Assembly: GCA_019694975.1 (NCBI GenBank)
Contig: JAIBAY010000001.1
Coordinates: forward strand, 688,732-752,731
DNA from: Chitinophagales bacterium
Lineage (GTDB): Bacteria > Bacteroidota > Bacteroidia > Chitinophagales > UBA10324
DNA: 64,000 bases
Reading direction: 5' to 3'
The notes under the pieces are model-generated. The model saw only the letters and a list, made by a program, of their open reading frames with translations, was not told the DNA's origin and did no database searches. A program made the translations under genes and the position numbers. How positions within the stretch are numbered: the stretch's first letter is position 1; each line of letters begins with the position of its first letter. Of this stretch, positions 1 through 64,000 are shown piece by piece.

Positions 1-127
1 AAGGGAAAAACTGCAGGGCTATCAGTATGATGGCAATAATACCATAAACCCAATAGATATTAAATTTAGGGCCATTGGGCGGCACTATTTTAGGCAGCTT
101 TCTTTTTTCCTGATTATTATTTTCCAT
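1..127 (-). CDS. ftsH: FtsH ATP-dependent zinc metalloprotease, N-terminal fragment
   Basis: Only the first 42 codons lie in the window; the gene continues past the left edge. The start is an ATG at 125-127 on the minus strand. The fragment has a short polar Asn/Lys/Pro-rich leader and then the beginning of a transmembrane helix (from about residue 22, with an NIYWVYGI stretch), as in Bacteroidota FtsH, a membrane-anchored AAA+ protease. The AAA and protease domains are outside the window, so the call rests on the N-terminal pattern and on the upstream rsfS, its usual neighbour in this phylum. Confidence 0.72.
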   Translation of the reverse strand, partial: MENNNQEKRKLPKIVPPNGPKFNIYWVYGIIAIILIALQFFP

Positions 128-339
128 TCCTCACTGTTTTTTTAACTGCATTGTCTGACGTATGATGCTACGTAAAATTTTACACGGCTGCACTACCAAT
201 TATTAAACCAAATATATCTGCTGACACTTCTCCGGGCTTCACATCCTGCTTATTAAACGATCCGACAGGGTGATTTGTGCAAATGAACCGGATTCAGAAA
301 CGATGATACTGCAACTACATCTTACCGTAAAACACAAAT

Positions 340-723
340 TTACTCATTATGTTCTTCAATCACGCCATCGCTCCACAATTCATCCAGCTGATAAAACCTG
401 CGCTGTGGAGCAAGGAAAATATGCACGACCGTATCCACATAATCAAGCAGTATCCATTCGGCATGCTGCAAGCCTTCATGGTGCCATGGCTTTTCACCAT
501 GCAACGAAGCGGTTTGCTGCATGATATGGTCGGCAATGGCTTTAACCTGCGTGGTAGATGGTGCATCACAAACGATAAAAAAATCACATACGGCGTCCTG
601 TATCTTTCGAAGATCAATACTGATGATATGTTCTCCTTTTTTGTCGCGGATACTGTCGAGGATGATAGCAACAAGGCCCTGCGGCTTCTTTTTCCTGGCA
701 GGTGTTTTTTTCTTTACTTTCAG
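340..723 (-). CDS. rsfS: Ribosomal silencing factor RsfS (Iojap/YbeB family), non-ATG start
   Basis: RsfS binds ribosomal protein L14 (uL14) and blocks joining of the ribosomal subunits when nutrients are low. The minus-strand reading frame gives the whole family core: a start region rich in Lys, an AIILDSIRDKKGE stretch, a DFFIVCDAPST stretch, then PWHHEGLQHAEWILLDYVD and a VHIFLAPQRRFYQL ending. The length of about 127 residues is normal. Oddity: the open frame contains no ATG, GTG or TTG before the core. The first in-frame ATG (520-522) lies in the middle of the conserved domain and would remove half the protein. I placed the start at an in-frame CTG (721-723), only as a best guess. It is divergent from birA and upstream of ftsH. 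Confidence 0.8.
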   Translation of the reverse strand: MKVKKKTPARKKKPQGLVAIILDSIRDKKGEHIISIDLRKIQDAVCDFFIVCDAPSTTQVKAIADHIMQQTASLHGEKPWHHEGLQHAEWILLDYVDTVVHIFLAPQRRFYQLDELWSDGVIEEHNE

Positions 724-779
724 CGCTTTGATAGGCTTTTAAAATTTTGGCAAAACTAAGTAAATCCCGATAATAAAAT

Positions 780-1538
780 ATGCCGGATCCAGCCTTTACA
801 GGCAAGGTGTTGCTGGAGTTTGCATCACTTGCTTCTACCAATGAATATGCACAGCAGTTACTCGCGAATCAACCTGTTTTTGAAGGCACCGTGATACGCG
901 CAGATTATCAGACGGGCGGAAAAGGATATGCCGGAAACACCTGGGAAAGTGAAGCAGGAAAAAACCTGCTGCTCAGTATTATTTTGAAACCTTCCTTTCT
1001 GCCACCCAAAAATCAATTCTTCCTGAACCAGGCTATTTCGCTTGCATTGGCCGAGACGGTGAGTGAGGCAACAATGGCCGATGAAGTGAAAATAAAATGG
1101 CCTAATGACATCTTTTATGAAGACAAAAAAGCAGGTGGCATGCTTATCGAAAATGCTATACAGGGCAATCAGCTGCAACACTCGGTGATAGGCATTGGGT
1201 TAAATGTTAACCAGCAGGTTTTTTCCGGTGTAACAAAGCCGGTGACTTCCCTTAGCCTGATGGCAGGCCACCCACTGAATCTAAGCAACGTGCTCAATTT
1301 ACTCTTTGAAAAGGTTGAAGCAAGGTACCTGCAGCTGAGAAGCAATCATATAGATCAGCTGCAGAAGGATTATATGAAGCGGTTGTACCGTGTTACGGAA
1401 GAGGCATTATTCCTTGCCAATGGCAGGCGATTTAATGCAAGGATTGCCGGATTGACGGCAGAGGGTAAGCTGATCCTTCAACTCGGCGATCACCATGAAG
1501 TATTCGGCTTTAAAGAAGTTGAGTTTGTAATTGAATAG
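780..1538 (+). CDS. birA: Biotin--[acetyl-CoA-carboxylase] ligase
   Basis: The enzyme activates biotin with ATP and attaches it to the carrier domain of biotin-dependent carboxylases in the cytoplasm. The 252-residue protein is the short form, without an N-terminal DNA-binding domain, so it should act only as a ligase and not as a repressor. Visible motifs are TGGKGYAGNTW (residues 45-55, the nucleotide/biotin loop that is GRGRRGRxW in E. coli), KIKWPNDI (104-111), GGMLIE (119-124) and GIGLNVN (138-144). A small C-terminal SH3-like domain follows. The gene starts with ATG at 780 and is divergent from rsfS, the usual Bacteroidota arrangement. Confidence 0.93.
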   Translation: MPDPAFTGKVLLEFASLASTNEYAQQLLANQPVFEGTVIRADYQTGGKGYAGNTWESEAGKNLLLSIILKPSFLPPKNQFFLNQAISLALAETVSEATMADEVKIKWPNDIFYEDKKAGGMLIENAIQGNQLQHSVIGIGLNVNQQVFSGVTKPVTSLSLMAGHPLNLSNVLNLLFEKVEARYLQLRSNHIDQLQKDYMKRLYRVTEEALFLANGRRFNARIAGLTAEGKLILQLGDHHEVFGFKEVEFVIE

Positions 1539-1601
1539 TACCGGGAAGATCAGCATAATACCTCCAATGGAAAGCTTGTATTTTCAACAAGGGCTAATGA
1601 T

Positions 1602-2270
1602 TCATAAATGCATGTTGGCATCCGCCGCATATTCGAGGATGAAAGGATTGTGGCGCCGTTCTTCACCAATGGTTGTTACGGGGCCATGACCGCTGTAAAC
1701 CCGGGTCTCATCAGGCAACAACAGGAGTTCCTGGCAAATGCTGTTCATCAATACCTGATAACTGCCTCCCGGCAAATCAGTCCGACCAATTCCGGATCGA
1801 AACAGCACGTCACCACTGATCACAACTTTATCTTCCGCAGCATACAATGAAATGCTGCCGGGTGAGTGACCGGGAGTGAACAAAACATGCATTGAAGACT
1901 TACCAAAAGTAACCCTCTCACCTGCTGCAAGGTAGCGATCGGGTGCGGGTGAGGTTTCCGCATAAATTCCATACATTTTGCTGATCTCCTCCATGGTCTG
2001 CAATACCACTAACTCCTGCTGATGAATAAGCAGATCAACCTGATAGGTTTCCTTCACCCATTTATTACCCAATACATGGTCGATATGGCAATGTGTATTC
2101 ACAAGCAGCACCGGCTTCAGCTCATTGCCACGGATAAATTGCACCATGTCTGATTTTTCAGCCGGCGTGTTGCAACCCGGATCAATAATCACACACTCAT
2201 TGCTTTCATCCCATAAGACGTATGTATTCTCCATAAAATCATTAAACACAAAATGCTGTATGTGAATCAT
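1602..2270 (-). CDS. MBL-fold metallohydrolase, glyoxalase II-like
   Basis: A 222-residue metallo-beta-lactamase-fold hydrolase of the small glyoxalase II-like group, predicted cytosolic. The metal site is complete by eye: THCHIDH at residues 59-65, a later FTPGHSPGS histidine, an ISGDVLF aspartate and a YSGHGP histidine near the C-terminus. Family members hydrolyse thioesters such as S-lactoylglutathione, but many Bacteroidota members have no proven substrate and glutathione is often absent in the phylum, so I do not assign one. It converges with birA (63 bases apart) and is divergent from the large outer-membrane protein at 2441. Confidence 0.87.
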   Translation of the reverse strand: MIHIQHFVFNDFMENTYVLWDESNECVIIDPGCNTPAEKSDMVQFIRGNELKPVLLVNTHCHIDHVLGNKWVKETYQVDLLIHQQELVVLQTMEEISKMYGIYAETSPAPDRYLAAGERVTFGKSSMHVLFTPGHSPGSISLYAAEDKVVISGDVLFRSGIGRTDLPGGSYQVLMNSICQELLLLPDETRVYSGHGPVTTIGEERRHNPFILEYAADANMHL

Positions 2271-2440
2271 GGTTTTCCGTTAAATTGATTAATTTGAACG
2301 CTCGAAATGAGTTGTATGTATGCCTGCGGATGCCGAAACGGGGCCGAAGATAACCAACCGCGCTTTTATACATCATTTCATTCGTCGAACATTTTAATTA
2401 TAGACTATATCCATCCTGTTTATTAAGTAAAGAAAGAAGC

Positions 2441-5400
2441 GTGAACAGAACTGCCCATCTTTTATTCCTGCTGCTATTGTTCGGTGCCGGCTTCCCCTCA
2501 TTTGCCCAAACCACCGATGCCGAATTTGGCCAGAATCGTGTACAGTACAAAGATTTTGCATGGTCGTATTACCAGACCGAGCACTTTATGGTGTACTTCT
2601 ACCTGGGAGGCCAGGATATCGGCAAGTTCACCATCCTCGACGCGGAAAAGGAACTCACTGATGTAGAAAACAAGACTGAATACAAACTGAATGACCGCGT
2701 GGATATTCTTGTTTACAACAATTTATCCGACCTTAAACAATCCAATATCGGTTATGGTGCGGAGCTCAACAATACCGGTGGTACCACCAAGATCCTGGGC
2801 AACAAAATGTTTGTGTATTTTGATGGCAACCATCAGCACCTCAGGCAACAAATCCGCGAAGGAATAGCGAGCATCTTTTTGCAGAATATGATGTTTGGCG
2901 GCAGCATACAGGAAGTGGTGCAGAATGCGGTATTACTGAAACTTCCGGCGTGGTTCAAAGACGGCCTCACTTCCTATATCGGTCAGTCGTGGAGCACTGA
3001 GCTTGACAACAGGTTGCGTGACGGTGTTTTGAGCGGGCGTTATAAAAAGATGAACAAACTCACCGGCACGGATGCCCGTTTTGCCGGTCATGCAGTATGG
3101 CATTACATCGCTGAGAAATACGGTGAGGCCACGATACCCAACCTCTTATACCTGACACGTATCAACCGCAGCATGGAAAGCGGGTTCAGTTTTGTGCTTG
3201 GCAAATCAGTAAAGGATTTTTTGGAAGAGTTTAACCAATATTACACGCAGCTGTATAAAGAAGAAGCGGTGGGCAAGGAAATGCCTTCCGCAAAAGAGGT
3301 GATTAAGAAGAAAGACCGGCGGGGAGTTGAATATAATCAGCTACACGTAAGCAATGATGCTTCGCATGTGGCATTTGTCAGAAATGATCTCGGAAAGTAT
3401 AAAGTATGCCTCAAAGACCTGAAGACCGACAACACAAAAACACTTCTTAAAGGCGGATACAAAAATATTTCGCAGCCAATTGATTATTCGCAACCGGTTT
3501 TAGCTTTTGATCCTACCGGTAAAAAATTAGCGATGGTTTATGAGAAACGAAGTAAGGTTGCGTTGTTGCTGTATGATATCGATGAGCGGAAAAAAGACAA
3601 ACGTTATGTCGCGAATTTTCAAAAAGTGCTTTCCATCAGCTACAGCGATGCCAATACACTCATAATATCCGCTATCAACCGTGGACAATCCGACATCTTC
3701 ACGCTGAACACGCGCTCTTCCCGGTTTGAACAGATTACCAATGACTTTTACGATGACCTGAATCCGCATTTTATCAAGCTGCCGACCAGGCAAGGCATTG
3801 TCTTCTCTTCCAACCGGCACGATGATACGTTACGCACAAAATTCATGGATACCACGCGTGCCATCAATAACTATGACTTGTTTTTTTACAACACGAAGAG
3901 CAAATCGAAGGAACTGGTACGGATCAACAAGACGGCAACGGTAAATGAAAATCATCCTTCTCTTTTCAACTCCGATTACTTTTCTTATATCAGTGATGCG
4001 AATGGCATTGCCAACCGTTACATCGCATATATTGACAGTGTCTTTGATCACTATGATCAGTATTATTATTTTCAGGATTCAACGGTCGTTAACCCTGCTT
4101 ACAATATTGATTCGCTGTTGGTGGCTGAAAAGCGGCAACCGGATTCCACTGCGCAGGTGCCTGTATTCAGGGATACCGCGATTTCATTCCCGCAAACCAA
4201 CTATGCCAGGGGCATACTCGAGCAGGACGTGGCAACCAGGGCAGGAAAGGCTGCACAGGTGATGAAGAATAATGACCGCTTCGAATTCACGCTGGTCAAA
4301 ATACCTAAAGAAATTGACCGAGCAACGCTGCCGGTTCTCAGCAATACCACTTATGCCAATCAGCTGGCACGAAAAACAGAACCAGCAGCAGATGTTCCCG
4401 TGGTAATTCCTGAAAAACCGAAGCTGCCTGAGATAAAGCAACTGCCTGATTCTTTGAGATTGTTTCCCGATTCCACAAAGGCTGACACGACGACACAATC
4501 GCTCCAAAACAATTACTACTTCCAGAGTGACTTCTCACTGGCACCTGTAAGGGTGACACTCGATTCGATGATCAACCGTACGCCCGGGAAAGTGCCCGCT
4601 TTCCGTTATTCAAAAATTCTTCCATACAATGTAAAGTTTTCCACGAGCCAGGTAGTAACGCAGCTGGATAACAGCCTCGTGATAACACGCTATCAACCCT
4701 TCGCCGGAAATGGTGGTGTCTTCGATAATCCAAACCTCAATGCATTGTTGCGCGTTGGAATTTCCGACCTCATGGAAGATTACCGTATCACCGGAGGATT
4801 CCGTTTCCCCACTTCTTTTGACGGAACGGAATACTACCTCATGTTTGAAGACCTGAAGCACCGGCTCGACAAGCGGTATACGGCCTACCGGAGATCTAAA
4901 ACTGTTTCCTATGATGCGAATCCGTTATGGTACCTGCCCGTGAATGCAAAGCAACGCACATACATTGCTGATGTAACCTTACGTTATCCGATTGACTATA
5001 ACAGAAGCCTGCGGCTCAGCACTTCGTACCGCAATGAACGCATCAACTACCTTGCAACAGACAGCTTCAGCCTTGGACTGGCACAATATACACAACACTG
5101 GGCGGTGATGCGGCTTGAATATGTATTCGACAATACGCTAAAAATTCAAACCAATATTTATGACGGCATCCGTTATAAATTTTATGTGGATGCGCAAAGA
5201 CAGATTAATGAAAAAAACACCTACCTGTTTGCCACCGGTGCCGATTTCCGTTACTATAAAAAAATATCGCGCAACCTGATCTGGGCATCGCGGTTAAACG
5301 GCGCCACTTCATGGGGCGATCAGAAAGTGGTTTATTACATGGGCGGCGTGGAGAATTGGTTTGATCCCAAGTTCAGCACAGAGACACCCGTTGACAGGAA

Positions 5401-5827
5401 TGCCGGATATGCCTTTCAGACATTAGCCGTGAATGTGCGCGGGTTTCCGCAAAATATTCGCAATGGCAACTCCTATGCGCTGGCGAATACAGAAATCCGG
5501 TTTCCTATATTCTCGTATTTCATTACAGCACCGATCCGCTCTGAGCTGGTGCGCAACTTTCAGCTCGTAGCTTTTGCCGATGCCGGAACAGCCTGGCAGG
5601 GTATTTCTCCTTACGATGAAAACAATCCGTTTAACACGCTCAACATTACACAAGGCCCCGTTACCGTGCATGTGAATTATTTCCGTGAACCGGTGGTGGT
5701 GGGTTATGGCGGTGGCGCACGCACCACCATACTGGGTTATTTTCTGCGCGTGGATTGCGCACAGGGCATTGACAGCGGCGCCCGCAAAAAAGTGATGTGG
5801 ATGTTTTCCATGGGAACAGATTTTTAA
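2441..5827 (+). CDS. Outer-membrane protein: degenerate gluzincin domain, TolB-like propeller and C-terminal beta-barrel
   Basis: An 1128-residue exported protein starting at GTG 2441, with a signal peptide (residues 1-23, ending SFAQ). Residues about 40-275 resemble a peptidase MA-like (gluzincin) domain. Where the zinc motif HExxH is expected there is REGIA (139-143), while the downstream WFxEGL-type segment survives as WFKDGL (171-176), so the peptidase is probably inactive. Residues about 290-540 form TolB/PD40-type propeller blades. A Pro-rich variable stretch follows (about 590-760), then strands typical of a surface-antigen (BamA-type) barrel up to the C-terminal Phe. It is probably an outer-membrane protein with a periplasmic or surface propeller. 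The function is unknown; similar proteins are often annotated only as TolB-like translocation proteins. Confidence 0.75.
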   Translation: MNRTAHLLFLLLLFGAGFPSFAQTTDAEFGQNRVQYKDFAWSYYQTEHFMVYFYLGGQDIGKFTILDAEKELTDVENKTEYKLNDRVDILVYNNLSDLKQSNIGYGAELNNTGGTTKILGNKMFVYFDGNHQHLRQQIREGIASIFLQNMMFGGSIQEVVQNAVLLKLPAWFKDGLTSYIGQSWSTELDNRLRDGVLSGRYKKMNKLTGTDARFAGHAVWHYIAEKYGEATIPNLLYLTRINRSMESGFSFVLGKSVKDFLEEFNQYYTQLYKEEAVGKEMPSAKEVIKKKDRRGVEYNQLHVSNDASHVAFVRNDLGKYKVCLKDLKTDNTKTLLKGGYKNISQPIDYSQPVLAFDPTGKKLAMVYEKRSKVALLLYDIDERKKDKRYVANFQKVLSISYSDANTLIISAINRGQSDIFTLNTRSSRFEQITNDFYDDLNPHFIKLPTRQGIVFSSNRHDDTLRTKFMDTTRAINNYDLFFYNTKSKSKELVRINKTATVNENHPSLFNSDYFSYISDANGIANRYIAYIDSVFDHYDQYYYFQDSTVVNPAYNIDSLLVAEKRQPDSTAQVPVFRDTAISFPQTNYARGILEQDVATRAGKAAQVMKNNDRFEFTLVKIPKEIDRATLPVLSNTTYANQLARKTEPAADVPVVIPEKPKLPEIKQLPDSLRLFPDSTKADTTTQSLQNNYYFQSDFSLAPVRVTLDSMINRTPGKVPAFRYSKILPYNVKFSTSQVVTQLDNSLVITRYQPFAGNGGVFDNPNLNALLRVGISDLMEDYRITGGFRFPTSFDGTEYYLMFEDLKHRLDKRYTAYRRSKTVSYDANPLWYLPVNAKQRTYIADVTLRYPIDYNRSLRLSTSYRNERINYLATDSFSLGLAQYTQHWAVMRLEYVFDNTLKIQTNIYDGIRYKFYVDAQRQINEKNTYLFATGADFRYYKKISRNLIWASRLNGATSWGDQKVVYYMGGVENWFDPKFSTETPVDRNAGYAFQTLAVNVRGFPQNIRNGNSYALANTEIRFPIFSYFITAPIRSELVRNFQLVAFADAGTAWQGISPYDENNPFNTLNITQGPVTVHVNYFREPVVVGYGGGARTTILGYFLRVDCAQGIDSGARKKVMWMFSMGTDF

Positions 5828-6388
5828 GGCTTGTGTTTGGCAGGGTTCCCTGCTGTAGTATATTATGTAAGAAATATGATTACGCTGTGATTTGCCAACG
5901 GAATCACGACGTGCATGTAAGAAGCCTGTTGTAAGTGATTATCGTTTCCCCTTCTTGCAATCATACGGCTGACGCATGCAACCTGTGGTTACAACTAACG
6001 GTCAATGATGCTGCTGCATACAGCGGCATGTGGTGCGGGCAGTATCTGTACAAAATAAATTCGCGGGACAAACTCCTTCATTTCAAAGTGCTGCCGATAA
6101 GTGCTGGCCTTCACACAAATGGTGCTGTCCGCTGTAGTTACATATAATTCTATGTGTCGGAAATGCTGCTTATTCAAATCAGCAATTGATAACATCTGCG
6201 GCTTGCATCAATTAAATTTCGATTGCATACTGAATGGAAAAAGAATGATTACATGATCCGGCGAGAAGCCAGGGTTTGCACTGCAGCGTATTAGAACCGG
6301 TTCATTTTATCGGTGATTACATTCGCGTAATAGCGCGGCTTCAATTCCTGAAAATTCAAAATTAAGCAGGTAGCTTTGCCACCCCGTT
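5828..6388. other. Intergenic stretch of about 560 bases, no recognised gene
   Basis: The gap lies between the barrel gene and the DMT transporter. It holds a small hairpin (GTGATT, nine-base loop, AATCAC at 5887-5907) and, at its right end, the transporter promoter. Two open frames of 66-70 codons exist on opposite strands at about 5935-6195, but neither resembles a known protein, so I do not call them. I see no tRNA or riboswitch fold. Confidence 0.5.
6371..6378 (+). promoter_or_regulatory. Bacteroidota -7 promoter element (TAgcTTTG)
   Basis: An exact match to TAnnTTTG, the -7 element used by the Bacteroidota primary sigma factor, ten bases before the ATG at 6389. No clear -33 TTG partner is visible. 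The expected start of transcription leaves almost no 5' leader. Confidence 0.6.
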
Positions 6389-7306
6389 ATGAACTACCGT
6401 TACAGCACGCACTTCTATCTCTTTGCGGCCAACCTGATTTATGCATTAAGCTTTACCATTGCCAAAGATGTGGTGCCGCATTATATACAACCATTCGGGG
6501 CAATTGTAATCCGCGTTTCGGTCGCACTCGTGCTTTTTACAGCTGTTCAGCTCCTCTTTATCAGGGAAAGCATCCGGCGAAAGGATATTCCGCTGCTGAT
6601 CCTTTGCGGACTATTCGGCGTGGCCATCAATCAGTTGCTTTTTTTCAAAGGCCTCAGCATCACCACGCCCATCAATGCATCGCTGATGATGACGACCACA
6701 CCCATCCTTATTTTATTGCTGTCCGGCATCTTTCATGATGAAAAAATTACCTGGCTGAAGATAACAGGCGTGTTGCTGGGCGCCATTGGTGCAGTCCTCG
6801 TCATCATATCCGGCAAAGAATTCACGCTCGGTGGCGGACAGACAACCGGCGACATGCTCATTCTGATCAACGCTGCGTCTTATGCTGTTTACCTGATTAT
6901 CGTAAAACCTCTGATGAAAAAGTACCGGCCCGTCACCGTCATCACCTGGGTTTTCCTATTCGGCTGGCTCTTTGTGCTACCGGCAGGCTGGCAGGAGTTC
7001 TCGGCCATTGACTGGCAGCTATTCACGCCGTGGCTGTGGGCAGAGCTGTCCTTCATCGTCATCTTCACCACCTTCTTTGCCTATCTGCTGAACACCCTCG
7101 CCATGGAACATGCCTCACCCTCCGTAGTGGGCATATATATTTACCTTCAACCGGCATTGGCTACGATCTTTGCCCTGTTGCTGAACAGGGATGAGTACCC
7201 GCTGATAAAAATCATTGCCACTGTTTTCATCTTTGCAGGCGTTTATTTTGTGAGTGCGAAGAACGCGTTCAGCAGGAATGAAAAGGAAGAAACGAACACC
7301 ATTTAA
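6389..7306 (+). CDS. EamA/DMT-superfamily transporter
   Basis: A 305-residue integral inner-membrane protein with about ten hydrophobic segments arranged as two EamA repeats, the drug/metabolite transporter layout. Each half has the expected late-helix pattern: TTPILILLLSGIFHDEKIT in the first repeat, and an AxxxxYLQPxxA segment (IYIYLQPALATIFALLL) in the second. Members export amino acids, nucleotides or other small metabolites; the substrate cannot be read from sequence. It starts at ATG 6389, ten bases after a perfect -7 element. yicC follows after 68 bases. Confidence 0.88.
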   Translation: MNYRYSTHFYLFAANLIYALSFTIAKDVVPHYIQPFGAIVIRVSVALVLFTAVQLLFIRESIRRKDIPLLILCGLFGVAINQLLFFKGLSITTPINASLMMTTTPILILLLSGIFHDEKITWLKITGVLLGAIGAVLVIISGKEFTLGGGQTTGDMLILINAASYAVYLIIVKPLMKKYRPVTVITWVFLFGWLFVLPAGWQEFSAIDWQLFTPWLWAELSFIVIFTTFFAYLLNTLAMEHASPSVVGIYIYLQPALATIFALLLNRDEYPLIKIIATVFIFAGVYFVSAKNAFSRNEKEETNTI

Positions 7307-7374
7307 AAAAACAATTTCAAAATCAGGAACACCTTTCAACATAAATTATTTTCCATTGAATAATTCAGGCACGC

Positions 7375-8247
7375 ATGATTCAATCAATGACCGGTTACGG
7401 GAAAGCAGCATTGTTACAAAACGGCAAAACGATAAAAGCCGAGATCCGATCGCTTAACGGCAAGTTCCTGGATCTTAACCTGCGGCTGCCCTTTTCCATT
7501 AAAGACAAGGAGATGGAAATACGCAGCCTTATTGCGGAGCAGCTGCAACGGGGCAAAATTGATCTTTCCATTTCGATCGAAGCTGCCGCCGATGAAAACA
7601 ATACTACCATCGACCGTGCGCTGGCGGGGCGGTATTACACGGAGTTGCTATCGCTTTCGAAAGAACTGCATGCCGGTAAAAAAAATCTGCTCGAACTCGT
7701 GCTGCAGATGCCCAATGTGATGGGCCCGGAAAAAAACATAAACACTGAGGAAGCAGTCGCGCCGATGCTGCAAACCGTGCGGGAAGCAGTTAAAGACCTG
7801 CAGGAATTCAGGCGCAAAGATGGCGCAGGGCTGGAAAAAATTTTCAGAGAAAATATTGCGGCCATTCTTTCACTGCTCAGCCAGGTGGAAACACACGAGA
7901 GAGAACGCGTAGGCCTCATCCAGACAAAACTGCGCAATCAGTTGTCGGAAATGGTGGCCGCTGAAGAATATGACCGCAACCGCTTTGAGCAGGAATTGAT
8001 CTATTACCTTGAACGCATTGATTTTTCTGAAGAAAAAGTACGGCTCAGGAGTCATTGCGATTATTTTTTGAAAGTGATGACGGAAAATGAATCCAACGGC
8101 CGAAAACTGAATTTCATTTCGCAGGAGATGGGAAGGGAAATCAATACACTCGGTTCAAAAGCAAATCATGCTACCATTCAAAAACTGGTGGTGCAGATGA
8201 AAGATGAACTGGAAAAGATCAAGGAACAATTGCTGAATGTGCTTTGA
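7375..8247 (+). CDS. yicC: YicC family endoribonuclease
   Basis: A 290-residue YicC/YloC-family protein. It opens with the family signature MIQSMTGYGKA, has the YicC N-terminal domain over about residues 1-155, and ends in the DUF1732 domain with FISQEMGREINTLGSKANH (about 246-264). The YicC family has been linked to RNA cleavage in E. coli; the role here is inferred from the family. The middle is predicted helical and Glu/Lys-rich. The normal length is about 290 residues. It is probably transcribed with or after the DMT transporter gene. Confidence 0.9.
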   Translation: MIQSMTGYGKAALLQNGKTIKAEIRSLNGKFLDLNLRLPFSIKDKEMEIRSLIAEQLQRGKIDLSISIEAAADENNTTIDRALAGRYYTELLSLSKELHAGKKNLLELVLQMPNVMGPEKNINTEEAVAPMLQTVREAVKDLQEFRRKDGAGLEKIFRENIAAILSLLSQVETHERERVGLIQTKLRNQLSEMVAAEEYDRNRFEQELIYYLERIDFSEEKVRLRSHCDYFLKVMTENESNGRKLNFISQEMGREINTLGSKANHATIQKLVVQMKDELEKIKEQLLNVL

Positions 8248-8321
8248 TGGGGCATTGCCATACCATCATTTAATACCTGATTCTTGTATTTAACTTCTAA
8301 ATTTGACGAACCGGTATTTTT

Positions 8322-8870
8322 TTGAAACTCCTTTCATGCATATTATCCTTCCTGATGGTGCTGTTTTATGCAGCCGGATACTACCTGCTTTTTACATTCA
8401 GCGAGTTGCATCTTAAAGAGGAGATGAAGGAAATGATCCGAACCGGAGAGCTCGCTGATTATTACGCAGAGCTGACGTTTCCTGCTCATCAATTCGAGCA
8501 AATGAAAATGGATGAGCATGAATTTGTTTATGAAGGTGAACGCTTTGATATCGTAAGCGTCCGTACAGCCGGAGATGATGTAGTAGTTACCTGTGTGCAG
8601 GATGCAAAAGAATCCTCCCTCCTTCGCAATGCCATCAGCTGCCTCGACGCGGATTATTCATCAGCTCCCAAACCCACAGCAGCGAATAATACTGTCAACT
8701 TACTCAAACTGCTGCAAACTTTTTTTGTAATGCCTGCTGCGGAGCATGCTCCCGTAACCGTACCTGGCAGCCTCCTTTTCGCCAGTCAAATTCCCATCTA
8801 TCAGATTCCGTGTACCGTGCTCTATTGTCCGCCGCCGGAACACAGCCTTAGCAGACTATTCCATCTTTAA
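8322..8870 (+). CDS. Small membrane-anchored protein upstream of a TonB receptor
   Basis: A 182-residue protein with a probable TTG start (8322). An N-terminal hydrophobic helix (residues about 4-26) serves as signal anchor, and the rest is predicted extracytoplasmic. The segment around residues 66-96 (EFVYEGERFDIVSV, then DVVVTCVQDAKE) resembles a short motif I associate with small Bacteroidota proteins encoded beside TonB-dependent receptors for metals or heme; that link is memory-based and unverified. I do not recognise an enzyme fold. The C-terminal third is Pro-rich and low in conserved features. It lies 94 bases before the receptor and is likely co-expressed. Confidence 0.6.
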   Translation: MKLLSCILSFLMVLFYAAGYYLLFTFSELHLKEEMKEMIRTGELADYYAELTFPAHQFEQMKMDEHEFVYEGERFDIVSVRTAGDDVVVTCVQDAKESSLLRNAISCLDADYSSAPKPTAANNTVNLLKLLQTFFVMPAAEHAPVTVPGSLLFASQIPIYQIPCTVLYCPPPEHSLSRLFHL

Positions 8871-8876
8871 TGTTGG

Positions 8877-8935
8877 GCACAGGAATACTGTGCGGCCAGC
8901 GCATTGCATTTGCCAATGCCTGTTCATGGACAGGC
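8877..8935 (+). promoter_or_regulatory. Three tandem small hairpins in the leader of the TonB receptor gene
   Basis: Perfect arms are GCACAG/CTGTGC (8877-8882, 8888-8893), GCATTG/CAATGC (8901-8906, 8914-8919) and GCCTGT/ACAGGC (8918-8923, 8930-8935). The second and third share bases 8918-8919, so they cannot both form fully. The first may end the upstream transcript. No known riboswitch consensus is visible. Confidence 0.35.
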
Positions 8936-8964
8936 TTATCCATTCTCCACTAAACTCCTAATCA

Positions 8965-11187
8965 ATGAAACAGTTTTTCATTTTATCATACTGCCTGCTT
9001 TTTCTTTTCACAATCCCTGTTGTGGCACAGACTTCGGATCCGGATACAACTCTTACAGACAGGGTTATTACGCTGGATGAAACAGTTGTATCGGCGAATA
9101 AGGTGCCGGAAGAAAAAAGAAATGTGGCGCAACAGGTTGAAGTCATCAATACAAAACAGATTCAGCAATCAAATCCTGCTACTGCATCGGAAATGCTTGC
9201 CAATACCGGACAGATAATGGTGCAAAAGTCGCAACAGGGCGGAGGAAGTCCGGTACTCCGCGGATTTGAAGCAAGCCGTGTATTGCTGGAAATAGATAAT
9301 GTGCGTCTGAACAATCTCATTTACCGTTCAGGCCACCTTCAAAACATCATCACGATGGATCCGTCTATGCTGGAGAATACCGAAATATTATTTGGACCCG
9401 CTTCGACCGTTTACGGGAGTGATGCATTGGGTGGCGTCATTCACCTGCACACCAAAGACCCAGTACTCAGTGATGAGAGCAGCAAACTGAATGTGCATGG
9501 AAATGCTTTCCTGAGGTTTGCATCTGCCAACACGGAAAAAACCGGTCACATTGATCTGAATATCGGTGGTGCCAAACTGGCTTCCATAACATCCGTCACC
9601 TATACAGACTTCGATGATCTGATACAGGGAAAAAACTTAAATAAGACAGCAGACAGCACCTGGTTAAGACCTTATTACATTGATCGGATCAATGACAAAG
9701 ACTCGCTGGTAAAAAATGACAACATCTATAAGCAGGTTTTTTCCGGATATTCTCAATATGATATCCTGGAAAAATTGTTGTTCAAACAATCAGATCATGT
9801 GCGTCATGTGCTGAACCTTCAACTATCCAATTCATCTGATATCCCGCGTTACGACAGGCTGACAGATCCGGATGGTGAAGGGCTGAGAAATGCTGAATGG
9901 TACTACGGCCCGCAGCTGCGGACACTGGCATCTTATGAGCTGCATCTTGATGACATGGGTGGCTTTTTCAATGCTTATACCGGACGCCTGAACTATCAGT
10001 ACATCACCGAAAGCCGTCATCAGCGAAGGGTGGATCGCACAGGACTGCAAAACCGCACCGAAAAAGTGGGCGTATTTGGTTTTGGAATTGATGCCAGGAA
10101 AACCACCGAGCGCAATGACCTGCGTGTTGGTTTGGAAGGTTACCTGAACTCACTCACCTCTACAGCGGAAGAGGAAGATATTGAGACCGGGGAAATTTCA
10201 TCGCTTGATACCCGTTACCCGGATGGTGATAATACGATGAACACTATCGGGCTTTATGCTACTGATACCTGGAAGATTGATGATCATTGGGTCTTAAATG
10301 GCGGGCTGCGCCTCGAATCCATCATGTTACATTCTACGTTTGTCAGCAAAGAATTTTTTGACTTTCCATTCAACGAAATCAAACAGTCACATCTCCCGCT
10401 CAGCGGTTCGCTTGGTATTATCTGGAACGGCGATACAGGATGGCGACTGGCAATGATTGGTTCATCCGGGTTTCGTGCGCCCGATGTCGACGATCTTGCC
10501 AAAGTATTTGAGAGTGCACCCGGCAGCGTGATAGTTCCCAACCCTGACCTTGAACCGGAAAAAACATACAATCTCGATTTGAATGTCTCCAAAATATTCA
10601 GCGATAAGGTGAAAGTGGAAGTAGTTGGATTTGCGACCATGTTCCGCAATGCCATTGTCACTGACAAATTCACTTACAACGGGCAGGACTCCATTATCTA
10701 TGATGGCGAACTCAGTGAAGTGCTCGCTAACCAGAATAAGCGGAAAGCATTTTTATATGGAGCGAATGCGAATCTCTTCATCGACTTTACGGACTTCCTC
10801 TCACTGGTAAGTACGATCACTTATACAAAAGGTGAGATTATTGAAGATGAAGGCAATGATCCGCTCGACCATATTCCACCCGTGATCGGCAAAACAAGTG
10901 TTATTTATCATCAGAAAGGATTCAGGGGTGAGTTGTTTGCCAACTACAATGGATGGAAGCATATTGAAGATTACAATAGCGGCGGGGAAGACAATGAGCA
11001 ATATGCCACTCCTGAAGGAATGCCTGCCTGGTGGACGCTCAACCTCAGGTTACAATATCAGCTCACCAAAAACCTGATGATTCAGGCTGCCTGTGAAAAC
11101 CTGCTGGACGCTAACTACAGGGTGTTTGCTTCCGGCATCAGTGCACCTGGAAGGAATTTTATTATTGCATTGCGGGGAAGTTTCTGA
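8965..11187 (+). CDS. TonB-dependent outer-membrane receptor
   Basis: A 740-residue receptor with a signal peptide (residues 1-21, ending VVAQ), a plug domain at about 45-165 and a 22-strand-type barrel ending in the aromatic Phe expected for Bam insertion. Plug hallmarks are visible: SPVLRGFEASRVLLEIDNVRL and the VYGSDALGGVIHLHT stretch. There is no N-terminal carboxypeptidase-like domain and no SusD partner downstream, so it is not a glycan (Sus) system. It resembles the heme/siderophore/metal (HmuR/CirA) group, but the substrate is not assignable. It imports a ligand across the outer membrane using TonB-ExbBD energy. It is preceded by a small membrane protein and followed by a strong hairpin. 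Confidence 0.9.
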   Translation: MKQFFILSYCLLFLFTIPVVAQTSDPDTTLTDRVITLDETVVSANKVPEEKRNVAQQVEVINTKQIQQSNPATASEMLANTGQIMVQKSQQGGGSPVLRGFEASRVLLEIDNVRLNNLIYRSGHLQNIITMDPSMLENTEILFGPASTVYGSDALGGVIHLHTKDPVLSDESSKLNVHGNAFLRFASANTEKTGHIDLNIGGAKLASITSVTYTDFDDLIQGKNLNKTADSTWLRPYYIDRINDKDSLVKNDNIYKQVFSGYSQYDILEKLLFKQSDHVRHVLNLQLSNSSDIPRYDRLTDPDGEGLRNAEWYYGPQLRTLASYELHLDDMGGFFNAYTGRLNYQYITESRHQRRVDRTGLQNRTEKVGVFGFGIDARKTTERNDLRVGLEGYLNSLTSTAEEEDIETGEISSLDTRYPDGDNTMNTIGLYATDTWKIDDHWVLNGGLRLESIMLHSTFVSKEFFDFPFNEIKQSHLPLSGSLGIIWNGDTGWRLAMIGSSGFRAPDVDDLAKVFESAPGSVIVPNPDLEPEKTYNLDLNVSKIFSDKVKVEVVGFATMFRNAIVTDKFTYNGQDSIIYDGELSEVLANQNKRKAFLYGANANLFIDFTDFLSLVSTITYTKGEIIEDEGNDPLDHIPPVIGKTSVIYHQKGFRGELFANYNGWKHIEDYNSGGEDNEQYATPEGMPAWWTLNLRLQYQLTKNLMIQAACENLLDANYRVFASGISAPGRNFIIALRGSF

Positions 11188-11278
11188 TGCTGCAGACAAC
11201 CTCATCATAAACTGTAACGTAATTATCTGTAAGTAGCGTACTTCATAATACTTGCCGTTGCAGCAGAAAAATGTTTGC

Positions 11279-11350
11279 CATGGCATCACCGTAATAAATG
11301 ACCGTTACAGGTCAGCCATTCCGGTGATGCCATGTCAATTTATTTTTTAT
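11279..11350 (+). terminator. Nested hairpin terminator after the TonB receptor gene
   Basis: Perfect 13-base arms CATGGCATCACCG (11279-11291) and CGGTGATGCCATG (11322-11334) enclose an inner TGACC/GGTCA hairpin (11299-11314). A T-rich run (about 11340-11348) follows. It fits an intrinsic terminator, although the two-tier fold is larger than needed. Confidence 0.65.
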
Positions 11351-11384
11351 CCTTACCGGGAATGTGGCAGAACGGAAGAAGCGC

Positions 11385-11392
11385 TAAATTTG
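11385..11392 (+). promoter_or_regulatory. -7 promoter element (TAaaTTTG) for uvrB
   Basis: An exact TAnnTTTG match 43 bases before the uvrB ATG (11436) and just after the receptor terminator. No SOS-type palindrome is visible beside it. Confidence 0.5.
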
Positions 11393-11435
11393 AGCCTTCA
11401 AAAAAATTATGAAATAGCGGTTGCTATATTGCATC

Positions 11436-13472
11436 ATGCCTTTCAAATTATCCTCGCAATACAAACCCACCGGAGATCAGCCCGAAGCCATCAGGCAACT
11501 GGCTGAAGGCGTGCGCCGTGGTGATAGTGCACAGGTCTTACTGGGTGTTACCGGCTCCGGAAAAACTTTTACCATTGCCAATCTTATACAGGAATTGCAG
11601 CGGCCAACATTGGTGCTGAGTCATAACAAAACACTGGTTGCACAGCTTTATGGCGAGTTCAGAAATTTCTTTCCTGAAAACGCAGTCGAATATTTTGTTT
11701 CCTACTACGACTACTATCAGCCCGAAGCGTATCTGCCTGTTTCCAACACATATATCGAAAAAGATCTTTCTATCAATGCAGAGGTCGAGAAACTAAGGTT
11801 ACGTGCCACGTCTTCCCTCATGAGCGGCAGAAAAGACATTATCGTTGTAGCATCGGTATCCTGTATTTATGGTATTGGTAACCCCACGGAGTACACCAAC
11901 GGCATCATACGCCTGAAGGTTGGTGAAACCCGCAGCCGTAACAGTCTGTTGTATCAGCTGGTCGACAGCCTCTATTCCCGTTCAGACGGTGAGATGAAAG
12001 GCGGAAAATTCCGCGTGACAGGTGACACCGTTGATGTCTTCCTGCCGTATGCTGATTATGCTTACCGGATCACTTTCTTTGGGGATGTCATTGAAGAAAT
12101 TGAGACGCTCGATCCCGAAACAAGCCGGAAGATTGGCAACATGGAAGATGCTGCAATTTTCCCGGCTAATATGTATATCACGCCCAAAGAACAGTTCACA
12201 CAGATCATGAATGAGATTCAGGATGACATGAATCTGCAGGTGGAATATTTCAAAGAAGCGGGAAAAGTGGTGGAAGCTACCAGGCTGAGAGAACGGGTGA
12301 CCTTTGACCTGGAGATGATGAAAGAACTGGGTTATTGTTCAGGCATTGAGAACTACTCACGTTATCTGGATCATCGTAAACCGGGCGAAAGGCCTTTTTG
12401 CCTGCTCGATTATTTTCCCAAGGATTTTCTGATGGTGATTGATGAGAGCCATGCTACCATACCACAGGTACATGGCATGTTTGGCGGTGACCGTTCGCGG
12501 AAACAAAACCTGGTAGAGTTTGGATTCCGTTTGCCTTCGGCGATGGATAACCGGCCACTCAACTTTGAAGAATTTGAAAACATGGTTGGACAGGTGATAT
12601 ATGTTAGTGCCACTCCAGGCGATTATGAACTGGAACAGTCGGAAGGCGCTGTAGTGGAACAGGTAGTGCGGCCAACCGGATTGCTGGATCCGGTGATAGA
12701 GGTACGGCCAAGTATCAACCAGGTGGATGATCTGCTGGAAATGATTGATGAACGGGTGAAGCAGGGTGACAGGATACTGGTTACTACCCTTACTAAACGC
12801 ATGGCCGAAGAGCTATCAAAATATATGACCAGGCTGAATATCCGCTGCCGTTACATTCATTCTGAGGTAGAGACGCTGGAGCGTGTGGAAATTCTGCGTG
12901 ACTTGCGGTTAGGTGTGTTTGATGTGCTGATTGGTGTTAATCTTTTACGGGAAGGCCTCGACCTGCCGGAAGTTTCATTGGTGGCCATTATGGATGCCGA
13001 TAAAGAAGGCTTTCTTCGCAATGCACGTTCACTGACACAGATTGCAGGCCGCGCCGCACGGAATGTGAACGGGCTGGTAATCATGTATGCCGACCAGGTT
13101 ACAGAATCGATGCAGAAAACCATTGATGAAACCAACCGGCGCCGTGAGAAACAGCTGAAGTATAATGAAGCCAATCATATCACACCGAAAACCATTTTAC
13201 GCACGAAGGAACAGATTCATCAGCAATCATCGGTATTGATGATACGGCCTGTGGTAGAAGGCGCTTATGTTGAACCGGAAGAGGTGTCGCTGGTTGCTGA
13301 TCCGTTGCTGGAATATATGACGCAGGCACAATTGGAGAAAGTTATTCAGCACACGAAGAAAAAAATGCAGAAATCGGCTAAAGAACTTGATTTCCTGGAG
13401 GCAGCAAGGCTCCGCGATGAAATGTTTGCCCTGGAAAAACTGCTCAGTGAAAAGTTTGACGTAAAAGCATGA
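11436..13472 (+). CDS. uvrB: Excinuclease ABC subunit B
   Basis: UvrB is the damage-verification helicase-like subunit of UvrABC nucleotide excision repair. The ATG at 11436 gives the canonical N-terminus MPFKLSSQYKPTGDQPEAI; a TTG five codons upstream is less likely. The 678-residue protein carries Walker A GVTGSGKT (37-44), the beta-hairpin region YYDYYQPEAYLP that clamps DNA, the Walker B DESH box (VIDESHATIPQ), helicase motif VI (QIAGRAARN) and a C-terminal UVR motif that contacts UvrA/UvrC. All are intact and the length is normal. It is a single gene with its own promoter; uvrA and uvrC are not in the window. Confidence 0.97.
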   Translation: MPFKLSSQYKPTGDQPEAIRQLAEGVRRGDSAQVLLGVTGSGKTFTIANLIQELQRPTLVLSHNKTLVAQLYGEFRNFFPENAVEYFVSYYDYYQPEAYLPVSNTYIEKDLSINAEVEKLRLRATSSLMSGRKDIIVVASVSCIYGIGNPTEYTNGIIRLKVGETRSRNSLLYQLVDSLYSRSDGEMKGGKFRVTGDTVDVFLPYADYAYRITFFGDVIEEIETLDPETSRKIGNMEDAAIFPANMYITPKEQFTQIMNEIQDDMNLQVEYFKEAGKVVEATRLRERVTFDLEMMKELGYCSGIENYSRYLDHRKPGERPFCLLDYFPKDFLMVIDESHATIPQVHGMFGGDRSRKQNLVEFGFRLPSAMDNRPLNFEEFENMVGQVIYVSATPGDYELEQSEGAVVEQVVRPTGLLDPVIEVRPSINQVDDLLEMIDERVKQGDRILVTTLTKRMAEELSKYMTRLNIRCRYIHSEVETLERVEILRDLRLGVFDVLIGVNLLREGLDLPEVSLVAIMDADKEGFLRNARSLTQIAGRAARNVNGLVIMYADQVTESMQKTIDETNRRREKQLKYNEANHITPKTILRTKEQIHQQSSVLMIRPVVEGAYVEPEEVSLVADPLLEYMTQAQLEKVIQHTKKKMQKSAKELDFLEAARLRDEMFALEKLLSEKFDVKA

Positions 13473-13625
13473 AGGAGATGCATACAATCAATAGGATCAT
13501 TCAGAAAGGCAAGTGATTTGCTGTATAATGCTGCTTACGCATCTGTACCGAAATCTTCTTTTTCACTCTTTAAAATATTGCGGAAATTGCAGCCTTGTAA
13601 AAAACATCACGGTATTAAAATATCA

Positions 13626-14150
13626 ATGAACATGAAATTACAACATCTCTTTTTCCTGATAGTCATGCTGCTGCCGATGACCTCCTTCGCGCAGGAACAA
13701 TTACTGGTGTATGAAGATACTGTCAATCATTTCACGATTGGTGTACCGCAAAACTGGCGTTATGGTATTCCCAAAGACAAGTCAACCAGTTTCATGGCCG
13801 CCAGGAAAGCGAAAGACAGTACAGATTTGGTGAGAGAAAATTTCTCAGTGAATGTGCTGTATAACAAACCTGCCGACCTGAATACTGCTTATCAGCAGTT
13901 TTTGAGTGCGATTCAAAGAGCGCCTGAATTTAAAATTGTGGAGCAGGGAGAGAAAGACATCAACAAGCGTCACTATAAATGGCTTATTGAAACACATAAA
14001 AATCAGCGTACCAACGAAACAGTTTATAACTACGTTTATTTCGCCAACAGCGGTAAATCTGTTCTCATCCTCACCATGGTATCCAGTGCACAATCATTTC
14101 ATAAGTACCGTGAACTGTATGACTTGGTTGCGAAAAGCCTGAAATACTAA
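13626..14150 (+). CDS. Exported protein of unknown function, possibly PsbP/DcrB-like
   Basis: A 174-residue secreted protein; the ATG at 13626 puts a clean signal peptide (hydrophobic LFFLIVMLLPM, cleavage after SFAQ) at the N-terminus. The frame is open upstream to 13518, but that would bury the signal. The mature part begins with a YEDTVNHFTIGVPQNWRYGIP segment, the kind of beta-strand opening seen in PsbP/DcrB-type (DUF1795-like) domains, and ends with a helix SFHKYRELYDLVAKSLKY. Such domains bind no known common ligand. The assignment to that fold is tentative. Confidence 0.6.
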   Translation: MNMKLQHLFFLIVMLLPMTSFAQEQLLVYEDTVNHFTIGVPQNWRYGIPKDKSTSFMAARKAKDSTDLVRENFSVNVLYNKPADLNTAYQQFLSAIQRAPEFKIVEQGEKDINKRHYKWLIETHKNQRTNETVYNYVYFANSGKSVLILTMVSSAQSFHKYRELYDLVAKSLKY

Positions 14151-14269
14151 AGATTGAATTATTTGCGGCAGCACGCTGATACGCTGCAACAGATACATGG
14201 AACGATGTTGGCTGAAAACAGGTGTGCAGGAAAAATCAAATTAACTCCGGCGCGGGAATCCGCGAAATC

Positions 14270-14794
14270 ATGAAGCACAATCCGAAATTATTAAGATCAA
14301 TAGTGATGTTGCTGATTGTAGTGGTAAACATCGGCTGCGATCAGCTTTCAAAAAATGTGGTTCGTAATAATATCAACCCTGCGGAACCAATCTATTTTCT
14401 GAATAATCATCTCGTGCTCATGAACGTAGAAAATTCAGGTGCTTTTCTGAGTCTCGGCACTTCACTTTCCGGGCCGCTGAAATGGTTAATATTATCCGTT
14501 CTTCCGGTGCTTGCATTGACGGCATCATTGCTGTACCTGCTCTTTTACCGGCAAGTTTCCGTAATATTTTCTGTTGGGCTTTGTTTTGTAATCGGCGGAG
14601 GAATAGGAAATATAGCCGACCGCATCTTGTATGGTTCTGTTACAGATTTTCTGTTTTTCCATACCGGTATATTCAGAACAGGCGTCTTCAATCTTGCTGA
14701 TATATCCATCATGCTTGGCGCTTGCCTGATGGTGATACCGTTGCTTATGCAGGAAGTAAAGAAGTTTTCCTACCGGCATGCTGATAAATCATAG
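14270..14794 (+). CDS. lspA: Lipoprotein signal peptidase (signal peptidase II)
   Basis: LspA is an inner-membrane aspartyl protease that cleaves the signal peptide of prolipoproteins after lipidation. The ATG at 14270 gives a 174-residue protein with four transmembrane segments. The family signatures are all present: CDQLSKNVV near the first helix, NVENSGAFLSLG, GGGIGNIADRI carrying one catalytic Asp, and FNLADISI carrying the second. Several lipoproteins in this window (25614, 26424, 28053) would be its substrates. It is a stand-alone gene 119 bases after the preceding one. Confidence 0.93.
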   Translation: MKHNPKLLRSIVMLLIVVVNIGCDQLSKNVVRNNINPAEPIYFLNNHLVLMNVENSGAFLSLGTSLSGPLKWLILSVLPVLALTASLLYLLFYRQVSVIFSVGLCFVIGGGIGNIADRILYGSVTDFLFFHTGIFRTGVFNLADISIMLGACLMVIPLLMQEVKKFSYRHADKS

Positions 14795-15032
14795 CCGGAA
14801 TGTTCTTATGCACTGCTGAAAAGTCTGTGATAGTGCAATTGTTCAATGTTTCTGGTTTTTATCTTGAACCAGCCTTGTGTTCTCAGCAAGAGATAAAGCG
14901 TAATCCATAAAGGAAGATTCCTTGCACAATATCATTTACTTTCCATTTGATTTACAGGCACAACCTAAACTGACAAAAGTGCGCGGCCAGCCACTCATTC
15001 AAAAACTCGATCTATGGATCGTCAAAAAGAGA

Positions 15033-15055
15033 AAGGCGGTCATAGCGACCGCCTT
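15033..15055 (-). terminator. Intrinsic terminator for the metalloprotease gene
   Basis: Perfect nine-base arms AAGGCGGTC / GACCGCCTT with a five-base loop. On the minus strand the stem is followed by a T-rich tail (TCTCTTTTTG). It sits 38 bases beyond the stop of the minus-strand metalloprotease gene. Confidence 0.8.
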
Positions 15056-15092
15056 CCGGAAAATTACTCTTTGTGTACTGCCTGCACTTTAC

Positions 15093-17369
15093 TTATTGTT
15101 TGACCACCTTCCTCATCACACTTCCCTTATCATTCACCAATTCCACAAAATAAACTCCGTCAGGTTGCTTTGATAAATCCAGCGACACTTCCTGTTGTCC
15201 TGCAGCATTTTCAACCTGTTGTTCCATTACTGTGGTGCCAACCACATTTTTCAGGCGAAGTAACGTTCCCGCTTCAGCTACTTGCAACGTGACATGCAAT
15301 ATGCCATTCGAAGGATTCGGGTACACTGTAAAACCCGGTTGGGATGCAACAGCCTGTGCTATGCCGGTGCTTGCATCAATCACAAAATTCTGATCGGAGA
15401 TATCGAAAAAAACATTTCCAGCTGATTGCACCATGATACGAGCCTTGGTGGTAAACAAGTCCTGATCATTAGGTAGGGTGATGGCTTCACTGCCATCATT
15501 TGCTGTATTGGATAACAGGGCAACCGGGTAAGTATATCCACCGTCAATTGACAAAAGGATATTCACCGAGCTGCAATTTATCGGTGCGGCATCCGTGGAA
15601 GAAACATCCCAAGTAACTGTATGCGTAGTGCCAATGCCCCAGGTATCGGTGGTGGTTGGATAGGTTACTTTAAACGGTGCACCGGTGTTGATTACAGAGA
15701 GAGTAACGGGTGTATCATCATAAGTATATCCGCCGCCATCGGGCCGGTTGTCGCGTACGATAAATCTGAATTTCATGGAGCGGGCATAGCCAGGCAAAGT
15801 TTCACCATTGGAAACTGCTCCTGTAACAATGCTTGACAGTTTCGGAAAATAACGATAGGGTACAGTGTCTGCTTTAAAGCTGCGGAATGCGGGTGCATTG
15901 CCTGTCGGTGCATTCATATTTGTAGCCGGTCCTTTGTCAATTTCCTCCCACATGTAGGAGAGTGAATCGCCATCGGCATCTGCTCCGGTACCGGTTAATT
16001 TGAAATATGTTTTATATGGGATGGAATAGTTGCTGCCTCCGTCAGCAGAGGGTGGCGTATTGCCTGTTTCCACCAATACCGGACAACCTGAACCTTCCGC
16101 TTCAAACGCATAATCACTGATCTCATCGTAGCTGCCTGTATGAAAAAACGGATCGCTGTGTGACTGCAGGTCGTTGGGTGAACAGATGCCGGCATAAGCC
16201 ATTATAGATGAACCGCTGCCCGGTTCAAAAGCTGTACCGGGTGCCCTGTTACCACCGCCACAGGCTCCTGAAGTTGAGTTGAAAGTATGGTTGCCACCAA
16301 ACTGATGGCCCATTTCATGCGCAACATAATCCACATCAAATGCATCGCCCGTCGGATTCGGCAAACCGGTGACTCCATTCGCCTTTTGGCTATTGATACA
16401 AACGACACCAAGCCCGGCGATACCACCACCGCCGGTACTGAATACATGGCCAATATCATAGTTGGCACTGCCTATAATTGAGTTAATCGTTGATTGATTC
16501 TGATCCAGCATTACATAGCCATCATTATTGGTATATGGGTCTGTTGCGTCAACGAGGTAAATCAATGTATCATTGTTTTCTATCAATTCTAGGCGGATAC
16601 CGAGTTCAGATTCATAAATACCGGTTACCCTGTTCACCGAGGTTGTCATCCCTGACAAGGCGCCGCTGACCGTGCCTCCTTTAGTGGCAGCATACTGCGC
16701 AGTGCAGGCCAGTGCCAGCCTGTAAATTCTCAGCTGATCGCCCGAACTGCGATATTGAAGCGAATTGTGCTTTTTTTCAATACCGGAATCTTCATGTGAT
16801 TCACTTTTCACTTCACAGTCAAAAGCATATTGCCGCGGAAGATCTCTTTTGTTATAGGCGATATAGTAATCAGTGCTTTCATTGCTGACGGGATCAATAA
16901 ACACATCACCACGGGGAGATAATATCATGGCATGAAACCCGAAATCAGTTACATCAATACGGATGTGGGCACGCGGATCTGAAATACCTGTTCCGGCATA
17001 CGTTTTTATTTCAGGATATTTTGCAGCCAGGGCAGGTGCCATTACCGGCGATTCAAAAATCTCAAAATCATCGATTGAACCATCCGGCATCGGCAGGCTC
17101 ATCACCAGGCTCTTAGAACGCGCTGAGGCAGAAAATTCCATAGGCGCAGACAGCAAATGGTTCCGCATCGCATTGATATCCAGCTGTAGTGTACGGTAAG
17201 CTGCCGGAGTGGAATACCTTGAGCCATACATAAACGCAACTCCGGCATTAACGTCCTGCCAGAAGGAAGCAGACTGACCATAAGAATTAAATGCGGTCAA
17301 ATTTAACAGGATGAGAAAGGTACTCAAGACACTGCGCCGGCGGAAGCCGAAAGACTGTAAAAATTTCAT
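15093..17369 (-). CDS. T9SS-exported reprolysin-like (M12B-type) zinc metalloprotease
   Basis: A 758-residue secreted protease with a signal peptide (about residues 1-33). An N-terminal prodomain-like region (35-200) precedes a metzincin catalytic domain (about 210-420). The extended zinc motif HEMGHQFGGNH (351-361) and the Met-turn SIMAYAGI downstream are intact, so it should be active. Beta-sandwich/fibronectin-like regions follow, and the C-terminus is a type A T9SS sorting domain starting VYPNPSNG and ending VMRKVVKQ. The protein should therefore be exported to the cell surface or medium through the type IX system. Many Bacteroidota carry reprolysin-like paralogues for protein degradation. 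A clear terminator lies just after the stop. Confidence 0.9.
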   Translation of the reverse strand: MKFLQSFGFRRRSVLSTFLILLNLTAFNSYGQSASFWQDVNAGVAFMYGSRYSTPAAYRTLQLDINAMRNHLLSAPMEFSASARSKSLVMSLPMPDGSIDDFEIFESPVMAPALAAKYPEIKTYAGTGISDPRAHIRIDVTDFGFHAMILSPRGDVFIDPVSNESTDYYIAYNKRDLPRQYAFDCEVKSESHEDSGIEKKHNSLQYRSSGDQLRIYRLALACTAQYAATKGGTVSGALSGMTTSVNRVTGIYESELGIRLELIENNDTLIYLVDATDPYTNNDGYVMLDQNQSTINSIIGSANYDIGHVFSTGGGGIAGLGVVCINSQKANGVTGLPNPTGDAFDVDYVAHEMGHQFGGNHTFNSTSGACGGGNRAPGTAFEPGSGSSIMAYAGICSPNDLQSHSDPFFHTGSYDEISDYAFEAEGSGCPVLVETGNTPPSADGGSNYSIPYKTYFKLTGTGADADGDSLSYMWEEIDKGPATNMNAPTGNAPAFRSFKADTVPYRYFPKLSSIVTGAVSNGETLPGYARSMKFRFIVRDNRPDGGGYTYDDTPVTLSVINTGAPFKVTYPTTTDTWGIGTTHTVTWDVSSTDAAPINCSSVNILLSIDGGYTYPVALLSNTANDGSEAITLPNDQDLFTTKARIMVQSAGNVFFDISDQNFVIDASTGIAQAVASQPGFTVYPNPSNGILHVTLQVAEAGTLLRLKNVVGTTVMEQQVENAAGQQEVSLDLSKQPDGVYFVELVNDKGSVMRKVVKQ

Positions 17370-17642
17370 GGAAGACAGAGAATTTAAAGTATGAAGGACT
17401 GAAGTTAATAATTGTTATGTTGAACTGTGTACGAAGTGATTCGCCACTCCACCAAACAACGCTAAAATTTTTAACCTGGGGATCCGGATTACTGTCAGAC
17501 TGCACGGGAAAAAGGCTGTCCGGAAAATCAGTGAAAACTCAACTGGCTGATCTGCCCTGAAAGGGTAAAAAACTGCGCGAAGGTACTTTCCGGCAGCCAC
17601 TTATGCAAATCAAAATGGTGGGGGCAGATATGTTAGATGATA

Positions 17643-18248
17643 TCAGAATTTGAGGCCAACGTTTAAAAAAGCATAGTTGCCCTTGCCGTCAAAATCGCCG
17701 GCAAACAGGTTGCCGAAACCCATTGTATAACCGGCATCAAGCGAAAAGATAAGCACGTCGAGACCGGCACCAAAAGTTCCTTCAACACGGAAGCGTGAAA
17801 AATCTTCCGGTGTCATTGAAAGACTGTTGGGCGGGATATTAAAATCATAAGACAATACAGGACCTGCAAAAGCCCTGATATTCAGTATGCTGCCAACAGC
17901 GGGCACGAGGTTAAGCCCGCCATAAAGCGGTAACTGTATCCGCTTAAATGTGACATCACCTGAAACTTCCGGTGTTGAATCCACCATCTGAAAATTGCAT
18001 TTCATCAATTGATATTGCAATCCAAATTGTCCGTAAACCAGCTTGCCTGACCGGTAAAAGATACCAGCCTGGTAACCGGAACGGGTATCAGCATTCAGTT
18101 GCGGCGAACTCATATTAATATTGCTGAAATTCGGGCCTATATAAACGCCAAGGCTGTTATTGCGTGCATTGCTTTGGCACAAGGCAGTTTTACCAGTAAT
18201 CAGTGCAGTGATAAAGAAGAAAACTATGACCTGAAGCTTCATCAGCAA
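17643..18248 (-). CDS. Small outer-membrane beta-barrel protein (porin-like)
   Basis: A 201-residue exported protein with a signal peptide (cleaved near residues 24-25, after ALCQ) and alternating-hydrophobicity strands throughout, ending in a terminal Phe. It opens with an LGVYIGPNFSNINMSS segment, typical of the PorT-like/outer-membrane-beta-barrel group found in many copies in Bacteroidota. An eight-strand barrel is likely. There are no catalytic residues to point to and the specific role is unknown. It lies between the FGE-like gene and the metalloprotease gene on the same strand, with gaps of 79 and 273 bases. Confidence 0.78.
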   Translation of the reverse strand: MLMKLQVIVFFFITALITGKTALCQSNARNNSLGVYIGPNFSNINMSSPQLNADTRSGYQAGIFYRSGKLVYGQFGLQYQLMKCNFQMVDSTPEVSGDVTFKRIQLPLYGGLNLVPAVGSILNIRAFAGPVLSYDFNIPPNSLSMTPEDFSRFRVEGTFGAGLDVLIFSLDAGYTMGFGNLFAGDFDGKGNYAFLNVGLKF

Positions 18249-18327
18249 ACCCGGATTTTCAATTAAAAGAAATGACTTTGCTTTCCTAAAATCATGCCAT
18301 CATTGTTTTACAGTCGCGGGCACAGTT

Positions 18328-19455
18328 TTATTTCTTCTTAATAGAATCCCATTGCTGACTTGTCATGACACACCTGAATCCGCAATGTTCCAGTCCTGTA
18401 TCCTGGCTGGTTTTCATACGTGCGGTAATCCGGTAACTGGAGCAATAGCTGTCATTACATAAAAAAGATCCGCCACGGTTAACACGTTTTGGTATGGTAG
18501 GTTCTTCAGGATCAAAACTATCGGCAGGACCAGCCGGATTAACAACCATCTTTTGGGCTGCACAGTCCTTATAATAGTCGAATCGGTACCAATCGCTGCA
18601 CCATTCCCAAACATTGCCAGCCATATCATACAGTCCGTAACCGTTTGGCGGAAAAGACTTCACTGGCGCCTGCAATTCATAGCCATCTTCCCTGGTATTC
18701 TTATCAGGAAAATGTCCGTTCCAGGTATTAGCATGCCTGGCGTATTCCTTATCATTACCCCACGGATATTTATTGCCGTTTAAGCCGCCCCTTGCCGCAT
18801 ATTCCCATTCAGCTTCCGTTGGCAGCCTCTTCCCGGCCCATTTACAGTAGGCAACCGCATCATCCCAGGAAACCTGTACGACAGGGTAGTCATCCTTACC
18901 GGCAATGGTACTACCCGGCCCAAGCGGCTGTTTCCAGTTGGCACCATGCACCCATGACCACCATTGACCAATATTATCCAATGCAACAGGATAATCAGGC
19001 GGATCGAATACCAATGAGCCCGGCACAAAGATTGAATCCGGTGGCTTCGGTGTTCCCGGGGGCAGCTGCTTTTTTATCTCTTCCCAGTCGGGTTTTATTT
19101 CCGCAGTGGTAACATAACCGGTAGCCTTCACAAATGCAGCAAATTGCGCATTCGTGACTTCCGTTATATCCATCCAGAATCCATCCACATGTACCTGATG
19201 TGTCGGTGATTCATCCGGTCTTGCTTCCGCGTCGGAATCTATTCCCATCGTAAAATTCCCGCCCTCAATCCATACCATTCCCGGAGGTCCGCCTGCCGGT
19301 AATAACCTGCCGTCATCCGCGTCAGTTATTGCAGGTTCTGCGGCAACAGCGGACATAGCTTCCAGATTGTCTGCGTTTAAGGTTCCCACAACCAGGCAGG
19401 AAAGAAAAAAGGGTAATACGACCGCGGAGCGGAATGGATTTATACCGGAATTCAT
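18328..19455 (-). CDS. Exported formylglycine-generating-enzyme-like (SUMF1 domain) protein with both catalytic cysteines
   Basis: A 375-residue protein with a signal peptide (about 1-28) and one FGE-sulfatase/SUMF1 domain from GNFTMGIDSDAE (about 66) to the end. FGE oxidises a sulfatase cysteine to formylglycine using a copper-bound Cys pair. Here the pair is conserved: GGSFLCNDSYC places Cys333 and Cys338 five apart, as in human FGE, followed by the HCGFRCV ending. Many SUMF1-domain proteins, such as the gliding proteins GldJ/GldK, lack this pair, so this one is closer to a true FGE. No sulfatase gene is in the window. The -7 element TAcaTTTG lies 18 bases before the ATG. Confidence 0.85.
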   Translation of the reverse strand: MNSGINPFRSAVVLPFFLSCLVVGTLNADNLEAMSAVAAEPAITDADDGRLLPAGGPPGMVWIEGGNFTMGIDSDAEARPDESPTHQVHVDGFWMDITEVTNAQFAAFVKATGYVTTAEIKPDWEEIKKQLPPGTPKPPDSIFVPGSLVFDPPDYPVALDNIGQWWSWVHGANWKQPLGPGSTIAGKDDYPVVQVSWDDAVAYCKWAGKRLPTEAEWEYAARGGLNGNKYPWGNDKEYARHANTWNGHFPDKNTREDGYELQAPVKSFPPNGYGLYDMAGNVWEWCSDWYRFDYYKDCAAQKMVVNPAGPADSFDPEEPTIPKRVNRGGSFLCNDSYCSSYRITARMKTSQDTGLEHCGFRCVMTSQQWDSIKKK

Positions 19456-19472
19456 TTTTTTTCAGGAAAGGC

Positions 19473-19480
19473 CAAATGTA
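19473..19480 (-). promoter_or_regulatory. -7 promoter element (TAcaTTTG) for the FGE-like gene
   Basis: An exact TAnnTTTG match on the minus strand, 18 bases upstream of the ATG at 19455. It forms half of a divergent promoter region with the element at 19632-19639. Confidence 0.6.
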
Positions 19481-19631
19481 CGAGGATTAAAGGAAAAGGA
19501 CAGCCCTGCCGGTAAATCATGCAATTAGCAATCACACATTCGCAACGGAAAAATTCACATCCAATCAATCCTTCTGCCGTTCTGCAGGACAGTTTATCCT
19601 TCCCACCCTTCCTTCTTCAACAATCATTTTC

Positions 19632-19639
19632 TACCTTTG
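19632..19639 (+). promoter_or_regulatory. -7 promoter element (TAccTTTG) for the amidoligase cluster
   Basis: An exact TAnnTTTG match 58 bases before the GTG start at 19698. It is probably the main promoter of the first two or three cluster genes. A -33 TTG is not clear. Confidence 0.6.
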
Positions 19640-19697
19640 CGCCTCGTTTTTACATTCTAATGATTCATTTATTCATTCCACTTTAAATTACTGCACT

Positions 19698-20408
19698 GTG
19701 AACGAACAACATATCAAATGGCACTCTCCGATTTTAAACCGTGAAACCGAGATGCTGGTATATGGTGAAAGCGGTTACCCTATCATTACTTTCCCCACTT
19801 CCATGGGTAGGTACTATCAAAACCGTGATTTCAAACTGATTGAAAGTGTTGAATGGTATGTAAATAACGGCTACGTCAAAATTTACTGCGTCGACAGTAT
19901 TGATGAAGAAAGCTGGTACAACAAAAATGTAAGCCCCGCTATCCGTGCACTCAACCACATTACCTATGACCGCTTCATCAATGAAGAAATCATAACCAGG
20001 GCACAAAATGAAACCGGCCGCCCGAAAGTAGCTGTCGCAGGCTGCAGCTTCGGAGGATACCATGCCACCAATGTCGCATTCCGTTACCCGGAGAAAGTGG
20101 GCTATCTGTTCAGCATGAGTGCGGCATTTGATATTAAGCCGCAGATGGACGGACATTACGACGATAATGTGTATTATAACAATCCGACAGACTACCTGCC
20201 AGGACTGGAAAATCCTGCACTTCATGAAATGGGCATTGTGCTGGGTGCCGGCGAACATGACATCTGCCTTGAAGCCAATAAGCAGCTTTCAGATATTCTT
20301 AACAGGAAAGGTGTATCACACTGGCTGGATATCAGGATGGGTGCAGTACATGACTGGCCCATCTGGCGTGAAATGTTTCCCCATTACCTTTCCCAGATGA
20401 AATTCTAA
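19698..20408 (+). CDS. Alpha/beta-hydrolase fold esterase, first gene of an amidoligase cluster
   Basis: A 236-residue cytosolic protein of the putative-esterase (esterase D-like) group, with no signal peptide. The start is GTG at 19698. The catalytic triad is readable: nucleophile Ser117 in AGCSFGGY, Asp188 in GAGEHDICLEA, and His218 in GAVHDWPIW. Typical substrates are acyl esters or thioesters. Next to two ATP-grasp-type ligases, a GCS2 ligase and an amidotransferase, it could trim or release a peptide-like product, but that role is inference. The next gene starts 64 bases downstream on the same strand. Confidence 0.85.
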   Translation: MNEQHIKWHSPILNRETEMLVYGESGYPIITFPTSMGRYYQNRDFKLIESVEWYVNNGYVKIYCVDSIDEESWYNKNVSPAIRALNHITYDRFINEEIITRAQNETGRPKVAVAGCSFGGYHATNVAFRYPEKVGYLFSMSAAFDIKPQMDGHYDDNVYYNNPTDYLPGLENPALHEMGIVLGAGEHDICLEANKQLSDILNRKGVSHWLDIRMGAVHDWPIWREMFPHYLSQMKF

Positions 20409-20472
20409 GGCGGTAAACAGCGCACTCTGCAGCAATAGCACTTTTATTTCTTTACTCAATTCAAATCTTCTC

Positions 20473-21435
20473 ATGAAAAAAATCGGAATTCTTTTCGGCA
20501 TGGAACGTACGTTCCCAACAGCATTCATTGACCGTGTCAATTCAAAAAATGTGGAAGGCATTACCGCGGAAGCCGTCCGGATTGATAAAGTAGCGCAGGC
20601 CTATGCATCCGGCTACGATGTCATTATTGACCGTATCTCGCAGGATGTGCCTTTCTACCGCACCTTTCTTAAGAATGCTGCTTTATGCGGAACAGCCGTA
20701 TTGAACAACCCTTTCTGGTGGAGTGCCGATGATAAGTTCTTCAACAACTGCCTTGCCATCAAGATCGGTGTTCCTGTTCCGAAAACAGTGATCATTCCAT
20801 CACATGAACATCCAACGGATACTACCGGCGATTCCTTTTCAAATCTTGTAACACCACTGGACTGGGAAGGCATGCTGGGATACATTGGTTTTCCGGCGTA
20901 CATGAAACCATATGCCGGAGGCGGTTGGAAAAACGTATATAAGATCACGGATTCCGCCGATCTTTTTGCCAAGCATGCGGAGACAGGCCAGCTGGTGATG
21001 CTGCTGCAGGAAGAGATTCAGTTTGATGCTTACTTCCGTTGTTACTGCCTGGGTGGTAAATATGTGAAGATCATGCATTATGAACCACGCAATCCGCATC
21101 ACCTGCGTTATGTTGCCAATCACAATGTATCGGATGAGTTGATGCAGACGATTCATAATTATGTACTGAAACTGAATCATGCACTCGGATATGATTTCAA
21201 TACCGTTGAATTTGCCGTACGTGACGGCGTGCCGTATGCTATAGACTTCTGCAATCCTTCTCCGGATGCCGACCGGCATTCTGTAGGGGAAGAGAATTTT
21301 GAATGGGTGGTGGAAAACGCGGCGAATATGGCTATTGAAAAAGCACTCGCACACCGTGATGGTGCTGACAACCTTACCTGGGGCACCTACATCAAAAATG
21401 CGGCCCAGGGGCTGAGCATCGGTAAAGATTTCTGA
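20473..21435 (+). CDS. ATP-grasp domain ligase
   Basis: A 320-residue cytosolic ATP-grasp protein. ATP-grasp enzymes join a carboxylate (through an acyl-phosphate) to an amine or thiol. Visible hallmarks are the ATP-binding lysine in GFPAYMKPYAGGGWKNV (Lys145), the adenine-side LLQEEIQFDAYFRCY segment (177-191), and the metal-binding end NTVEFAVRDGVPYAIDFCNP, with Asp258 and Asn261. An N-terminal pre-ATP-grasp domain occupies about residues 1-100. The substrate is unknown; it is not an obvious glutathione synthetase, D-Ala ligase or RimK. It is the second gene of the cluster, and a structured intergenic element follows. Confidence 0.82.
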   Translation: MKKIGILFGMERTFPTAFIDRVNSKNVEGITAEAVRIDKVAQAYASGYDVIIDRISQDVPFYRTFLKNAALCGTAVLNNPFWWSADDKFFNNCLAIKIGVPVPKTVIIPSHEHPTDTTGDSFSNLVTPLDWEGMLGYIGFPAYMKPYAGGGWKNVYKITDSADLFAKHAETGQLVMLLQEEIQFDAYFRCYCLGGKYVKIMHYEPRNPHHLRYVANHNVSDELMQTIHNYVLKLNHALGYDFNTVEFAVRDGVPYAIDFCNPSPDADRHSVGEENFEWVVENAANMAIEKALAHRDGADNLTWGTYIKNAAQGLSIGKDF

Positions 21436-21448
21436 TAACTCCGGCAAT

Positions 21449-21520
21449 ACACGAATCACAGATAGCCTGCAGTACTTCGCCTCCGGCAACTGCAATGAAC
21501 ATCTTGTGATTCGTGTTATT
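21449..21520 (+). terminator. Two-tier inverted repeat between the ATP-grasp and GCS2 genes
   Basis: Outer perfect 12-base arms ACACGAATCACA (21449-21460) and TGTGATTCGTGT (21505-21516) flank an inner TGCAGT/ACTGCA hairpin (21468-21473, 21489-21494). ATTTTA follows. The sequence CTCCGGCAA occurs twice, just before and inside the structure. It may be a terminator or partial attenuator that sets expression of the downstream ligase. Confidence 0.5.
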
Positions 21521-21649
21521 TTATAAGGCTGCAAAGCTGCACTACCGCAGCGAATACACCTGCCTTGCAGCAAAAAGCAACAGACATCTTGCCCGATTCA
21601 GCTTTTGTTGTTTATTTTACCAGCCATCGCATAACCTATCTTCTGCACC

Positions 21650-22756
21650 ATGGTCAATAAGCTGTTTACATTAGGCATTGAGGAGGAATTCATGATTATT
21701 GATCCTGAGACAAGGGAACTTGTTTCGCACCTGCACCAGGTAGTGGAAGGCGGAATGACCCTGCTTAATGAACAGGTGAAAGCCGAAATGCACAAGGCCG
21801 TGGTGGAAGTGGGCACCAACATTTGCCATGATGTTAAAGAAGCGCGCAAAGAAGTGAAGCACCTGCGCAGCATCATTTCCGATATCGCCAAGAAGCAAGA
21901 CTGCCTGATTGGCGCCGCCGGTGCACATCCCTTTTCCCGCTGGCAGGATGCGATGATTACTGACCATCCGCGATACAAAGAGATCGTGAACGAAATGCAG
22001 GATGCCGCCCGCTCTAATCTGATCTTCGGCCTGCATGTGCATGTCGGCATCGACACACGGCAGACTGGTGTGCAGATCATGAATGCTGTCCGATATTTTC
22101 TGCCGCACATTTTTGCACTATCCACCAATTCGCCCTTTTGGCTGGGAAGAAATACAGGATACAAATCCTACCGGACCAAGGTATTTGACAAATTTCCCCG
22201 TACCGGCATCCCTGAGAATTTTACGAGCGCCGCTGAATTCGATGAATACATCGCACTGCTGGTGAAAACCGGTTGCATTGACAACGGCAAAAAAATCTGG
22301 TGGGATCTTCGCCTCCATCCTGTCTTCAGCACGCTTGAATTCAGGATTTGTGATGTGCCCATGCGGTTGGATGAAACTATTGCACTGGCCGCTATTATGC
22401 AGGCGGTGGTGGCAAAGCAACATAAACTGATGCAGCAAAATCTCACCTTCCGGACTTATAAACGGGCGCTGATCAATGAAAATAAATGGCGCGCTGCGCG
22501 ATATGGCGTTGATGGTAAACTCATTGATTTTGGCATCGAACAGGAAGTGCCCTTTCAAAGCCTGCTTGATGAACTGATCAGCTTTGTTGATGATGTGGTG
22601 GATGACCTGAACTGCAGGGAAGAAGTGAATTACCTGCAGGAAATTGTGAAGATGGGCAGTGGCGCCGACAGGCAGCTCAAAGTGTATGAACAAACCAATG
22701 ACCTGCGAAAGGTGGTGGACTTCATTGTAGCCGAAACAAACATCGGCCTGGACTGA
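21650..22756 (+). CDS. Carboxylate-amine ligase, YbdK/GCS2 family
   Basis: A 368-residue member of the GCS2 (glutamate-cysteine ligase type 2) fold family, the size of E. coli YbdK. The family opening LFTLGIEEEFMIID holds the metal-binding glutamates, and LIFGLHVHVGID (about 124-135) is the HxHxG-type signature. Members form a gamma-glutamyl or similar amide bond with ATP; YbdK itself is only weakly active as a Glu-Cys ligase, and the natural substrate of this branch is unknown. Third in the cluster, 214 bases after the ATP-grasp gene. The pairing with ATP-grasp ligases argues for stepwise assembly of a small peptide-like metabolite. Confidence 0.88.
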   Translation: MVNKLFTLGIEEEFMIIDPETRELVSHLHQVVEGGMTLLNEQVKAEMHKAVVEVGTNICHDVKEARKEVKHLRSIISDIAKKQDCLIGAAGAHPFSRWQDAMITDHPRYKEIVNEMQDAARSNLIFGLHVHVGIDTRQTGVQIMNAVRYFLPHIFALSTNSPFWLGRNTGYKSYRTKVFDKFPRTGIPENFTSAAEFDEYIALLVKTGCIDNGKKIWWDLRLHPVFSTLEFRICDVPMRLDETIALAAIMQAVVAKQHKLMQQNLTFRTYKRALINENKWRAARYGVDGKLIDFGIEQEVPFQSLLDELISFVDDVVDDLNCREEVNYLQEIVKMGSGADRQLKVYEQTNDLRKVVDFIVAETNIGLD

Positions 22757-23130
22757 AACTTCACAGCGGCTGCTTACGATTGTTATTTTGAAAGACAACC
22801 TTCCCTCAATCATCCTGCATCATTGTTCCCGATTCAACTATGAACATAAATATAACCGGAGTAGTAAACTGAACTGATGATTCCGTTATCAGCAAGGATT
22901 ATCGTCTTCAGGTAACAACTTCCAGAAGACTGACAGGAGATCCATAAATTTCTTTCCTGATAGTTTTATTATACGCTGGCGGCAGAAGATATGGTTTCCA
23001 TTTATATCTGATAGCTGTGGAAAATTAATTCTCTGTTAGTTTTATATTTGAACCTTATTAACAGATTTTTGATTTAGCAGTTGGCATCAGCAAGCTGCCA
23101 ATACCATCCGTAAGAAGTTTAGCCACCAAT
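22757..23130. other. 374-base gap inside the amidoligase cluster
   Basis: No open frame worth calling. It contains a -7 element at 23043-23050 and a small TTGGCA/TGCCAA hairpin at 23084-23104 in the presumed leader. The internal promoter implies that the last two cluster genes can be expressed apart from the first three. Confidence 0.45.
23043..23050 (+). promoter_or_regulatory. -7 promoter element (TAtaTTTG) for the amidotransferase gene
   Basis: An exact TAnnTTTG match in an AT-rich stretch, 80 bases before the ATG at 23131. Confidence 0.45.
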
Positions 23131-24009
23131 ATGGAGAAACCGAATATCAAAGTAGCCGTTCTCGACCTTTACAACCGCGAGAAGAATGAAGGCATGCGCG
23201 GCATTCGGTCACTGCTTTACCTCGAACGTCAGAAAACTGATGCCCGTGTCCGTTGGGATGTATATGATGTGCGTAATGCCGAAGAGTTACCGGATGAAAG
23301 CTACGATGTGTATATTTCTTCCGGCGGGCCGGGCAGTCCGCTGGCAAGCGGCGAACACTGGGAAAAGAAATACTTCAGGCTCATTGACAACTTATGGGAG
23401 TACAATCTGAAGCACAACGATCAGAAGAAGCATGTCTTTTTTATTTGTCATTCTTTCCAGCTGATATGCAGGCACTGGAAAGTAGGTGAAGTCACGAAAC
23501 GCAAATCCACTTCATTCGGCGTATTCCCGATTCATGAAACCAGCCGTGCCAGTAAGGAGCCGCTCTTTGAACAACTGCCGGAACCATTCTTTGCCGTTGA
23601 CTCCCGCGACTACCAGGTGATTCAACCGAATCATACGCTGATGGAACGGGAAGGATTTCAGTTACTCGCGCTGGAAAAACCAAGGCCACATGTCAATCTT
23701 GAACGCGCGATGATGGCTGTCCGCTTCTCCGATGAATTTATCGGCACACAGTTTCACCCCGAAGCAGATCCGCAAGGTATGTTACGCTACTTTGCCCGGC
23801 CCGATAAAAAGGAGCATATCATCAAACATCATGGCAGTGAAAAATATTACCAGATGGTTGACTTCCTGGACGATCCCCAAAAAATTGTATTGACACAAAA
23901 AGTTATTCTCCCTACTTTCCTTGCAAACTCTTTCAGGCAGGTGATAGATGCTGCCGACATGGTGCCTGAGCCCGGATTGAACCATGCATTTGAGCGTTTC
24001 TCCGGATAA
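23131..24009 (+). CDS. Class I glutamine amidotransferase-like protein
   Basis: A 292-residue protein with a class I GATase domain (residues about 5-225). The triad is present: Cys106 in VFFICHSFQ, at the place of the usual GxCxGxQ elbow, and His209 and Glu211 in GTQFHPEAD. An oxyanion-type SSGGPGSP segment sits at 63-70. These domains hydrolyse glutamine and feed ammonia to a partner synthetase, or act as gamma-glutamyl hydrolases. The elbow lacks the usual glycines, which could mean a changed substrate. About 70 C-terminal residues extend past the domain. In this cluster it may supply ammonia for amide formation or cleave a gamma-glutamyl intermediate; both are inference. Confidence 0.82.
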   Translation: MEKPNIKVAVLDLYNREKNEGMRGIRSLLYLERQKTDARVRWDVYDVRNAEELPDESYDVYISSGGPGSPLASGEHWEKKYFRLIDNLWEYNLKHNDQKKHVFFICHSFQLICRHWKVGEVTKRKSTSFGVFPIHETSRASKEPLFEQLPEPFFAVDSRDYQVIQPNHTLMEREGFQLLALEKPRPHVNLERAMMAVRFSDEFIGTQFHPEADPQGMLRYFARPDKKEHIIKHHGSEKYYQMVDFLDDPQKIVLTQKVILPTFLANSFRQVIDAADMVPEPGLNHAFERFSG

Positions 24010-24206
24010 GACCTCAACACTTATGTTTTCTTCCTGCGGGAATTTTCAAAAAAAATCCATGCGGCCTGCCATTTAATCATGTGCAGCGATTGCTCCTTCC
24101 GCTATTTTGAAATTAGAAATATTGTTCTCACCACGCAATCATCAGCGCGGCTGAACGGAGCCGTTTCCCTTTAACTTTCTTTATTACCGCCTCTCTGGTA
24201 TTTAAT

Positions 24207-24214
24207 TATTTTTG
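24207..24214 (+). promoter_or_regulatory. -7 promoter element (TAttTTTG)
   Basis: An exact TAnnTTTG match 23 bases before the ATG at 24238. It suggests a dedicated promoter for the last gene of the amidoligase cluster. Confidence 0.5.
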
Positions 24215-24237
24215 ATGCTGCTCAAAACGCAACAGTC

Positions 24238-25428
24238 ATGGTTCCTTACTATCGCGAAAAATATAATGCACAGTTTACCGCCGAAAAATATAAACGCTTC
24301 CTTGCAAACCTCAATGAAGAAGCCGGCTATCACATTGAATTCAGGATTGCCGAATCGCCGATTTTTGTTCCCCGCAGCTTCGAAGATCAGCTGATTGCCG
24401 GCGGCGATGAGATCCTCCGCACCGTGACGTCACCGGAATATTACCGTATCTCCGACCGCGCCATTCCGCCACAGCTGCGGGTTCCCAATGAAGAATCAAG
24501 GCCACAGACAATTGCCATCGATTTTGCCATCTGCCGTAATGAAGCAGGCGATTTGTCGCCACAGCTTATAGAGGCACAGGCCTTCCCTTCACTCTTCGCT
24601 TATCAGCATTGGCTGGCCGGCAAATTCAGAGAGCATTTCTGGGTGCCCGATAATGTGAGCCACCTTTTCAACGGATTGAATGATGAAACTTATGTAAAGC
24701 GCATCAGGCAATGGATTGTGGGGTCCGAAAACCCGGAAAATGTTGTGCTGCTTGAAATTGAACCGGAGAAACAAAAGACGCGTGTTGACTTTGAACTAAC
24801 GAAGAAAATGCTGGGCATTGAATATGTCTGCATCAGTAAAGTGATCCGTGAAGGCCGCAAACTGTTTTATGAGCAGAATGGCAGAAAGATTCCTATTCAC
24901 CGTATCTATAACCGCGTGATCTTCGATGAGTTTGTTAAACGAAAAGATCTCACCTGCCAGTTTCACCTGACGGAAGAGGTTGATGTAAGCTGGACCATTC
25001 ACCCTAACTGGTTTTTCCGCATCAGTAAATTCTCCATGCCATTTATTGACAGCAAGTATGTTCCGAAGACACAGTTTCTCGACCAGGTGACGGTTATTCC
25101 GGAAGACCTGGAAAATTATGTGCTCAAACCCCTCTTCTCATTTTCAGGGCACGGCGTAACTTTTGACGTGCAGCGGGCAGATATCGATGCCATTGCCGAC
25201 CGGCACAACTATATCCTGCAACGCAAGGTCCAATATGCACCGGTGATTGCATCGCCCACCGGCCCGGTTAAAGCAGAAATCAGGTTGTTGTATATCTGGT
25301 TGCCGGATGAACCTAAGCCAATGCTTACCATTAACCTCGTAAGGCTGAGTAAAGGAAAAATGATTGGTGTGGATTATAACAAAGATCTCGACTGGGTTGG
25401 TGGCAGCGTTGGGTTTTATGAATTGTAA
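24238..25428 (+). CDS. ATP-grasp-like protein, last gene of the amidoligase cluster
   Basis: A 396-residue cytosolic protein with no signal peptide. The C-terminal third looks like an ATP-grasp nucleotide site: NYVLKPLFSFSGHGVTFD (the Lys and Gly-rich loop), then YILQRKVQYAPV and AEIRLLYIWLPD. The N-terminal two thirds are unfamiliar; they contain a PQLIEAQAFPS segment that might hold a metal or substrate carboxylate. A divergent or circularly permuted ATP-grasp of the glutathionylspermidine-synthase type is possible, but I cannot settle this by eye. It would be the third bond-forming enzyme of the cluster. The frame is also open a few codons before the ATG at 24238. Confidence 0.65.
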   Translation: MVPYYREKYNAQFTAEKYKRFLANLNEEAGYHIEFRIAESPIFVPRSFEDQLIAGGDEILRTVTSPEYYRISDRAIPPQLRVPNEESRPQTIAIDFAICRNEAGDLSPQLIEAQAFPSLFAYQHWLAGKFREHFWVPDNVSHLFNGLNDETYVKRIRQWIVGSENPENVVLLEIEPEKQKTRVDFELTKKMLGIEYVCISKVIREGRKLFYEQNGRKIPIHRIYNRVIFDEFVKRKDLTCQFHLTEEVDVSWTIHPNWFFRISKFSMPFIDSKYVPKTQFLDQVTVIPEDLENYVLKPLFSFSGHGVTFDVQRADIDAIADRHNYILQRKVQYAPVIASPTGPVKAEIRLLYIWLPDEPKPMLTINLVRLSKGKMIGVDYNKDLDWVGGSVGFYEL

Positions 25429-25508
25429 TCACTTTTGGTAAGGCAATGAAAGGATGCTGTAATATCGCAGCGATCAACAGATATCTGGTTCTTGACCACA
25501 TCATGATT

Positions 25509-25539
25509 GCGTAAGCAAAATCCTGCCTTTTGCATACGC
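25509..25539 (+). terminator. Hairpin downstream of the amidoligase cluster
   Basis: Twelve-base arms 25509-25520 and 25528-25539 with one mismatch and a seven-base loop. There is no strong T-run after it, so termination is uncertain. It marks the likely right end of the cluster. Confidence 0.4.
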
Positions 25540-25588
25540 GGCTGTAAATAAATATTGCCGGTTAAATTCTCATTCACAACTGGCCACT

Positions 25589-25596
25589 TACCTTTG
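25589..25596 (+). promoter_or_regulatory. -7 promoter element (TAccTTTG)
   Basis: An exact TAnnTTTG match 17 bases before the ATG of the redoxin lipoprotein (25614). Confidence 0.6.
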
Positions 25597-25613
25597 AGGG
25601 GAATTGATTTTCC

Positions 25614-26189
25614 ATGAGATGTATTTTATGTTTCAGCCTGCTGGTCATCGTCCTGCAAACCGGTTGTTCAAAAAAGGAATCCGAACCTGATTTTTTTGCA
25701 ACTGACCTCAATACCGTACAGCATGAAAAATTTTCCTTTGCTGAGCTCCGCTCCGCGAAAGCAGTTGTCATCATTTTTCTTCAGCCGGAATGCCCCTTCT
25801 GCAACTCCTATGCAAAAACTTTTCGACGGCTCGACAGCACTTTCCAGGAAGCTGATATCGTGATGTTAGGCGTTGTGTCAGGCAAGAATTATGCAGGCAG
25901 TGAAATCACAGAATACAGTACCAAAAACCGCCTTCACTTTACAATACTGCTCGATCCGGATTTTGTTTTGCAGAAAAAGCTGAATGCCACTATTACGCCG
26001 GAAGTTTTCCTGATAAGCAACAGCGGTCAAACGCTTTACCGTGGCATGATCGACAACTGGGGTTATGAGATTGGCAAAGTGCGGCCCATGGTTACAGCAC
26101 ATTACCTGACGGATGCCGTAAATGCCATGCTGCAAAACAAACCCATCATCATTGATTCAACCAAAGCTATCGGATGTTATATTGAATGA
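25614..26189 (+). CDS. Redoxin/thioredoxin-like lipoprotein
   Basis: A 191-residue lipoprotein: hydrophobic leader and lipobox LQTGC with the lipidated Cys at about residue 18. The mature domain is a TlpA/AhpC-type thioredoxin fold with the redox pair CPFC (in FLQPECPFCNSYAKTF, about 60-63) and the cis-Pro segment TPEVFLI. It should act as a periplasmic thiol oxidoreductase. It has its own promoter. The next gene encodes a cytochrome c and copper-monooxygenase-like protein, and these two domain types are often adjacent or fused in other bacteria, so a joint role in periplasmic redox chemistry is plausible. Confidence 0.85.
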   Translation: MRCILCFSLLVIVLQTGCSKKESEPDFFATDLNTVQHEKFSFAELRSAKAVVIIFLQPECPFCNSYAKTFRRLDSTFQEADIVMLGVVSGKNYAGSEITEYSTKNRLHFTILLDPDFVLQKKLNATITPEVFLISNSGQTLYRGMIDNWGYEIGKVRPMVTAHYLTDAVNAMLQNKPIIIDSTKAIGCYIE

Positions 26190-26423
26190 CGGCTGCATTG
26201 TCCGGCACTATTCCCGGATAAAAAATTTTCCCGCTAATTTCATCCGACGCATGTTTCATGGTTAGCAGAAGCCACCTTAAAATATCCGGAGTTCTCCTGT
26301 CACGACTGATCGGGGTCAGGATCATTTCCATTCATTGACAAATACTGAAATAAATTCGGCATGACCACATTGAATTCCTGTTTTGAGATAGCTTCTGGTA
26401 TATTGGCCGCCGCTTTTGACAAG

Positions 26424-27845
26424 ATGAAAAAAAAAGCACCTGTCATTCACCAACCTTTTCGATGGCACATGCGCTATGCAGGGTGCTTCCTGCTGCTCAT
26501 CGCCGCATTATCATCCTGCACACAAAAATCTACTGTCACTTTTTCGAATGATGTCGCACCCATCATCTATGCAAAGTGCACCAAGTGTCACCGGCCCGGT
26601 CAGCCTGCACCGTTTACGCTCATCAGCTATAAGGATGTCGCCAAGCGCAGCAAAACCATTCGCAAAATCATTAATCTCGGAATCATGCCGCCGTGGCCTG
26701 CAGATGCTACGTACTGGCATTTCCTCGGTGAAAATCAATTATCAGCGCAACAGATCTCCATCATCAACCAATGGGTGGATGCTGGCGCGCCACTGGGTGA
26801 CACCAGTAATATACCACGGCCGCCGTATTTTCCGGCCGGCTCGATGATCGGCAAACCCGACCTCCGTCTTAAAATAAAACCTTACCTGGTAAAAGGAGAT
26901 AACACAGACCGGTTTATGGTGATGAAGATACCGTTTGAGTTGCCTGCCGATACTTTCATCAGCGCCATTGAGTTTGTACCCGGCAGCAACCTGGTACATC
27001 ATGTAAATGGCAGGATCATTTTTTACGACAGCGACCGGAAAGCCGATGTTTTTGCCGGTGATTATGCACTGGACACTAAAGATGAAACACGCGAATCTGT
27101 TTTCAGCAAGATGAACCTGCTAAATGATGACGGAAGTTATCCGGGTAATGATCACTACATCCATTCCGCAACGAACTATCTGCCCGGCGCAATCAGCATG
27201 TTGTATCCGGAAGGCATCGGCGGTTTCTTTGTGCGGAAGAAAGGAATCATTTACCTGAATGATATTCACTATGGCCCTTCGGGCGAAGATGTGCTCGACA
27301 CCTCTTTTGTGAATATTTTCTTCAGTGCAACTCCGCCCAAAAGGCCGGTGCAGGAAATTCAACTCGGCACATTAGGTATTTCCGACATTATCCCTTCATT
27401 GGTCATTCCGCCGGACACTGTTATGACCTTTGTTACACGTGCCAGGATACTGGGCGATATCTCATTACTCACCATCAATCCGCATATGCACCTGCTGGGA
27501 AAATCATTTATAGCCTATGCGTTGCAGCCAAACGGTGATACGATTCCGCTGATCAGGATCAGGCATTGGGACTTCCGATGGCAGTACTTTTATACATTTG
27601 AGAAGATGCTCCATATTCCTGCCGGATCAACCATAGAAGTAGTGGCTGTGATGGACAATACACGCAACAATCCCAACAACCCACATCATCCGCCACAACA
27701 GGTAGAAGGAAGAAACGGGAGCATGCGCACCACCGACGAAATGCTGCAACTGATCCTCACCTATCTGCCCTATCAGCATGGCGATGAAAACATCAGTCTG
27801 AATACGCAGGATGGAGCGGCTGCGATGCAAACTGATCTGAAGTGA
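26424..27845 (+). CDS. Lipoprotein with c-type heme domain and copper type II monooxygenase-like domain
   Basis: A probable lipoprotein; ATG 26424 gives the leader MKKKAPV and lipobox LSSC, with 26361 and 26469 as alternative starts. The heme motif CTKCH follows about 20 residues after the lipobox, within a planctomycete-type cytochrome c domain with the NLGIMPPWPADA segment holding a candidate axial Met. The rest resembles PHM/DBH-type ascorbate-dependent copper monooxygenases, and the ligand set can be traced: LVHHVNG, DIHYGPSG, NPHMHLLG and a late TTDEM. This predicts a two-copper hydroxylase fed by a heme domain in the periplasm. The substrate is unknown. Homologous domains occur fused with redoxin elsewhere; here redoxin is the separate upstream gene. 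Confidence 0.75.
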   Translation: MKKKAPVIHQPFRWHMRYAGCFLLLIAALSSCTQKSTVTFSNDVAPIIYAKCTKCHRPGQPAPFTLISYKDVAKRSKTIRKIINLGIMPPWPADATYWHFLGENQLSAQQISIINQWVDAGAPLGDTSNIPRPPYFPAGSMIGKPDLRLKIKPYLVKGDNTDRFMVMKIPFELPADTFISAIEFVPGSNLVHHVNGRIIFYDSDRKADVFAGDYALDTKDETRESVFSKMNLLNDDGSYPGNDHYIHSATNYLPGAISMLYPEGIGGFFVRKKGIIYLNDIHYGPSGEDVLDTSFVNIFFSATPPKRPVQEIQLGTLGISDIIPSLVIPPDTVMTFVTRARILGDISLLTINPHMHLLGKSFIAYALQPNGDTIPLIRIRHWDFRWQYFYTFEKMLHIPAGSTIEVVAVMDNTRNNPNNPHHPPQQVEGRNGSMRTTDEMLQLILTYLPYQHGDENISLNTQDGAAAMQTDLK

Positions 27846-28040
27846 TGCTTTCTGCGGGCAGTCATGTATGAGGAGCTGTGTTGCTTGCAGCCTTACATTT
27901 TTTCGCGGATAAAAATATATCCGGCCATATTTTCTGACAGAAAGAAGCATTCACTTTGAAACAGATTGATTGACGTGCCGGGATAAAAAAAACATAATCC
28001 ACTTTTTTTTCATCCTGAATTAAACACCCGTTGAAATTCA

Positions 28041-28048
28041 TACATTTG
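28041..28048 (+). promoter_or_regulatory. -7 promoter element (TAcaTTTG)
   Basis: An exact TAnnTTTG match four bases before the ATG at 28053, so the transcript has little or no leader. Confidence 0.55.
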
Positions 28049-28052
28049 CTGC

Positions 28053-28751
28053 ATGAAAAATCTAATCTACATTCTGCTATTAACATGGGTAATAGCCATC
28101 TCATCCTGCGGTGTCTCTCAGGAAATTACAGGTTCATGGGTTAACAAAGAAGTGCTGGCGACCAATCCTGAATATAAAAAGGTGTTTATCGCTGTACTCT
28201 CCGGCAACCTTGACGCAAGAACAACAATTGAAAACGATCTTTCCCGTGCTGCCACTGCAAGCGGTATCAATAACATCAAAAGTCTCGATGTATTCCCGCC
28301 CAACATTTCCAAGGTAGATACCAACCTGTTGATTCAGAGCATCAGGGAAAAGGGCTGCGATGCCATTTTCACTGTAGCCATGATTAACAGCAAAAGTGAA
28401 ACACGCTATGTTCCCGGCACCACCACCTATACACCAAGCTATGGTTATGGCTATGGCGGAACGTATTACGGCGGAGCTTATGGCGGATACAGCGCTTATG
28501 GCTATTACAGAAGTCCTTACGGTTATTACGATTATATGGGAACCACCGTTACCACGCCCGGTTATTATGTGACGGATGAAACCTATTTTGTTGAAGGAAA
28601 CTTGTTTGATATCAATACCAATCAGTTATTGTATTCCGTGCAATCAAAGGTCTATAACCCGGTTGATATTGCAACGGAAAGCGCTACTTACACTGCCCTG
28701 ATTTTCGAACAGATGAAGAAAGACGGTTTGCTACGTAAAGCACCGAAATAA
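28053..28751 (+). CDS. Lipoprotein with Tyr/Gly-rich segment
   Basis: A 232-residue lipoprotein with lipobox ISSC (Cys at about 19). The N-terminal domain (25-110) and the C-terminal part resemble the DUF4136-like fold common in Bacteroidota lipoproteins. Between them, at about residues 125-175, lies a stretch dominated by Tyr, Gly and Ser (GYGYGGTYYGG-type repeats). The function is unknown and no catalytic residues are evident. A strong terminator follows, and the -7 element lies almost at the start codon, so it is a single-gene unit, perhaps translated from a near-leaderless mRNA. Confidence 0.75.
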   Translation: MKNLIYILLLTWVIAISSCGVSQEITGSWVNKEVLATNPEYKKVFIAVLSGNLDARTTIENDLSRAATASGINNIKSLDVFPPNISKVDTNLLIQSIREKGCDAIFTVAMINSKSETRYVPGTTTYTPSYGYGYGGTYYGGAYGGYSAYGYYRSPYGYYDYMGTTVTTPGYYVTDETYFVEGNLFDINTNQLLYSVQSKVYNPVDIATESATYTALIFEQMKKDGLLRKAPK

Positions 28752-28777
28752 CTCAGCTTAATAAATTCGTTAAATGG

Positions 28778-28812
28778 AAAGCCGGTTCACCCATAAACCG
28801 GCTTTTTCTTTA
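28778..28812 (+). terminator. Intrinsic terminator after the Tyr/Gly-rich lipoprotein gene
   Basis: Perfect ten-base arms AAAGCCGGTT (28778-28787) and AACCGGCTTT (28796-28805), an eight-base loop and a T-rich tail. Confidence 0.85.
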
Positions 28813-28937
28813 TACCCGCAATTAATATTGTATGACTGCATTGAATTCCAAATCACCTCCGCACCACTGAGTGGTTTAAACAATTTATCTGCAACCTGCC
28901 AAGCTGCAACATTGCATAAGCTACCATCCTTTCTGTG

Positions 28938-28945
28938 TACTTTTG
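28938..28945 (+). promoter_or_regulatory. Promoter (-7 TActTTTG) for heme A synthase gene
   Basis: An exact TAnnTTTG match, with a TTG 22 bases further upstream (28913-28915) at a plausible -33 distance. It supports the ATG at 28967 over a TTG at 28943, which would lie inside the -7 box. Confidence 0.6.
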
Positions 28946-28966
28946 CCGCGCATTTTACGCTACGTT

Positions 28967-30013
28967 ATGACTGCATCTGCGAATAAAAAAGTGGCTCATT
29001 GGCTTTTGCTCGGCGCCTTCATGATCATGATTCAGGTAATGCTGGGCGGCATTACCCGGCTGACCGGTTCCGGGCTTTCGATTACACAATGGAATGTGAT
29101 TATGGGATCTGTTCCTCCATTAAATGATGCGCAATGGCAACAAGCCTTTGATCTTTACAAAGAAACGCCGCAGTACAAACTGATGAACAGTGACATGACC
29201 ACCGATGGCTTCAAGTCTATCTTTTGGTGGGAATATATTCATCGTTTATGGGCGCGCCTTATCGGCTTCGCCTTCGTCATTCCGCTGATTTATTTCCTGC
29301 AAAAGAAAATGATAACCCGGCAACTGGGAAAGCAGCTGTTGATCATCGCTTTGCTCGGGGCTTTGCAGGCATTGCTTGGATGGATTATGGTGCAGAGCGG
29401 CCTCATCGATAAACCGTGGGTGAACCCCATCAACCTCAGTTCGCACCTGATGCTGGCATTAATACTCTTTTCCTATATCTTTTGGGTAGCGTTATCATTA
29501 TTGCAGCCACCAATGGAAAGTGGAATTGTATTGAAGACAAAGCGATTTTCCGTGATGTTGCTGGTACTGTTGTTTCTGCAGATACTATACGGAGGACTGA
29601 TGGCAGGAAACAAAGCCGCGCTCAGTTATCCGACCTTTCCTAAAATTGGTACGTACTATATTCCCGACGGTTTATTTTCCCTTGAGCCATGGTTTGTCAA
29701 TTTCTTTGAAAACTCCGCCATGATTCAGCTTATTCATCGCACACTCGGAGGCATCGTCGCCATCCTGATGATTTATTTTTTCTGGCAAACGCGCCGGCAA
29801 AAAGTAACTGCTTTGCTGAAGCGCGCTTTACGCTGGCTGCCATCGCTGGTGATTTTACAGGTGCTGCTGGGTATCCTCACACTCGTCAATTCACTGGGCA
29901 GAATTCCGGTTGTGCCTGGCGTGCTGCATCAAATGGTGGCCTTGCTGCTGCTTACAGTAATGGTTATCATTCATTTTCAGCTTTCCGGAAAAAGGGATTA
30001 TACAGCTGATTAA
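28967..30013 (+). CDS. ctaA: Heme A synthase (COX15/CtaA family)
   Basis: A 348-residue inner-membrane protein with eight hydrophobic segments in two four-helix halves. It oxidises the C8 methyl of heme O to make heme A for aa3-type cytochrome oxidases. Signatures: GGITRLTGSGLSITQWNVI near the first loop, EYIHRLWARLIG with a heme-ligand His, a matching QLIHRTLGGIVA in the second half, and a late LHQMVALLLL. No CxxxxC loop pair typical of the Bacillus form is apparent, so it is closer to the COX15-type group. No cytochrome oxidase genes are next to it in this window. Confidence 0.9.
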   Translation: MTASANKKVAHWLLLGAFMIMIQVMLGGITRLTGSGLSITQWNVIMGSVPPLNDAQWQQAFDLYKETPQYKLMNSDMTTDGFKSIFWWEYIHRLWARLIGFAFVIPLIYFLQKKMITRQLGKQLLIIALLGALQALLGWIMVQSGLIDKPWVNPINLSSHLMLALILFSYIFWVALSLLQPPMESGIVLKTKRFSVMLLVLLFLQILYGGLMAGNKAALSYPTFPKIGTYYIPDGLFSLEPWFVNFFENSAMIQLIHRTLGGIVAILMIYFFWQTRRQKVTALLKRALRWLPSLVILQVLLGILTLVNSLGRIPVVPGVLHQMVALLLLTVMVIIHFQLSGKRDYTAD

Positions 30014-30338
30014 TACATTGATGTCCTTCAATGCAAAATGAAGGCGGCAATGACTTTTACATCTCATCATTTTCAGCTATGTGGTGTCGACCGTCAACCT
30101 GTTTTTCATCCTCAGCAGCAACATATATTGTACAGTTTAGCGTGATAGGCCCGTCTGTGTATCATTGCTCCTGCTAACAATCACCAAATATTTTAGCTGC
30201 GCTTGCAGCCAATTCCATAACTTTACTGTGTTGCTTATACAATGTTTTAGCCGGTGCAGTGGGGGGGGGTAAAGAAGTGCCGACCGACAAAGCAAGTGTT
30301 CAAAATAACCGGTTCACGTTCACCATAATTTTTCGCGT
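30014..30338. other. 325-base gap with a nine-G tract
   Basis: No gene seen. It contains a small CATTGA/TCAATG hairpin (30016-30033) just after the heme A synthase gene and an uninterrupted run of nine G at 30261-30269, about 70 bases before the stress-protein start. Confidence 0.5.
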
Positions 30339-31166
30339 ATGAAAAAGATACTTGTTGCTTTTGACGGAACTGTATTTTCAGAAGGTGCGCTGCAATACGC
30401 ATTTCATCTTTCAGCCAATGAAAGCGCCATGATCACCGGTGTCTTTATTGAAGATCTCAGCTATGTCGGTTATGCCACCTTGTTCGGTGAAGATTATTTC
30501 ACCTTCAACCCGGCACTGCTGGAAAAAATGGAACATGAGGATGACCATAAATTAGAAGCGAGCATTGCAAAATTCGAAGGCATCTGTAAAGAGAGAGGGG
30601 TTAGCTATCAGGTGCATCTCGACAAAGGTGTGCCGGTGAATGAGCTGGTGCGTGAAAGTTTATTCGCCGACCTGATAGTAATTGGCTACCGAACCTTTTT
30701 TTCGAATGTTATGGGCGAAGCCAGTTTTCTAAAGGATGTATTGCTGGATGCTGAATGCCCGGTGCTGGCCGTTCCGGATGACTTTCACCCGATTGAAAGA
30801 CTACTACTCGCATTCGATGGCAAGTCACCCTCCGTTTATGCAGTGAAACAATTCACGCAACTGTTTCCCGCACTCACGCAGTCATTACCGGCTACCTTAT
30901 TATCCATTACCAAAACAAAAGAAGAAATACTCGACTACCGGGAATTAATGCTGGAATATGTATCTGCTCATTACCGTACCGTTGATACAGAAAATTTTGC
31001 CGGAGAAGCAGACGATGCCATTTTACAGGTAGCGGAAACGATGCCGCATCCGCTGATCATCATGGGTGCGTTTGGCCGTAATGCCGTGTCGCGGTTTTTC
31101 TCAAGAAGTGCCGCTTCCAAACTGCTGAAGCATCAATCACTGCCGATTTTTGTGAGTCATAAATAA
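30339..31166 (+). CDS. Tandem universal stress protein (UspA) domain protein
   Basis: A 275-residue cytosolic protein with two UspA repeats (about 1-148 and 149-275). The first opens KKILVAFDGTVFSEGAL and ends with a VIGYRTFF segment; the second opens RLLLAFDGKSPS and ends IIMGAFGRNAVSRFFSRS, which keeps the G-(2x)-G-(9x)-S type ATP-binding pattern in degenerate form. Universal stress proteins respond to starvation or redox stress; the partner is unknown. A nine-G tract lies about 70 bases upstream of the ATG. Confidence 0.85.
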   Translation: MKKILVAFDGTVFSEGALQYAFHLSANESAMITGVFIEDLSYVGYATLFGEDYFTFNPALLEKMEHEDDHKLEASIAKFEGICKERGVSYQVHLDKGVPVNELVRESLFADLIVIGYRTFFSNVMGEASFLKDVLLDAECPVLAVPDDFHPIERLLLAFDGKSPSVYAVKQFTQLFPALTQSLPATLLSITKTKEEILDYRELMLEYVSAHYRTVDTENFAGEADDAILQVAETMPHPLIIMGAFGRNAVSRFFSRSAASKLLKHQSLPIFVSHK

Positions 31167-31274
31167 CCGGCCACAGTTGAAAAATTTGTAGGGTAAAAAA
31201 CTTCACAACACCGGTTTATCATATCAGGCGCACTATAAAATTGAGTACACTCTTTCATGCATGATGCCAGTTGC

Positions 31275-32798
31275 CTAAGGTTCAAGCCTTCCGTACATCC
31301 GCGGGAAAGGAATCGTTTCGCGGACATGCTGCAATTTGCAAACCCATGCAATCAGCCTTTCAAGCCCGAGCCCGAAGCCTGCATGCGGCACAGAGCCAAA
31401 ACGGCGCAGATCAAGATACCATTCAAAAGCCTGCATGGGTAATTTATGCTCCACTATCTTCTCCATCAGTAAATCAATATCTGTTTCCCGTTCCCCGCCT
31501 CCGATGATTTCACCATATCCTTCCGGCGCCAGCACGTCAACACCTTTGGCCCAACGCGGATCCTTATCCCGTTTGAGATAGAATGCCTTTACGGCATGCG
31601 GCCAGTTATATACCATTACCGGTACATCAAACAAGCGCGTGATGACCGTTTCATCACTGCCACCAAAATCATTTCCATACTCAAATGTTTTGGCCGAGTT
31701 GATCCACTGAGGGATGTTGCGCTCGCTTTCTTCCAGTTCTTTTAACTCACTTTTCAGGTTGTCGATCTTCGACTGGTTAAAGGTGATCTCTCCCTTCTTC
31801 ATGCCAGGCACGCTCAGCTTCTGTTCCCGTTCGGCGATTTCATTTTTAACGGCAACCATTTGCTCCTGTACATTTTTCAGTTCGACTTCTAAAGAGACAA
31901 TGGCATTTCTGCCGTTAACATCCTGTTCGCCTTTAATGATGCGCACCGCCTCATCATACGTAAGCCGGGGAAACTTCTTATCCACCAGCTTTTCAAGAAT
32001 GGCTGTATCGCGCCCGATTAACTTAAACTCGGGAGTACATTCCTGTAATATTGACTTTATGACAAACTTGACCATGGCCTCAATCAGATCCATATTCATG
32101 TCGAGATCATAAAAAGCCATTTCAGGTTCTATCATCCAGAATTCTGACAGGTGCCTGCGTGTCTTTGACTTTTCCGCCCTGAACGTAGGGCCGAACGTAT
32201 AGATTTTCCCCAGGGCCATCGCCATCGCCTCTCCGTATAGCTGACCTGACTGTGAGAGGTAGGCAGGCTTACCATAGAAATCAGTTTCGAACAAAGTGCT
32301 TGTTCCTTCCACGGCATTACCGGTGAAGATCGGTGCATCGGCCTGCACAAATCCTTCCAGCTGAAAGAACCGGTGAATAGAAAATATCATGGCATTACGA
32401 ATGCGCATGATGGCCCATTGCCGCTGTGAACGCAGCCACAGATGGCGATTATCCATCAGAAAATCCACACCATGCTCCTTTTTCGAAATCGGGTACTCCT
32501 GCGCTATACTGATGATGGAAACATGTGTGGCATGCAACTCATATCCGCCAATCTGCCTTTCATCCTGCACCACTTTGCCTGTTATCGCGCATGAACTTTC
32601 CATCGTGAGTTTCCCTGCATGTTCAAAATCTTTTTCCGACACATTTTTTTCATCCACCACGCACTGGCAAAATCCTGTTCCATCGCGTAACACAATAAAA
32701 AAGATTCCTTTTCCCGAACGCTTGTTGGACGCCCACCCTCTTAATGTCACTTGCTGCCCTTCATGCAAAGGCAGGTCACTGATATACACTGTTTTCAT
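31275..32798 (-). CDS. asnS: Asparaginyl-tRNA synthetase
   Basis: A class II aminoacyl-tRNA synthetase that charges tRNA-Asn with asparagine. The 507 residues comprise an N-terminal OB-fold anticodon domain (VTLRGWASNKRSGKGIFFIVLRDG) and a catalytic domain with motif 2 (TFGPTFRAEKSKTRRHLSEFWMIEPE) and motif 3 (GFGLGLERLIAWVCKL). A coiled-coil-like insertion rich in Glu, Lys and Gln (about 298-365) interrupts the catalytic domain. I believe this is normal for Bacteroidota AsnRS, which run near 500 residues. It is divergent from rpoN. Confidence 0.95.
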   Translation of the reverse strand: MKTVYISDLPLHEGQQVTLRGWASNKRSGKGIFFIVLRDGTGFCQCVVDEKNVSEKDFEHAGKLTMESSCAITGKVVQDERQIGGYELHATHVSIISIAQEYPISKKEHGVDFLMDNRHLWLRSQRQWAIMRIRNAMIFSIHRFFQLEGFVQADAPIFTGNAVEGTSTLFETDFYGKPAYLSQSGQLYGEAMAMALGKIYTFGPTFRAEKSKTRRHLSEFWMIEPEMAFYDLDMNMDLIEAMVKFVIKSILQECTPEFKLIGRDTAILEKLVDKKFPRLTYDEAVRIIKGEQDVNGRNAIVSLEVELKNVQEQMVAVKNEIAEREQKLSVPGMKKGEITFNQSKIDNLKSELKELEESERNIPQWINSAKTFEYGNDFGGSDETVITRLFDVPVMVYNWPHAVKAFYLKRDKDPRWAKGVDVLAPEGYGEIIGGGERETDIDLLMEKIVEHKLPMQAFEWYLDLRRFGSVPHAGFGLGLERLIAWVCKLQHVRETIPFPRMYGRLEP

Positions 32799-32869
32799 GG
32801 TTAAAAAAAATTGCAGCTTCCTTGCTGCTGTTTAATTATTTAATATTTCATTGCCGGACCCATCACGCA

Positions 32870-32883
32870 GATTTTGCAAAATC
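32870..32883. promoter_or_regulatory. 14-base perfect palindrome between asnS and rpoN
   Basis: GATTTTGCAAAATC is its own reverse complement and lies in the divergent control region 72 bases before asnS and 158 before rpoN. It could bind a dimeric regulator; no known operator matches it. Confidence 0.3.
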
Positions 32884-33040
32884 GCTTTCTGTGATTTCGC
32901 TTTCCGATCTCAACACAGTATTACTTCCTTGGCAAGTGGGCGAAATTAACCATTAATTTCTGTACCCTCAGCGCATAAAAACACAACGAGAACGTTGAAT
33001 ACACTATATCTTTACCACCGTTTAACAGCAGATTTTACGC

Positions 33041-34603
33041 ATGCTCAAGCAAGGACAATTCCAGAAGATGTTGCAGAAGCTGTCGCCGCAGCAGATACAG
33101 TTGATCAAGCTGCTGCAGGTGCCGACTGACTCTTTGGAAGAACGTATTAAGGAAGAACTGGAGGCGAATCCTGCACTGGAAGAAGGACAGGAAGATGAAC
33201 GAACAGAAGATGAACGGGATAATGAACAAAGTGAGGAAGATACTGAAACCGCTGAGGACACGGATAAGGAAGAAGAACAGCAGGAAACAGAAAATGAAGT
33301 GACCGCCGAAGAAGAGACAGGCAGCACGGAAACAGAAGCAGAGAAAGAAGAAGAAATGACTGTGGACGATGAACCCGATCTCAGCGATTATACAGAAGAT
33401 GATGATATCGCAGACTACAGGCTGCGTGATGACAACTATCCGGAACAGGATGATAAACGCGTTTTGCCTATTCCTGTTTTCAGAAGTTTTCATGAATACC
33501 TGGAAGAGCAGCTGAGCATGGAAGAGCTGGATGAACATCATCACGGACTCGGTGAATACATCATCGGAAGTATTGATGACGACGGTTATCTTCGCCGGCC
33601 GCTCGACGCAATGGTGGATGATCTTGCCTTTTCACAAAATGTGACCTGCACGGAAAAGGAACTGTCGGAGATATTAAAAATCATTCAGCAATTTGATCCT
33701 CCCGGCACAGGCGCCAGGGACTTGCAGGAATGTCTCTTGCTTCAATTAGGTCGTAAGATCAGCAATCAGCAGGTGCGGGAACTGGCCTTTCGTGTCATTA
33801 AAGATCACTTTGATGAATTTGTAAAAAAACATTACGAGAAACTGCAGAAGCAGCTTGATGTGGATGATGAGTTGTTCAGGCAGGTTATTAATACGATCAT
33901 ACATCTCAACCCAAAGCCCGGCAGTGCGTACACCGGCGCCGGCGACCTGGAAAAGATTATCATCCCGGATTTCTTTATCATCAACAATGAAGGCGTGCTC
34001 GAACTTTCGCTTAACCAGATGAATGTTCCGGAGTTACGCATCAGCCAGCATTTCCGCGATATGCTGCGCGATTACCAGAAAGGCAATAAGAAAGACCGGC
34101 AGCAAAGAGATGCAGTGATGTTCATCAAACAGAAGATTGATTCGGCGAAATGGTTTATTGATGCCATCCGTCAGCGCCAGCAGACCTTGCTGCTCACCAT
34201 GAATGCCATCATGGAATATCAGTATGATTACCTTATAAGCGGTGACGAAACGAAATTACGGCCGATGATTCTTAAAGATATTGCGGAAACAACCGGTTTG
34301 GATATCTCCACGGTGTCGCGTGTTGCCAACAGCAAATACGTGCAGACCGAATGGGGCACCTTACGGCTGAAATCATTTTTTTCCGAATCACTTTCCACTG
34401 ACAGCGGCGAAGAAGTTTCCACGCGCGAAGTGAAAAAAATTTTACTAGATATGATTTCGGTGGAAAACAAGAAGAAACCACTGTCGGATGAAAAACTAAC
34501 TGAGTTGCTGAAAGAAAAAGGTTATAATATCGCACGCCGTACCGTCGCAAAATACCGCGAACAACTGGAGATACCGGTTGCCCGTCTCAGGAAAGAACTA
34601 TAA
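33041..34603 (+). CDS. rpoN: RNA polymerase sigma-54 factor
   Basis: Sigma-54 directs RNA polymerase to -24/-12 promoters and needs ATP-dependent enhancer-binding activators. The 520-residue protein has the N-terminal activator-interacting region (residues 1-48, Gln/Leu-rich, with LSPQQIQLIKLLQ), then a very acidic Glu/Asp-rich region II (about 49-130), the core-binding domain (140-330), the HTH and the C-terminal RpoN box ARRTVAKYRE (about 501-510). All parts are intact. No enhancer-binding protein gene is in the window. The downstream membrane protein gene starts 24 bases after the stop, so the two are likely an operon. Confidence 0.96.
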   Translation: MLKQGQFQKMLQKLSPQQIQLIKLLQVPTDSLEERIKEELEANPALEEGQEDERTEDERDNEQSEEDTETAEDTDKEEEQQETENEVTAEEETGSTETEAEKEEEMTVDDEPDLSDYTEDDDIADYRLRDDNYPEQDDKRVLPIPVFRSFHEYLEEQLSMEELDEHHHGLGEYIIGSIDDDGYLRRPLDAMVDDLAFSQNVTCTEKELSEILKIIQQFDPPGTGARDLQECLLLQLGRKISNQQVRELAFRVIKDHFDEFVKKHYEKLQKQLDVDDELFRQVINTIIHLNPKPGSAYTGAGDLEKIIIPDFFIINNEGVLELSLNQMNVPELRISQHFRDMLRDYQKGNKKDRQQRDAVMFIKQKIDSAKWFIDAIRQRQQTLLLTMNAIMEYQYDYLISGDETKLRPMILKDIAETTGLDISTVSRVANSKYVQTEWGTLRLKSFFSESLSTDSGEEVSTREVKKILLDMISVENKKKPLSDEKLTELLKEKGYNIARRTVAKYREQLEIPVARLRKEL

Positions 34604-34627
34604 TTACTCACTGTCACCCACCAATCC

Positions 34628-35236
34628 GTGCAACTTTCTGCCAGGCTCCTTTCATTTTTTTTTCACCCGCTCATCCTGCCCACATATGCATTCCTCCTGA
34701 TTTGCTGGACCAACCCGTTGTTGTTTTCGAATTATAATGATGAAGCGCTCAGCAAGATTCTGCTTACCGTCTTCATCAACACGTTTCTTTTCCCGGCTAT
34801 CGCCATCCTGCTTATCTGGCGGCTCGGTTTCGTCAAATCCCTTTACATGGAAACACAACAGGAGCGCCTGGTGCCTTACATAACAAGCGGGGCGATGTAT
34901 ATCTGGACCTATGTTGTCTTCCGCAAATCAGGATTGCCCGAGATCCTCAGCATCGTCATTCTCGGTGCCACCATCACCTTGTTTGCCTGTTTCCTGATCA
35001 CGATATTCAGAAAGGTAAGTATTCACGCCGCCGCAATGGCCTGCCTCTTCATACTCACTTTTGCCATGTGCCTGCTCTCACAGGCTGATTACAGTTTTTT
35101 ACTGATAGCAATAGCCATGCTGGCCGGCATAGTTGGCAGCAGCCGTTTGTTGCTTGGTGCGCATGACATCAATGAAGTTTCATTGGGTTTTTTTATCGGT
35201 GTGATGAGTCAGCTCGTGGCGCTTAAATTTTATTAA
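34628..35236 (+). CDS. Multi-pass membrane protein related to PAP2 phosphatases, active site incomplete
   Basis: A 202-residue inner-membrane protein with about six helices, starting at GTG 34628. It keeps outlines of the PAP2 lipid-phosphatase motifs: an ETQQERLVPY segment resembling motif 1 (KxxxxxxRP) and SRLLLGAHDINEVSLG resembling motif 3 (SRxxxxxHxxxD, with Glu in place of Asp). The middle motif PSGH is not recognisable; KVSIHAA stands there. It is therefore probably a non-catalytic or divergent member. It follows rpoN by 24 bases. Confidence 0.65.
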   Translation: MQLSARLLSFFFHPLILPTYAFLLICWTNPLLFSNYNDEALSKILLTVFINTFLFPAIAILLIWRLGFVKSLYMETQQERLVPYITSGAMYIWTYVVFRKSGLPEILSIVILGATITLFACFLITIFRKVSIHAAAMACLFILTFAMCLLSQADYSFLLIAIAMLAGIVGSSRLLLGAHDINEVSLGFFIGVMSQLVALKFY

Positions 35237-35253
35237 AACACTGTATCCTTATC

Positions 35254-35277
35254 GAAGCTGAATGATGCTTCCATTTT
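35254..35277 (+). terminator. Hairpin with T-run after the rpoN operon
   Basis: Five-base arms GAAGC/GCTTC (35254-35258, 35267-35271) with an eight-base loop and a six-T run. The stem is short but well placed, 18 bases after the stop and before a convergent gene. Confidence 0.45.
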
Positions 35278-35310
35278 TTCGCAACTGGCCTGTTACAAAC
35301 CAATTGGCTG

Positions 35311-36123
35311 TCATTTTGCCGAAGTCTGAAAACTGTAGCTCGCCCACACACTTTCGTAGTCAGCAGCAGGATTATCCTTCAGCCGGAGCATGTAAACAGT
35401 GTGCAGATAATATATGGTGTTTAATGACAAGGTAAATCCGGCCATTCCCTTATTGTCCGTTAACACTGAAATTTCCTTCACGGATCCATCCTCCGCTTTG
35501 TAGGCTGCACTGACCCATTGATCCGGTAATGGCTTTCCTTCCCACAAAACTTTTACAACCATGCGCTGATTGGGTTCCATCAGGTACGGATTACTCATGA
35601 GCAGTATCTCCAGCCGTTGTCCTACAATTTTATGGTAAAGGTTTTCATTACCCGGTTTGCCGGAAGTGATGAGTGATTTAATACAGCGTGAATAGTTTTC
35701 CTTCACTGCGTTTTTCTTCCATTTACTGCTGTCGAAGCGTACCGTAGTAATTTTTTCTTCTGCAAGGTATTTTGCAAATGCGCCCGGCTGCTGTTCTATT
35801 GTGGATGCATTGCGCTGCATCTCAATCAGTGCCAGACCTGTAAAATTTGTGGTTGACCGTAGAACAGGCTTAGCACTATCGGCAGCCAATGGCAGCAGGT
35901 TGGTTGAATCAACACCTGAATAGAGCATGAAATGCGGCGTCATGCCATGCTGCAATTCCCGTTCGAATTCAAAGTCGAACGGCTCACCTACCATCAGCCG
36001 AACAATCAGTGAATCACCGCGCTGAAAGATGAATTGCTGGGGCACTAAAATATAATGATGTGAAAACAGGCAGGCTGCCAGCAGCAGCAAAGTAAACATC
36101 AAGGGCAAAGAACGCCGTATCAT
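35311..36123 (-). CDS. DUF4198-like exported protein
   Basis: A 270-residue secreted or lipid-anchored protein: hydrophobic leader (about 5-20, LLLAAC) directly followed by FSHHYILVPQQFIFQRGDSLIVRL. This HxY-type opening after the signal, and the later GKPLPDQWVSA and LTDNKGMAGFTL beta-sandwich segments, match the DUF4198 family, which often lies near metal (nickel/cobalt) uptake systems. No transport genes are adjacent here, so I give no substrate. It converges on the rpoN operon. Confidence 0.7.
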   Translation of the reverse strand: MIRRSLPLMFTLLLLAACLFSHHYILVPQQFIFQRGDSLIVRLMVGEPFDFEFERELQHGMTPHFMLYSGVDSTNLLPLAADSAKPVLRSTTNFTGLALIEMQRNASTIEQQPGAFAKYLAEEKITTVRFDSSKWKKNAVKENYSRCIKSLITSGKPGNENLYHKIVGQRLEILLMSNPYLMEPNQRMVVKVLWEGKPLPDQWVSAAYKAEDGSVKEISVLTDNKGMAGFTLSLNTIYYLHTVYMLRLKDNPAADYESVWASYSFQTSAK

Positions 36124-36202
36124 AGCGGGTGAGTTAAGTGAGAAAAAACGAAAAATACGATGCTCTCTTCACAGATGGCATGCTGTCTCTTTTTATTTCA
36201 TT

Positions 36203-36210
36203 TACTTTCG
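36203..36210 (+). promoter_or_regulatory. -7-like element (TActTTcG), one mismatch
   Basis: It lies 56 bases before the ATG at 36267. It supports that start over upstream in-frame codons, because the longer frame would begin before the promoter. Confidence 0.35.
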
Positions 36211-36266
36211 CTGCAACATATTTCGCTACAATAAGTATAATCCTCACCGAAAAACTTCATGCTACC

Positions 36267-38147
36267 ATGAACAGAAACTGCCACCTACTTCTGCTTTTAA
36301 TGCTCTGTACCTCCACCCTCTTCGCGCAGCAAAACATGAGTTTGCTCGGTAAACTAACTTACTCCAACGACCTTGGCAGCCTTTGGGGTTATGCGGATGG
36401 CAATGGAAAAGAATATGCACTCGTTGGCGCTTACAACGGGCTATCCATAGTTGATGTAACGGTGCCGACCAATCCGGTGCAGGTGCAGTTCGTTTCCACC
36501 AGCAATTCGTACTGGCATGAAGTAAAAACCTGGAGCCACTATGCTTATGTGGTGAATGAATCCGGCGGCGGCCTGCTGATTGTCGATTTGAATAACCTTC
36601 CCAATGCTGTCACTTCCGTTAACTGGACCGGAGGATCGTTAGGATTATCTACGGGGCATACGTTATTTATTGATGATAACGGCATTGCCTATATCAATGG
36701 CTCCAATGTCGGCGCAGGCGGTGTATTATTTCTGAATCTCAACAGTAACCCGATGAACCCTACCTACCTGGGATCGTATACAAATGGTTATGTGCATGAT
36801 TGTTTTGTACGGCATGACACCATGTGGACTGCGCAGATTTACAGCGGCCAGTTTAAGGTAGTGAATGTAGCGAACAAGACCTCACCGGTTATTCTTACTT
36901 CACAGTCAACACCCGGAAATTTCACACACAACACCGCATTATCCAATAATGGCAAATACCTTTTCACCACCGACGAAGTCACTAACTCCTATGTAACGGC
37001 TTACAATGTTTCCAATTTATCCAACATCAGCGAGACAGACCGTTTTCAGGCCAATCCGGGCACTAACAGCATAGCACACAATGTGCATGTGAAAGGTAAT
37101 TTCCTGGTGACAGCGTACTACAGGGACGGTGTGGTGATCACGGATGCCAGTGATCCAACCAATCTTATCAAAGTAGGCAACTACGACACTTCACCGATGT
37201 CGGGCAATGGCTACAACGGTTGCTGGGAAGCATATCCCTATCTGCCATCCGGCAATATCCTTGCAGCGGACATTGAACAAGGATTGTTTGTTTTAGGCGT
37301 CAATTATGTGAAGGCTTGCTTCCTCTCCGGAAAAGTCACTGACTACACAGGAGGAGCCAGCCTGAATGGTGTCACGGTTTCCATTGTAAACGCATCCAAT
37401 ACATCTACCACCACCGACCTGTCGGGCAACTACAAAACAGGTTATGCAACGGCGGGAACATACAGTGTTCAACTATCGAAGTCCGGTTATTATACCAAAA
37501 CAATCTCCGGTGTTTCACTCGTCAACGGTACGGTGACAGTGCTGAATACCACGTTGAAAAAAACAACCATCCCGCAATGCGTTGTGCCCACCAACCTCTC
37601 TGTCGATAATGTTGCGGCCGGTACAGCCACCTTGCACTGGAGCGATGAATACGCGAGCAAGTATACCATTACGCTGAAAAATAATAATACCGGTGTTTCG
37701 CAGACACTTACTTCCACAACTAATTCATTGCCGCTATCAGGACTTTCAGCCTGTACCAGTTATAAGTTTAAAGTAAAGGCAAAATGCACCGCCGGTGGCA
37801 ATACTACCTTTTCACCCTTTTTCACCTTCAATACTACAGGTTCAGGATGCAGGATTACCGGTGAAACTACCGTATCACATTTAACAGGTGAAGAGATGAT
37901 TGTTTATCCAAATCCTTTCACGGATCAGTTTGAGGTTTCGTTTACACTCGAAACACCGGCTTCTGTGATGTTATCGGTATATGATGCGGCGGGCAGAAGG
38001 ATAAAAATGATCAGTGATCAGTACGTTGATGCAGGGCCGCAGGTTCTGCAGGTGGATGCTTCCGGCTTCAATGCGGGATTGTATGTTTGTGTATTGCAGG
38101 CGGGCGACCGGATAATCATGCGTAAGCTGGTTAAAGAGCAGCATTGA
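36267..38147 (+). CDS. T9SS surface protein: choice-of-anchor B propeller, carboxypeptidase-regulatory-like and Fn3 domains
   Basis: A 626-residue secreted protein; ATG 36267 gives the signal peptide NRNCHLLLLLMLCTSTLFAQ. Residues about 25-350 form a LVIVD-type propeller of the choice-of-anchor B family (IVDVTVPTNPVQV, HEVKTW, HDCFVRHDTMWTAQIYSG). Next come a carboxypeptidase-regulatory-like fold (about 352-430), an Fn3 domain (about 433-525) and a type A T9SS sorting domain beginning VYPNPF and ending RKLVKE. It is expected on the cell surface. Proteins of this group occur in many marine and soil Bacteroidota; no biochemical role is established to my knowledge. Confidence 0.85.
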   Translation: MNRNCHLLLLLMLCTSTLFAQQNMSLLGKLTYSNDLGSLWGYADGNGKEYALVGAYNGLSIVDVTVPTNPVQVQFVSTSNSYWHEVKTWSHYAYVVNESGGGLLIVDLNNLPNAVTSVNWTGGSLGLSTGHTLFIDDNGIAYINGSNVGAGGVLFLNLNSNPMNPTYLGSYTNGYVHDCFVRHDTMWTAQIYSGQFKVVNVANKTSPVILTSQSTPGNFTHNTALSNNGKYLFTTDEVTNSYVTAYNVSNLSNISETDRFQANPGTNSIAHNVHVKGNFLVTAYYRDGVVITDASDPTNLIKVGNYDTSPMSGNGYNGCWEAYPYLPSGNILAADIEQGLFVLGVNYVKACFLSGKVTDYTGGASLNGVTVSIVNASNTSTTTDLSGNYKTGYATAGTYSVQLSKSGYYTKTISGVSLVNGTVTVLNTTLKKTTIPQCVVPTNLSVDNVAAGTATLHWSDEYASKYTITLKNNNTGVSQTLTSTTNSLPLSGLSACTSYKFKVKAKCTAGGNTTFSPFFTFNTTGSGCRITGETTVSHLTGEEMIVYPNPFTDQFEVSFTLETPASVMLSVYDAAGRRIKMISDQYVDAGPQVLQVDASGFNAGLYVCVLQAGDRIIMRKLVKEQH

Positions 38148-38164
38148 GGAGGAGATGGTCCATT

Positions 38165-38199
38165 GTCAATAGTCAGTAGTCAATAGTCAGTGGTCAATC
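38165..38199. repeat. Five tandem heptamers (GTCAATA type)
   Basis: Units read GTCAATA, GTCAGTA, GTCAATA, GTCAGTG, GTCAATC, so only positions 5 and 7 vary. It begins 18 bases after the stop of the T9SS gene. Confidence 0.8.
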
Positions 38200-38284
38200 G
38201 CAAATAGTATAGATTTTTTGATTTGCTGCTGCCCTTTTTAATTCGCTGATGCATCAGCCTGTGAGTCATTGCCTTAAATTGAAA

Positions 38285-38311
38285 GTCAGGAATTCATTGT
38301 GGATTCCTGAC
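38285..38311. repeat. REP-like palindrome beside a REP-associated transposase remnant
   Basis: Perfect arms GTCAGGAAT (38285-38293) and ATTCCTGAC (38303-38311) with a nine-base loop and no T-run. RAYT transposases act on such hairpins, so it may be a relic target. Confidence 0.4.
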
Positions 38312-38430
38312 CATGTTGGTCTGCCATTTACAAGTTATTGGTCTATCCATCCCTCAAGGCCTTGATTAGGCCCGCAACCGTGGCAATGTTCGCGCAAGCA
38401 TGGATGAAGATTATTTATTGGGGCGCTGAT

Positions 38431-38811
38431 TTATTTATTGAAAAAAATATCCTCGTTCCATTTTTCCGGATTGCTGATATTGTATGCTGCAATGGTAATA
38501 CAGGATTGTTCATTGCGGATGATGTGTTCGTAATAATTACGTTGCCATAATTTGCCCATCATTTCATTCATTGATTTGCAGATAACCAAACATGCATTTG
38601 AAACCATTGATTAATATGCGCCGGCAATATCACCAACGGTTACATTCTTCAATCCGACACCCGTCGGGGCAATCCATTGCGGTTGCCCTTCTTCGATTTG
38701 GGAAGGGGCACGGATGAACCGCACCCCAACGGAATCCATCAATGCAATAATTCCATATACATGGCTGGGCATAATTTGAAAAACATCCAATTCAAAATTT
38801 GGAAATCGTTT
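38431..38811 (-). pseudogene. REP-associated tyrosine transposase (Y1_Tnp / IS200-like) remnant
   Basis: The minus strand translates to the middle and end of a Y1-type HUH transposase: FPNFELDVFQIMP, then HVYGIIALMDSVGVRF, a GLKNVTVGDI segment, and the C-terminal LWQRNYYEHIIRNEQS and NPEKWNEDIFF. Three lesions make it dead. The HUH motif expected as HVHG reads HVYG (Tyr codon at 38755-38757). There is an in-frame TAA (38611-38613) where relatives have Lys. The N-terminal part is missing beyond a stop at 38812-38814. Intact relatives are single-strand transposases that mobilise REP hairpins. Confidence 0.8.
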
Positions 38812-39050
38812 TCAGTTAGCTTTTAGAATAAGTTGGTCAATATGCTTTTCAACTCCATACTGTTTGGTTTTTTCTGTTTGTCTTTGAAATATATTTGATG
38901 CCGTAGTTGGTCTTACCCAAACTGGCAGGAGGCCGGGACCAGCAATGGTGGAAAAAAGATCACTGCATCATGATGCCTGTCAAGATTGGCTTTGATTGCA
39001 GGTAACTGATCCGCTTCTGCGTTTCCGGTTATATTGTTTGCTCAGCAGTT

Positions 39051-39869
39051 TTATCCCGCCGTTGCTTCCAGCTTCAACGCATTCTTAATGATCATCAGCT
39101 CTTCTTCCATCTTCTCCACCATACCCAGTAACTCATCTTTATGTCGCACCGGTTCCGGAATTTCGCTGCTGATATAATTGCAGAATTTCCAGACTTCCTT
39201 CACCTCCGCCACATCCAGCTCATACGGTTTGTATTGTGTATTGAGTGAATGCAGTTCCAGTTTTTTCTTCTTCCTGAGCTGGTTAAATACATTTTTAAAG
39301 ACGATACCATCTTCCTGTGTGAGGAGGATATAGGCGTGGCCGTTTTTTATGTCGTGCCAGTTTTCCACATACTCGCCGATTACCCAGCTTTGATCGGGAA
39401 TGGGCAGCATGGAATCGCCGTCAATCTGGAACATGCGGTACTTGCGGTCGTTGTACAGGATCGGCAGCTGAAACGTAGGCAGCCTTTTGATAAAATCAGG
39501 ATCTGCATAGCCGTTGCGGTAACCGGCTTTGGCCTTCACGTTTACCGCTTCAATATTTTCATGGTTGTTGCTGTCCACGGTAGTTGCCAGCACACGCAGC
39601 TTACTGCCGGTGATGTACACATCATGCCCGCGTTCAAGCTCCGACAGCTGAAAGGCGGATAGCCTGGCAAGATCCATCTTTACCAGCGTGTCAATTGATA
39701 CTTTATAATACCTGGAAAATCCCATGAGTGCATCGAGTGTAGGATTTTTGACGCTGCCATTCTCATAGCTGTTGAGTGTGGAGCGGCTCATGCCGAGCTC
39801 GCGTGCCACGATGTCCTGTGTTTTGTTGCGGCGTGTGCGCAGCAGTTTTACATTTGAACTGAAGACCAT
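39051..39869 (-). CDS. XRE-family regulator with S24 (LexA-like) peptidase domain
   Basis: A 272-residue cytosolic regulator; ATG 39867-39869 starts right before the HTH, and the longer open frame upstream is unlikely. Residues 6-62 form an HTH_3 (TQDIVARELGMSRSTLNSYENG). Residues about 108-225 are an S24/LexA self-cleavage domain: cleavage site Ala115-Gly116 in KAKAGYRNG, nucleophile Ser153 in IDGDSM and Lys192 in IVFKNVF. The spacings (38 and 39) are close to LexA (35 and 37). It should be a repressor that self-cleaves when RecA is activated by DNA damage. It lies downstream of dnaE and dinB on the same strand, and the palindrome at the dinB promoter is its best candidate operator. Confidence 0.87.
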   Translation of the reverse strand: MVFSSNVKLLRTRRNKTQDIVARELGMSRSTLNSYENGSVKNPTLDALMGFSRYYKVSIDTLVKMDLARLSAFQLSELERGHDVYITGSKLRVLATTVDSNNHENIEAVNVKAKAGYRNGYADPDFIKRLPTFQLPILYNDRKYRMFQIDGDSMLPIPDQSWVIGEYVENWHDIKNGHAYILLTQEDGIVFKNVFNQLRKKKKLELHSLNTQYKPYELDVAEVKEVWKFCNYISSEIPEPVRHKDELLGMVEKMEEELMIIKNALKLEATAG

Positions 39870-39984
39870 AGTTAACTGATTTTTGTTTTCTGACAGCTGG
39901 CGTATGTTGCCGCCGAACTTGTTTTTCGAAATTAAGGATAGCTGATGTTTATCTTTTTCATCCTGCAATGGATGTGGTGTTTTA

Positions 39985-42900
39985 TTAACGGCTCCGGGCC
40001 GCCAGATCCATTCTCTGCATTGGTTGTTTCTTCTTTGCGCCAGCCGCCTCAAAGTTAAACTCCATCACCTCTTCATACTTTGCAAACTGCTGCGATGCCT
40101 CTCTTTTCAGCAGCACCATATTGGCAGCCATAAAGGAAGCGGCATATTCCTGTTCACAAAAAACAGCCGATGCCTGCCTGAATTTCTCCTTATCCAGCCC
40201 GCGCGCGATGGCAAGGCAGGATTTTGAAAAGAACCTTGATTCTTTCGGTGAAAGCTGCAATGCATGCTTCAAACCATCCATTACGTTCAGCAGCTCACCG
40301 GTGTCCTGCAGTTCAAGGTATATGGTATGAGATGAAACGGTGTTAAAATTTTTTAAGGATATCCGGAAGCTGGTATGGCGTGCCGCAACAGCCGACACCA
40401 TTTTGATCAGCCCTGGTTCTTTCGTTCCGCTTGCCCGGAAGGTGCAGAGTTGAAGGTGAGGCTTTGATACCACGGCCTGGCAGTGATCGAAATGGCGGTG
40501 AAATTTTTTCTTCAGTAACTCCACCTCATGCCTGATGTGTGGCGGCAGCTGGATGGCCAGCAGGTATTGGTATTCTTTCGATGCAGGCACCACTACAGGC
40601 TGCACCACCGGATCAGGCCTTGACCTCGCCTTTGCTTCGGCGTCTTCTTCATACATCAGGTAATCCAGCTTATACATCTCCAGCACGTTGATGGAATAGA
40701 ATCCAAACTCCTCCGCTACTTTGCCTTTGATACGATAGCACCCTTTGCCGCGGAAGGGAAATTTTCTGGTTGCTTCGGGAAAATGGTTGGTATCGAAGAA
40801 GCATCCGTTGCGGTCGAGGAAACAGCCGAACATCATGGCATCACCCTTCTTTGTACGCGTTGGTTTATACGTAACATAATAACCGGTGATTTCCACGATT
40901 TTGTTTTTGTGGTTTTTCAGATCGGCAGCAAGCAGCAGGTCATCCGTGGCCTTGTGCGCATCATGGGTGGCGGCCGGGAGCTGTATCAGCTCAAAAGGCG
41001 AACACAACGGGAAACCCAGTATCTCCTGCTCATCGCGCGGATCGGTGAAGGCATCCTGCGTCAGCTCGGGTAAGGCGAACTTTTTGTTTTCTCCTTCAAA
41101 CAGTTCCATACGGGCCACTGTTTTTTTATGCTGCCCGAGAATGGTATGAATATCCCAGAGCAGTTGCTGCTTTGTGCGGCCGGTAAAGCGGAAAGCGCCG
41201 ATACGGATGAGGATGCGGAGCTGATCAACAGCAACAGCAACACGCCGCATAAAATTTTCGAGCGAAGAAAACGGGCCCTTCCTGTTTCGTTCGGCGACGA
41301 TGTCGTCCTGCAGCTTTCTTTCGAGGTCGGCCACCAGCGACAGCCCCAGGTATATATCGGTTCCGTAAATGGCCGTGAGCTGCGTACTCCTGTTGATGTC
41401 GGGCGCATGCACGGTTGCACCACACATGCGCGCTTCATGGATATAGTATTCGGTTCTGAAAAATCCGCCGCCATTGTTGATTACGGCCACCATAAATTCA
41501 AGCGGGTAATGGGTTTTGAGAAACATACACTGATAGCTTTCCACGGCATACGAGGCCGAGTGGCCTTTCGCGAAGGCATATCCTCCGAATGTTTCCATCT
41601 GGAACCACACATCACTGATCAGTTGTTCGCTGTGTCCTTCCCTGCGGCAGTTCGCAAAAAACTGCTCCTTCACTTCCAGGAATTCCTGCCTGCCCCGGTA
41701 CTTTCCTCCCATTCCCCTCCGTAGTTTATCGGCTTCGGCGAGAGTGAGCTTGCCGAAATGATGGGCTACCTTGATCACATCTTCCTGGTAAACCATCACG
41801 CCAAAGGTGTCTTCCATCAGTTCCCACATGGCAGGGATGGCATCCTTCTTTCCGTGACCGGGATCATGAAAGCGGCGGATATATTCCTGCATCATGCCCG
41901 ACTGTGCCACGCCGGGACGAATGATGGAGCTGGCCGCCACGAGGTCGAGATAGGTGGATGCGCGCAGTTTGGTAAGCAACATCCGCATGGCGGGCGACTC
42001 CACATAAAAGCATCCCATCAGCCGGGCATTTTTCAGGTTCTCCCGCACGGCCTCATCATGCATAAACCGTTTCACATCATGAATATCAATGCGGATCTGT
42101 TGATTTTGTGCAACAAGGTCTACGGCATCGCGCATCTTGCCAAGCCCGCGCTGGCTGAGGATATCAAACTTATACAAACCCACATCCTCTGCCTCCAGCA
42201 TGCTGAACTGTGTAAGCGGAAATCCTTTCGGTGGATTGCTGAGCGCCGTATAACAGGTGACCGGTGCTTCGGAAATGAGGATGCCTCCGGCATGAATGCT
42301 GAGGTGAGCGGGAAAATCGTGGAGGAGCCGGGCATACTGATAGATCAGTTGTGTGATGTGGTCTTTAGCCGGCGGAAACAGGCGGGGATTCTGCAGCGCA
42401 TCAATTTCCGCTTTCGGCAGGCCAAACACTTTTCCCAGCTCACGCACTACGGCATCTGCCTGAAATGTACTGTAGGTACCAAGCAGGGCGGTGTGGTCAT
42501 TTCCATATTTTGAGAAAATGTAGCCGATCACCTCATCACGTTCATCGGAAGAGAAATCGATATCAAAATCAGGCGGGTTCTTCCGGGAAGCATTGATAAA
42601 GCGTTCGAAGTAAAGATCAAGTTCAATCGGGTCAACATCGGTGATGTTGAGCAGGTAAGCCACCATGGAGTTGGCGCCGCTTCCCCTTCCCACGTAGAAA
42701 AAATTTTTGCTGCGTGCAAAACGGACAATATCATGGTTGATGAGGAAATAAGCCGTGAACTGCTGACTGCTGATCAGGTCAATCTCCTTTTTAAATCTTT
42801 CACGGATGCTGTCGCCGGAAACGGGATAACGGTAATGCATGCCCTCTTCACATAACTGATGCAGCAAGACACGGTCGGCCGATTCGGATCCGGTGAAATA

Positions 42901-43680
42901 TTTCCTGTTTTTGTTTTTGCCAAATCCGAAATCGATGGTTTCACATTCATCGAGCAGCTTCCTGGTATTATAAATGACGGCAGGAAAATCTTTGTACAAC
43001 AAACACAGCTCCGCTTCATGCATCATGATTTCATCGGCAGGCGCCTGTTCGCTCACCGGCAATTTACTGAGCACGGTATTGTTGTCCATTGCCCGGAGCA
43101 GCCGGTGCATGTTAAAATCAACTTTGTTGCGCAACGTGACCGGTGCCAGCAGCACCAGTTTTCCCGGATGATTTTTCCAGGAAGAAAAACGCAGGTGGTT
43201 GATGTCGGACGGTTTAATACCGATGAATTCATGTGGATGAAGGCCGGATGCCGTAAGGGCAACCTCACTCCGGATAAGGTTCCCGGAATTTACTCCGTTA
43301 CGAACGGATGCATAAGGATAAATGATAAAGGCGTCCGTAAAAGCGGGGGCGCGATCCGGCACCTGCGCTGCTTTACCGGTGAGGCCTGTCTCGCCTTCGC
43401 TCAGGCACTTCGACAGAAAGGTGTTTAATTCAAAAAAGCCATGGTGATTCCTGGCAATGCCAATGAACTGCTGCTGAGCGCCCCTTCTGAAATCAATGCC
43501 TGCAACGGGTTGTATGCCGCATCTGCCTGCAAGGCGGTGCATATCGAGGATGGCGGAAGTATTGTTGATGTCGGTTACTGCCAGTTTGCGCACACCTTTC
43601 TCTGTTGCTTCTTTCAGCAGGCTTTCCGGACTCATCGTCCCGTATTTGAAGCTGTAATAGGTATGGCAGTTCAGGTACAT
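39985..43680 (-). CDS. dnaE: DNA polymerase III alpha-type subunit, accessory (error-prone DnaE2-like role)
   Basis: A 1231-residue C-family DNA polymerase; the ATG at 43678-43680 begins at the PHP domain. Catalytic core motifs are intact: GRGSGANSMVAYLL (331-344) and the metal-binding DFDIDF (371-376), then the fingers and an OB fold. The PHP domain is degraded: LNCHTYYS replaces the usual HLHxHS and AVTDINN replaces TDHG, so any proofreading is probably lost, as in DnaE2 polymerases. A C-terminal extension of about 200 residues is unfamiliar. It lies between dinB and a LexA-like regulator, a damage-inducible mutagenesis cassette, and is likely not the replicative DnaE. The gap from dinB is 212 bases. 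Confidence 0.9.
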   Translation of the reverse strand: MYLNCHTYYSFKYGTMSPESLLKEATEKGVRKLAVTDINNTSAILDMHRLAGRCGIQPVAGIDFRRGAQQQFIGIARNHHGFFELNTFLSKCLSEGETGLTGKAAQVPDRAPAFTDAFIIYPYASVRNGVNSGNLIRSEVALTASGLHPHEFIGIKPSDINHLRFSSWKNHPGKLVLLAPVTLRNKVDFNMHRLLRAMDNNTVLSKLPVSEQAPADEIMMHEAELCLLYKDFPAVIYNTRKLLDECETIDFGFGKNKNRKYFTGSESADRVLLHQLCEEGMHYRYPVSGDSIRERFKKEIDLISSQQFTAYFLINHDIVRFARSKNFFYVGRGSGANSMVAYLLNITDVDPIELDLYFERFINASRKNPPDFDIDFSSDERDEVIGYIFSKYGNDHTALLGTYSTFQADAVVRELGKVFGLPKAEIDALQNPRLFPPAKDHITQLIYQYARLLHDFPAHLSIHAGGILISEAPVTCYTALSNPPKGFPLTQFSMLEAEDVGLYKFDILSQRGLGKMRDAVDLVAQNQQIRIDIHDVKRFMHDEAVRENLKNARLMGCFYVESPAMRMLLTKLRASTYLDLVAASSIIRPGVAQSGMMQEYIRRFHDPGHGKKDAIPAMWELMEDTFGVMVYQEDVIKVAHHFGKLTLAEADKLRRGMGGKYRGRQEFLEVKEQFFANCRREGHSEQLISDVWFQMETFGGYAFAKGHSASYAVESYQCMFLKTHYPLEFMVAVINNGGGFFRTEYYIHEARMCGATVHAPDINRSTQLTAIYGTDIYLGLSLVADLERKLQDDIVAERNRKGPFSSLENFMRRVAVAVDQLRILIRIGAFRFTGRTKQQLLWDIHTILGQHKKTVARMELFEGENKKFALPELTQDAFTDPRDEQEILGFPLCSPFELIQLPAATHDAHKATDDLLLAADLKNHKNKIVEITGYYVTYKPTRTKKGDAMMFGCFLDRNGCFFDTNHFPEATRKFPFRGKGCYRIKGKVAEEFGFYSINVLEMYKLDYLMYEEDAEAKARSRPDPVVQPVVVPASKEYQYLLAIQLPPHIRHEVELLKKKFHRHFDHCQAVVSKPHLQLCTFRASGTKEPGLIKMVSAVAARHTSFRISLKNFNTVSSHTIYLELQDTGELLNVMDGLKHALQLSPKESRFFSKSCLAIARGLDKEKFRQASAVFCEQEYAASFMAANMVLLKREASQQFAKYEEVMEFNFEAAGAKKKQPMQRMDLAARSR

Positions 43681-43892
43681 GTGGCAATTATTAAAGCAAT
43701 ACAGGATGCAGCCCGGCAGGCAGATCCGTTTCAACCCCGGGATGCCGGCAGTTTTTTTCATCCGGTTCAACGGCAAATTTTTGCAACCCCTGCGGGGCCT
43801 GTTTCCTTTTCATCTGTGTTTTACCATCCTTTGCAGCACCTTGCTCAGACCTTACGCGCACCGTCACCGGCTGGGCCGGGTAACGGTGGCGC

Positions 43893-45131
43893 TCAGGTCA
43901 TGGCTACACTTTTATTTTGTATGCCTGCCGCCACGTTTTTGCGGATGCCGTTAAACGGGTTAAAATCGCGCAGGCGGAATCCCAGGCCCGTGGCACGCTG
44001 CACGGCATGATCGCCGTAACGGCGGCGCATATTATCCATGGCCTGGTAAAGGCGGATCATCTCCGGGGAATCTTCAAACAGGTTGATCTGGTAACCGCCG
44101 CCTACAAGGTGGCTGCACCGGACTCCCACCAGCCGGATCAGCATGCGGCGGTTGTAGAGCTTGTCGAACAATTCCTTTACCCTTGGTATCAGGTGATGAT
44201 CGCAATTGGTGTAAGGGATGCGGCACTGCATGGTATGCGTATCAAAATTTGAATAACGGATCTTCACGGTGATGCAGGAGGAGAGCCTCGTCTCGCTGCG
44301 CAGCTGCAACGCCAGCTTTTCCGTCATGGTGACGAGCAGTGATTTCAGTTTTGTTACATCAATAGTATCCTGGTCGAAGGTTTCTTCCGATGAAATGGAT
44401 TTGCGTTCGCTGTAGGGAATCACCGGCGTATCATCAATGCCATTCGCCTTCTGCCAGATGGTGATACCATTCTCCCCCAGCACATCGCGCATCAGTTCCA
44501 CGGGCATCTGTTGCAGCGTATGAATTTTTTCCACGCCCATCTGCCGCAGCACGTGGTAGGTTTTCTCTCCCACCATCGGAATCTTGCTGACACTCATCGG
44601 CGCCAGGTAGGTCTTCTCCGTGCCGCGATCCACCTTCTTACTGCCATTGGGTTTTACATCATCCGTTGCCACCTTGGAAACCGTCTTATTCACTGATAAG
44701 CCAAAGGAACTCGGCAGCCCTGTTTCCTTGCGCACCTTCTGCCACAGCTCCGTGGCCCATTTGTAACAACCGAAAAACTTATCCATGCCCGTGAGGTCGA
44801 TATAAAACTCATCCACCGATGCCTTTTCATACAGCGGCACATTGTCGCGGATAATTTCCGTTACCTCGTCCGATTTCCTGGTGTACATCTCATAATCGCC
44901 ATGCACGATCAATGCTTCGGGGCACAGCCGTTTGGCAAGTTTGACAGGCATGGCGGAATGAATACCATACCTGCGGGCTTCGTAACTACAGGCCGCCACC
45001 ACCCCACGGTCGCTGCTGCCACCTATCAGCACAGGCTTGCCATTGAGGGCAGGATTCATCAGCCTCGACACTGCTACAAAAAAGCAATCGAGATCCAGGT
45101 GTACAATCGTTTTATCGGGAGCAATAACCAT
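43893..45131 (-). CDS. dinB: DNA polymerase IV (Y-family, DinB)
   Basis: A 412-residue Y-family translesion polymerase. Catalytic carboxylates are present: Asp13 in HLDLDCFF, and Asp107 and Glu108 in KASVDEFYID. The palm, finger (YEARRYGI) and little-finger domains follow. The clamp-binding motif QINLF (348-352) is present, with about 60 residues beyond it. With active-site residues kept, it is a working polymerase rather than an ImuB-type inactive partner. First gene of the cassette dinB, dnaE, XRE-S24. A perfect inverted repeat overlaps its probable -7 box seven bases before the ATG, so tight repression and damage induction are likely. Confidence 0.94.
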   Translation of the reverse strand: MVIAPDKTIVHLDLDCFFVAVSRLMNPALNGKPVLIGGSSDRGVVAACSYEARRYGIHSAMPVKLAKRLCPEALIVHGDYEMYTRKSDEVTEIIRDNVPLYEKASVDEFYIDLTGMDKFFGCYKWATELWQKVRKETGLPSSFGLSVNKTVSKVATDDVKPNGSKKVDRGTEKTYLAPMSVSKIPMVGEKTYHVLRQMGVEKIHTLQQMPVELMRDVLGENGITIWQKANGIDDTPVIPYSERKSISSEETFDQDTIDVTKLKSLLVTMTEKLALQLRSETRLSSCITVKIRYSNFDTHTMQCRIPYTNCDHHLIPRVKELFDKLYNRRMLIRLVGVRCSHLVGGGYQINLFEDSPEMIRLYQAMDNMRRRYGDHAVQRATGLGFRLRDFNPFNGIRKNVAAGIQNKSVAMT

Positions 45132-45137
45132 GACTAC

Positions 45138-45164
45138 ATTACAATCAAAGTGAAGGATTGTAAT
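45138..45164 (-). promoter_or_regulatory. Operator-like palindrome over the dinB promoter
   Basis: Perfect nine-base arms ATTACAATC (45138-45146) and GATTGTAAT (45156-45164) with a nine-base centre. On the minus strand the centre and second arm contain TCacTTTG, a one-mismatch -7 box, so a dimer bound here would block RNA polymerase. The arms are one helical turn and a half apart from centre to centre (18 bases). Probable site for the XRE-S24 regulator. Confidence 0.65.
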
Positions 45165-45250
45165 TTAATCAATAGTTTCAGAAACGGAAAAAATAATTTA
45201 CAGCAAAAAGAAAAATTGTTGCCGGAAAGCATGCTGTGTATATCACCGGT

Positions 45251-45279
45251 AAAAAGGCGGTCAGCCGCAGGGCTGCCGT
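45251..45279 (-). terminator. Hairpin with T-run upstream of dinB
   Basis: Arms CGG-CAGCC / GGCTG-CCG with one bulge (45258-45278). On the minus strand it is followed by TTTTT (45251-45255). It would stop minus-strand transcription entering dinB, isolating it from read-through. Confidence 0.4.
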
Positions 45280-45341
45280 CATTCACCCGTCACTGACAAA
45301 TACAATACAGGGCTATTTTTTCAGAAATATTCTTTTCTAAT

Positions 45342-45349
45342 TACTTTCG
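45342..45349 (+). promoter_or_regulatory. -7-like element (TActTTcG), one mismatch
   Basis: It lies 101 bases before the ATG at 45451 of the alginate-export-like gene. It argues against the upstream in-frame start at 45349, which overlaps it. Confidence 0.35.
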
Positions 45350-45450
45350 TGGCGGTTAAAAAACAGTTCGCCTTATACCCGGCACGAACTGCGGTTTCAA
45401 TCATTCATAGCAAAATGCATTCAATATCCACTTCATCAAATAAATCCAGC

Positions 45451-46809
45451 ATGAAAATCACTCTCTCCGGCAAACATAACCTTCTGATGCTGCCCGTTCT
45501 CTTCCTGTTGCTGATGATCTCAATTAGCCAACCTGCCGTAGCGCAGACTGCATTTATCGGCGCCGAGATCCGACCGCGGTTTGAAGTACAGTATGGTTAT
45601 CGTTTTCCGCCGGATACCAGCAGTACGCCACAGATACTGGTAACGCAGCGCACCCGCCTCAATGCAGGCTTCAACAGCGAACGGTTCAATGCATACATCA
45701 GCATACAGGATGCGAGAATATGGGGTGATGAAGTGCTGGTATCCGATGTCCCTTCCTTCGGCATGCATGAAGCATGGGGGCAGTATAATTTCACCAAGCA
45801 TGTTGGGTTGAAAGTCGGCCGCCAGGAATTTGCTTACGACAATAAACGAATGCTTACCGATGGCGCCTGGATTCAAATAGGCCGGGCCTATGATGCCGCC
45901 ACACTTAAAGTCAACCTGGGCCAGGGATGGAAAATGGATGTTGCGGGTTCTTACAATCAACAGGTCAACAACTATTTTGGAACCTTCTATAACCTCAACA
46001 ATCCCAAAACCCTCGATTTTATCTGGCTCAATAAATCGAAAGTTGACAGCAATTATAAATACAGTGCTACCTTAATGGCCATGGGTGATGGCTATCAGAC
46101 TCCGGATACAACCGGCGTTTACATGCGCTACACCTATGGTGTAAATACCAGCTTCGATCATCATAAATGGGGCATCAACCTGGAAGCATACGGGCAAAGC
46201 GGAAAAACGAGGGCCATCAATCAGAGCGGTAACATCGTACCCGATTCTTTTCAAACCGTTAAGGCTTATATGTTTTCTGTAAATCCATGGCTGCAGGTAA
46301 CGAGCAGTTTCAGGGCCGGCATTGGTATTGATTACTTATCAGGAAGCGATGCCTTGCGGGATTCATCCGAAGGCGGCACTACCAACATGTTCAATTTCCA
46401 GTATGGAGCAGCACACCGTTTCTATGGCAAAATGGATATCTTCTTTAACCTGCCGCAGGGAACGCGTAATGCAGGACTGGTAGATGCATACCTTAATGCC
46501 AAGTACACCTATAAGAAGTGGGACTTTAACGGTGAGTTTCACCGTTTCCATTTGCAGAACAATGTGGAAGATGTGGAAAACCCCGGAGAGGCGCTTGATA
46601 AATTCCTCGGATCTGAACTGGATATAATTGTAACCAGGGAACTCAGCAAAGAAGTGAACCTGAATACAGGCTTCTGTTTATTCTTCCCCACCCGTTCACT
46701 TGAATTTGTGAAAACGGCCACTTTCTCGCAGATTGGAAGCCCAACAGTAACCGGCGCCTGGTTTTATGTAATGCTCACCTTCAAGCCAACCTTCTTCCTG
46801 AAATCATAA
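45451..46809 (+). CDS. Alginate-export-like outer-membrane barrel
   Basis: A 452-residue outer-membrane protein; ATG 45451 gives a long signal peptide ending AVAQ (about 32). The mature protein opens GAEIRPRFEVQYGYRF and repeats amphipathic strands ending with charged turns, the pattern of the alginate_exp (AlgE-like) family of 16-18-strand barrels. Segments RTRLNAGF, LKVGRQEFAYDNKRM and NLPQGTRNAGLVDAY support it. In Bacteroidota these proteins are common without alginate genes, and none are nearby, so the exported or imported ligand is unknown. Confidence 0.8.
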   Translation: MKITLSGKHNLLMLPVLFLLLMISISQPAVAQTAFIGAEIRPRFEVQYGYRFPPDTSSTPQILVTQRTRLNAGFNSERFNAYISIQDARIWGDEVLVSDVPSFGMHEAWGQYNFTKHVGLKVGRQEFAYDNKRMLTDGAWIQIGRAYDAATLKVNLGQGWKMDVAGSYNQQVNNYFGTFYNLNNPKTLDFIWLNKSKVDSNYKYSATLMAMGDGYQTPDTTGVYMRYTYGVNTSFDHHKWGINLEAYGQSGKTRAINQSGNIVPDSFQTVKAYMFSVNPWLQVTSSFRAGIGIDYLSGSDALRDSSEGGTTNMFNFQYGAAHRFYGKMDIFFNLPQGTRNAGLVDAYLNAKYTYKKWDFNGEFHRFHLQNNVEDVENPGEALDKFLGSELDIIVTRELSKEVNLNTGFCLFFPTRSLEFVKTATFSQIGSPTVTGAWFYVMLTFKPTFFLKS

Positions 46810-47013
46810 ACAGCCATGCAGGTTATGCTGCCGGCTTTGTGATTTTCCTGCTGAGTTAACCTGCCCGGCTGGTCTGCAGCCATGGTAACCCATTGCACTT
46901 CATGTATGGATTCCGCTGCCATGCAACAGCGACAGTGCATGTATTTGCATCCGAACATTCATTTTTGTTATTCATACAAGATGCTTTAATTTGCACACAT
47001 TAAAATTCATCTC

Positions 47014-47907
47014 ATGAACAAATACGTTACCCTCACTGATAAATTGAAAGGTTATTCGTTGCTGGCCGGTTCCATTATTGCTTCATCATTTGCCGCGCAG
47101 GGCCAGATCATTTACACCGATATCAATCCTGATGTGGAATTAGGGGGCAGCGTTCCCTCATCTTATCCTGAAGTTACTACCTATGGCATCGACATGAATA
47201 ATGACGGTCATGTAGAATTTAAGGTAACGATGAACCTGAAAGCTCCTTTGGGTACCAATTTTTCATTCAATGAAAAGATTGATGCGGGTTCCAATCCCAG
47301 TAACCTCATTCATTCCTATACCATAGAATACGTTCCGTTCGCCTTTAAAGATGATTGTGGCGACAGTATTCCGTTTGGTCCGTCGTTCTATGGATTTATC
47401 AATGTAAATTTTGCCTTTCAGACGGCAGGCGCCGTTTCCTATATCTGGAATAATCAAAGCGACCGTGCGCTCGGCCTACGGTTTAATGATGGTACTGACT
47501 TCTATTACGGCTGGGTCAGGCTCGATGTGAATACCAATGGCACCGTTCCCAACATCGTAATTAAAGATTATGCTTATGAACAATCGCCGGGTGTAAAGAT
47601 TGCGGCCTGCGATACCGGAAGCGGGCTGCCGGTCAACATTCATCAGCTATCGAAAGCAAAAGACATGGTGGTTTATCCCAATCCATCCAAAGGCAATGTT
47701 GTGCTGAAACTGCAGGAGCCTTTAAAGGGAAATACTGAAATTACGGTGAAAGATGCATTAGGCAGAGAAGTGTATGCCACGAAAGTGAACACGGCATCGC
47801 TGCAAAAAGAACTGCCCTTTGACTTCACGCATTTTGCACCGGGCACTTACTTTATTCAACTGGTTTCCGAAGCAGGTTCCTATACTGCAAAATGGATCAG
47901 GCGATAG
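47014..47907 (+). CDS. T9SS-exported protein of unknown function
   Basis: A 297-residue secreted protein with a signal peptide (about 1-31, ending AAQGQ). The N-terminal domain (35-205) has a YTDINPDVEL opening and a DMNNDGHVEFKV segment that resembles a calcium-binding or FG-GAP-like loop; several Asp/Asn-rich turns suggest a metal-binding beta-fold. The C-terminal 80 residues are a type A T9SS sorting domain (VVYPNPSKGN to AKWIRR). A seven-base hairpin overlaps the stop codon (TAGCTTA/TAAGCTA, 47905-47933). Confidence 0.8.
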   Translation: MNKYVTLTDKLKGYSLLAGSIIASSFAAQGQIIYTDINPDVELGGSVPSSYPEVTTYGIDMNNDGHVEFKVTMNLKAPLGTNFSFNEKIDAGSNPSNLIHSYTIEYVPFAFKDDCGDSIPFGPSFYGFINVNFAFQTAGAVSYIWNNQSDRALGLRFNDGTDFYYGWVRLDVNTNGTVPNIVIKDYAYEQSPGVKIAACDTGSGLPVNIHQLSKAKDMVVYPNPSKGNVVLKLQEPLKGNTEITVKDALGREVYATKVNTASLQKELPFDFTHFAPGTYFIQLVSEAGSYTAKWIRR

Positions 47908-48055
47908 CTTAAGAAGATAGACTCCGTAAGCTATGCCACACAGGATATTCCCATCAATCATCTCATCTGAAATTTTTTTTATCATTCAATTCATCACCGC
48001 TCCTGCAATAAGCAAATAATGCTTCAGGCAGCATAAAAACAAAACTTCAAACACT

Positions 48056-49942
48056 TTGAGCAACCTTACCTCCCGACTGCTGACGCTACTGGCACTCCTG
48101 ATCTTCTCTACCGGTGCTGCCAATGCACAATTTGAATACATCTCTCCGAAGAACGGTTCCATCAATAACTTCCGCGATGCGCACATGATTTTGCGCAATG
48201 GCGCACTGATGAATGCATCATCCGTGTCAGCCGACAAGATCATCCTGAGCGGTTCTGAAAGCGGAATAATAGCCGCCAATGTGGTGCTTTCCACCGACGG
48301 CAAAACCGTTTGCATTACACCATCGCTGCCATTTAAATATGGTGAAACGGTTGATGTAACCGTGCTGGACGGGTTGAAAACCCTTTCCGGTGAATCGCTA
48401 ACAGGAACAACCTTCAGCTTTTCCATCCGCAAGCAGATGACGGCAACGCAACAACAACAATTAGAAGAATATCTCGCTACACACGATGATGGCGGTTATC
48501 TGCTAAGCGAACCACGTGAGTCCATTTATGTTCCGCATAATAATGCAACGACCCGCGACAACACTTTTGATTTTATCAATATTCTCACCAACAACAGCGC
48601 GGCACTTGCCCCCGGTGAATTGTTTTTTCACAGAAACAGCGGCGCATCACCCACTTCTTCATCAGGCATCGGTTATGGTATCATGACTTCCGATGCAGAC
48701 TCTGTCTTCTACCGTGCCTCCACTTCCGATGGTTCAAATTTTCATGTCAACCTCAATGGCGACCTAACGGCACTCCGGCTGGATGCCAATGTAGATACCG
48801 GAATCATCGTAATGGATTCGTCTTATAACATTACTGATGTAGTGCATTGCAAAAACGGGCTGGCACCCAGTCAGCATGAGCAGTTATTTTTTCCCGACGG
48901 ATCGAAGTGGTTCTGTATCTATGACTGGCAGGCGGGATGGGACTTATCACAGTATCCGGGAGGAAGCAGTTCCTGCACGGTGAATGTATCATGGATTCAG
49001 GCAGTGGATGGCAACGGCAACGTAACTTTTGAGTGGAGAACAGATGAACATTTTCTGCCATCCGATGCAACGCCTGATATCAGCTTGGGCACTACAACAG
49101 TTGACCCATGGCATATCAATGCCTTTTTCAAAGATAACGACGGCAATCTTATCGTCTCTTTACGCAACATGGACAGGATCGTGAAAGTGAAGGTCAGCAA
49201 CGGAAGTATTCTCTGGCAGTGGAAGGGGCTTAAGTCCACCGACATTGATAACAATGTAATCATCACTTCCAATGATCCCAATGGAGGCTTCAGCCATGCA
49301 CATAATGTGCAGCGCATTGCCAACGGTCATATCCTGATGTTTGATAACGGCAATTCGCAACCTTCTCCCAATCAGCGTTCGCAGCCAAAAGAATATATAC
49401 TGGACGAAACCAACCTTACCGCCAACTGTGTATGGTACTATACGCATCCGCAGGTGAATGGATTTAACATGTACACCCGCAACCAGGGAAGTGTACAACG
49501 TTTTGCCAACGGCAACACACTTATCGGTTATGGATTGCCTGACAAGCAGGGATTACCTAACGGAGGGGAAATTGATGCGAACGGAAATATTCTTTGGGAA
49601 TTCCGCTTTAAAGACTCTACCGAATACACCTACCGGCTGTATAAGACAGCATGGGATCCTAATGTTGGTATTGCTGATGTGAAAGCTGACAGGAATCAGT
49701 TGCAGGTTTATCCGAATCCCGGAAACGGGTTGATTGCCGTAACAGCAAATATTCCTGCTGCCGGAAAGGTAACCATCTCCGTAGTGAACCTGCTCGGCCA
49801 AAAGGTCTTTACCACCACTGAAAAACTACATGCCGGACTGAACACCCTTTCACTTGATCTTACTGCATTGCATGAAGGAATATATGTGCTTGATATGGTG
49901 GCAGGAAAAATGAAACTGGAGCAGCGGCTGGTAATTGAGTAA
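48056..49942 (+). CDS. Arylsulfotransferase-family protein with T9SS sorting domain
   Basis: A 628-residue secreted protein with a TTG start (48056) and a signal peptide (about 1-25, ending NAQ). Residues about 28-135 are Ig-like, and about 140-540 form the ASST (arylsulfate sulfotransferase) propeller. Family hallmarks are FSHAHNVQRIANGHILMFDNGN, HINAFF, and the late VQRFANGNTLIGYG; the central His in HAHN fits the catalytic region. ASST enzymes move sulfate between phenols without PAPS. A type A sorting domain (VYPNPGNG) ends the protein, so it should act at the cell surface. Whether it is catalytic or only structural cannot be told by eye. Confidence 0.8.
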   Translation: MSNLTSRLLTLLALLIFSTGAANAQFEYISPKNGSINNFRDAHMILRNGALMNASSVSADKIILSGSESGIIAANVVLSTDGKTVCITPSLPFKYGETVDVTVLDGLKTLSGESLTGTTFSFSIRKQMTATQQQQLEEYLATHDDGGYLLSEPRESIYVPHNNATTRDNTFDFINILTNNSAALAPGELFFHRNSGASPTSSSGIGYGIMTSDADSVFYRASTSDGSNFHVNLNGDLTALRLDANVDTGIIVMDSSYNITDVVHCKNGLAPSQHEQLFFPDGSKWFCIYDWQAGWDLSQYPGGSSSCTVNVSWIQAVDGNGNVTFEWRTDEHFLPSDATPDISLGTTTVDPWHINAFFKDNDGNLIVSLRNMDRIVKVKVSNGSILWQWKGLKSTDIDNNVIITSNDPNGGFSHAHNVQRIANGHILMFDNGNSQPSPNQRSQPKEYILDETNLTANCVWYYTHPQVNGFNMYTRNQGSVQRFANGNTLIGYGLPDKQGLPNGGEIDANGNILWEFRFKDSTEYTYRLYKTAWDPNVGIADVKADRNQLQVYPNPGNGLIAVTANIPAAGKVTISVVNLLGQKVFTTTEKLHAGLNTLSLDLTALHEGIYVLDMVAGKMKLEQRLVIE

Positions 49943-49976
49943 GGCTTAGCAGTTGAATTAACCGATTATTCTACTG

Positions 49977-50025
49977 ATTGCGGCGAAGCGGGAACAGAGC
50001 ATCCTGCTTCGCCGCAATAATTTTA
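49977..50025 (+). terminator. Long intrinsic terminator after the ASST gene
   Basis: Arms 49977-49993 and 50002-50018 pair over about 17 bases with a single G-T wobble; the core is TTGCGGCGAAGC / GCTTCGCCGCAA. An eight-base loop and an AATTTTA tail complete it. Confidence 0.75.
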
Positions 50026-50178
50026 CGCTAAAGTCCGGCAGTAGGGCACCTTTTTATTATCTCCCTCTTAAACAGTTGTCATTCATGCTATACCGGTCGT
50101 GAAGCTTCCTGTGAAACAGGGAAGAATTATTTACCTTCGCGCGGATTTTTTACCCTGACAACAGCTTACATCGGCAAT

Positions 50179-52491
50179 ATGATTTTAACACGGAGGCATT
50201 TTGCACATTGCCTGAAATTCCATTTCCTTTCCATTGCCTTGCTTATTGCCACCAACGGCGCCGCACAGGTGCTTGACCTCCCTTCAGCAACCAACTTTGT
50301 TAAAGTGGGCGATCTTGATGTATCAGGCAACCAGATAACCGTGGAAGCGCTGATTAAATGGAGCGGAAATTCCGGTGGCAATGATGTAGTGAGCAAGCAC
50401 ACGAATCCTTTCAACGTCAACTACCTGCTGCGGCCATTGACCTTTGAGCTGACTACCTATGTGAGCGGTAACAGCGGGCCGACGCAATTCATGCAGATGA
50501 CGAATCCGTTTGCACTGGTGGTGAATCAGTGGTATCATATTGCAGGAACATACGATGGCAGCTTTGTACGCTATTATGTGGATGGCTGCCTTGTGATTGA
50601 ACTGCCTTTCACCGGCAATCTGTGTCAGAATAATCTGCAAACCGCCATCGGCGCGCAAAGCACAAGTCAGTCAGAGCAATTCATCGGCAAGCTGGATGAA
50701 GTGCGTATCTGGAACGTTTGCCGCAGTGCTTCAGAGATAAAAGCCAACATGCTGGACCTGCCGTCACCGGCTACACAAGCGGGCTTGCTCGCTTATTATA
50801 AATTTGATAATGACCTGGTCAATGTGCAGGGTAATGCAACCTACGACGGCGTGGCGGTCGGATCGCCGCAATACCTTGTTGAAACCGTTGCCATCGATCC
50901 CATCGCCATCGACAGCGTGACGGTGACACCTGCCACCTGCAATGCCATTGCCGATGGCAGCATCACCATCTATGCCAGCAATGCTAACCTTCAATATTCT
51001 GTTGACGGTATTAATTATCAGAGCAGTTCCTTTTTCCCGAATATGGCAGCAGGGTTTCATACCGTATTTGTGAAGTCATCCGTTGGATGCATCGTTGACA
51101 GCACGATTGAAACAGGTATCGTTTACCCGCCAACGCTGCTATCTGTAACAGCTGCTATCTGCGATGGAGACAGCTACCTGCTGCCCGGTGGAAATACAAT
51201 AACTGTTTCAGGCATCTATAAGGATACGCTGTATGCAAGCAATGGCTGCGACAGTGTGATTATCACGACCACATTAACGGTCAATCCCGTCACCAATCAA
51301 AATATTGCGGCAGCCATCTGTCCGGGCGGCAGCTATATTTTACCGGATGGCTCCAGTACTGCGCTTGCCGGCATTTATCATGACACCCTTTCTACATCCA
51401 CCGGTTGCGACAGCATCATCATTACCACGCTCACGGTTTTACCGGTTACTACGCAAACAATGGTGGTGAGCGTATGCAATGGCGACAGCTATTTGTTACC
51501 ATCCGGCAATACGGTGAGCGTTAGTGGCATTTATCATGACACACTTACCGCGTCAACAGGTTGCGACAGCATATTGATCACTGATCTTTCCGTGCTGCCG
51601 GCCATCATACAAAACATTTCAGCATCTATTTGTGATGGCGAGAGTTACCAGTTGCCATCCGGCATTTTCGTGAATACAACCGGCATCTACACCGATACCA
51701 TCTCCTCCGCCATTGCCTGCGACACCATTTTCATCACCAGCCTCACAGTGCATGCGGCCTTAACTGACACCTTCAGCCTGATTGGCATTACCTGCAACGG
51801 TGCTGCCGATGCCACAGCACTCATCATTCCCTTATCAGGAACAGCTCCTTATCACTACAATTGGGGAATTGCATCTGCCGCCGATACCAGCTTCATGGAA
51901 AATCTCCTGCCGGGAAGTTATACTGTTTATTGTACCGATGCCAACGGATGCAAAGACACGGTATCGTTTGAAATTACCGAACCTGCTTTGATGGCAGTCG
52001 TTACCACCTCCACGCCATTATCTCAATGGCAGTCCGGCGATGCCACGGCAACAGCAACAGTAACCGGTGGTGATGTTCCTTATGAATTTGTATGGAATTC
52101 TGAGCCACCACAGTTTTCATCAATGGCCAATGGCCTGCCTGCAGGAACTTATTATGTGGAAGTGAAAGACGCAAACGGTTGCATCATTACAGACAGTGTT
52201 ATGATTGAAGAATCACCTGACCTGCTGGCCGTACCCAATGTGTTCACGCCGAACGGTGATGGCCTGAACGATTTTTTTCTGCCGCATCTGTTAAATGTTC
52301 AGCGCTTTGAGATGCAGATCTTCAACCGTTGGGGAAAGCTTGAATATGCGGCAACCGATCAGCAGCCCGGCTGGAACGGAAAGAATAAAGGCGCAGAAGC
52401 AGAGACCGGTATTTACATGTATCATATCACTGCAACATTCCTGGATGGCACCACGGTGAACAAATCAGGCAGCGTGATTTTGCTTCGCTGA
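50179..52491 (+). CDS. LamG-domain surface protein with Cys-Asp repeats and type B T9SS (CHU_C) domain
   Basis: A 770-residue secreted protein with a signal peptide (about 1-30, ending GAAQ). A LamG/concanavalin-like domain (about 31-205) follows, likely carbohydrate or protein binding (FVRYYVDGCLV, FIGKLDEVRIWN). A SprB-type beta domain is at about 240-315. Four tandem repeats of about 50 residues run from about 324 to 525; each opens with ICDGDSYLLP-like sequence, has a GIYxDTL core and ends GCDSxxIT. A second SprB-like region is followed by the C-terminal gliding-motility-type domain (VPNVFTPNGDGLND to SVILL). It is predicted to be an adhesin. Confidence 0.87.
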   Translation: MILTRRHFAHCLKFHFLSIALLIATNGAAQVLDLPSATNFVKVGDLDVSGNQITVEALIKWSGNSGGNDVVSKHTNPFNVNYLLRPLTFELTTYVSGNSGPTQFMQMTNPFALVVNQWYHIAGTYDGSFVRYYVDGCLVIELPFTGNLCQNNLQTAIGAQSTSQSEQFIGKLDEVRIWNVCRSASEIKANMLDLPSPATQAGLLAYYKFDNDLVNVQGNATYDGVAVGSPQYLVETVAIDPIAIDSVTVTPATCNAIADGSITIYASNANLQYSVDGINYQSSSFFPNMAAGFHTVFVKSSVGCIVDSTIETGIVYPPTLLSVTAAICDGDSYLLPGGNTITVSGIYKDTLYASNGCDSVIITTTLTVNPVTNQNIAAAICPGGSYILPDGSSTALAGIYHDTLSTSTGCDSIIITTLTVLPVTTQTMVVSVCNGDSYLLPSGNTVSVSGIYHDTLTASTGCDSILITDLSVLPAIIQNISASICDGESYQLPSGIFVNTTGIYTDTISSAIACDTIFITSLTVHAALTDTFSLIGITCNGAADATALIIPLSGTAPYHYNWGIASAADTSFMENLLPGSYTVYCTDANGCKDTVSFEITEPALMAVVTTSTPLSQWQSGDATATATVTGGDVPYEFVWNSEPPQFSSMANGLPAGTYYVEVKDANGCIITDSVMIEESPDLLAVPNVFTPNGDGLNDFFLPHLLNVQRFEMQIFNRWGKLEYAATDQQPGWNGKNKGAEAETGIYMYHITATFLDGTTVNKSGSVILLR

Positions 52492-52873
52492 TTTTTAATA
52501 ATGCATGCCTGGAAATACCATTTGGCTTTCTGCATTATCATCCTTCCGGTTTTGCGACACGCTTACGAGGTTCTTCCGCTCATTTACATAGTGCATTTAA
52601 GCGCTATTCTTCACGCAAATGTTCACGTAAAGTTACCGTACAACGAAGCGTGGCATTTTATTCTTCCTGCATAAAAACAATTGATGAAACATTCCTGATA
52701 AGCCCTGCGCCAGACTTTAACCAGTGCAGTTTTACTTAACCTTCAGCATTTAGTTCCGATGAGAAAATGCATGCTGACAAGTGACTACGGAAAGATCATA
52801 TGATAGAATTTTTTATAAATTGCATCAGTCAGTCAGTATATAGCCGGCATCAATCTCTCCGTAAAGAATCAAT
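52492..52873. other. 382-base gap before the FAD oxidoreductase gene
   Basis: No gene recognised. It begins with an ATAATGCA/TGCATTAT inverted repeat (52498-52538) that could terminate the adhesin transcript. Three tandem CAGT units lie around 52826-52837, and the last 60 bases are AT-rich. Confidence 0.4.
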
Positions 52874-54007
52874 ATGAATCCTGCTTATGATATTGCCATA
52901 ATCGGAGCAGGCGCCATGGGCAGCGCGGCAACCTATCACCTGTCAGATTCAGGTTTGAAAATTCTGGTGCTGGATAAATTCACACCACCGCATGCCTTCG
53001 GCTCATCACATGGTCAGACAAGAATTATCCGTGAAGCATATTTTGAAAACCCGCTGTATGTGCCACTTGTGCAGCAGGCTTATGTTTTATGGGATAAGCT
53101 TGCATCGGCATCCGGCAAAAAACTTTTCTTAAAAACCGGCGGACTGATGTTAGGGCATAAAGACCAAAAAGTTTTCAGTGGTGCGGCACACAGTGCGCAA
53201 CAATTCGGCATTGCCTGTGACTTACTTGATCAGGCACAGCTACAGCGGCAATTTCCTGTAATGAAAACAGATGCCTCCACCGTGGCCTTGCTGGAAAAAA
53301 ATGCCGGCGTGTTGTTTCCCGAAGAATGTATCCGGGCACAGTTGCAGTTGTCGGCAAATCCCTTTGTCGATTTTCACTTCCATGAACCGGTGGTTACATT
53401 GGAAAGTAAAGGTGATGTGGTTACCATTCACACCACACAATCGACCTATACGACGCGCAAAGTAATTATCAGCAACGGCGCATGGATTACTGACTTGCTG
53501 CCTGCCCTGCAACTGCCTTTGCAAGTGAAAAGGCAGGTTTTGTTCTGGTTCGCCTGCAACGCAGCAGCGGCATCACAGTTTCAGCACGGCCGTTTTCCGG
53601 TATTCATCCGGGAATATGAAGCAGGTAAAATGTTCTATGGATTTCCCGATCTTGGTAATGGCATTAAGATCGCCATCCATCACCGCGGGCAGCTCACCAC
53701 GGCGGATGATCTTCAGCGGCATGTTGATGCGAAAGAGATACAGGCAATCACCGAACTGGTGAATTATTATTTCAATGCAACACTCACCTGCATCAATGCA
53801 ACGGCTTGTATGTACACCAATACGCCGGATGAACATTTTATCATTGACTATCATCCTGATCATAAAAACATCATCCTGGTGAGTGCCTGCTCGGGACATG
53901 GTTTTAAATTCAGCAGCGCCATCGGAAAAATATTGCGCGAAATGGCAATGGAAGAGCCGCTGAGTTTTGATGTGACACCTTTCCGGCTGAATAGAAACTT
54001 CACGTGA
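52874..54007 (+). CDS. Monomeric sarcosine oxidase / N-methyl-amino-acid oxidase family flavoenzyme
   Basis: A 377-residue cytosolic FAD enzyme of the MSOX/SolA family. It has the N-terminal dinucleotide motif IIGAGAMGSA (9-18) and the family signature SSHGQTRIIREAYFE (44-58). The cysteine that carries covalent FAD in relatives is in ACMYTNTPDEHFIID (Cys312). Family enzymes oxidise N-methyl amines (sarcosine, N-methyltryptophan) with O2, giving formaldehyde and H2O2. The C-terminal SACSGHGFKFS segment contacts FAD. It has a normal length. The LCAT-like lipase gene follows after 64 bases, perhaps co-transcribed without an obvious functional tie. Confidence 0.88.
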   Translation: MNPAYDIAIIGAGAMGSAATYHLSDSGLKILVLDKFTPPHAFGSSHGQTRIIREAYFENPLYVPLVQQAYVLWDKLASASGKKLFLKTGGLMLGHKDQKVFSGAAHSAQQFGIACDLLDQAQLQRQFPVMKTDASTVALLEKNAGVLFPEECIRAQLQLSANPFVDFHFHEPVVTLESKGDVVTIHTTQSTYTTRKVIISNGAWITDLLPALQLPLQVKRQVLFWFACNAAAASQFQHGRFPVFIREYEAGKMFYGFPDLGNGIKIAIHHRGQLTTADDLQRHVDAKEIQAITELVNYYFNATLTCINATACMYTNTPDEHFIIDYHPDHKNIILVSACSGHGFKFSSAIGKILREMAMEEPLSFDVTPFRLNRNFT

Positions 54008-54071
54008 AAGGCCGTCGCAGAAAGGCAACCACGGATATTCAGTATATTCGGTTCACGTAAAAAATCAGTTT

Positions 54072-55310
54072 ATGCAACCCATTATCCTGATTCCCGGCAT
54101 TGAAGCAACCGCTTTGTCAAATGCCAACACTTTCGATTTTGCCACAGTATGGAATGCATACGATACCATTGGCACTGCGCTCGCCACCAAGGTAACCGGA
54201 CCTTACATATCGGAGCGGCTGCAACTGAATGCCTTGTATGATGAGAATGTGCAATCGCTGATTGAACGAAACCACATGGCACGCCTGCCTTATGAACGGT
54301 CGGTGGTGAACCTGGCAGCCAAGCTCAGCGAAAACGGTGATAACAGCCCGATCTACCTGTTCGGTTATGACTGGCGTCTTTCCTGCGTGGTGAATGGAAA
54401 ACGGTTATATGAATTCACGCAATACCTGAAACAGAAACTGGCAGTCAACAAAAGTGATCCGTGTGATGGATTTCGCTTTCTTACCCACAGCATGGGCGGC
54501 CTGATTTTTTCGTGTTACCTCGCCGAGCTGAAAGGCAAATACAATGACATTGCAAAAGCCGTGATCACTGCGCCGCCCTTTCGCGGATCACCTTATGCTC
54601 TCATACACATGATTAAGGGAGATGGCGGAGTGAAAAGCCTGCTCAACAGCATCTTTGGCCGCAATGAAGATATCCGTAAAGTAGTGCGTACCTACCCTTC
54701 CATTTTTGAATTGTTGCCGTGGTATGACAGCTCCATTGTAACAGAAGACGGTAATAAGAACATTGAACTCACGCAGTTCAATCAATGGCAATCCAATGTG
54801 GGTGACGATGATCCTGACTTGTTCAGGGCACGGCTGAAAGACCTGGCCGATTTCCGGTGGAATAAAATGTTTCAGCTCCATAACCTGCCGGAAGAACTGC
54901 GCACGAGGATGATCATTCTGGCCGGTTCGGGTGATGATACCGTAACACAATTGCAGGTAAGGAAACAGGAAGGCAAGATCAGCAACTTTGTAATCATAGA
55001 TGATAAACGCTGTGTCAAAACAGGGCAGGGTGACGGCACGGTGCCGGTTCCAAGTTCAACCGTGTATAAAGACAGCGTGAAGACGCTGATCATTTTTAAG
55101 AAAGGCCTCTTATCAGAACCGGTGGATCATCTCGATTACCACGGCCTCTTTCTTCGCGATAGCAGGGTACAGAATATTGTGCAACGTTTCTTCACCATGA
55201 ATGTACTATCCGCCAAACTACGTGATGGCGCACTTGCTACACTGCAAGGGCCGAATCCAAACTGGTGGAAATCCATCGGTGATACGGTGGTGAATGCATC
55301 GCCTTTCTGA
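54072..55310 (+). CDS. LCAT-like lipase/acyltransferase (alpha/beta hydrolase)
   Basis: A 412-residue alpha/beta hydrolase of the lecithin:cholesterol acyltransferase group. Signatures: PIILIPGIEATAL near the N-terminus, LFGYDWRL (97-104), and the nucleophile Ser140 in FLTHSMGGLIFS. The probable acid is the Asp in QGDGTVPV, and the base is a His in PVDHLDYHGL near residue 355. No signal peptide is evident, so it is probably cytosolic, unlike many LCAT relatives. It may hydrolyse or transfer acyl chains of lipids; the substrate is unknown. It lies downstream of the sarcosine-oxidase-like gene. Confidence 0.82.
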   Translation: MQPIILIPGIEATALSNANTFDFATVWNAYDTIGTALATKVTGPYISERLQLNALYDENVQSLIERNHMARLPYERSVVNLAAKLSENGDNSPIYLFGYDWRLSCVVNGKRLYEFTQYLKQKLAVNKSDPCDGFRFLTHSMGGLIFSCYLAELKGKYNDIAKAVITAPPFRGSPYALIHMIKGDGGVKSLLNSIFGRNEDIRKVVRTYPSIFELLPWYDSSIVTEDGNKNIELTQFNQWQSNVGDDDPDLFRARLKDLADFRWNKMFQLHNLPEELRTRMIILAGSGDDTVTQLQVRKQEGKISNFVIIDDKRCVKTGQGDGTVPVPSSTVYKDSVKTLIIFKKGLLSEPVDHLDYHGLFLRDSRVQNIVQRFFTMNVLSAKLRDGALATLQGPNPNWWKSIGDTVVNASPF

Positions 55311-55417
55311 AACAATATTTCATTCAACAGGCATCGTCACCGGATGAAAATCCGCAACGTCGATTTTGTTTGATCAGCAATTATTGCACGCAAGGATTTT
55401 ACTGAAGCAGGAAGATG

Positions 55418-55543
55418 CTAATTGCAGCCAGCATGGCCAAGCAGCCAATAGAGGAACAGGAAAACGATAACTGTTCCGAAGCATCCGCCGCCCCATTTGT
55501 AAGCGCCGTATCCGGCCAATAAAGTTCTGAGCCAATTGGGCAT
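55418..55543 (-). CDS. Small 41-residue Gly-rich membrane protein
   Basis: A short minus-strand gene between a lipase and a transporter. It starts at ATG 55541-55543, and the translation opens MPNWLRTLLAGYGAYKWGGG, continues CFGT and ends in one hydrophobic helix (VIVFLFLYWLLG) and a polar tail. The pattern of an N-terminal amphipathic part, a GYGAxKxGGGC motif and one membrane helix matches very small conserved Bacteroidota proteins of unknown function that I recall; this is unverified. It is a likely single-pass inner-membrane peptide. Confidence 0.6.
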   Translation of the reverse strand: MPNWLRTLLAGYGAYKWGGGCFGTVIVFLFLYWLLGHAGCN

Positions 55544-55751
55544 TGTTTCGTGTTTGATGGATGCATAAAGTTAAGATCATGCTGAGCATTTCAAAACAGT
55601 GGTGATTGAGAGGCAATGTCAGAAATTCATGGCCTGCATATTTATCCTACAGGGAAAAACTACTTTCCTTTCATTCAAGATGTCAATAATTTGATACACA
55701 GACATTGCATACACTCACCAATTCAAAATTTTACTTTTACCGGCAATTGCC

Positions 55752-56987
55752 ATGATGCCGGTTATCGCACTATACAGGCAGGCCTTCAGCAACCTGCAGA
55801 AAAATATCTGGATGCTATCCATAGCCATGTTTATCAACAGGAGCGGATCGATGGTATTGCTCTTTGCTTCCCTGTACCTCACCAACGACCTGCACTTCAG
55901 CATCAGCGATGCGGGTATCATCATGAGTTTTCTTGGTGCCGGCAGCATCCTGGGCAGCTATGCCGGCGGCTGGCTGACCGACCGTAAAAATTATCACGAC
56001 ATCATGATGCTGTCCCTTACGGGAAGCGCCTGCATTCTGTTGCTGATGTTGCTTTTTACAAATGCGATTGCCATCGCGGCCATCATCTTCTGTTATTCTT
56101 TCATGGCTGATATGTTCCGGCCGGCCAACGCTGCAGCCATCGCTTCCTTCACCAACGCACAAAACCGTACACGTTCCATTTCACTGGTGCGGCTGGCGGC
56201 CAACCTGGGGTTTACCGTCGGGCCGGCCATTGGCGGAATGGTGGCGCTGCACCTCGGATATAAGTGGCTTTTCATCATCGACAGTATGACAAGCCTCACC
56301 GCGGCACTGATGTTATGGTTATATCTTCCGCGTCAGCAGGCCATTAACACAACACATAACAGCACGGTATTAAATGATGCGGGCACATCGGCTTACCGTG
56401 ACTGGAAATACCTGTTTTTCATCCTGCTCGTTGCATTATATGGCATCTGCTTCTTCCAGATAATTGCCACCATACCACAGTTTTTCAGCAGGCAATGCCA
56501 TTATTCAGAAGATACCATTGGCTGGCTGCTGGCCATCAACGGGCTGATGGTAGTATTGATAGAAATGCCGCTCATCACTGCACTGCAGCGGCAGAAAAAT
56601 ATTTTCCGTTTCATCATCGGCGGTACGTTGTGCATACCCGTTGCTTTTGCCATGCTGCTCACCGGACATTGTGTGCTGATCTGGCCGGTCATCTATATCC
56701 TCATCCTTTCCCTGTCAGAGATATTTGCCATGCCGTTTATGATGAATCATGCTTTGTCGCAGCCATTGAAAGAACGGCAGGGCCAGTATGCCGCACTCTA
56801 CTCCATCGCATTCGGCATCGCACTGATGACAGCGCCGCCTATCGGCCTCGGCATAGCAGACCATTTTGGGTTCGATGCAACTTTTTATTCACTCAGCATA
56901 CTCAGTGTGGCCATAGCCATAGGATTTGCCTGGCTGAAAAAACAACTGAGTCATCAGCCGCCCAGGGTACAGGAAGGTGAAAGCTGA
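55752..56987 (+). CDS. Major facilitator superfamily transporter
   Basis: A 411-residue inner-membrane protein with about twelve helices in two halves. The first half has GSILGSYAGGWLTDRKNYHD, the loop 2-3 GxxxDRxGRR-type motif of MFS, and the segment RLAANLGFTVGPAIGG (about 155-170) is the motif C-like stretch of drug/proton antiporters. It is probably an exporter, and the substrate is unknown. It has no partner transport genes. ATG 55752 is immediately followed by a second Met, so either may be used. Confidence 0.88.
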   Translation: MMPVIALYRQAFSNLQKNIWMLSIAMFINRSGSMVLLFASLYLTNDLHFSISDAGIIMSFLGAGSILGSYAGGWLTDRKNYHDIMMLSLTGSACILLLMLLFTNAIAIAAIIFCYSFMADMFRPANAAAIASFTNAQNRTRSISLVRLAANLGFTVGPAIGGMVALHLGYKWLFIIDSMTSLTAALMLWLYLPRQQAINTTHNSTVLNDAGTSAYRDWKYLFFILLVALYGICFFQIIATIPQFFSRQCHYSEDTIGWLLAINGLMVVLIEMPLITALQRQKNIFRFIIGGTLCIPVAFAMLLTGHCVLIWPVIYILILSLSEIFAMPFMMNHALSQPLKERQGQYAALYSIAFGIALMTAPPIGLGIADHFGFDATFYSLSILSVAIAIGFAWLKKQLSHQPPRVQEGES

Positions 56988-57232
56988 TCAACAGCTCTCG
57001 GAAACAGGTACTGTTTCCATCTATGAAACGTTTGATTTTATGAATGACATAGCATGATGATTATGCATTGACCATGTATTGTTTGCTATGCTTCCTCGGA
57101 AACATTTTTTAGGACTGCATACCACTTTCTATGCTCACACAACTTCATAACAATTCAAAGTCATGAAGTCAGCTCACGGCAATGAATATTCCTTAAATTG
57201 CAGCATGCCGTTCCTTAATAGCGGATTCACCC

Positions 57233-58411
57233 ATGAAAAAAGCAATAGCACTCCTGTTATTCGTGTCTGCTGCGATAGCAGCGGCAGCTCAAAGCGGCGT
57301 ACAGGTTTTTACCGCATCAGGCACGTTTACTGTTCCTGAAAATGTTTCCGCCATCACCATAGAAGTGGTAGGCGCAGGTGGAACCGGCGGCATCAATGGC
57401 GGCGGCGGTGGTGGCGGTGGCGGTTATGCAAGTGGTGAATTCACGGTATCACCACTGAGTGTGCTGAACATTACTGTTGGCATCGGTGGAAATGGAAGTG
57501 CTGAAGGAACAACGAGTGTGGATCAGCTGATAGCCGCCTCAGGCGGAGAGAACGGATTTTCCGTTTCCAACCCGAACCTCGGCGGCGGCGGTGCAGGCGG
57601 CATGGGATCAGGTGGTAACATTTCCAACAGGAGTGGTGGTGCAGGCGGCGGTGGCTACTGGACTTACTTCGGTGGCGGTGGCGGTGGTGCTGCCGGTGCG
57701 GCAGCCAATGGCAGCAATGGCGGTAATACTATAGTATGGAATGGCAGCAACTGTCTTACACCCGGCGGTGCCGGCGGCATCAGTGGCGGAGCACCCGGAG
57801 GCAATGGCGGAAAAGGCGCCGGTTTTATTGATGCTTTCTGTAACGTCAGCAATCCTTCGGTAGCAGGTGCAAGTTACGGAGGCGGTGGTGGCGGTGGCAA
57901 TGGCAACAGCGGCCCTCCTGCAATTGGCTCAAATGGTTATTGTAAAATCAGCTGGTGCAATCTGGATCTTACCGTCATCGTGGGTGATGCATCACTCGCT
58001 ACTAATTCCACATTCGCCAGTTATCAATGGCTCGACTGCGACAACGGTTTTCAGCCTGTTGCCGGCGCAACGGATCAATACTATACACCTGATCCCAACG
58101 GCAGCTATGCCGTAATTGTTTCCAATGAATTCTGCAGTGATACTTCTGCATGTGTTAGCCTGCTGAATACCGGAACAGCCGGCCTGCATGACGACGGGCT
58201 TATCATTTATCCGACCCAATTCAGCGCCAACATTCATGTGCTGCATGCGAAAGGCGGAGAGCAATATGAACTGGTGAATGAAACAGGACAGATAATCTGG
58301 GCAGGAAGGCATGTGGAGGCGCAGGATTTTTCACTGCTCGAAAATGGCTGGTACCTTTTAAAAGCGAAGGATGATCTTTTCGTGAAAACATTTAAACTGC
58401 TAAAACAATAA
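57233..58411 (+). CDS. Glycine-rich T9SS-exported surface protein
   Basis: A 392-residue secreted protein with a signal peptide (about 1-20, ending AAAQ). Residues about 25-60 form an opening beta-domain (VQVFTASGTFTVPENVSAI). Residues about 55-235 are dominated by Gly with Asn, Ala and Ser (runs of up to eight Gly), a pattern seen in glycine-rich bacterial surface and adhesive proteins. An Ig-like part with two Cys-containing turns follows, and a type A T9SS sorting domain (LIIYPTQFSANIHV to FKLLKQ) ends it, in which the usual YPNP is YPTQ. The high-Gly part is GC-rich relative to its neighbours because of GGC/GGT codons. Confidence 0.8.
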   Translation: MKKAIALLLFVSAAIAAAAQSGVQVFTASGTFTVPENVSAITIEVVGAGGTGGINGGGGGGGGGYASGEFTVSPLSVLNITVGIGGNGSAEGTTSVDQLIAASGGENGFSVSNPNLGGGGAGGMGSGGNISNRSGGAGGGGYWTYFGGGGGGAAGAAANGSNGGNTIVWNGSNCLTPGGAGGISGGAPGGNGGKGAGFIDAFCNVSNPSVAGASYGGGGGGGNGNSGPPAIGSNGYCKISWCNLDLTVIVGDASLATNSTFASYQWLDCDNGFQPVAGATDQYYTPDPNGSYAVIVSNEFCSDTSACVSLLNTGTAGLHDDGLIIYPTQFSANIHVLHAKGGEQYELVNETGQIIWAGRHVEAQDFSLLENGWYLLKAKDDLFVKTFKLLKQ

Positions 58412-58414
58412 AGG

Positions 58415-58440
58415 ATGATGCCAAGCACGTATGGCGTCAT
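58415..58440. terminator. Bidirectional hairpin between convergent genes
   Basis: Arms ATGATGCCA (58415-58423) and TGGCGTCAT (58432-58440) pair with one G-T wobble and an eight-base loop. It lies between the glycine-rich gene (plus) and lhgO (minus). Confidence 0.5.
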
Positions 58441-58493
58441 AAAAATCACGTGATACATTGTTCAGCCATGCGAAAGGAAGCGGGCAGAAAGAC

Positions 58494-59714
58494 TCAGGCA
58501 AGCTGAAAGTGTTCCGTGGCCATCCCTTCGATGGCGGTACCGATAGCCAGTGAAGCTGTGGCAGCAGGTGAAGGCGCATTCAACACATGAATGGTGTTTC
58601 CATTCACCTCAATTTTAAAATCATCAATCATCTCACCTTCCGGCGCGAGTGCCATGGCGCGCACGCCGGCACGACCGGGCTGAAGATCATCAGACTGCAG
58701 ATCAGGGATGAGTTTGCGCAATCGCTTCAGGAAAAATTTCTTGGAGAATGCGCCGCGGTATTCATCCAGTCCGAAGCTGATATTTTTAGCAAAGAACTTC
58801 CAGGTTCCGCCGAATGAAAAGGCTTCCGCTGTATCCTTCAGTGAAAAATCAGTTTTACCATATCCTTCGCGTTTAAAAACAAACACGGCATTAGGCCCGC
58901 ATTCTGTGCCACCATGAATCATGCGTGTGAAATGAACACCGAGAAACGGGTACTTCGGATTCGGAACCGGATAGATCAGGTTACGGACCTTCTTCATTCC
59001 CTTTTCCGTCAGGTCGTAGTAGTCGCCGCGAAAACCGACGATGGCTGTATTGATCTTCGCTCCTTCCTTTCTTGCAATACGGTCACTTTGCAGGCCGGCA
59101 CAAGTGATGATATAGTTTGCCGTGAATTTTCCTTTCGGCGTAATCACATCCGTAGTGCCATCATGCTTTTCAAATGCGGTTGCTTCATGGCCTGTCAGTA
59201 CACGGCTGCCGGCAAATGATGCATGAATCAGCTCTACGTATTTGCGTGATACTTCGGCATAATCAATAATGCCGGTACACGGAACCCACAAACCTTCAAT
59301 GCCGGTGCAATACGGCTCAATATCACGGATCTGCGCCGCAGTAATTTTCTCAATGCCTTCCACGCCATTGGCAAGCCCATTGTTAAAAACCTTGTTCATG
59401 TGCGCCAACTCAGCCGATTCGGTAGCTACCACTATCTTTCCGCAGATTTCATGTTTGATATGGTGCTCCTTCGCGAAAGCCACGAGCTCCCGCCTGCCAT
59501 CCACACAGTTTTTTGCTTTGTAGGAGCCCGGCTTGTAGTACATGCCGGAATGAATAACCCCGGAGTTATGACCGGTCTGATGCGCTGCAACTGCAGCTTC
59601 TTTCTCCAGCACCAGTATTTTTTTTGACGGATATCTTTTGTTGATCTTATATGCGGCGGCCAGCCCTACAATGCCTCCGCCTATGATGATGATGTCGAAC
59701 CGGTTATTTTCCAA
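58494..59714 (-). CDS. lhgO: L-2-hydroxyglutarate oxidase
   Basis: An FAD-dependent oxidase/dehydrogenase that returns L-2-hydroxyglutarate to 2-oxoglutarate. It has the dinucleotide motif IIIIGGGIVGLAAAY at the N-terminus, HQTGHNSGVIHSGMYY (FAD-binding and substrate region), the mid-protein PCTGIIDYAEV, and the C-terminal INAPSPAATAS-like ending. The start is a TTG. The first TTG (59730-59732) is itself part of a -7-like box TAcaTTTG (59730-59737), so the next in-frame TTG at 59714 is the better choice. There is no ATG near the N-terminus. The frame also extends upstream to 59732. Confidence 0.87.
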   Translation of the reverse strand: MENNRFDIIIIGGGIVGLAAAYKINKRYPSKKILVLEKEAAVAAHQTGHNSGVIHSGMYYKPGSYKAKNCVDGRRELVAFAKEHHIKHEICGKIVVATESAELAHMNKVFNNGLANGVEGIEKITAAQIRDIEPYCTGIEGLWVPCTGIIDYAEVSRKYVELIHASFAGSRVLTGHEATAFEKHDGTTDVITPKGKFTANYIITCAGLQSDRIARKEGAKINTAIVGFRGDYYDLTEKGMKKVRNLIYPVPNPKYPFLGVHFTRMIHGGTECGPNAVFVFKREGYGKTDFSLKDTAEAFSFGGTWKFFAKNISFGLDEYRGAFSKKFFLKRLRKLIPDLQSDDLQPGRAGVRAMALAPEGEMIDDFKIEVNGNTIHVLNAPSPAATASLAIGTAIEGMATEHFQLA

Positions 59715-59766
59715 TGCCGAGATTTTTGGCAAATGTAATCAGACGGATTTTTTTTGATTGAATAAA

Positions 59767-60273
59767 TTATGGAATGGCAAATAGCAACAGTTCTTCTGCA
59801 TCTCCTACCATGAACATCTTCTTTTCAAAATGCATCCCCGTCTTTTCCAGCAAACGTATCGAGTGGAGGTTATCCGCCGTAGTGATGGCAACGATACGTT
59901 TTAGCCCGAGCACCTGCCATCCATAATTTAAGGTAGCGGAGGCGGCTTCTGCAGCATACCCTTTTCCGGTGTGTCTTTCAAGAAAGGCAAAGCCTATATC
60001 CACATCATCCAGCGCAGGACGCCTGATAAGCCCGCAGATACCAAGCGGGGTGCCGTCATCTTTTAGTTTCACCAGCATCAGGCCGAAGCCATTCTCGGCG
60101 TAACTCTTCACCGGCCCGTTCAATATGTAATTGATTGCGTCTTCCTCCGACTTAATGCCGCGGTCGCCGATAAACTGCAGCCATCCGGGTGTGTTCAACA
60201 ATTCAAAGATAAAAGGTGCATCCGCTGTGGTCAGATGGCAAAGCAAGAGGCGATCTGTTTTGATATCATCCAT
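59767..60273 (-). CDS. GNAT-family N-acetyltransferase (RimJ/RimL-like)
   Basis: A 168-residue GNAT enzyme of the Acetyltransf_3 type, which moves acetyl from acetyl-CoA to an amine (protein N-terminus, antibiotic or metabolite). It starts TDRLLLCHLTTADAPFIFELLN, the typical opening, and contains the acetyl-CoA loop region FLERHTGKGYAAEAASA (Q/RxxGxG/A motif) and a late RIVAITTADNLHSIRLLEKTG segment. The substrate is unknown. It lies 12 bases after the RibD-like reductase gene in a minus-strand run. Confidence 0.85.
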   Translation of the reverse strand: MDDIKTDRLLLCHLTTADAPFIFELLNTPGWLQFIGDRGIKSEEDAINYILNGPVKSYAENGFGLMLVKLKDDGTPLGICGLIRRPALDDVDIGFAFLERHTGKGYAAEAASATLNYGWQVLGLKRIVAITTADNLHSIRLLEKTGMHFEKKMFMVGDAEELLLFAIP

Positions 60274-60285
60274 GTTTTGAGAAAA

Positions 60286-60855
60286 TCAGGCGTTGCTGTC
60301 TTCATTTGTACGAACCACTTCATAATGCAGTTGTGTAAGGCCTTTCTCAAATGTCTTCGCCGACAACAGCTTTAACGGCATTTCCGGCAATCCGTCTTTG
60401 AATAAAAGTATGCCTTCACCCAGCACCACCGAGATAATGGAAATATACAGCTCATCAATCAGTTCTTCCTTCAGCAATGCACTCACCAGCTCGGCGCCGC
60501 CGTCAATGTAAATATGTTTTCCTTCCGCATCTTTCAGTTCAGCAATCAGTTTTTTCAGATTGCCGGAATAGAACGTGATGTTGCCGGTTGCCGGACGGGA
60601 AGTCCGGGTGATCACAAAAATTCGCTTATCCGCATGAGGAATTGCTGTACCGAATGTCTGCACTTTATCATAAGTTTTCCTTCCCCAGATTACAGTATCT
60701 ATACTTGCAACGAATGCCGCATAACCATAATCTTCTCCCGGCTGCTCCACCGTTTCCAGAAAGCGAATATCACCATCAGGTTTTGCTATGCGGCCATCCA
60801 GGCTCATGGCAATGTAAAGCAGTACTTTTCTGCGGGGCATCAGCTTGACATTCAT
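60286..60855 (-). CDS. RibD C-terminal / dihydrofolate-reductase-like protein
   Basis: A 189-residue protein of the RibD_C fold, NADPH-dependent reductases related to riboflavin biosynthesis and DHFR. It starts RKVLLYIAMSLDGRIAKPDG (the family opening), and has a VIWGRKTYDKV stretch and an IYIDGGAELVSALL stretch near the NADPH site. It is probably a stand-alone reductase of unknown substrate; stand-alone copies next to GNAT and VOC genes are frequent in bacteria. An ATG at 60840 is an alternative start. Confidence 0.85.
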   Translation of the reverse strand: MNVKLMPRRKVLLYIAMSLDGRIAKPDGDIRFLETVEQPGEDYGYAAFVASIDTVIWGRKTYDKVQTFGTAIPHADKRIFVITRTSRPATGNITFYSGNLKKLIAELKDAEGKHIYIDGGAELVSALLKEELIDELYISIISVVLGEGILLFKDGLPEMPLKLLSAKTFEKGLTQLHYEVVRTNEDSNA

Positions 60856-60878
60856 TGTGGCAAATGCATTGCTTTGTT

Positions 60879-61304
60879 TCAGGGAAGCATGAGATTGCCT
60901 TGCTGGTCCATTTCCCAGAAAGGATTAAAGGCAACTTCAAACAGGTGTCCGTCAGGGTCTTTGAAATAACCGCTGTAACCGCCCCAGAAAACTTTCTGCG
61001 CGGGTTTAACAATGGTAGCTCCCAGCGATGCAACCTGCTTCATTACCTCATCTACTTCCGATGCTGATGTTGCATTGTACGCGATGGTAATGCCTGTAAA
61101 TCCACTGCCTGCAGCATCCACCATCGCATCTTCCGCCAGCAACACGCGCGGATAAAGGGCCAGAACGATGCCGCCCGCCGGGAAGAAGCAAATGTTGTCG
61201 TTGCTTGCCGCTGACCTTTTCCAGCCCAGCCCCTGCTCGTAAAAATTCAGTGAACGGTGCAGGTCATCTACGCCCAGGGTAATGATGCTCAGTTGTTGTC
61301 GCAT
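60879..61304 (-). CDS. VOC-family (glyoxalase/bleomycin-resistance-like) protein
   Basis: A 141-residue vicinal-oxygen-chelate protein; the ATG at 61302-61304 begins MRQQLSIITLGVDDLHRSLNFYEQG, with a further 21 open codons upstream that do not look coding. The paired beta-alpha-beta-beta-beta modules and a final DPDGHLFEVAFNPFW metal-ligand Glu are visible, and the usual first ligand position is Thr in SIITLGV, so metal binding may be altered. Members isomerise or bind small electrophiles or antibiotics. First gene of a closely spaced minus-strand run ending at lhgO. Confidence 0.87.
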   Translation of the reverse strand: MRQQLSIITLGVDDLHRSLNFYEQGLGWKRSAASNDNICFFPAGGIVLALYPRVLLAEDAMVDAAGSGFTGITIAYNATSASEVDEVMKQVASLGATIVKPAQKVFWGGYSGYFKDPDGHLFEVAFNPFWEMDQQGNLMLP

Positions 61305-61422
61305 TTTATGGAGATGTTGATGAATACAATCCGGAAGCAATGCAAGCTGTGGCAGCATGCAGGACAAACATCACCTATTCACCTGCAAACAACTGCCACG
61401 GTCATGCATACGCAAGATGACT

Positions 61423-61430
61423 TAAATTTG
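61423..61430 (+). promoter_or_regulatory. -7 promoter element (TAaaTTTG)
   Basis: An exact TAnnTTTG match 44 bases before the ATG at 61475 of the large T9SS protein gene. Confidence 0.5.
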
Positions 61431-61474
61431 TCAAAAATTGATTTCTATTAATTTTACCAACAGAAACATCATAT

Positions 61475-64000
61475 ATGATTCGATTTTTACTTTTGATCAC
61501 CCTGTTGCCCTTTATTTCCTCAAAGCTTTTTGCGCAGGATTTTGAATGGGCGATTAAGCAGAGCGGCACTGATTTTGAAAGTGTATTCCAGGTTGCAGAA
61601 GACACAGCAGGTAACATCTATGAAATTGGCAGTTTCTGGGGACTGGTTGATTTCAATCCTTCAACAGCTACTTTTTTCCTTACATCGGCAGGACTGACCG
61701 ACAACTTCATCTGTAAGTTAGACCCAACAGGCGGATTTGAATGGGCCAAGCGTGTAGGCAGCACCGGTTCGGAATCCGGTACAAATATCTGCATCGGCGG
61801 CAACAATACCGTTTATACCGGAGGCAAATTTCAAAACACCGTTGACTTCGATCCGTCGCCTGCAACGCATAACCTGGTATCTGCCGGCATTGATGATGCC
61901 TTTATTGCAGCTTATTCTGCCAATGGCAATTATGGCTGGGCCGCGAAATTCGGTGGCACCGGCACTGACTATATTACCGGCCTTACGGAGAAAGACGGAT
62001 TCATTTATGCAACGGGATATTTCCAGGGCACCGTGGATTTTAATCCCGGAACCGGCATTTACAACCTGACTGCAACCGGACCAGATGCCACCTTTATCCT
62101 CAAGCTCGATGATAACGGAAATTTCGTATGGGCTAAATCCATCAGCGGCTCTTCCTCCACCTTGTCATTCGACCTTGATGTGGACGACCTGGGCAATGTG
62201 ATCACCGGCGGCGAATTCTGGGGCACCTGCGATTTTGATCCTGGAAACGGCACACAATCCATGTCGGCTTTCGCCTTCGGGTCTGATGCGTTTTTGCTGC
62301 AGCTCGATGCAGACGGTAATTACGGATGGGTTGATGTATTCAGCGGGGAACAAGATGAATGGGTTAACTCCATTGATATCGGCAACAACGGAAGCATTGG
62401 CGTGAGCGGTGTCTTTCAGGGCACCATGGATTTTGATCCGGGTTCCGGAACGTTTAATCTTATCAGCCATGGCGGTTACGATTTGTTCGCGCTGCGACTG
62501 CATGGCGGCGACGGCAGTTTGCAATGGGCTGTTTCAGCAGGAGGTACCTTTAATGAACAAGCCGGTGAACTGGATGTCGCTTCATACGGAGATTATTATA
62601 TCAGTGGTGCATTTTCAGGCACCGTTGATTTCGATCCCGGCGCCGGCGTTTTCAACCTCACTGATCCGGGCATCAGCAGTATTTTTTACCTGCGGCTTGA
62701 CAGTGGAGGCAACTTTGTGAATGCCTATGGATTCGGCAGCACACTGTCATCGTCCATAGGTCATTCTATTCATGCTGATGATGAAGGCCGCATCACACTG
62801 GCAGGTGCATTTGAACAAACCATCGATTTCAATCCAGGAACGCCTGTCTTCAACTTAGCCTCCTCATTAGGCACAAGCGATTGCTTCGTGCAGCAGATGA
62901 GTGTATGTCTTACGCGGTATGCTGAAGTCAATACTGCTATTTGTTCGGGTGACAGCATTTTCGCAGGTGGTGCTTACCAGAAAACGCCGGGCACCTACAT
63001 TGATAACCTGTTGACGCCGAAAGGGTGTGACTCCATTGTCACAACAAATCTTTCCGTACTGCCAAATTCCGTTACGCTGCTGACCGATACTTTTTGTGAA
63101 GGCGATGTATATCTTTTTCAAGGCAGCGTGCTGGACTCGGCCGGCATTTATACAGCACACCTTCCGGCGGAGAATGGCTGTGATTCTGCTATTACCTTAT
63201 CGCTTGGTATGTATCAGCGTTATGATGTCATTGTGTATGACAGCATCTGTGAAGGCAGCACCTATCTTTTCAACGGTTTGGAAATTACGGAAGCAGGAAC
63301 TTATACCGCGGATCTGTTTGCCATCACCGGCTGCGATTCAACGGTAACCCTGATGCTTAGCATGCTGCCCGGCTATGATACCTTGCTGGAAGCCACCATC
63401 TGCGAAGGCAGCACTTACTTTTTTAACGGAGCTGAAATCTCCACGGAAGGCACTTATATAGCACAACTCCATTCCGTTAACGGATGTGATTCAACGATAA
63501 CGCTTACACTGCAGGTTTTACCCTTACAGCTCACAGAATTCTATGACAGTATCTGTGAAGGCGAAACGATACTGTTCAACGGTACGGAACTCGATGCCGG
63601 AGGCGACTATTCATTCACCGTTGCCGGCAGTAACGGTTGCGACTCTACGGTAACGCTTCACCTCACCGCTACCGTTATCAATGCTTCGGTGACAATATCC
63701 AATGATACACTTTTTGCCACGGGCAATGGAAGCGTGCAATGGATCTTTTGTGAAAGTGGCTTGCCCGTGCCGGATGCCGATCAGCCGGTTTTTGTGCCGG
63801 GTTTCGCCGGCAATTTCGCTGCTGTATTTACCAATGGCAACTGCACGGATACCACGGCATGCAGTTATTATACGGCCTTGCCGGAACAACAGCATGATTT
63901 CTATGTTGCACTTTTCCCTAATCCTGCAAGCGAAAAAGTAACGCTGTGGCTGCGCAATTATACAGGGCCGGTGAATCTTACATTGAGAAATGTTATCGGT
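61475..64000 (+). CDS. Large T9SS-exported protein: SBBP-like propeller plus five Cys-Asp-Ser repeats (3' end cut)
   Basis: The open frame runs 842 codons to the window edge with no stop. The ATG at 61475 starts a signal peptide ending KLFAQ. Residues about 20-475 consist of about seven near-repeats, each with a VDFDPG-like strand, a NL turn and a GNxxWAxxxGG-type stretch, resembling SBBP beta-propeller blades. Residues about 480-735 hold five repeats of about 50 residues (CxGxxYxFNG, GTYxAxL, GCDSxVTLxL), the same kind as in the adhesin at 50179. A type A sorting domain has begun (VALFPNPASEKVTLWL). It is a predicted long surface protein, possibly an adhesin. Confidence 0.85.
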   Translation, partial: MIRFLLLITLLPFISSKLFAQDFEWAIKQSGTDFESVFQVAEDTAGNIYEIGSFWGLVDFNPSTATFFLTSAGLTDNFICKLDPTGGFEWAKRVGSTGSESGTNICIGGNNTVYTGGKFQNTVDFDPSPATHNLVSAGIDDAFIAAYSANGNYGWAAKFGGTGTDYITGLTEKDGFIYATGYFQGTVDFNPGTGIYNLTATGPDATFILKLDDNGNFVWAKSISGSSSTLSFDLDVDDLGNVITGGEFWGTCDFDPGNGTQSMSAFAFGSDAFLLQLDADGNYGWVDVFSGEQDEWVNSIDIGNNGSIGVSGVFQGTMDFDPGSGTFNLISHGGYDLFALRLHGGDGSLQWAVSAGGTFNEQAGELDVASYGDYYISGAFSGTVDFDPGAGVFNLTDPGISSIFYLRLDSGGNFVNAYGFGSTLSSSIGHSIHADDEGRITLAGAFEQTIDFNPGTPVFNLASSLGTSDCFVQQMSVCLTRYAEVNTAICSGDSIFAGGAYQKTPGTYIDNLLTPKGCDSIVTTNLSVLPNSVTLLTDTFCEGDVYLFQGSVLDSAGIYTAHLPAENGCDSAITLSLGMYQRYDVIVYDSICEGSTYLFNGLEITEAGTYTADLFAITGCDSTVTLMLSMLPGYDTLLEATICEGSTYFFNGAEISTEGTYIAQLHSVNGCDSTITLTLQVLPLQLTEFYDSICEGETILFNGTELDAGGDYSFTVAGSNGCDSTVTLHLTATVINASVTISNDTLFATGNGSVQWIFCESGLPVPDADQPVFVPGFAGNFAAVFTNGNCTDTTACSYYTALPEQQHDFYVALFPNPASEKVTLWLRNYTGPVNLTLRNVIG

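Follow-up and report, generated by a model that had tools for sequence, protein, structure and literature searches.

Five adjacent plus-strand genes, three of which were originally predicted to encode enzymes with amide-bond-forming folds, raise the question of whether they work together and, if so, what they make. The genes, here called g1 to g5, lie in a 64,000-nucleotide stretch of Chitinophagales DNA, the whole of which is referred to as the window and which belongs to contig 1 of a 4.3-Mb genome in 14 contigs.

Organization of the locus

The five plus-strand open reading frames were confirmed at the originally predicted coordinates, and the predicted internal -7-like elements (one before g4, one before g5) and the hairpin separating g2 from g3 were all present (Table 1). 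The intergenic gaps from g1 to g5 were 64, 214, 374 and 228 nt, respectively. Together with the internal -7-like sites, these gaps suggest that g1 to g5 are split among several transcription units and are not one tight operon. A fourth -7-like site matching TANNTTTG was found at 25589, 5' of the gene that follows g5. The TANNTTTG motif was not enriched across the whole window (34 found compared to 46 expected), therefore only the positions of the sites argue for promoters. With one strict pattern, no second copy of the g2-g3 hairpin motif was found in the window, and Rfam gave no match at the gathering score.

Table 1. Genes and sequence signals of the locus (window coordinates)
Feature	Position	Strand	Description
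TACCTTTG	19632..19639	+	Bacteroidota -7-like element 5' of g1, from search with motif TANNTTTG
g1	19698..20408	+	alpha/beta hydrolase, PF00756 esterase family
g2	20473..21435	+	putative RimK/LysX-like ATP-grasp ligase, weak family match
hairpin	21449..21516	+	strong, terminator-like, between g2 and g3; 12-bp perfect arms; folding z-score -4.1
g3	21650..22756	+	GCS2 / YbdK-family carboxylate-amine ligase, NF010039 (PRK13515)
TATATTTG	23043..23050	+	-7-like element 5' of g4, from motif search
g4	23131..24009	+	class I GATase-fold hydrolase, PF00117
TATTTTTG	24207..24214	+	-7-like element 5' of g5, from motif search
g5	24238..25428	+	predicted circularly permuted ATP-grasp ligase, glutathione synthetase / GspS / YgiC-YjfC fold

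Conservation and variable composition of the gene set

Co-occurrence was determined in 296 genomes of the phylum. Homologues of g1, g2, g3, g4 and g5 were present in 124, 108, 103, 70 and 92 genomes, respectively, and all five were present in 50. Of all members g2 was the most constant, and g5 almost never occurred without g2: both were found in 89 of the 92 g5-positive genomes, with g5 alone in 3 and g2 alone in 19 (p 3e-52). Likewise, g3 and g5 were found together in 87 genomes (p 2e-51). When genera were counted, kinship above the genus being ignored, g2 was present in 64 of 64 g5-positive genera (p 2e-26). At family level the association was retained for g2 and g5 (p 1e-6) and for g3 and g5 (p 3e-7), where the p-values account for kinship by genus and family counts only; g4 tracked g2 at this level, not g3 or g5. 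Within the close group, g2 and g5 were on the same strand and less than 8 kb apart in 45 of 55 genomes.

The nearest relatives of g5 in named genomes were from Chitinophagales and other Bacteroidota. In addition, g5 was found at loci labelled Ignavibacteria, Verrucomicrobia, Calditrichota, Acidobacteriota (Thermoanaerobaculum, Holophagales) and candidate division KSB1, most of which come from metagenome-assembled genomes in which single taxon labels may be wrong. Most of the non-Bacteroidota loci with enough upstream sequence carried further members in the same order and on the same strand. Homologues were not scattered outright through unrelated contexts, the outcome that the original prediction named as refuting, although in several lineages the members are dispersed. 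No plasmid record matched g2 at E 1e-10, which is consistent with a chromosomal, housekeeping role. Because order and strand are kept across genera and phyla and the genes co-occur at genus level, chance neighbourhood is excluded, and g1 to g5 belong together as a conserved gene set that includes three ATP-dependent amide-forming enzymes, as predicted.

The set is not fixed at five members. While its order is conserved in multiple phyla, the view of a constant five-gene cluster has to be given up, since GCS2 can be lost, g4 and g5 can be replaced, and an extra PF00756 esterase can be added. GCS2 (g3) is dispensable: g2, g4 and g5 were kept without a true GCS2 in four genomes, GCS2 was entirely absent from four others, and g2, g4 and g5 were contiguous at two loci. 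In Ignavibacterial and Verrucomicrobial loci, slot 4, between g3 and g5, was occupied by an M29-type metallopeptidase of about 340 aa (PF02073). This protein was present in 6 of the 296 genomes and in none of those with g4, an exclusion that does not reach significance by itself with so few genomes (p 0.34); among 80 named loci, again none carried both. In 31 g5-positive genomes both g4 and the M29-type protein were missing, so that slot 4 is either optional or filled by something unseen.

A variant lineage differed at slot 5. Its arrangement was g1-g2-X-g4, in which a protein of about 455 aa (X455) replaced the linked GCS2 and g5, often followed by a second PF00756 esterase. The resemblance of X455 to circularly permuted ATP-grasps showed in matches to PF14403 (E 2.7e-5) and to the putative glutathionylspermidine synthase 3n6x (E 1.7e-8), and a profile comparison of g5 with X455 was suggestive at most (P 0.018). 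Two further associations were considered and rejected. A YtcJ-type amidohydrolase was not taken as a third slot-4 enzyme, since apart from a few genomes that are related to each other it adjoins g5 in a single case. A link to cyanophycin came from one locus, where CphA, cyanophycinase and isoaspartyl peptidase adjoin the set, and CphA was found there only.

The three predicted ligases

No match to g5 was found in Pfam or NCBIfam. An AlphaFold model built with 45 sequences had a pLDDT of 94 and a pTM of 0.92, and a Foldseek search with this model matched yeast glutathione synthase (E 1e-14). In fold comparisons the Z scores ranged from 24.5 to 26.5, with 26.5 for YjfC, 25.9 for YgiC, 25.2 for GspS and 24.8 for homoglutathione synthetase. 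The alignments with YjfC, YgiC and GspS covered 340-343 residues at an rmsd of 3.5-3.7, so that the full-length fold was matched, and the yeast, human and soybean (homo)glutathione synthetases were matched as well. The ATP loop KPLFSxxGxxV of g5 aligns with KPIFSREGANV of YgiC (E 0.012), and K297, P298, S301, G304 and V307 are conserved. E112-x-Q114 is invariant in g5, with Gln where the Mg-site motif E-x-N of the family has Asn, an equivalence read by eye. The ATP-grasp fold expected for g5 was thus found by structure prediction, but not the generic type: from its model, g5 is predicted to be a peptide-amine ligase with a circularly permuted ATP-grasp fold. Since this is the permuted fold of glutathione synthetase, GspS and YgiC-YjfC, the comparison with glutathione synthesis is closer than the original prediction assumed.

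For g2, the match to TIGR00768 (E 1.9e-8) scored 34 bits, below the curated cut-off of 143, and profile matches to the ATP-grasp domains of pyruvate carboxylase and D-Ala-D-Ala ligase were obtained at E 4e-4 to 1e-3. The ATP-grasp residues K145, E246, D258 and N261 are conserved. By these sequence matches, g2 is a putative RimK-like ATP-grasp enzyme, but it was not assigned to the RimK family. The g3 protein passed the curated cut-off of NF010039 (PRK13515) with 544 bits vs 371.

The slot-4 hydrolases and the esterases

The g4 protein matched PF00117 with 35 bits, above the cut-off of 22.8, and its predicted structure shows a class I GATase fold. Its top Foldseek match was Arabidopsis gamma-glutamyl peptidase 1, and TM1158, MetA and DnfC were found at similar Z, therefore the fold alone does not choose the reaction. 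C106, H209, E211 and the GGPG loop are invariant, the Cys-His-Glu assignment being made by alignment. The unusual elbow noted in the original prediction reads ICHS(F/Y)(Q/E) instead of the canonical GxCxGxQ, with C106, H107 and S108 invariant in 37 homologues, yet the catalytic triad is retained on the GATase fold. Because of this elbow, we would not class g4 as a classical amidotransferase. In 8 genomes g4 was present but a true GCS2 was not, so the role of g4 cannot simply be gamma-glutamyl hydrolysis of what g3 makes.

The slot-4 M29-type protein (PF02073, E 3e-15) has conserved E197, E269, H295, H315 and D317, which we take to be the expected M29 metal ligands E, E, H, H and D. The exchange of g4 for this protein argues for amide hydrolysis in slot 4 and not for ammonia supply. 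Of the two roles first proposed for the GATase, ammonia supply is thereby disfavoured and hydrolysis favoured, and the slot-4 step is probably hydrolytic.

Ser117, Asp188 and His218 of g1 are conserved in 34 homologues. A g1 homologue was present in 104 of the 108 g2-positive genomes, often unlinked and with about 35% identity. The second PF00756 esterase was found near the set at many loci and was often divergent (21 members, median distance 124 nt); in the genome of the window, its homologue is unlinked to the set.

Alternative explanations

We consider it unlikely that the product is a low-molecular-weight thiol similar to glutathione, or a derivative of one, in which case GCS2 would form gamma-glutamyl-cysteine, g5 would extend it, g4 would be a gamma-glutamyl peptidase and the PF00756 esterases would be S-acyl-thiol hydrolases. 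The matches of g5 to (homo)glutathione synthetases and of g4 to gamma-glutamyl peptidase 1 agree with such a scheme, and so does an esterase at one locus that is fused to a YfiT bacillithiol-transferase-like domain, but the fusion is a single case and GCS2 is dispensable. True GshB, counted at E < 1e-40, was present in 1 of 30 set-positive vs 7 of 20 set-negative genomes (p 0.005), and within class and order in 1 of 17 vs 7 of 14 (p 0.011). There is thus a tendency for the set to be found in genomes that lack classical glutathione synthesis, a contrast that also favours a thiol but is confounded by ancestry, which could explain it. BshC was present in 69 of 70 genomes whether or not they carry the set, presumably along with bacillithiol. 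The main thiol is probably bacillithiol; the product of the set is therefore unlikely to be the main thiol, and this candidate was rejected. Canonical glutathione was rejected as well, on the dispensable GCS2 and on the genome of the window, in which true GshB was not found (best PF02955 match E 4e-19 vs 1e-50 to 1e-56 in the strong GshB group).

Glutamine-dependent amidation, with g4 as a glutaminase feeding ammonia to g5 or g2 to yield a primary amide, for instance that of a peptide, seems improbable. It is favoured by the location of g4, with its class I GATase fold and conserved Cys, His and Glu, beside ATP-grasp genes, but the elbow is CHS and not the canonical CxG, at family level g4 tracks g2 and not g3 or g5, and release of ammonia from glutamine is implausible for the M29-type metallopeptidase that takes the same slot. 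Modification of a protein or carrier protein in the manner of RimK or LysX/LysW, with the hydrolases as demodifiers, is likewise improbable. While g2 is RimK/LysX-like and a ligase with a hydrolase is a layout known for peptide tags, the best fold relatives of g5 act on small molecules, and no carrier or target gene recurred beside the set in neighbourhood clustering of ORFs of at least 110 aa. Least probable of all is that the five genes have come to lie together for different reasons and do not constitute one pathway. Gaps up to 374 nt, the internal -7-like sites and the dispersed copies would fit this, but co-occurrence at genus and family level, the order repeated across phyla and the slot exchange speak against it.

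Proposed pathway and comparison with known systems

We give about an even chance to a dedicated pathway, chromosomal for the most part, in which a small amide metabolite is made and turned over inside the cell. This reading builds on the gene association, the folds, the conserved catalytic residues and the exclusive slot exchange, all of which were observed; from these we infer the following reaction directions, step order and substrate identities. Where present, g3 would add a glutamyl group through an acyl phosphate, and g2 would form another acid-amine bond. The carboxylate of the resulting small peptide would be activated by g5 and joined to an amine, probably a polyamine or an amino acid. 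One amide bond would then be hydrolysed by g4 or the M29-type metallopeptidase replacing it, for trimming or recycling, by analogy with the synthetase and amidase of E. coli GspS, and g1 and the second PF00756 esterase might remove an acyl or ester group. The product would best be taken as a peptide-amine compound (gamma-glutamyl or peptidyl-amine). No study of this gene set was found in the literature, including searches for COG4947 and for COG2170 with COG0189, and the original statement that it has no characterised product stands within the literature searched; an earlier neighbourhood prediction is possible. The likeliest place for one is the work of Iyer et al. 2009 on amidoligases, which may already cover part of the neighbourhood.

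Of the systems already described, E. coli YgiC/YjfC and GspS (glutathionylspermidine synthetase/amidase) share with the set the full-length g5 fold (Z 25-26.5), the KPxFSxxGxxV loop and the combination of a ligase and a hydrolase within one system. They differ in sequence (about 10-13% identity, g5 being below detection by every family model used) and in having E-x-N where g5 has E-x-Q; the hydrolase here is a GATase-fold or M29 protein and not the GspS amidase domain, and the set adds GCS2 and a RimK-like ligase. The eukaryotic-type route with glutathione or homoglutathione synthetase and a GCS2-type GshA contains both ligase folds, GCS2 and permuted ATP-grasp. In contrast, g3 is of the YbdK/PRK13515 branch, a third ligase (g2) is present and GCS2 is dispensable. 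Arabidopsis gamma-glutamyl peptidase 1 has the fold and the Cys-His-Glu of g4, but g4 has the elbow ICHS(F/Y)Q instead of GxCxGxQ, shares about 17% identity with it and occurs without GCS2 in some genomes. In E-64 biosynthesis, the fungal Cp1B, a permuted ATP-grasp without a detectable Pfam domain, forms the amide bond between epoxysuccinate and an amino acid (PMC12568646). Like g5, it is a permuted ligase that works with other amide-forming enzymes; unlike g5, to which it is 13% identical, it belongs to fungal secondary metabolism. YgiC and YjfC have been reported, in the account given by that paper (Pederick et al. 2023, cited in PMC12568646), to have peptide-spermidine ligase activity.

Roughly one in three of the phylum genomes sampled carries the set, which is also found in other phyla, and its central ligase g5 has no Pfam or NCBIfam model. 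From the fold match to YgiC/GspS, a concrete class of substrates can be tested for g5, while the exchange of g4 and the M29-type protein marks the step that is probably hydrolytic. A wider reading, which we regard as possible but doubtful, is that a new branch of permuted ATP-grasp ligases makes an undescribed, broadly distributed peptide-amine metabolite (gamma-glutamyl or peptidyl-polyamine), recycled by interchangeable GATase-fold or M29 hydrolases. In Bacteroidota, Ignavibacteria, Verrucomicrobia and others, this metabolite would take the place that glutathione or its spermidine conjugate has in other lineages. If the proposed pathway is right, a common bacterial metabolite has been overlooked so far.

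Genes neighbouring the five-gene set

Upstream of the esterase gene g1 in the window, the formylglycine-generating-enzyme-like gene is divergently oriented relative to g1, and a fragment related to it sits before g1 in locus L036. The redoxin located 3' of the set in the window is also found 3' of g5, the permuted ATP-grasp gene, in the closest loci (L036, L037, L039 and L042).

Isoaspartyl peptidase-like genes were close to the set in L116, L119, L124 and L158 as well as in L165. A YtcJ-type amidohydrolase, identified by eye, adjoins g5 in L141, L143, L145 and L147 and lies inside the set in L156. The esterase-DinB/YfiT protein of L158 was the sole fusion seen. The exporter genes standing between g3 (GCS2) and g2 (ATP-grasp) in L150 are a hint that the product or a substrate might undergo export.

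Coordinates of genes neighbouring the set
Location	Feature	Position
window 15093-17369	Reprolysin-like metalloprotease, C-terminal Por_Secre_tail (T9SS) sorting domain	upstream of g1
window 18328-19455	PF03781 protein, formylglycine-generating-enzyme-like	upstream of g1
window 25614-27845	AhpC/TSA-type redoxin, then Cu2_monoox_C-containing protein	immediately 3' of set
L150:1350-6893	EmrB-type and HlyD-type exporter genes, TetR-like regulator (by eye)	between g3 and g2, one strand
L158:9963-11522	DinB/YfiT bacillithiol-transferase-like domain fused to esterase	adjoining set
L165:9788-14462	Probable cyanophycin synthetase, cyanophycinase, isoaspartyl peptidase (by eye)	adjoining set
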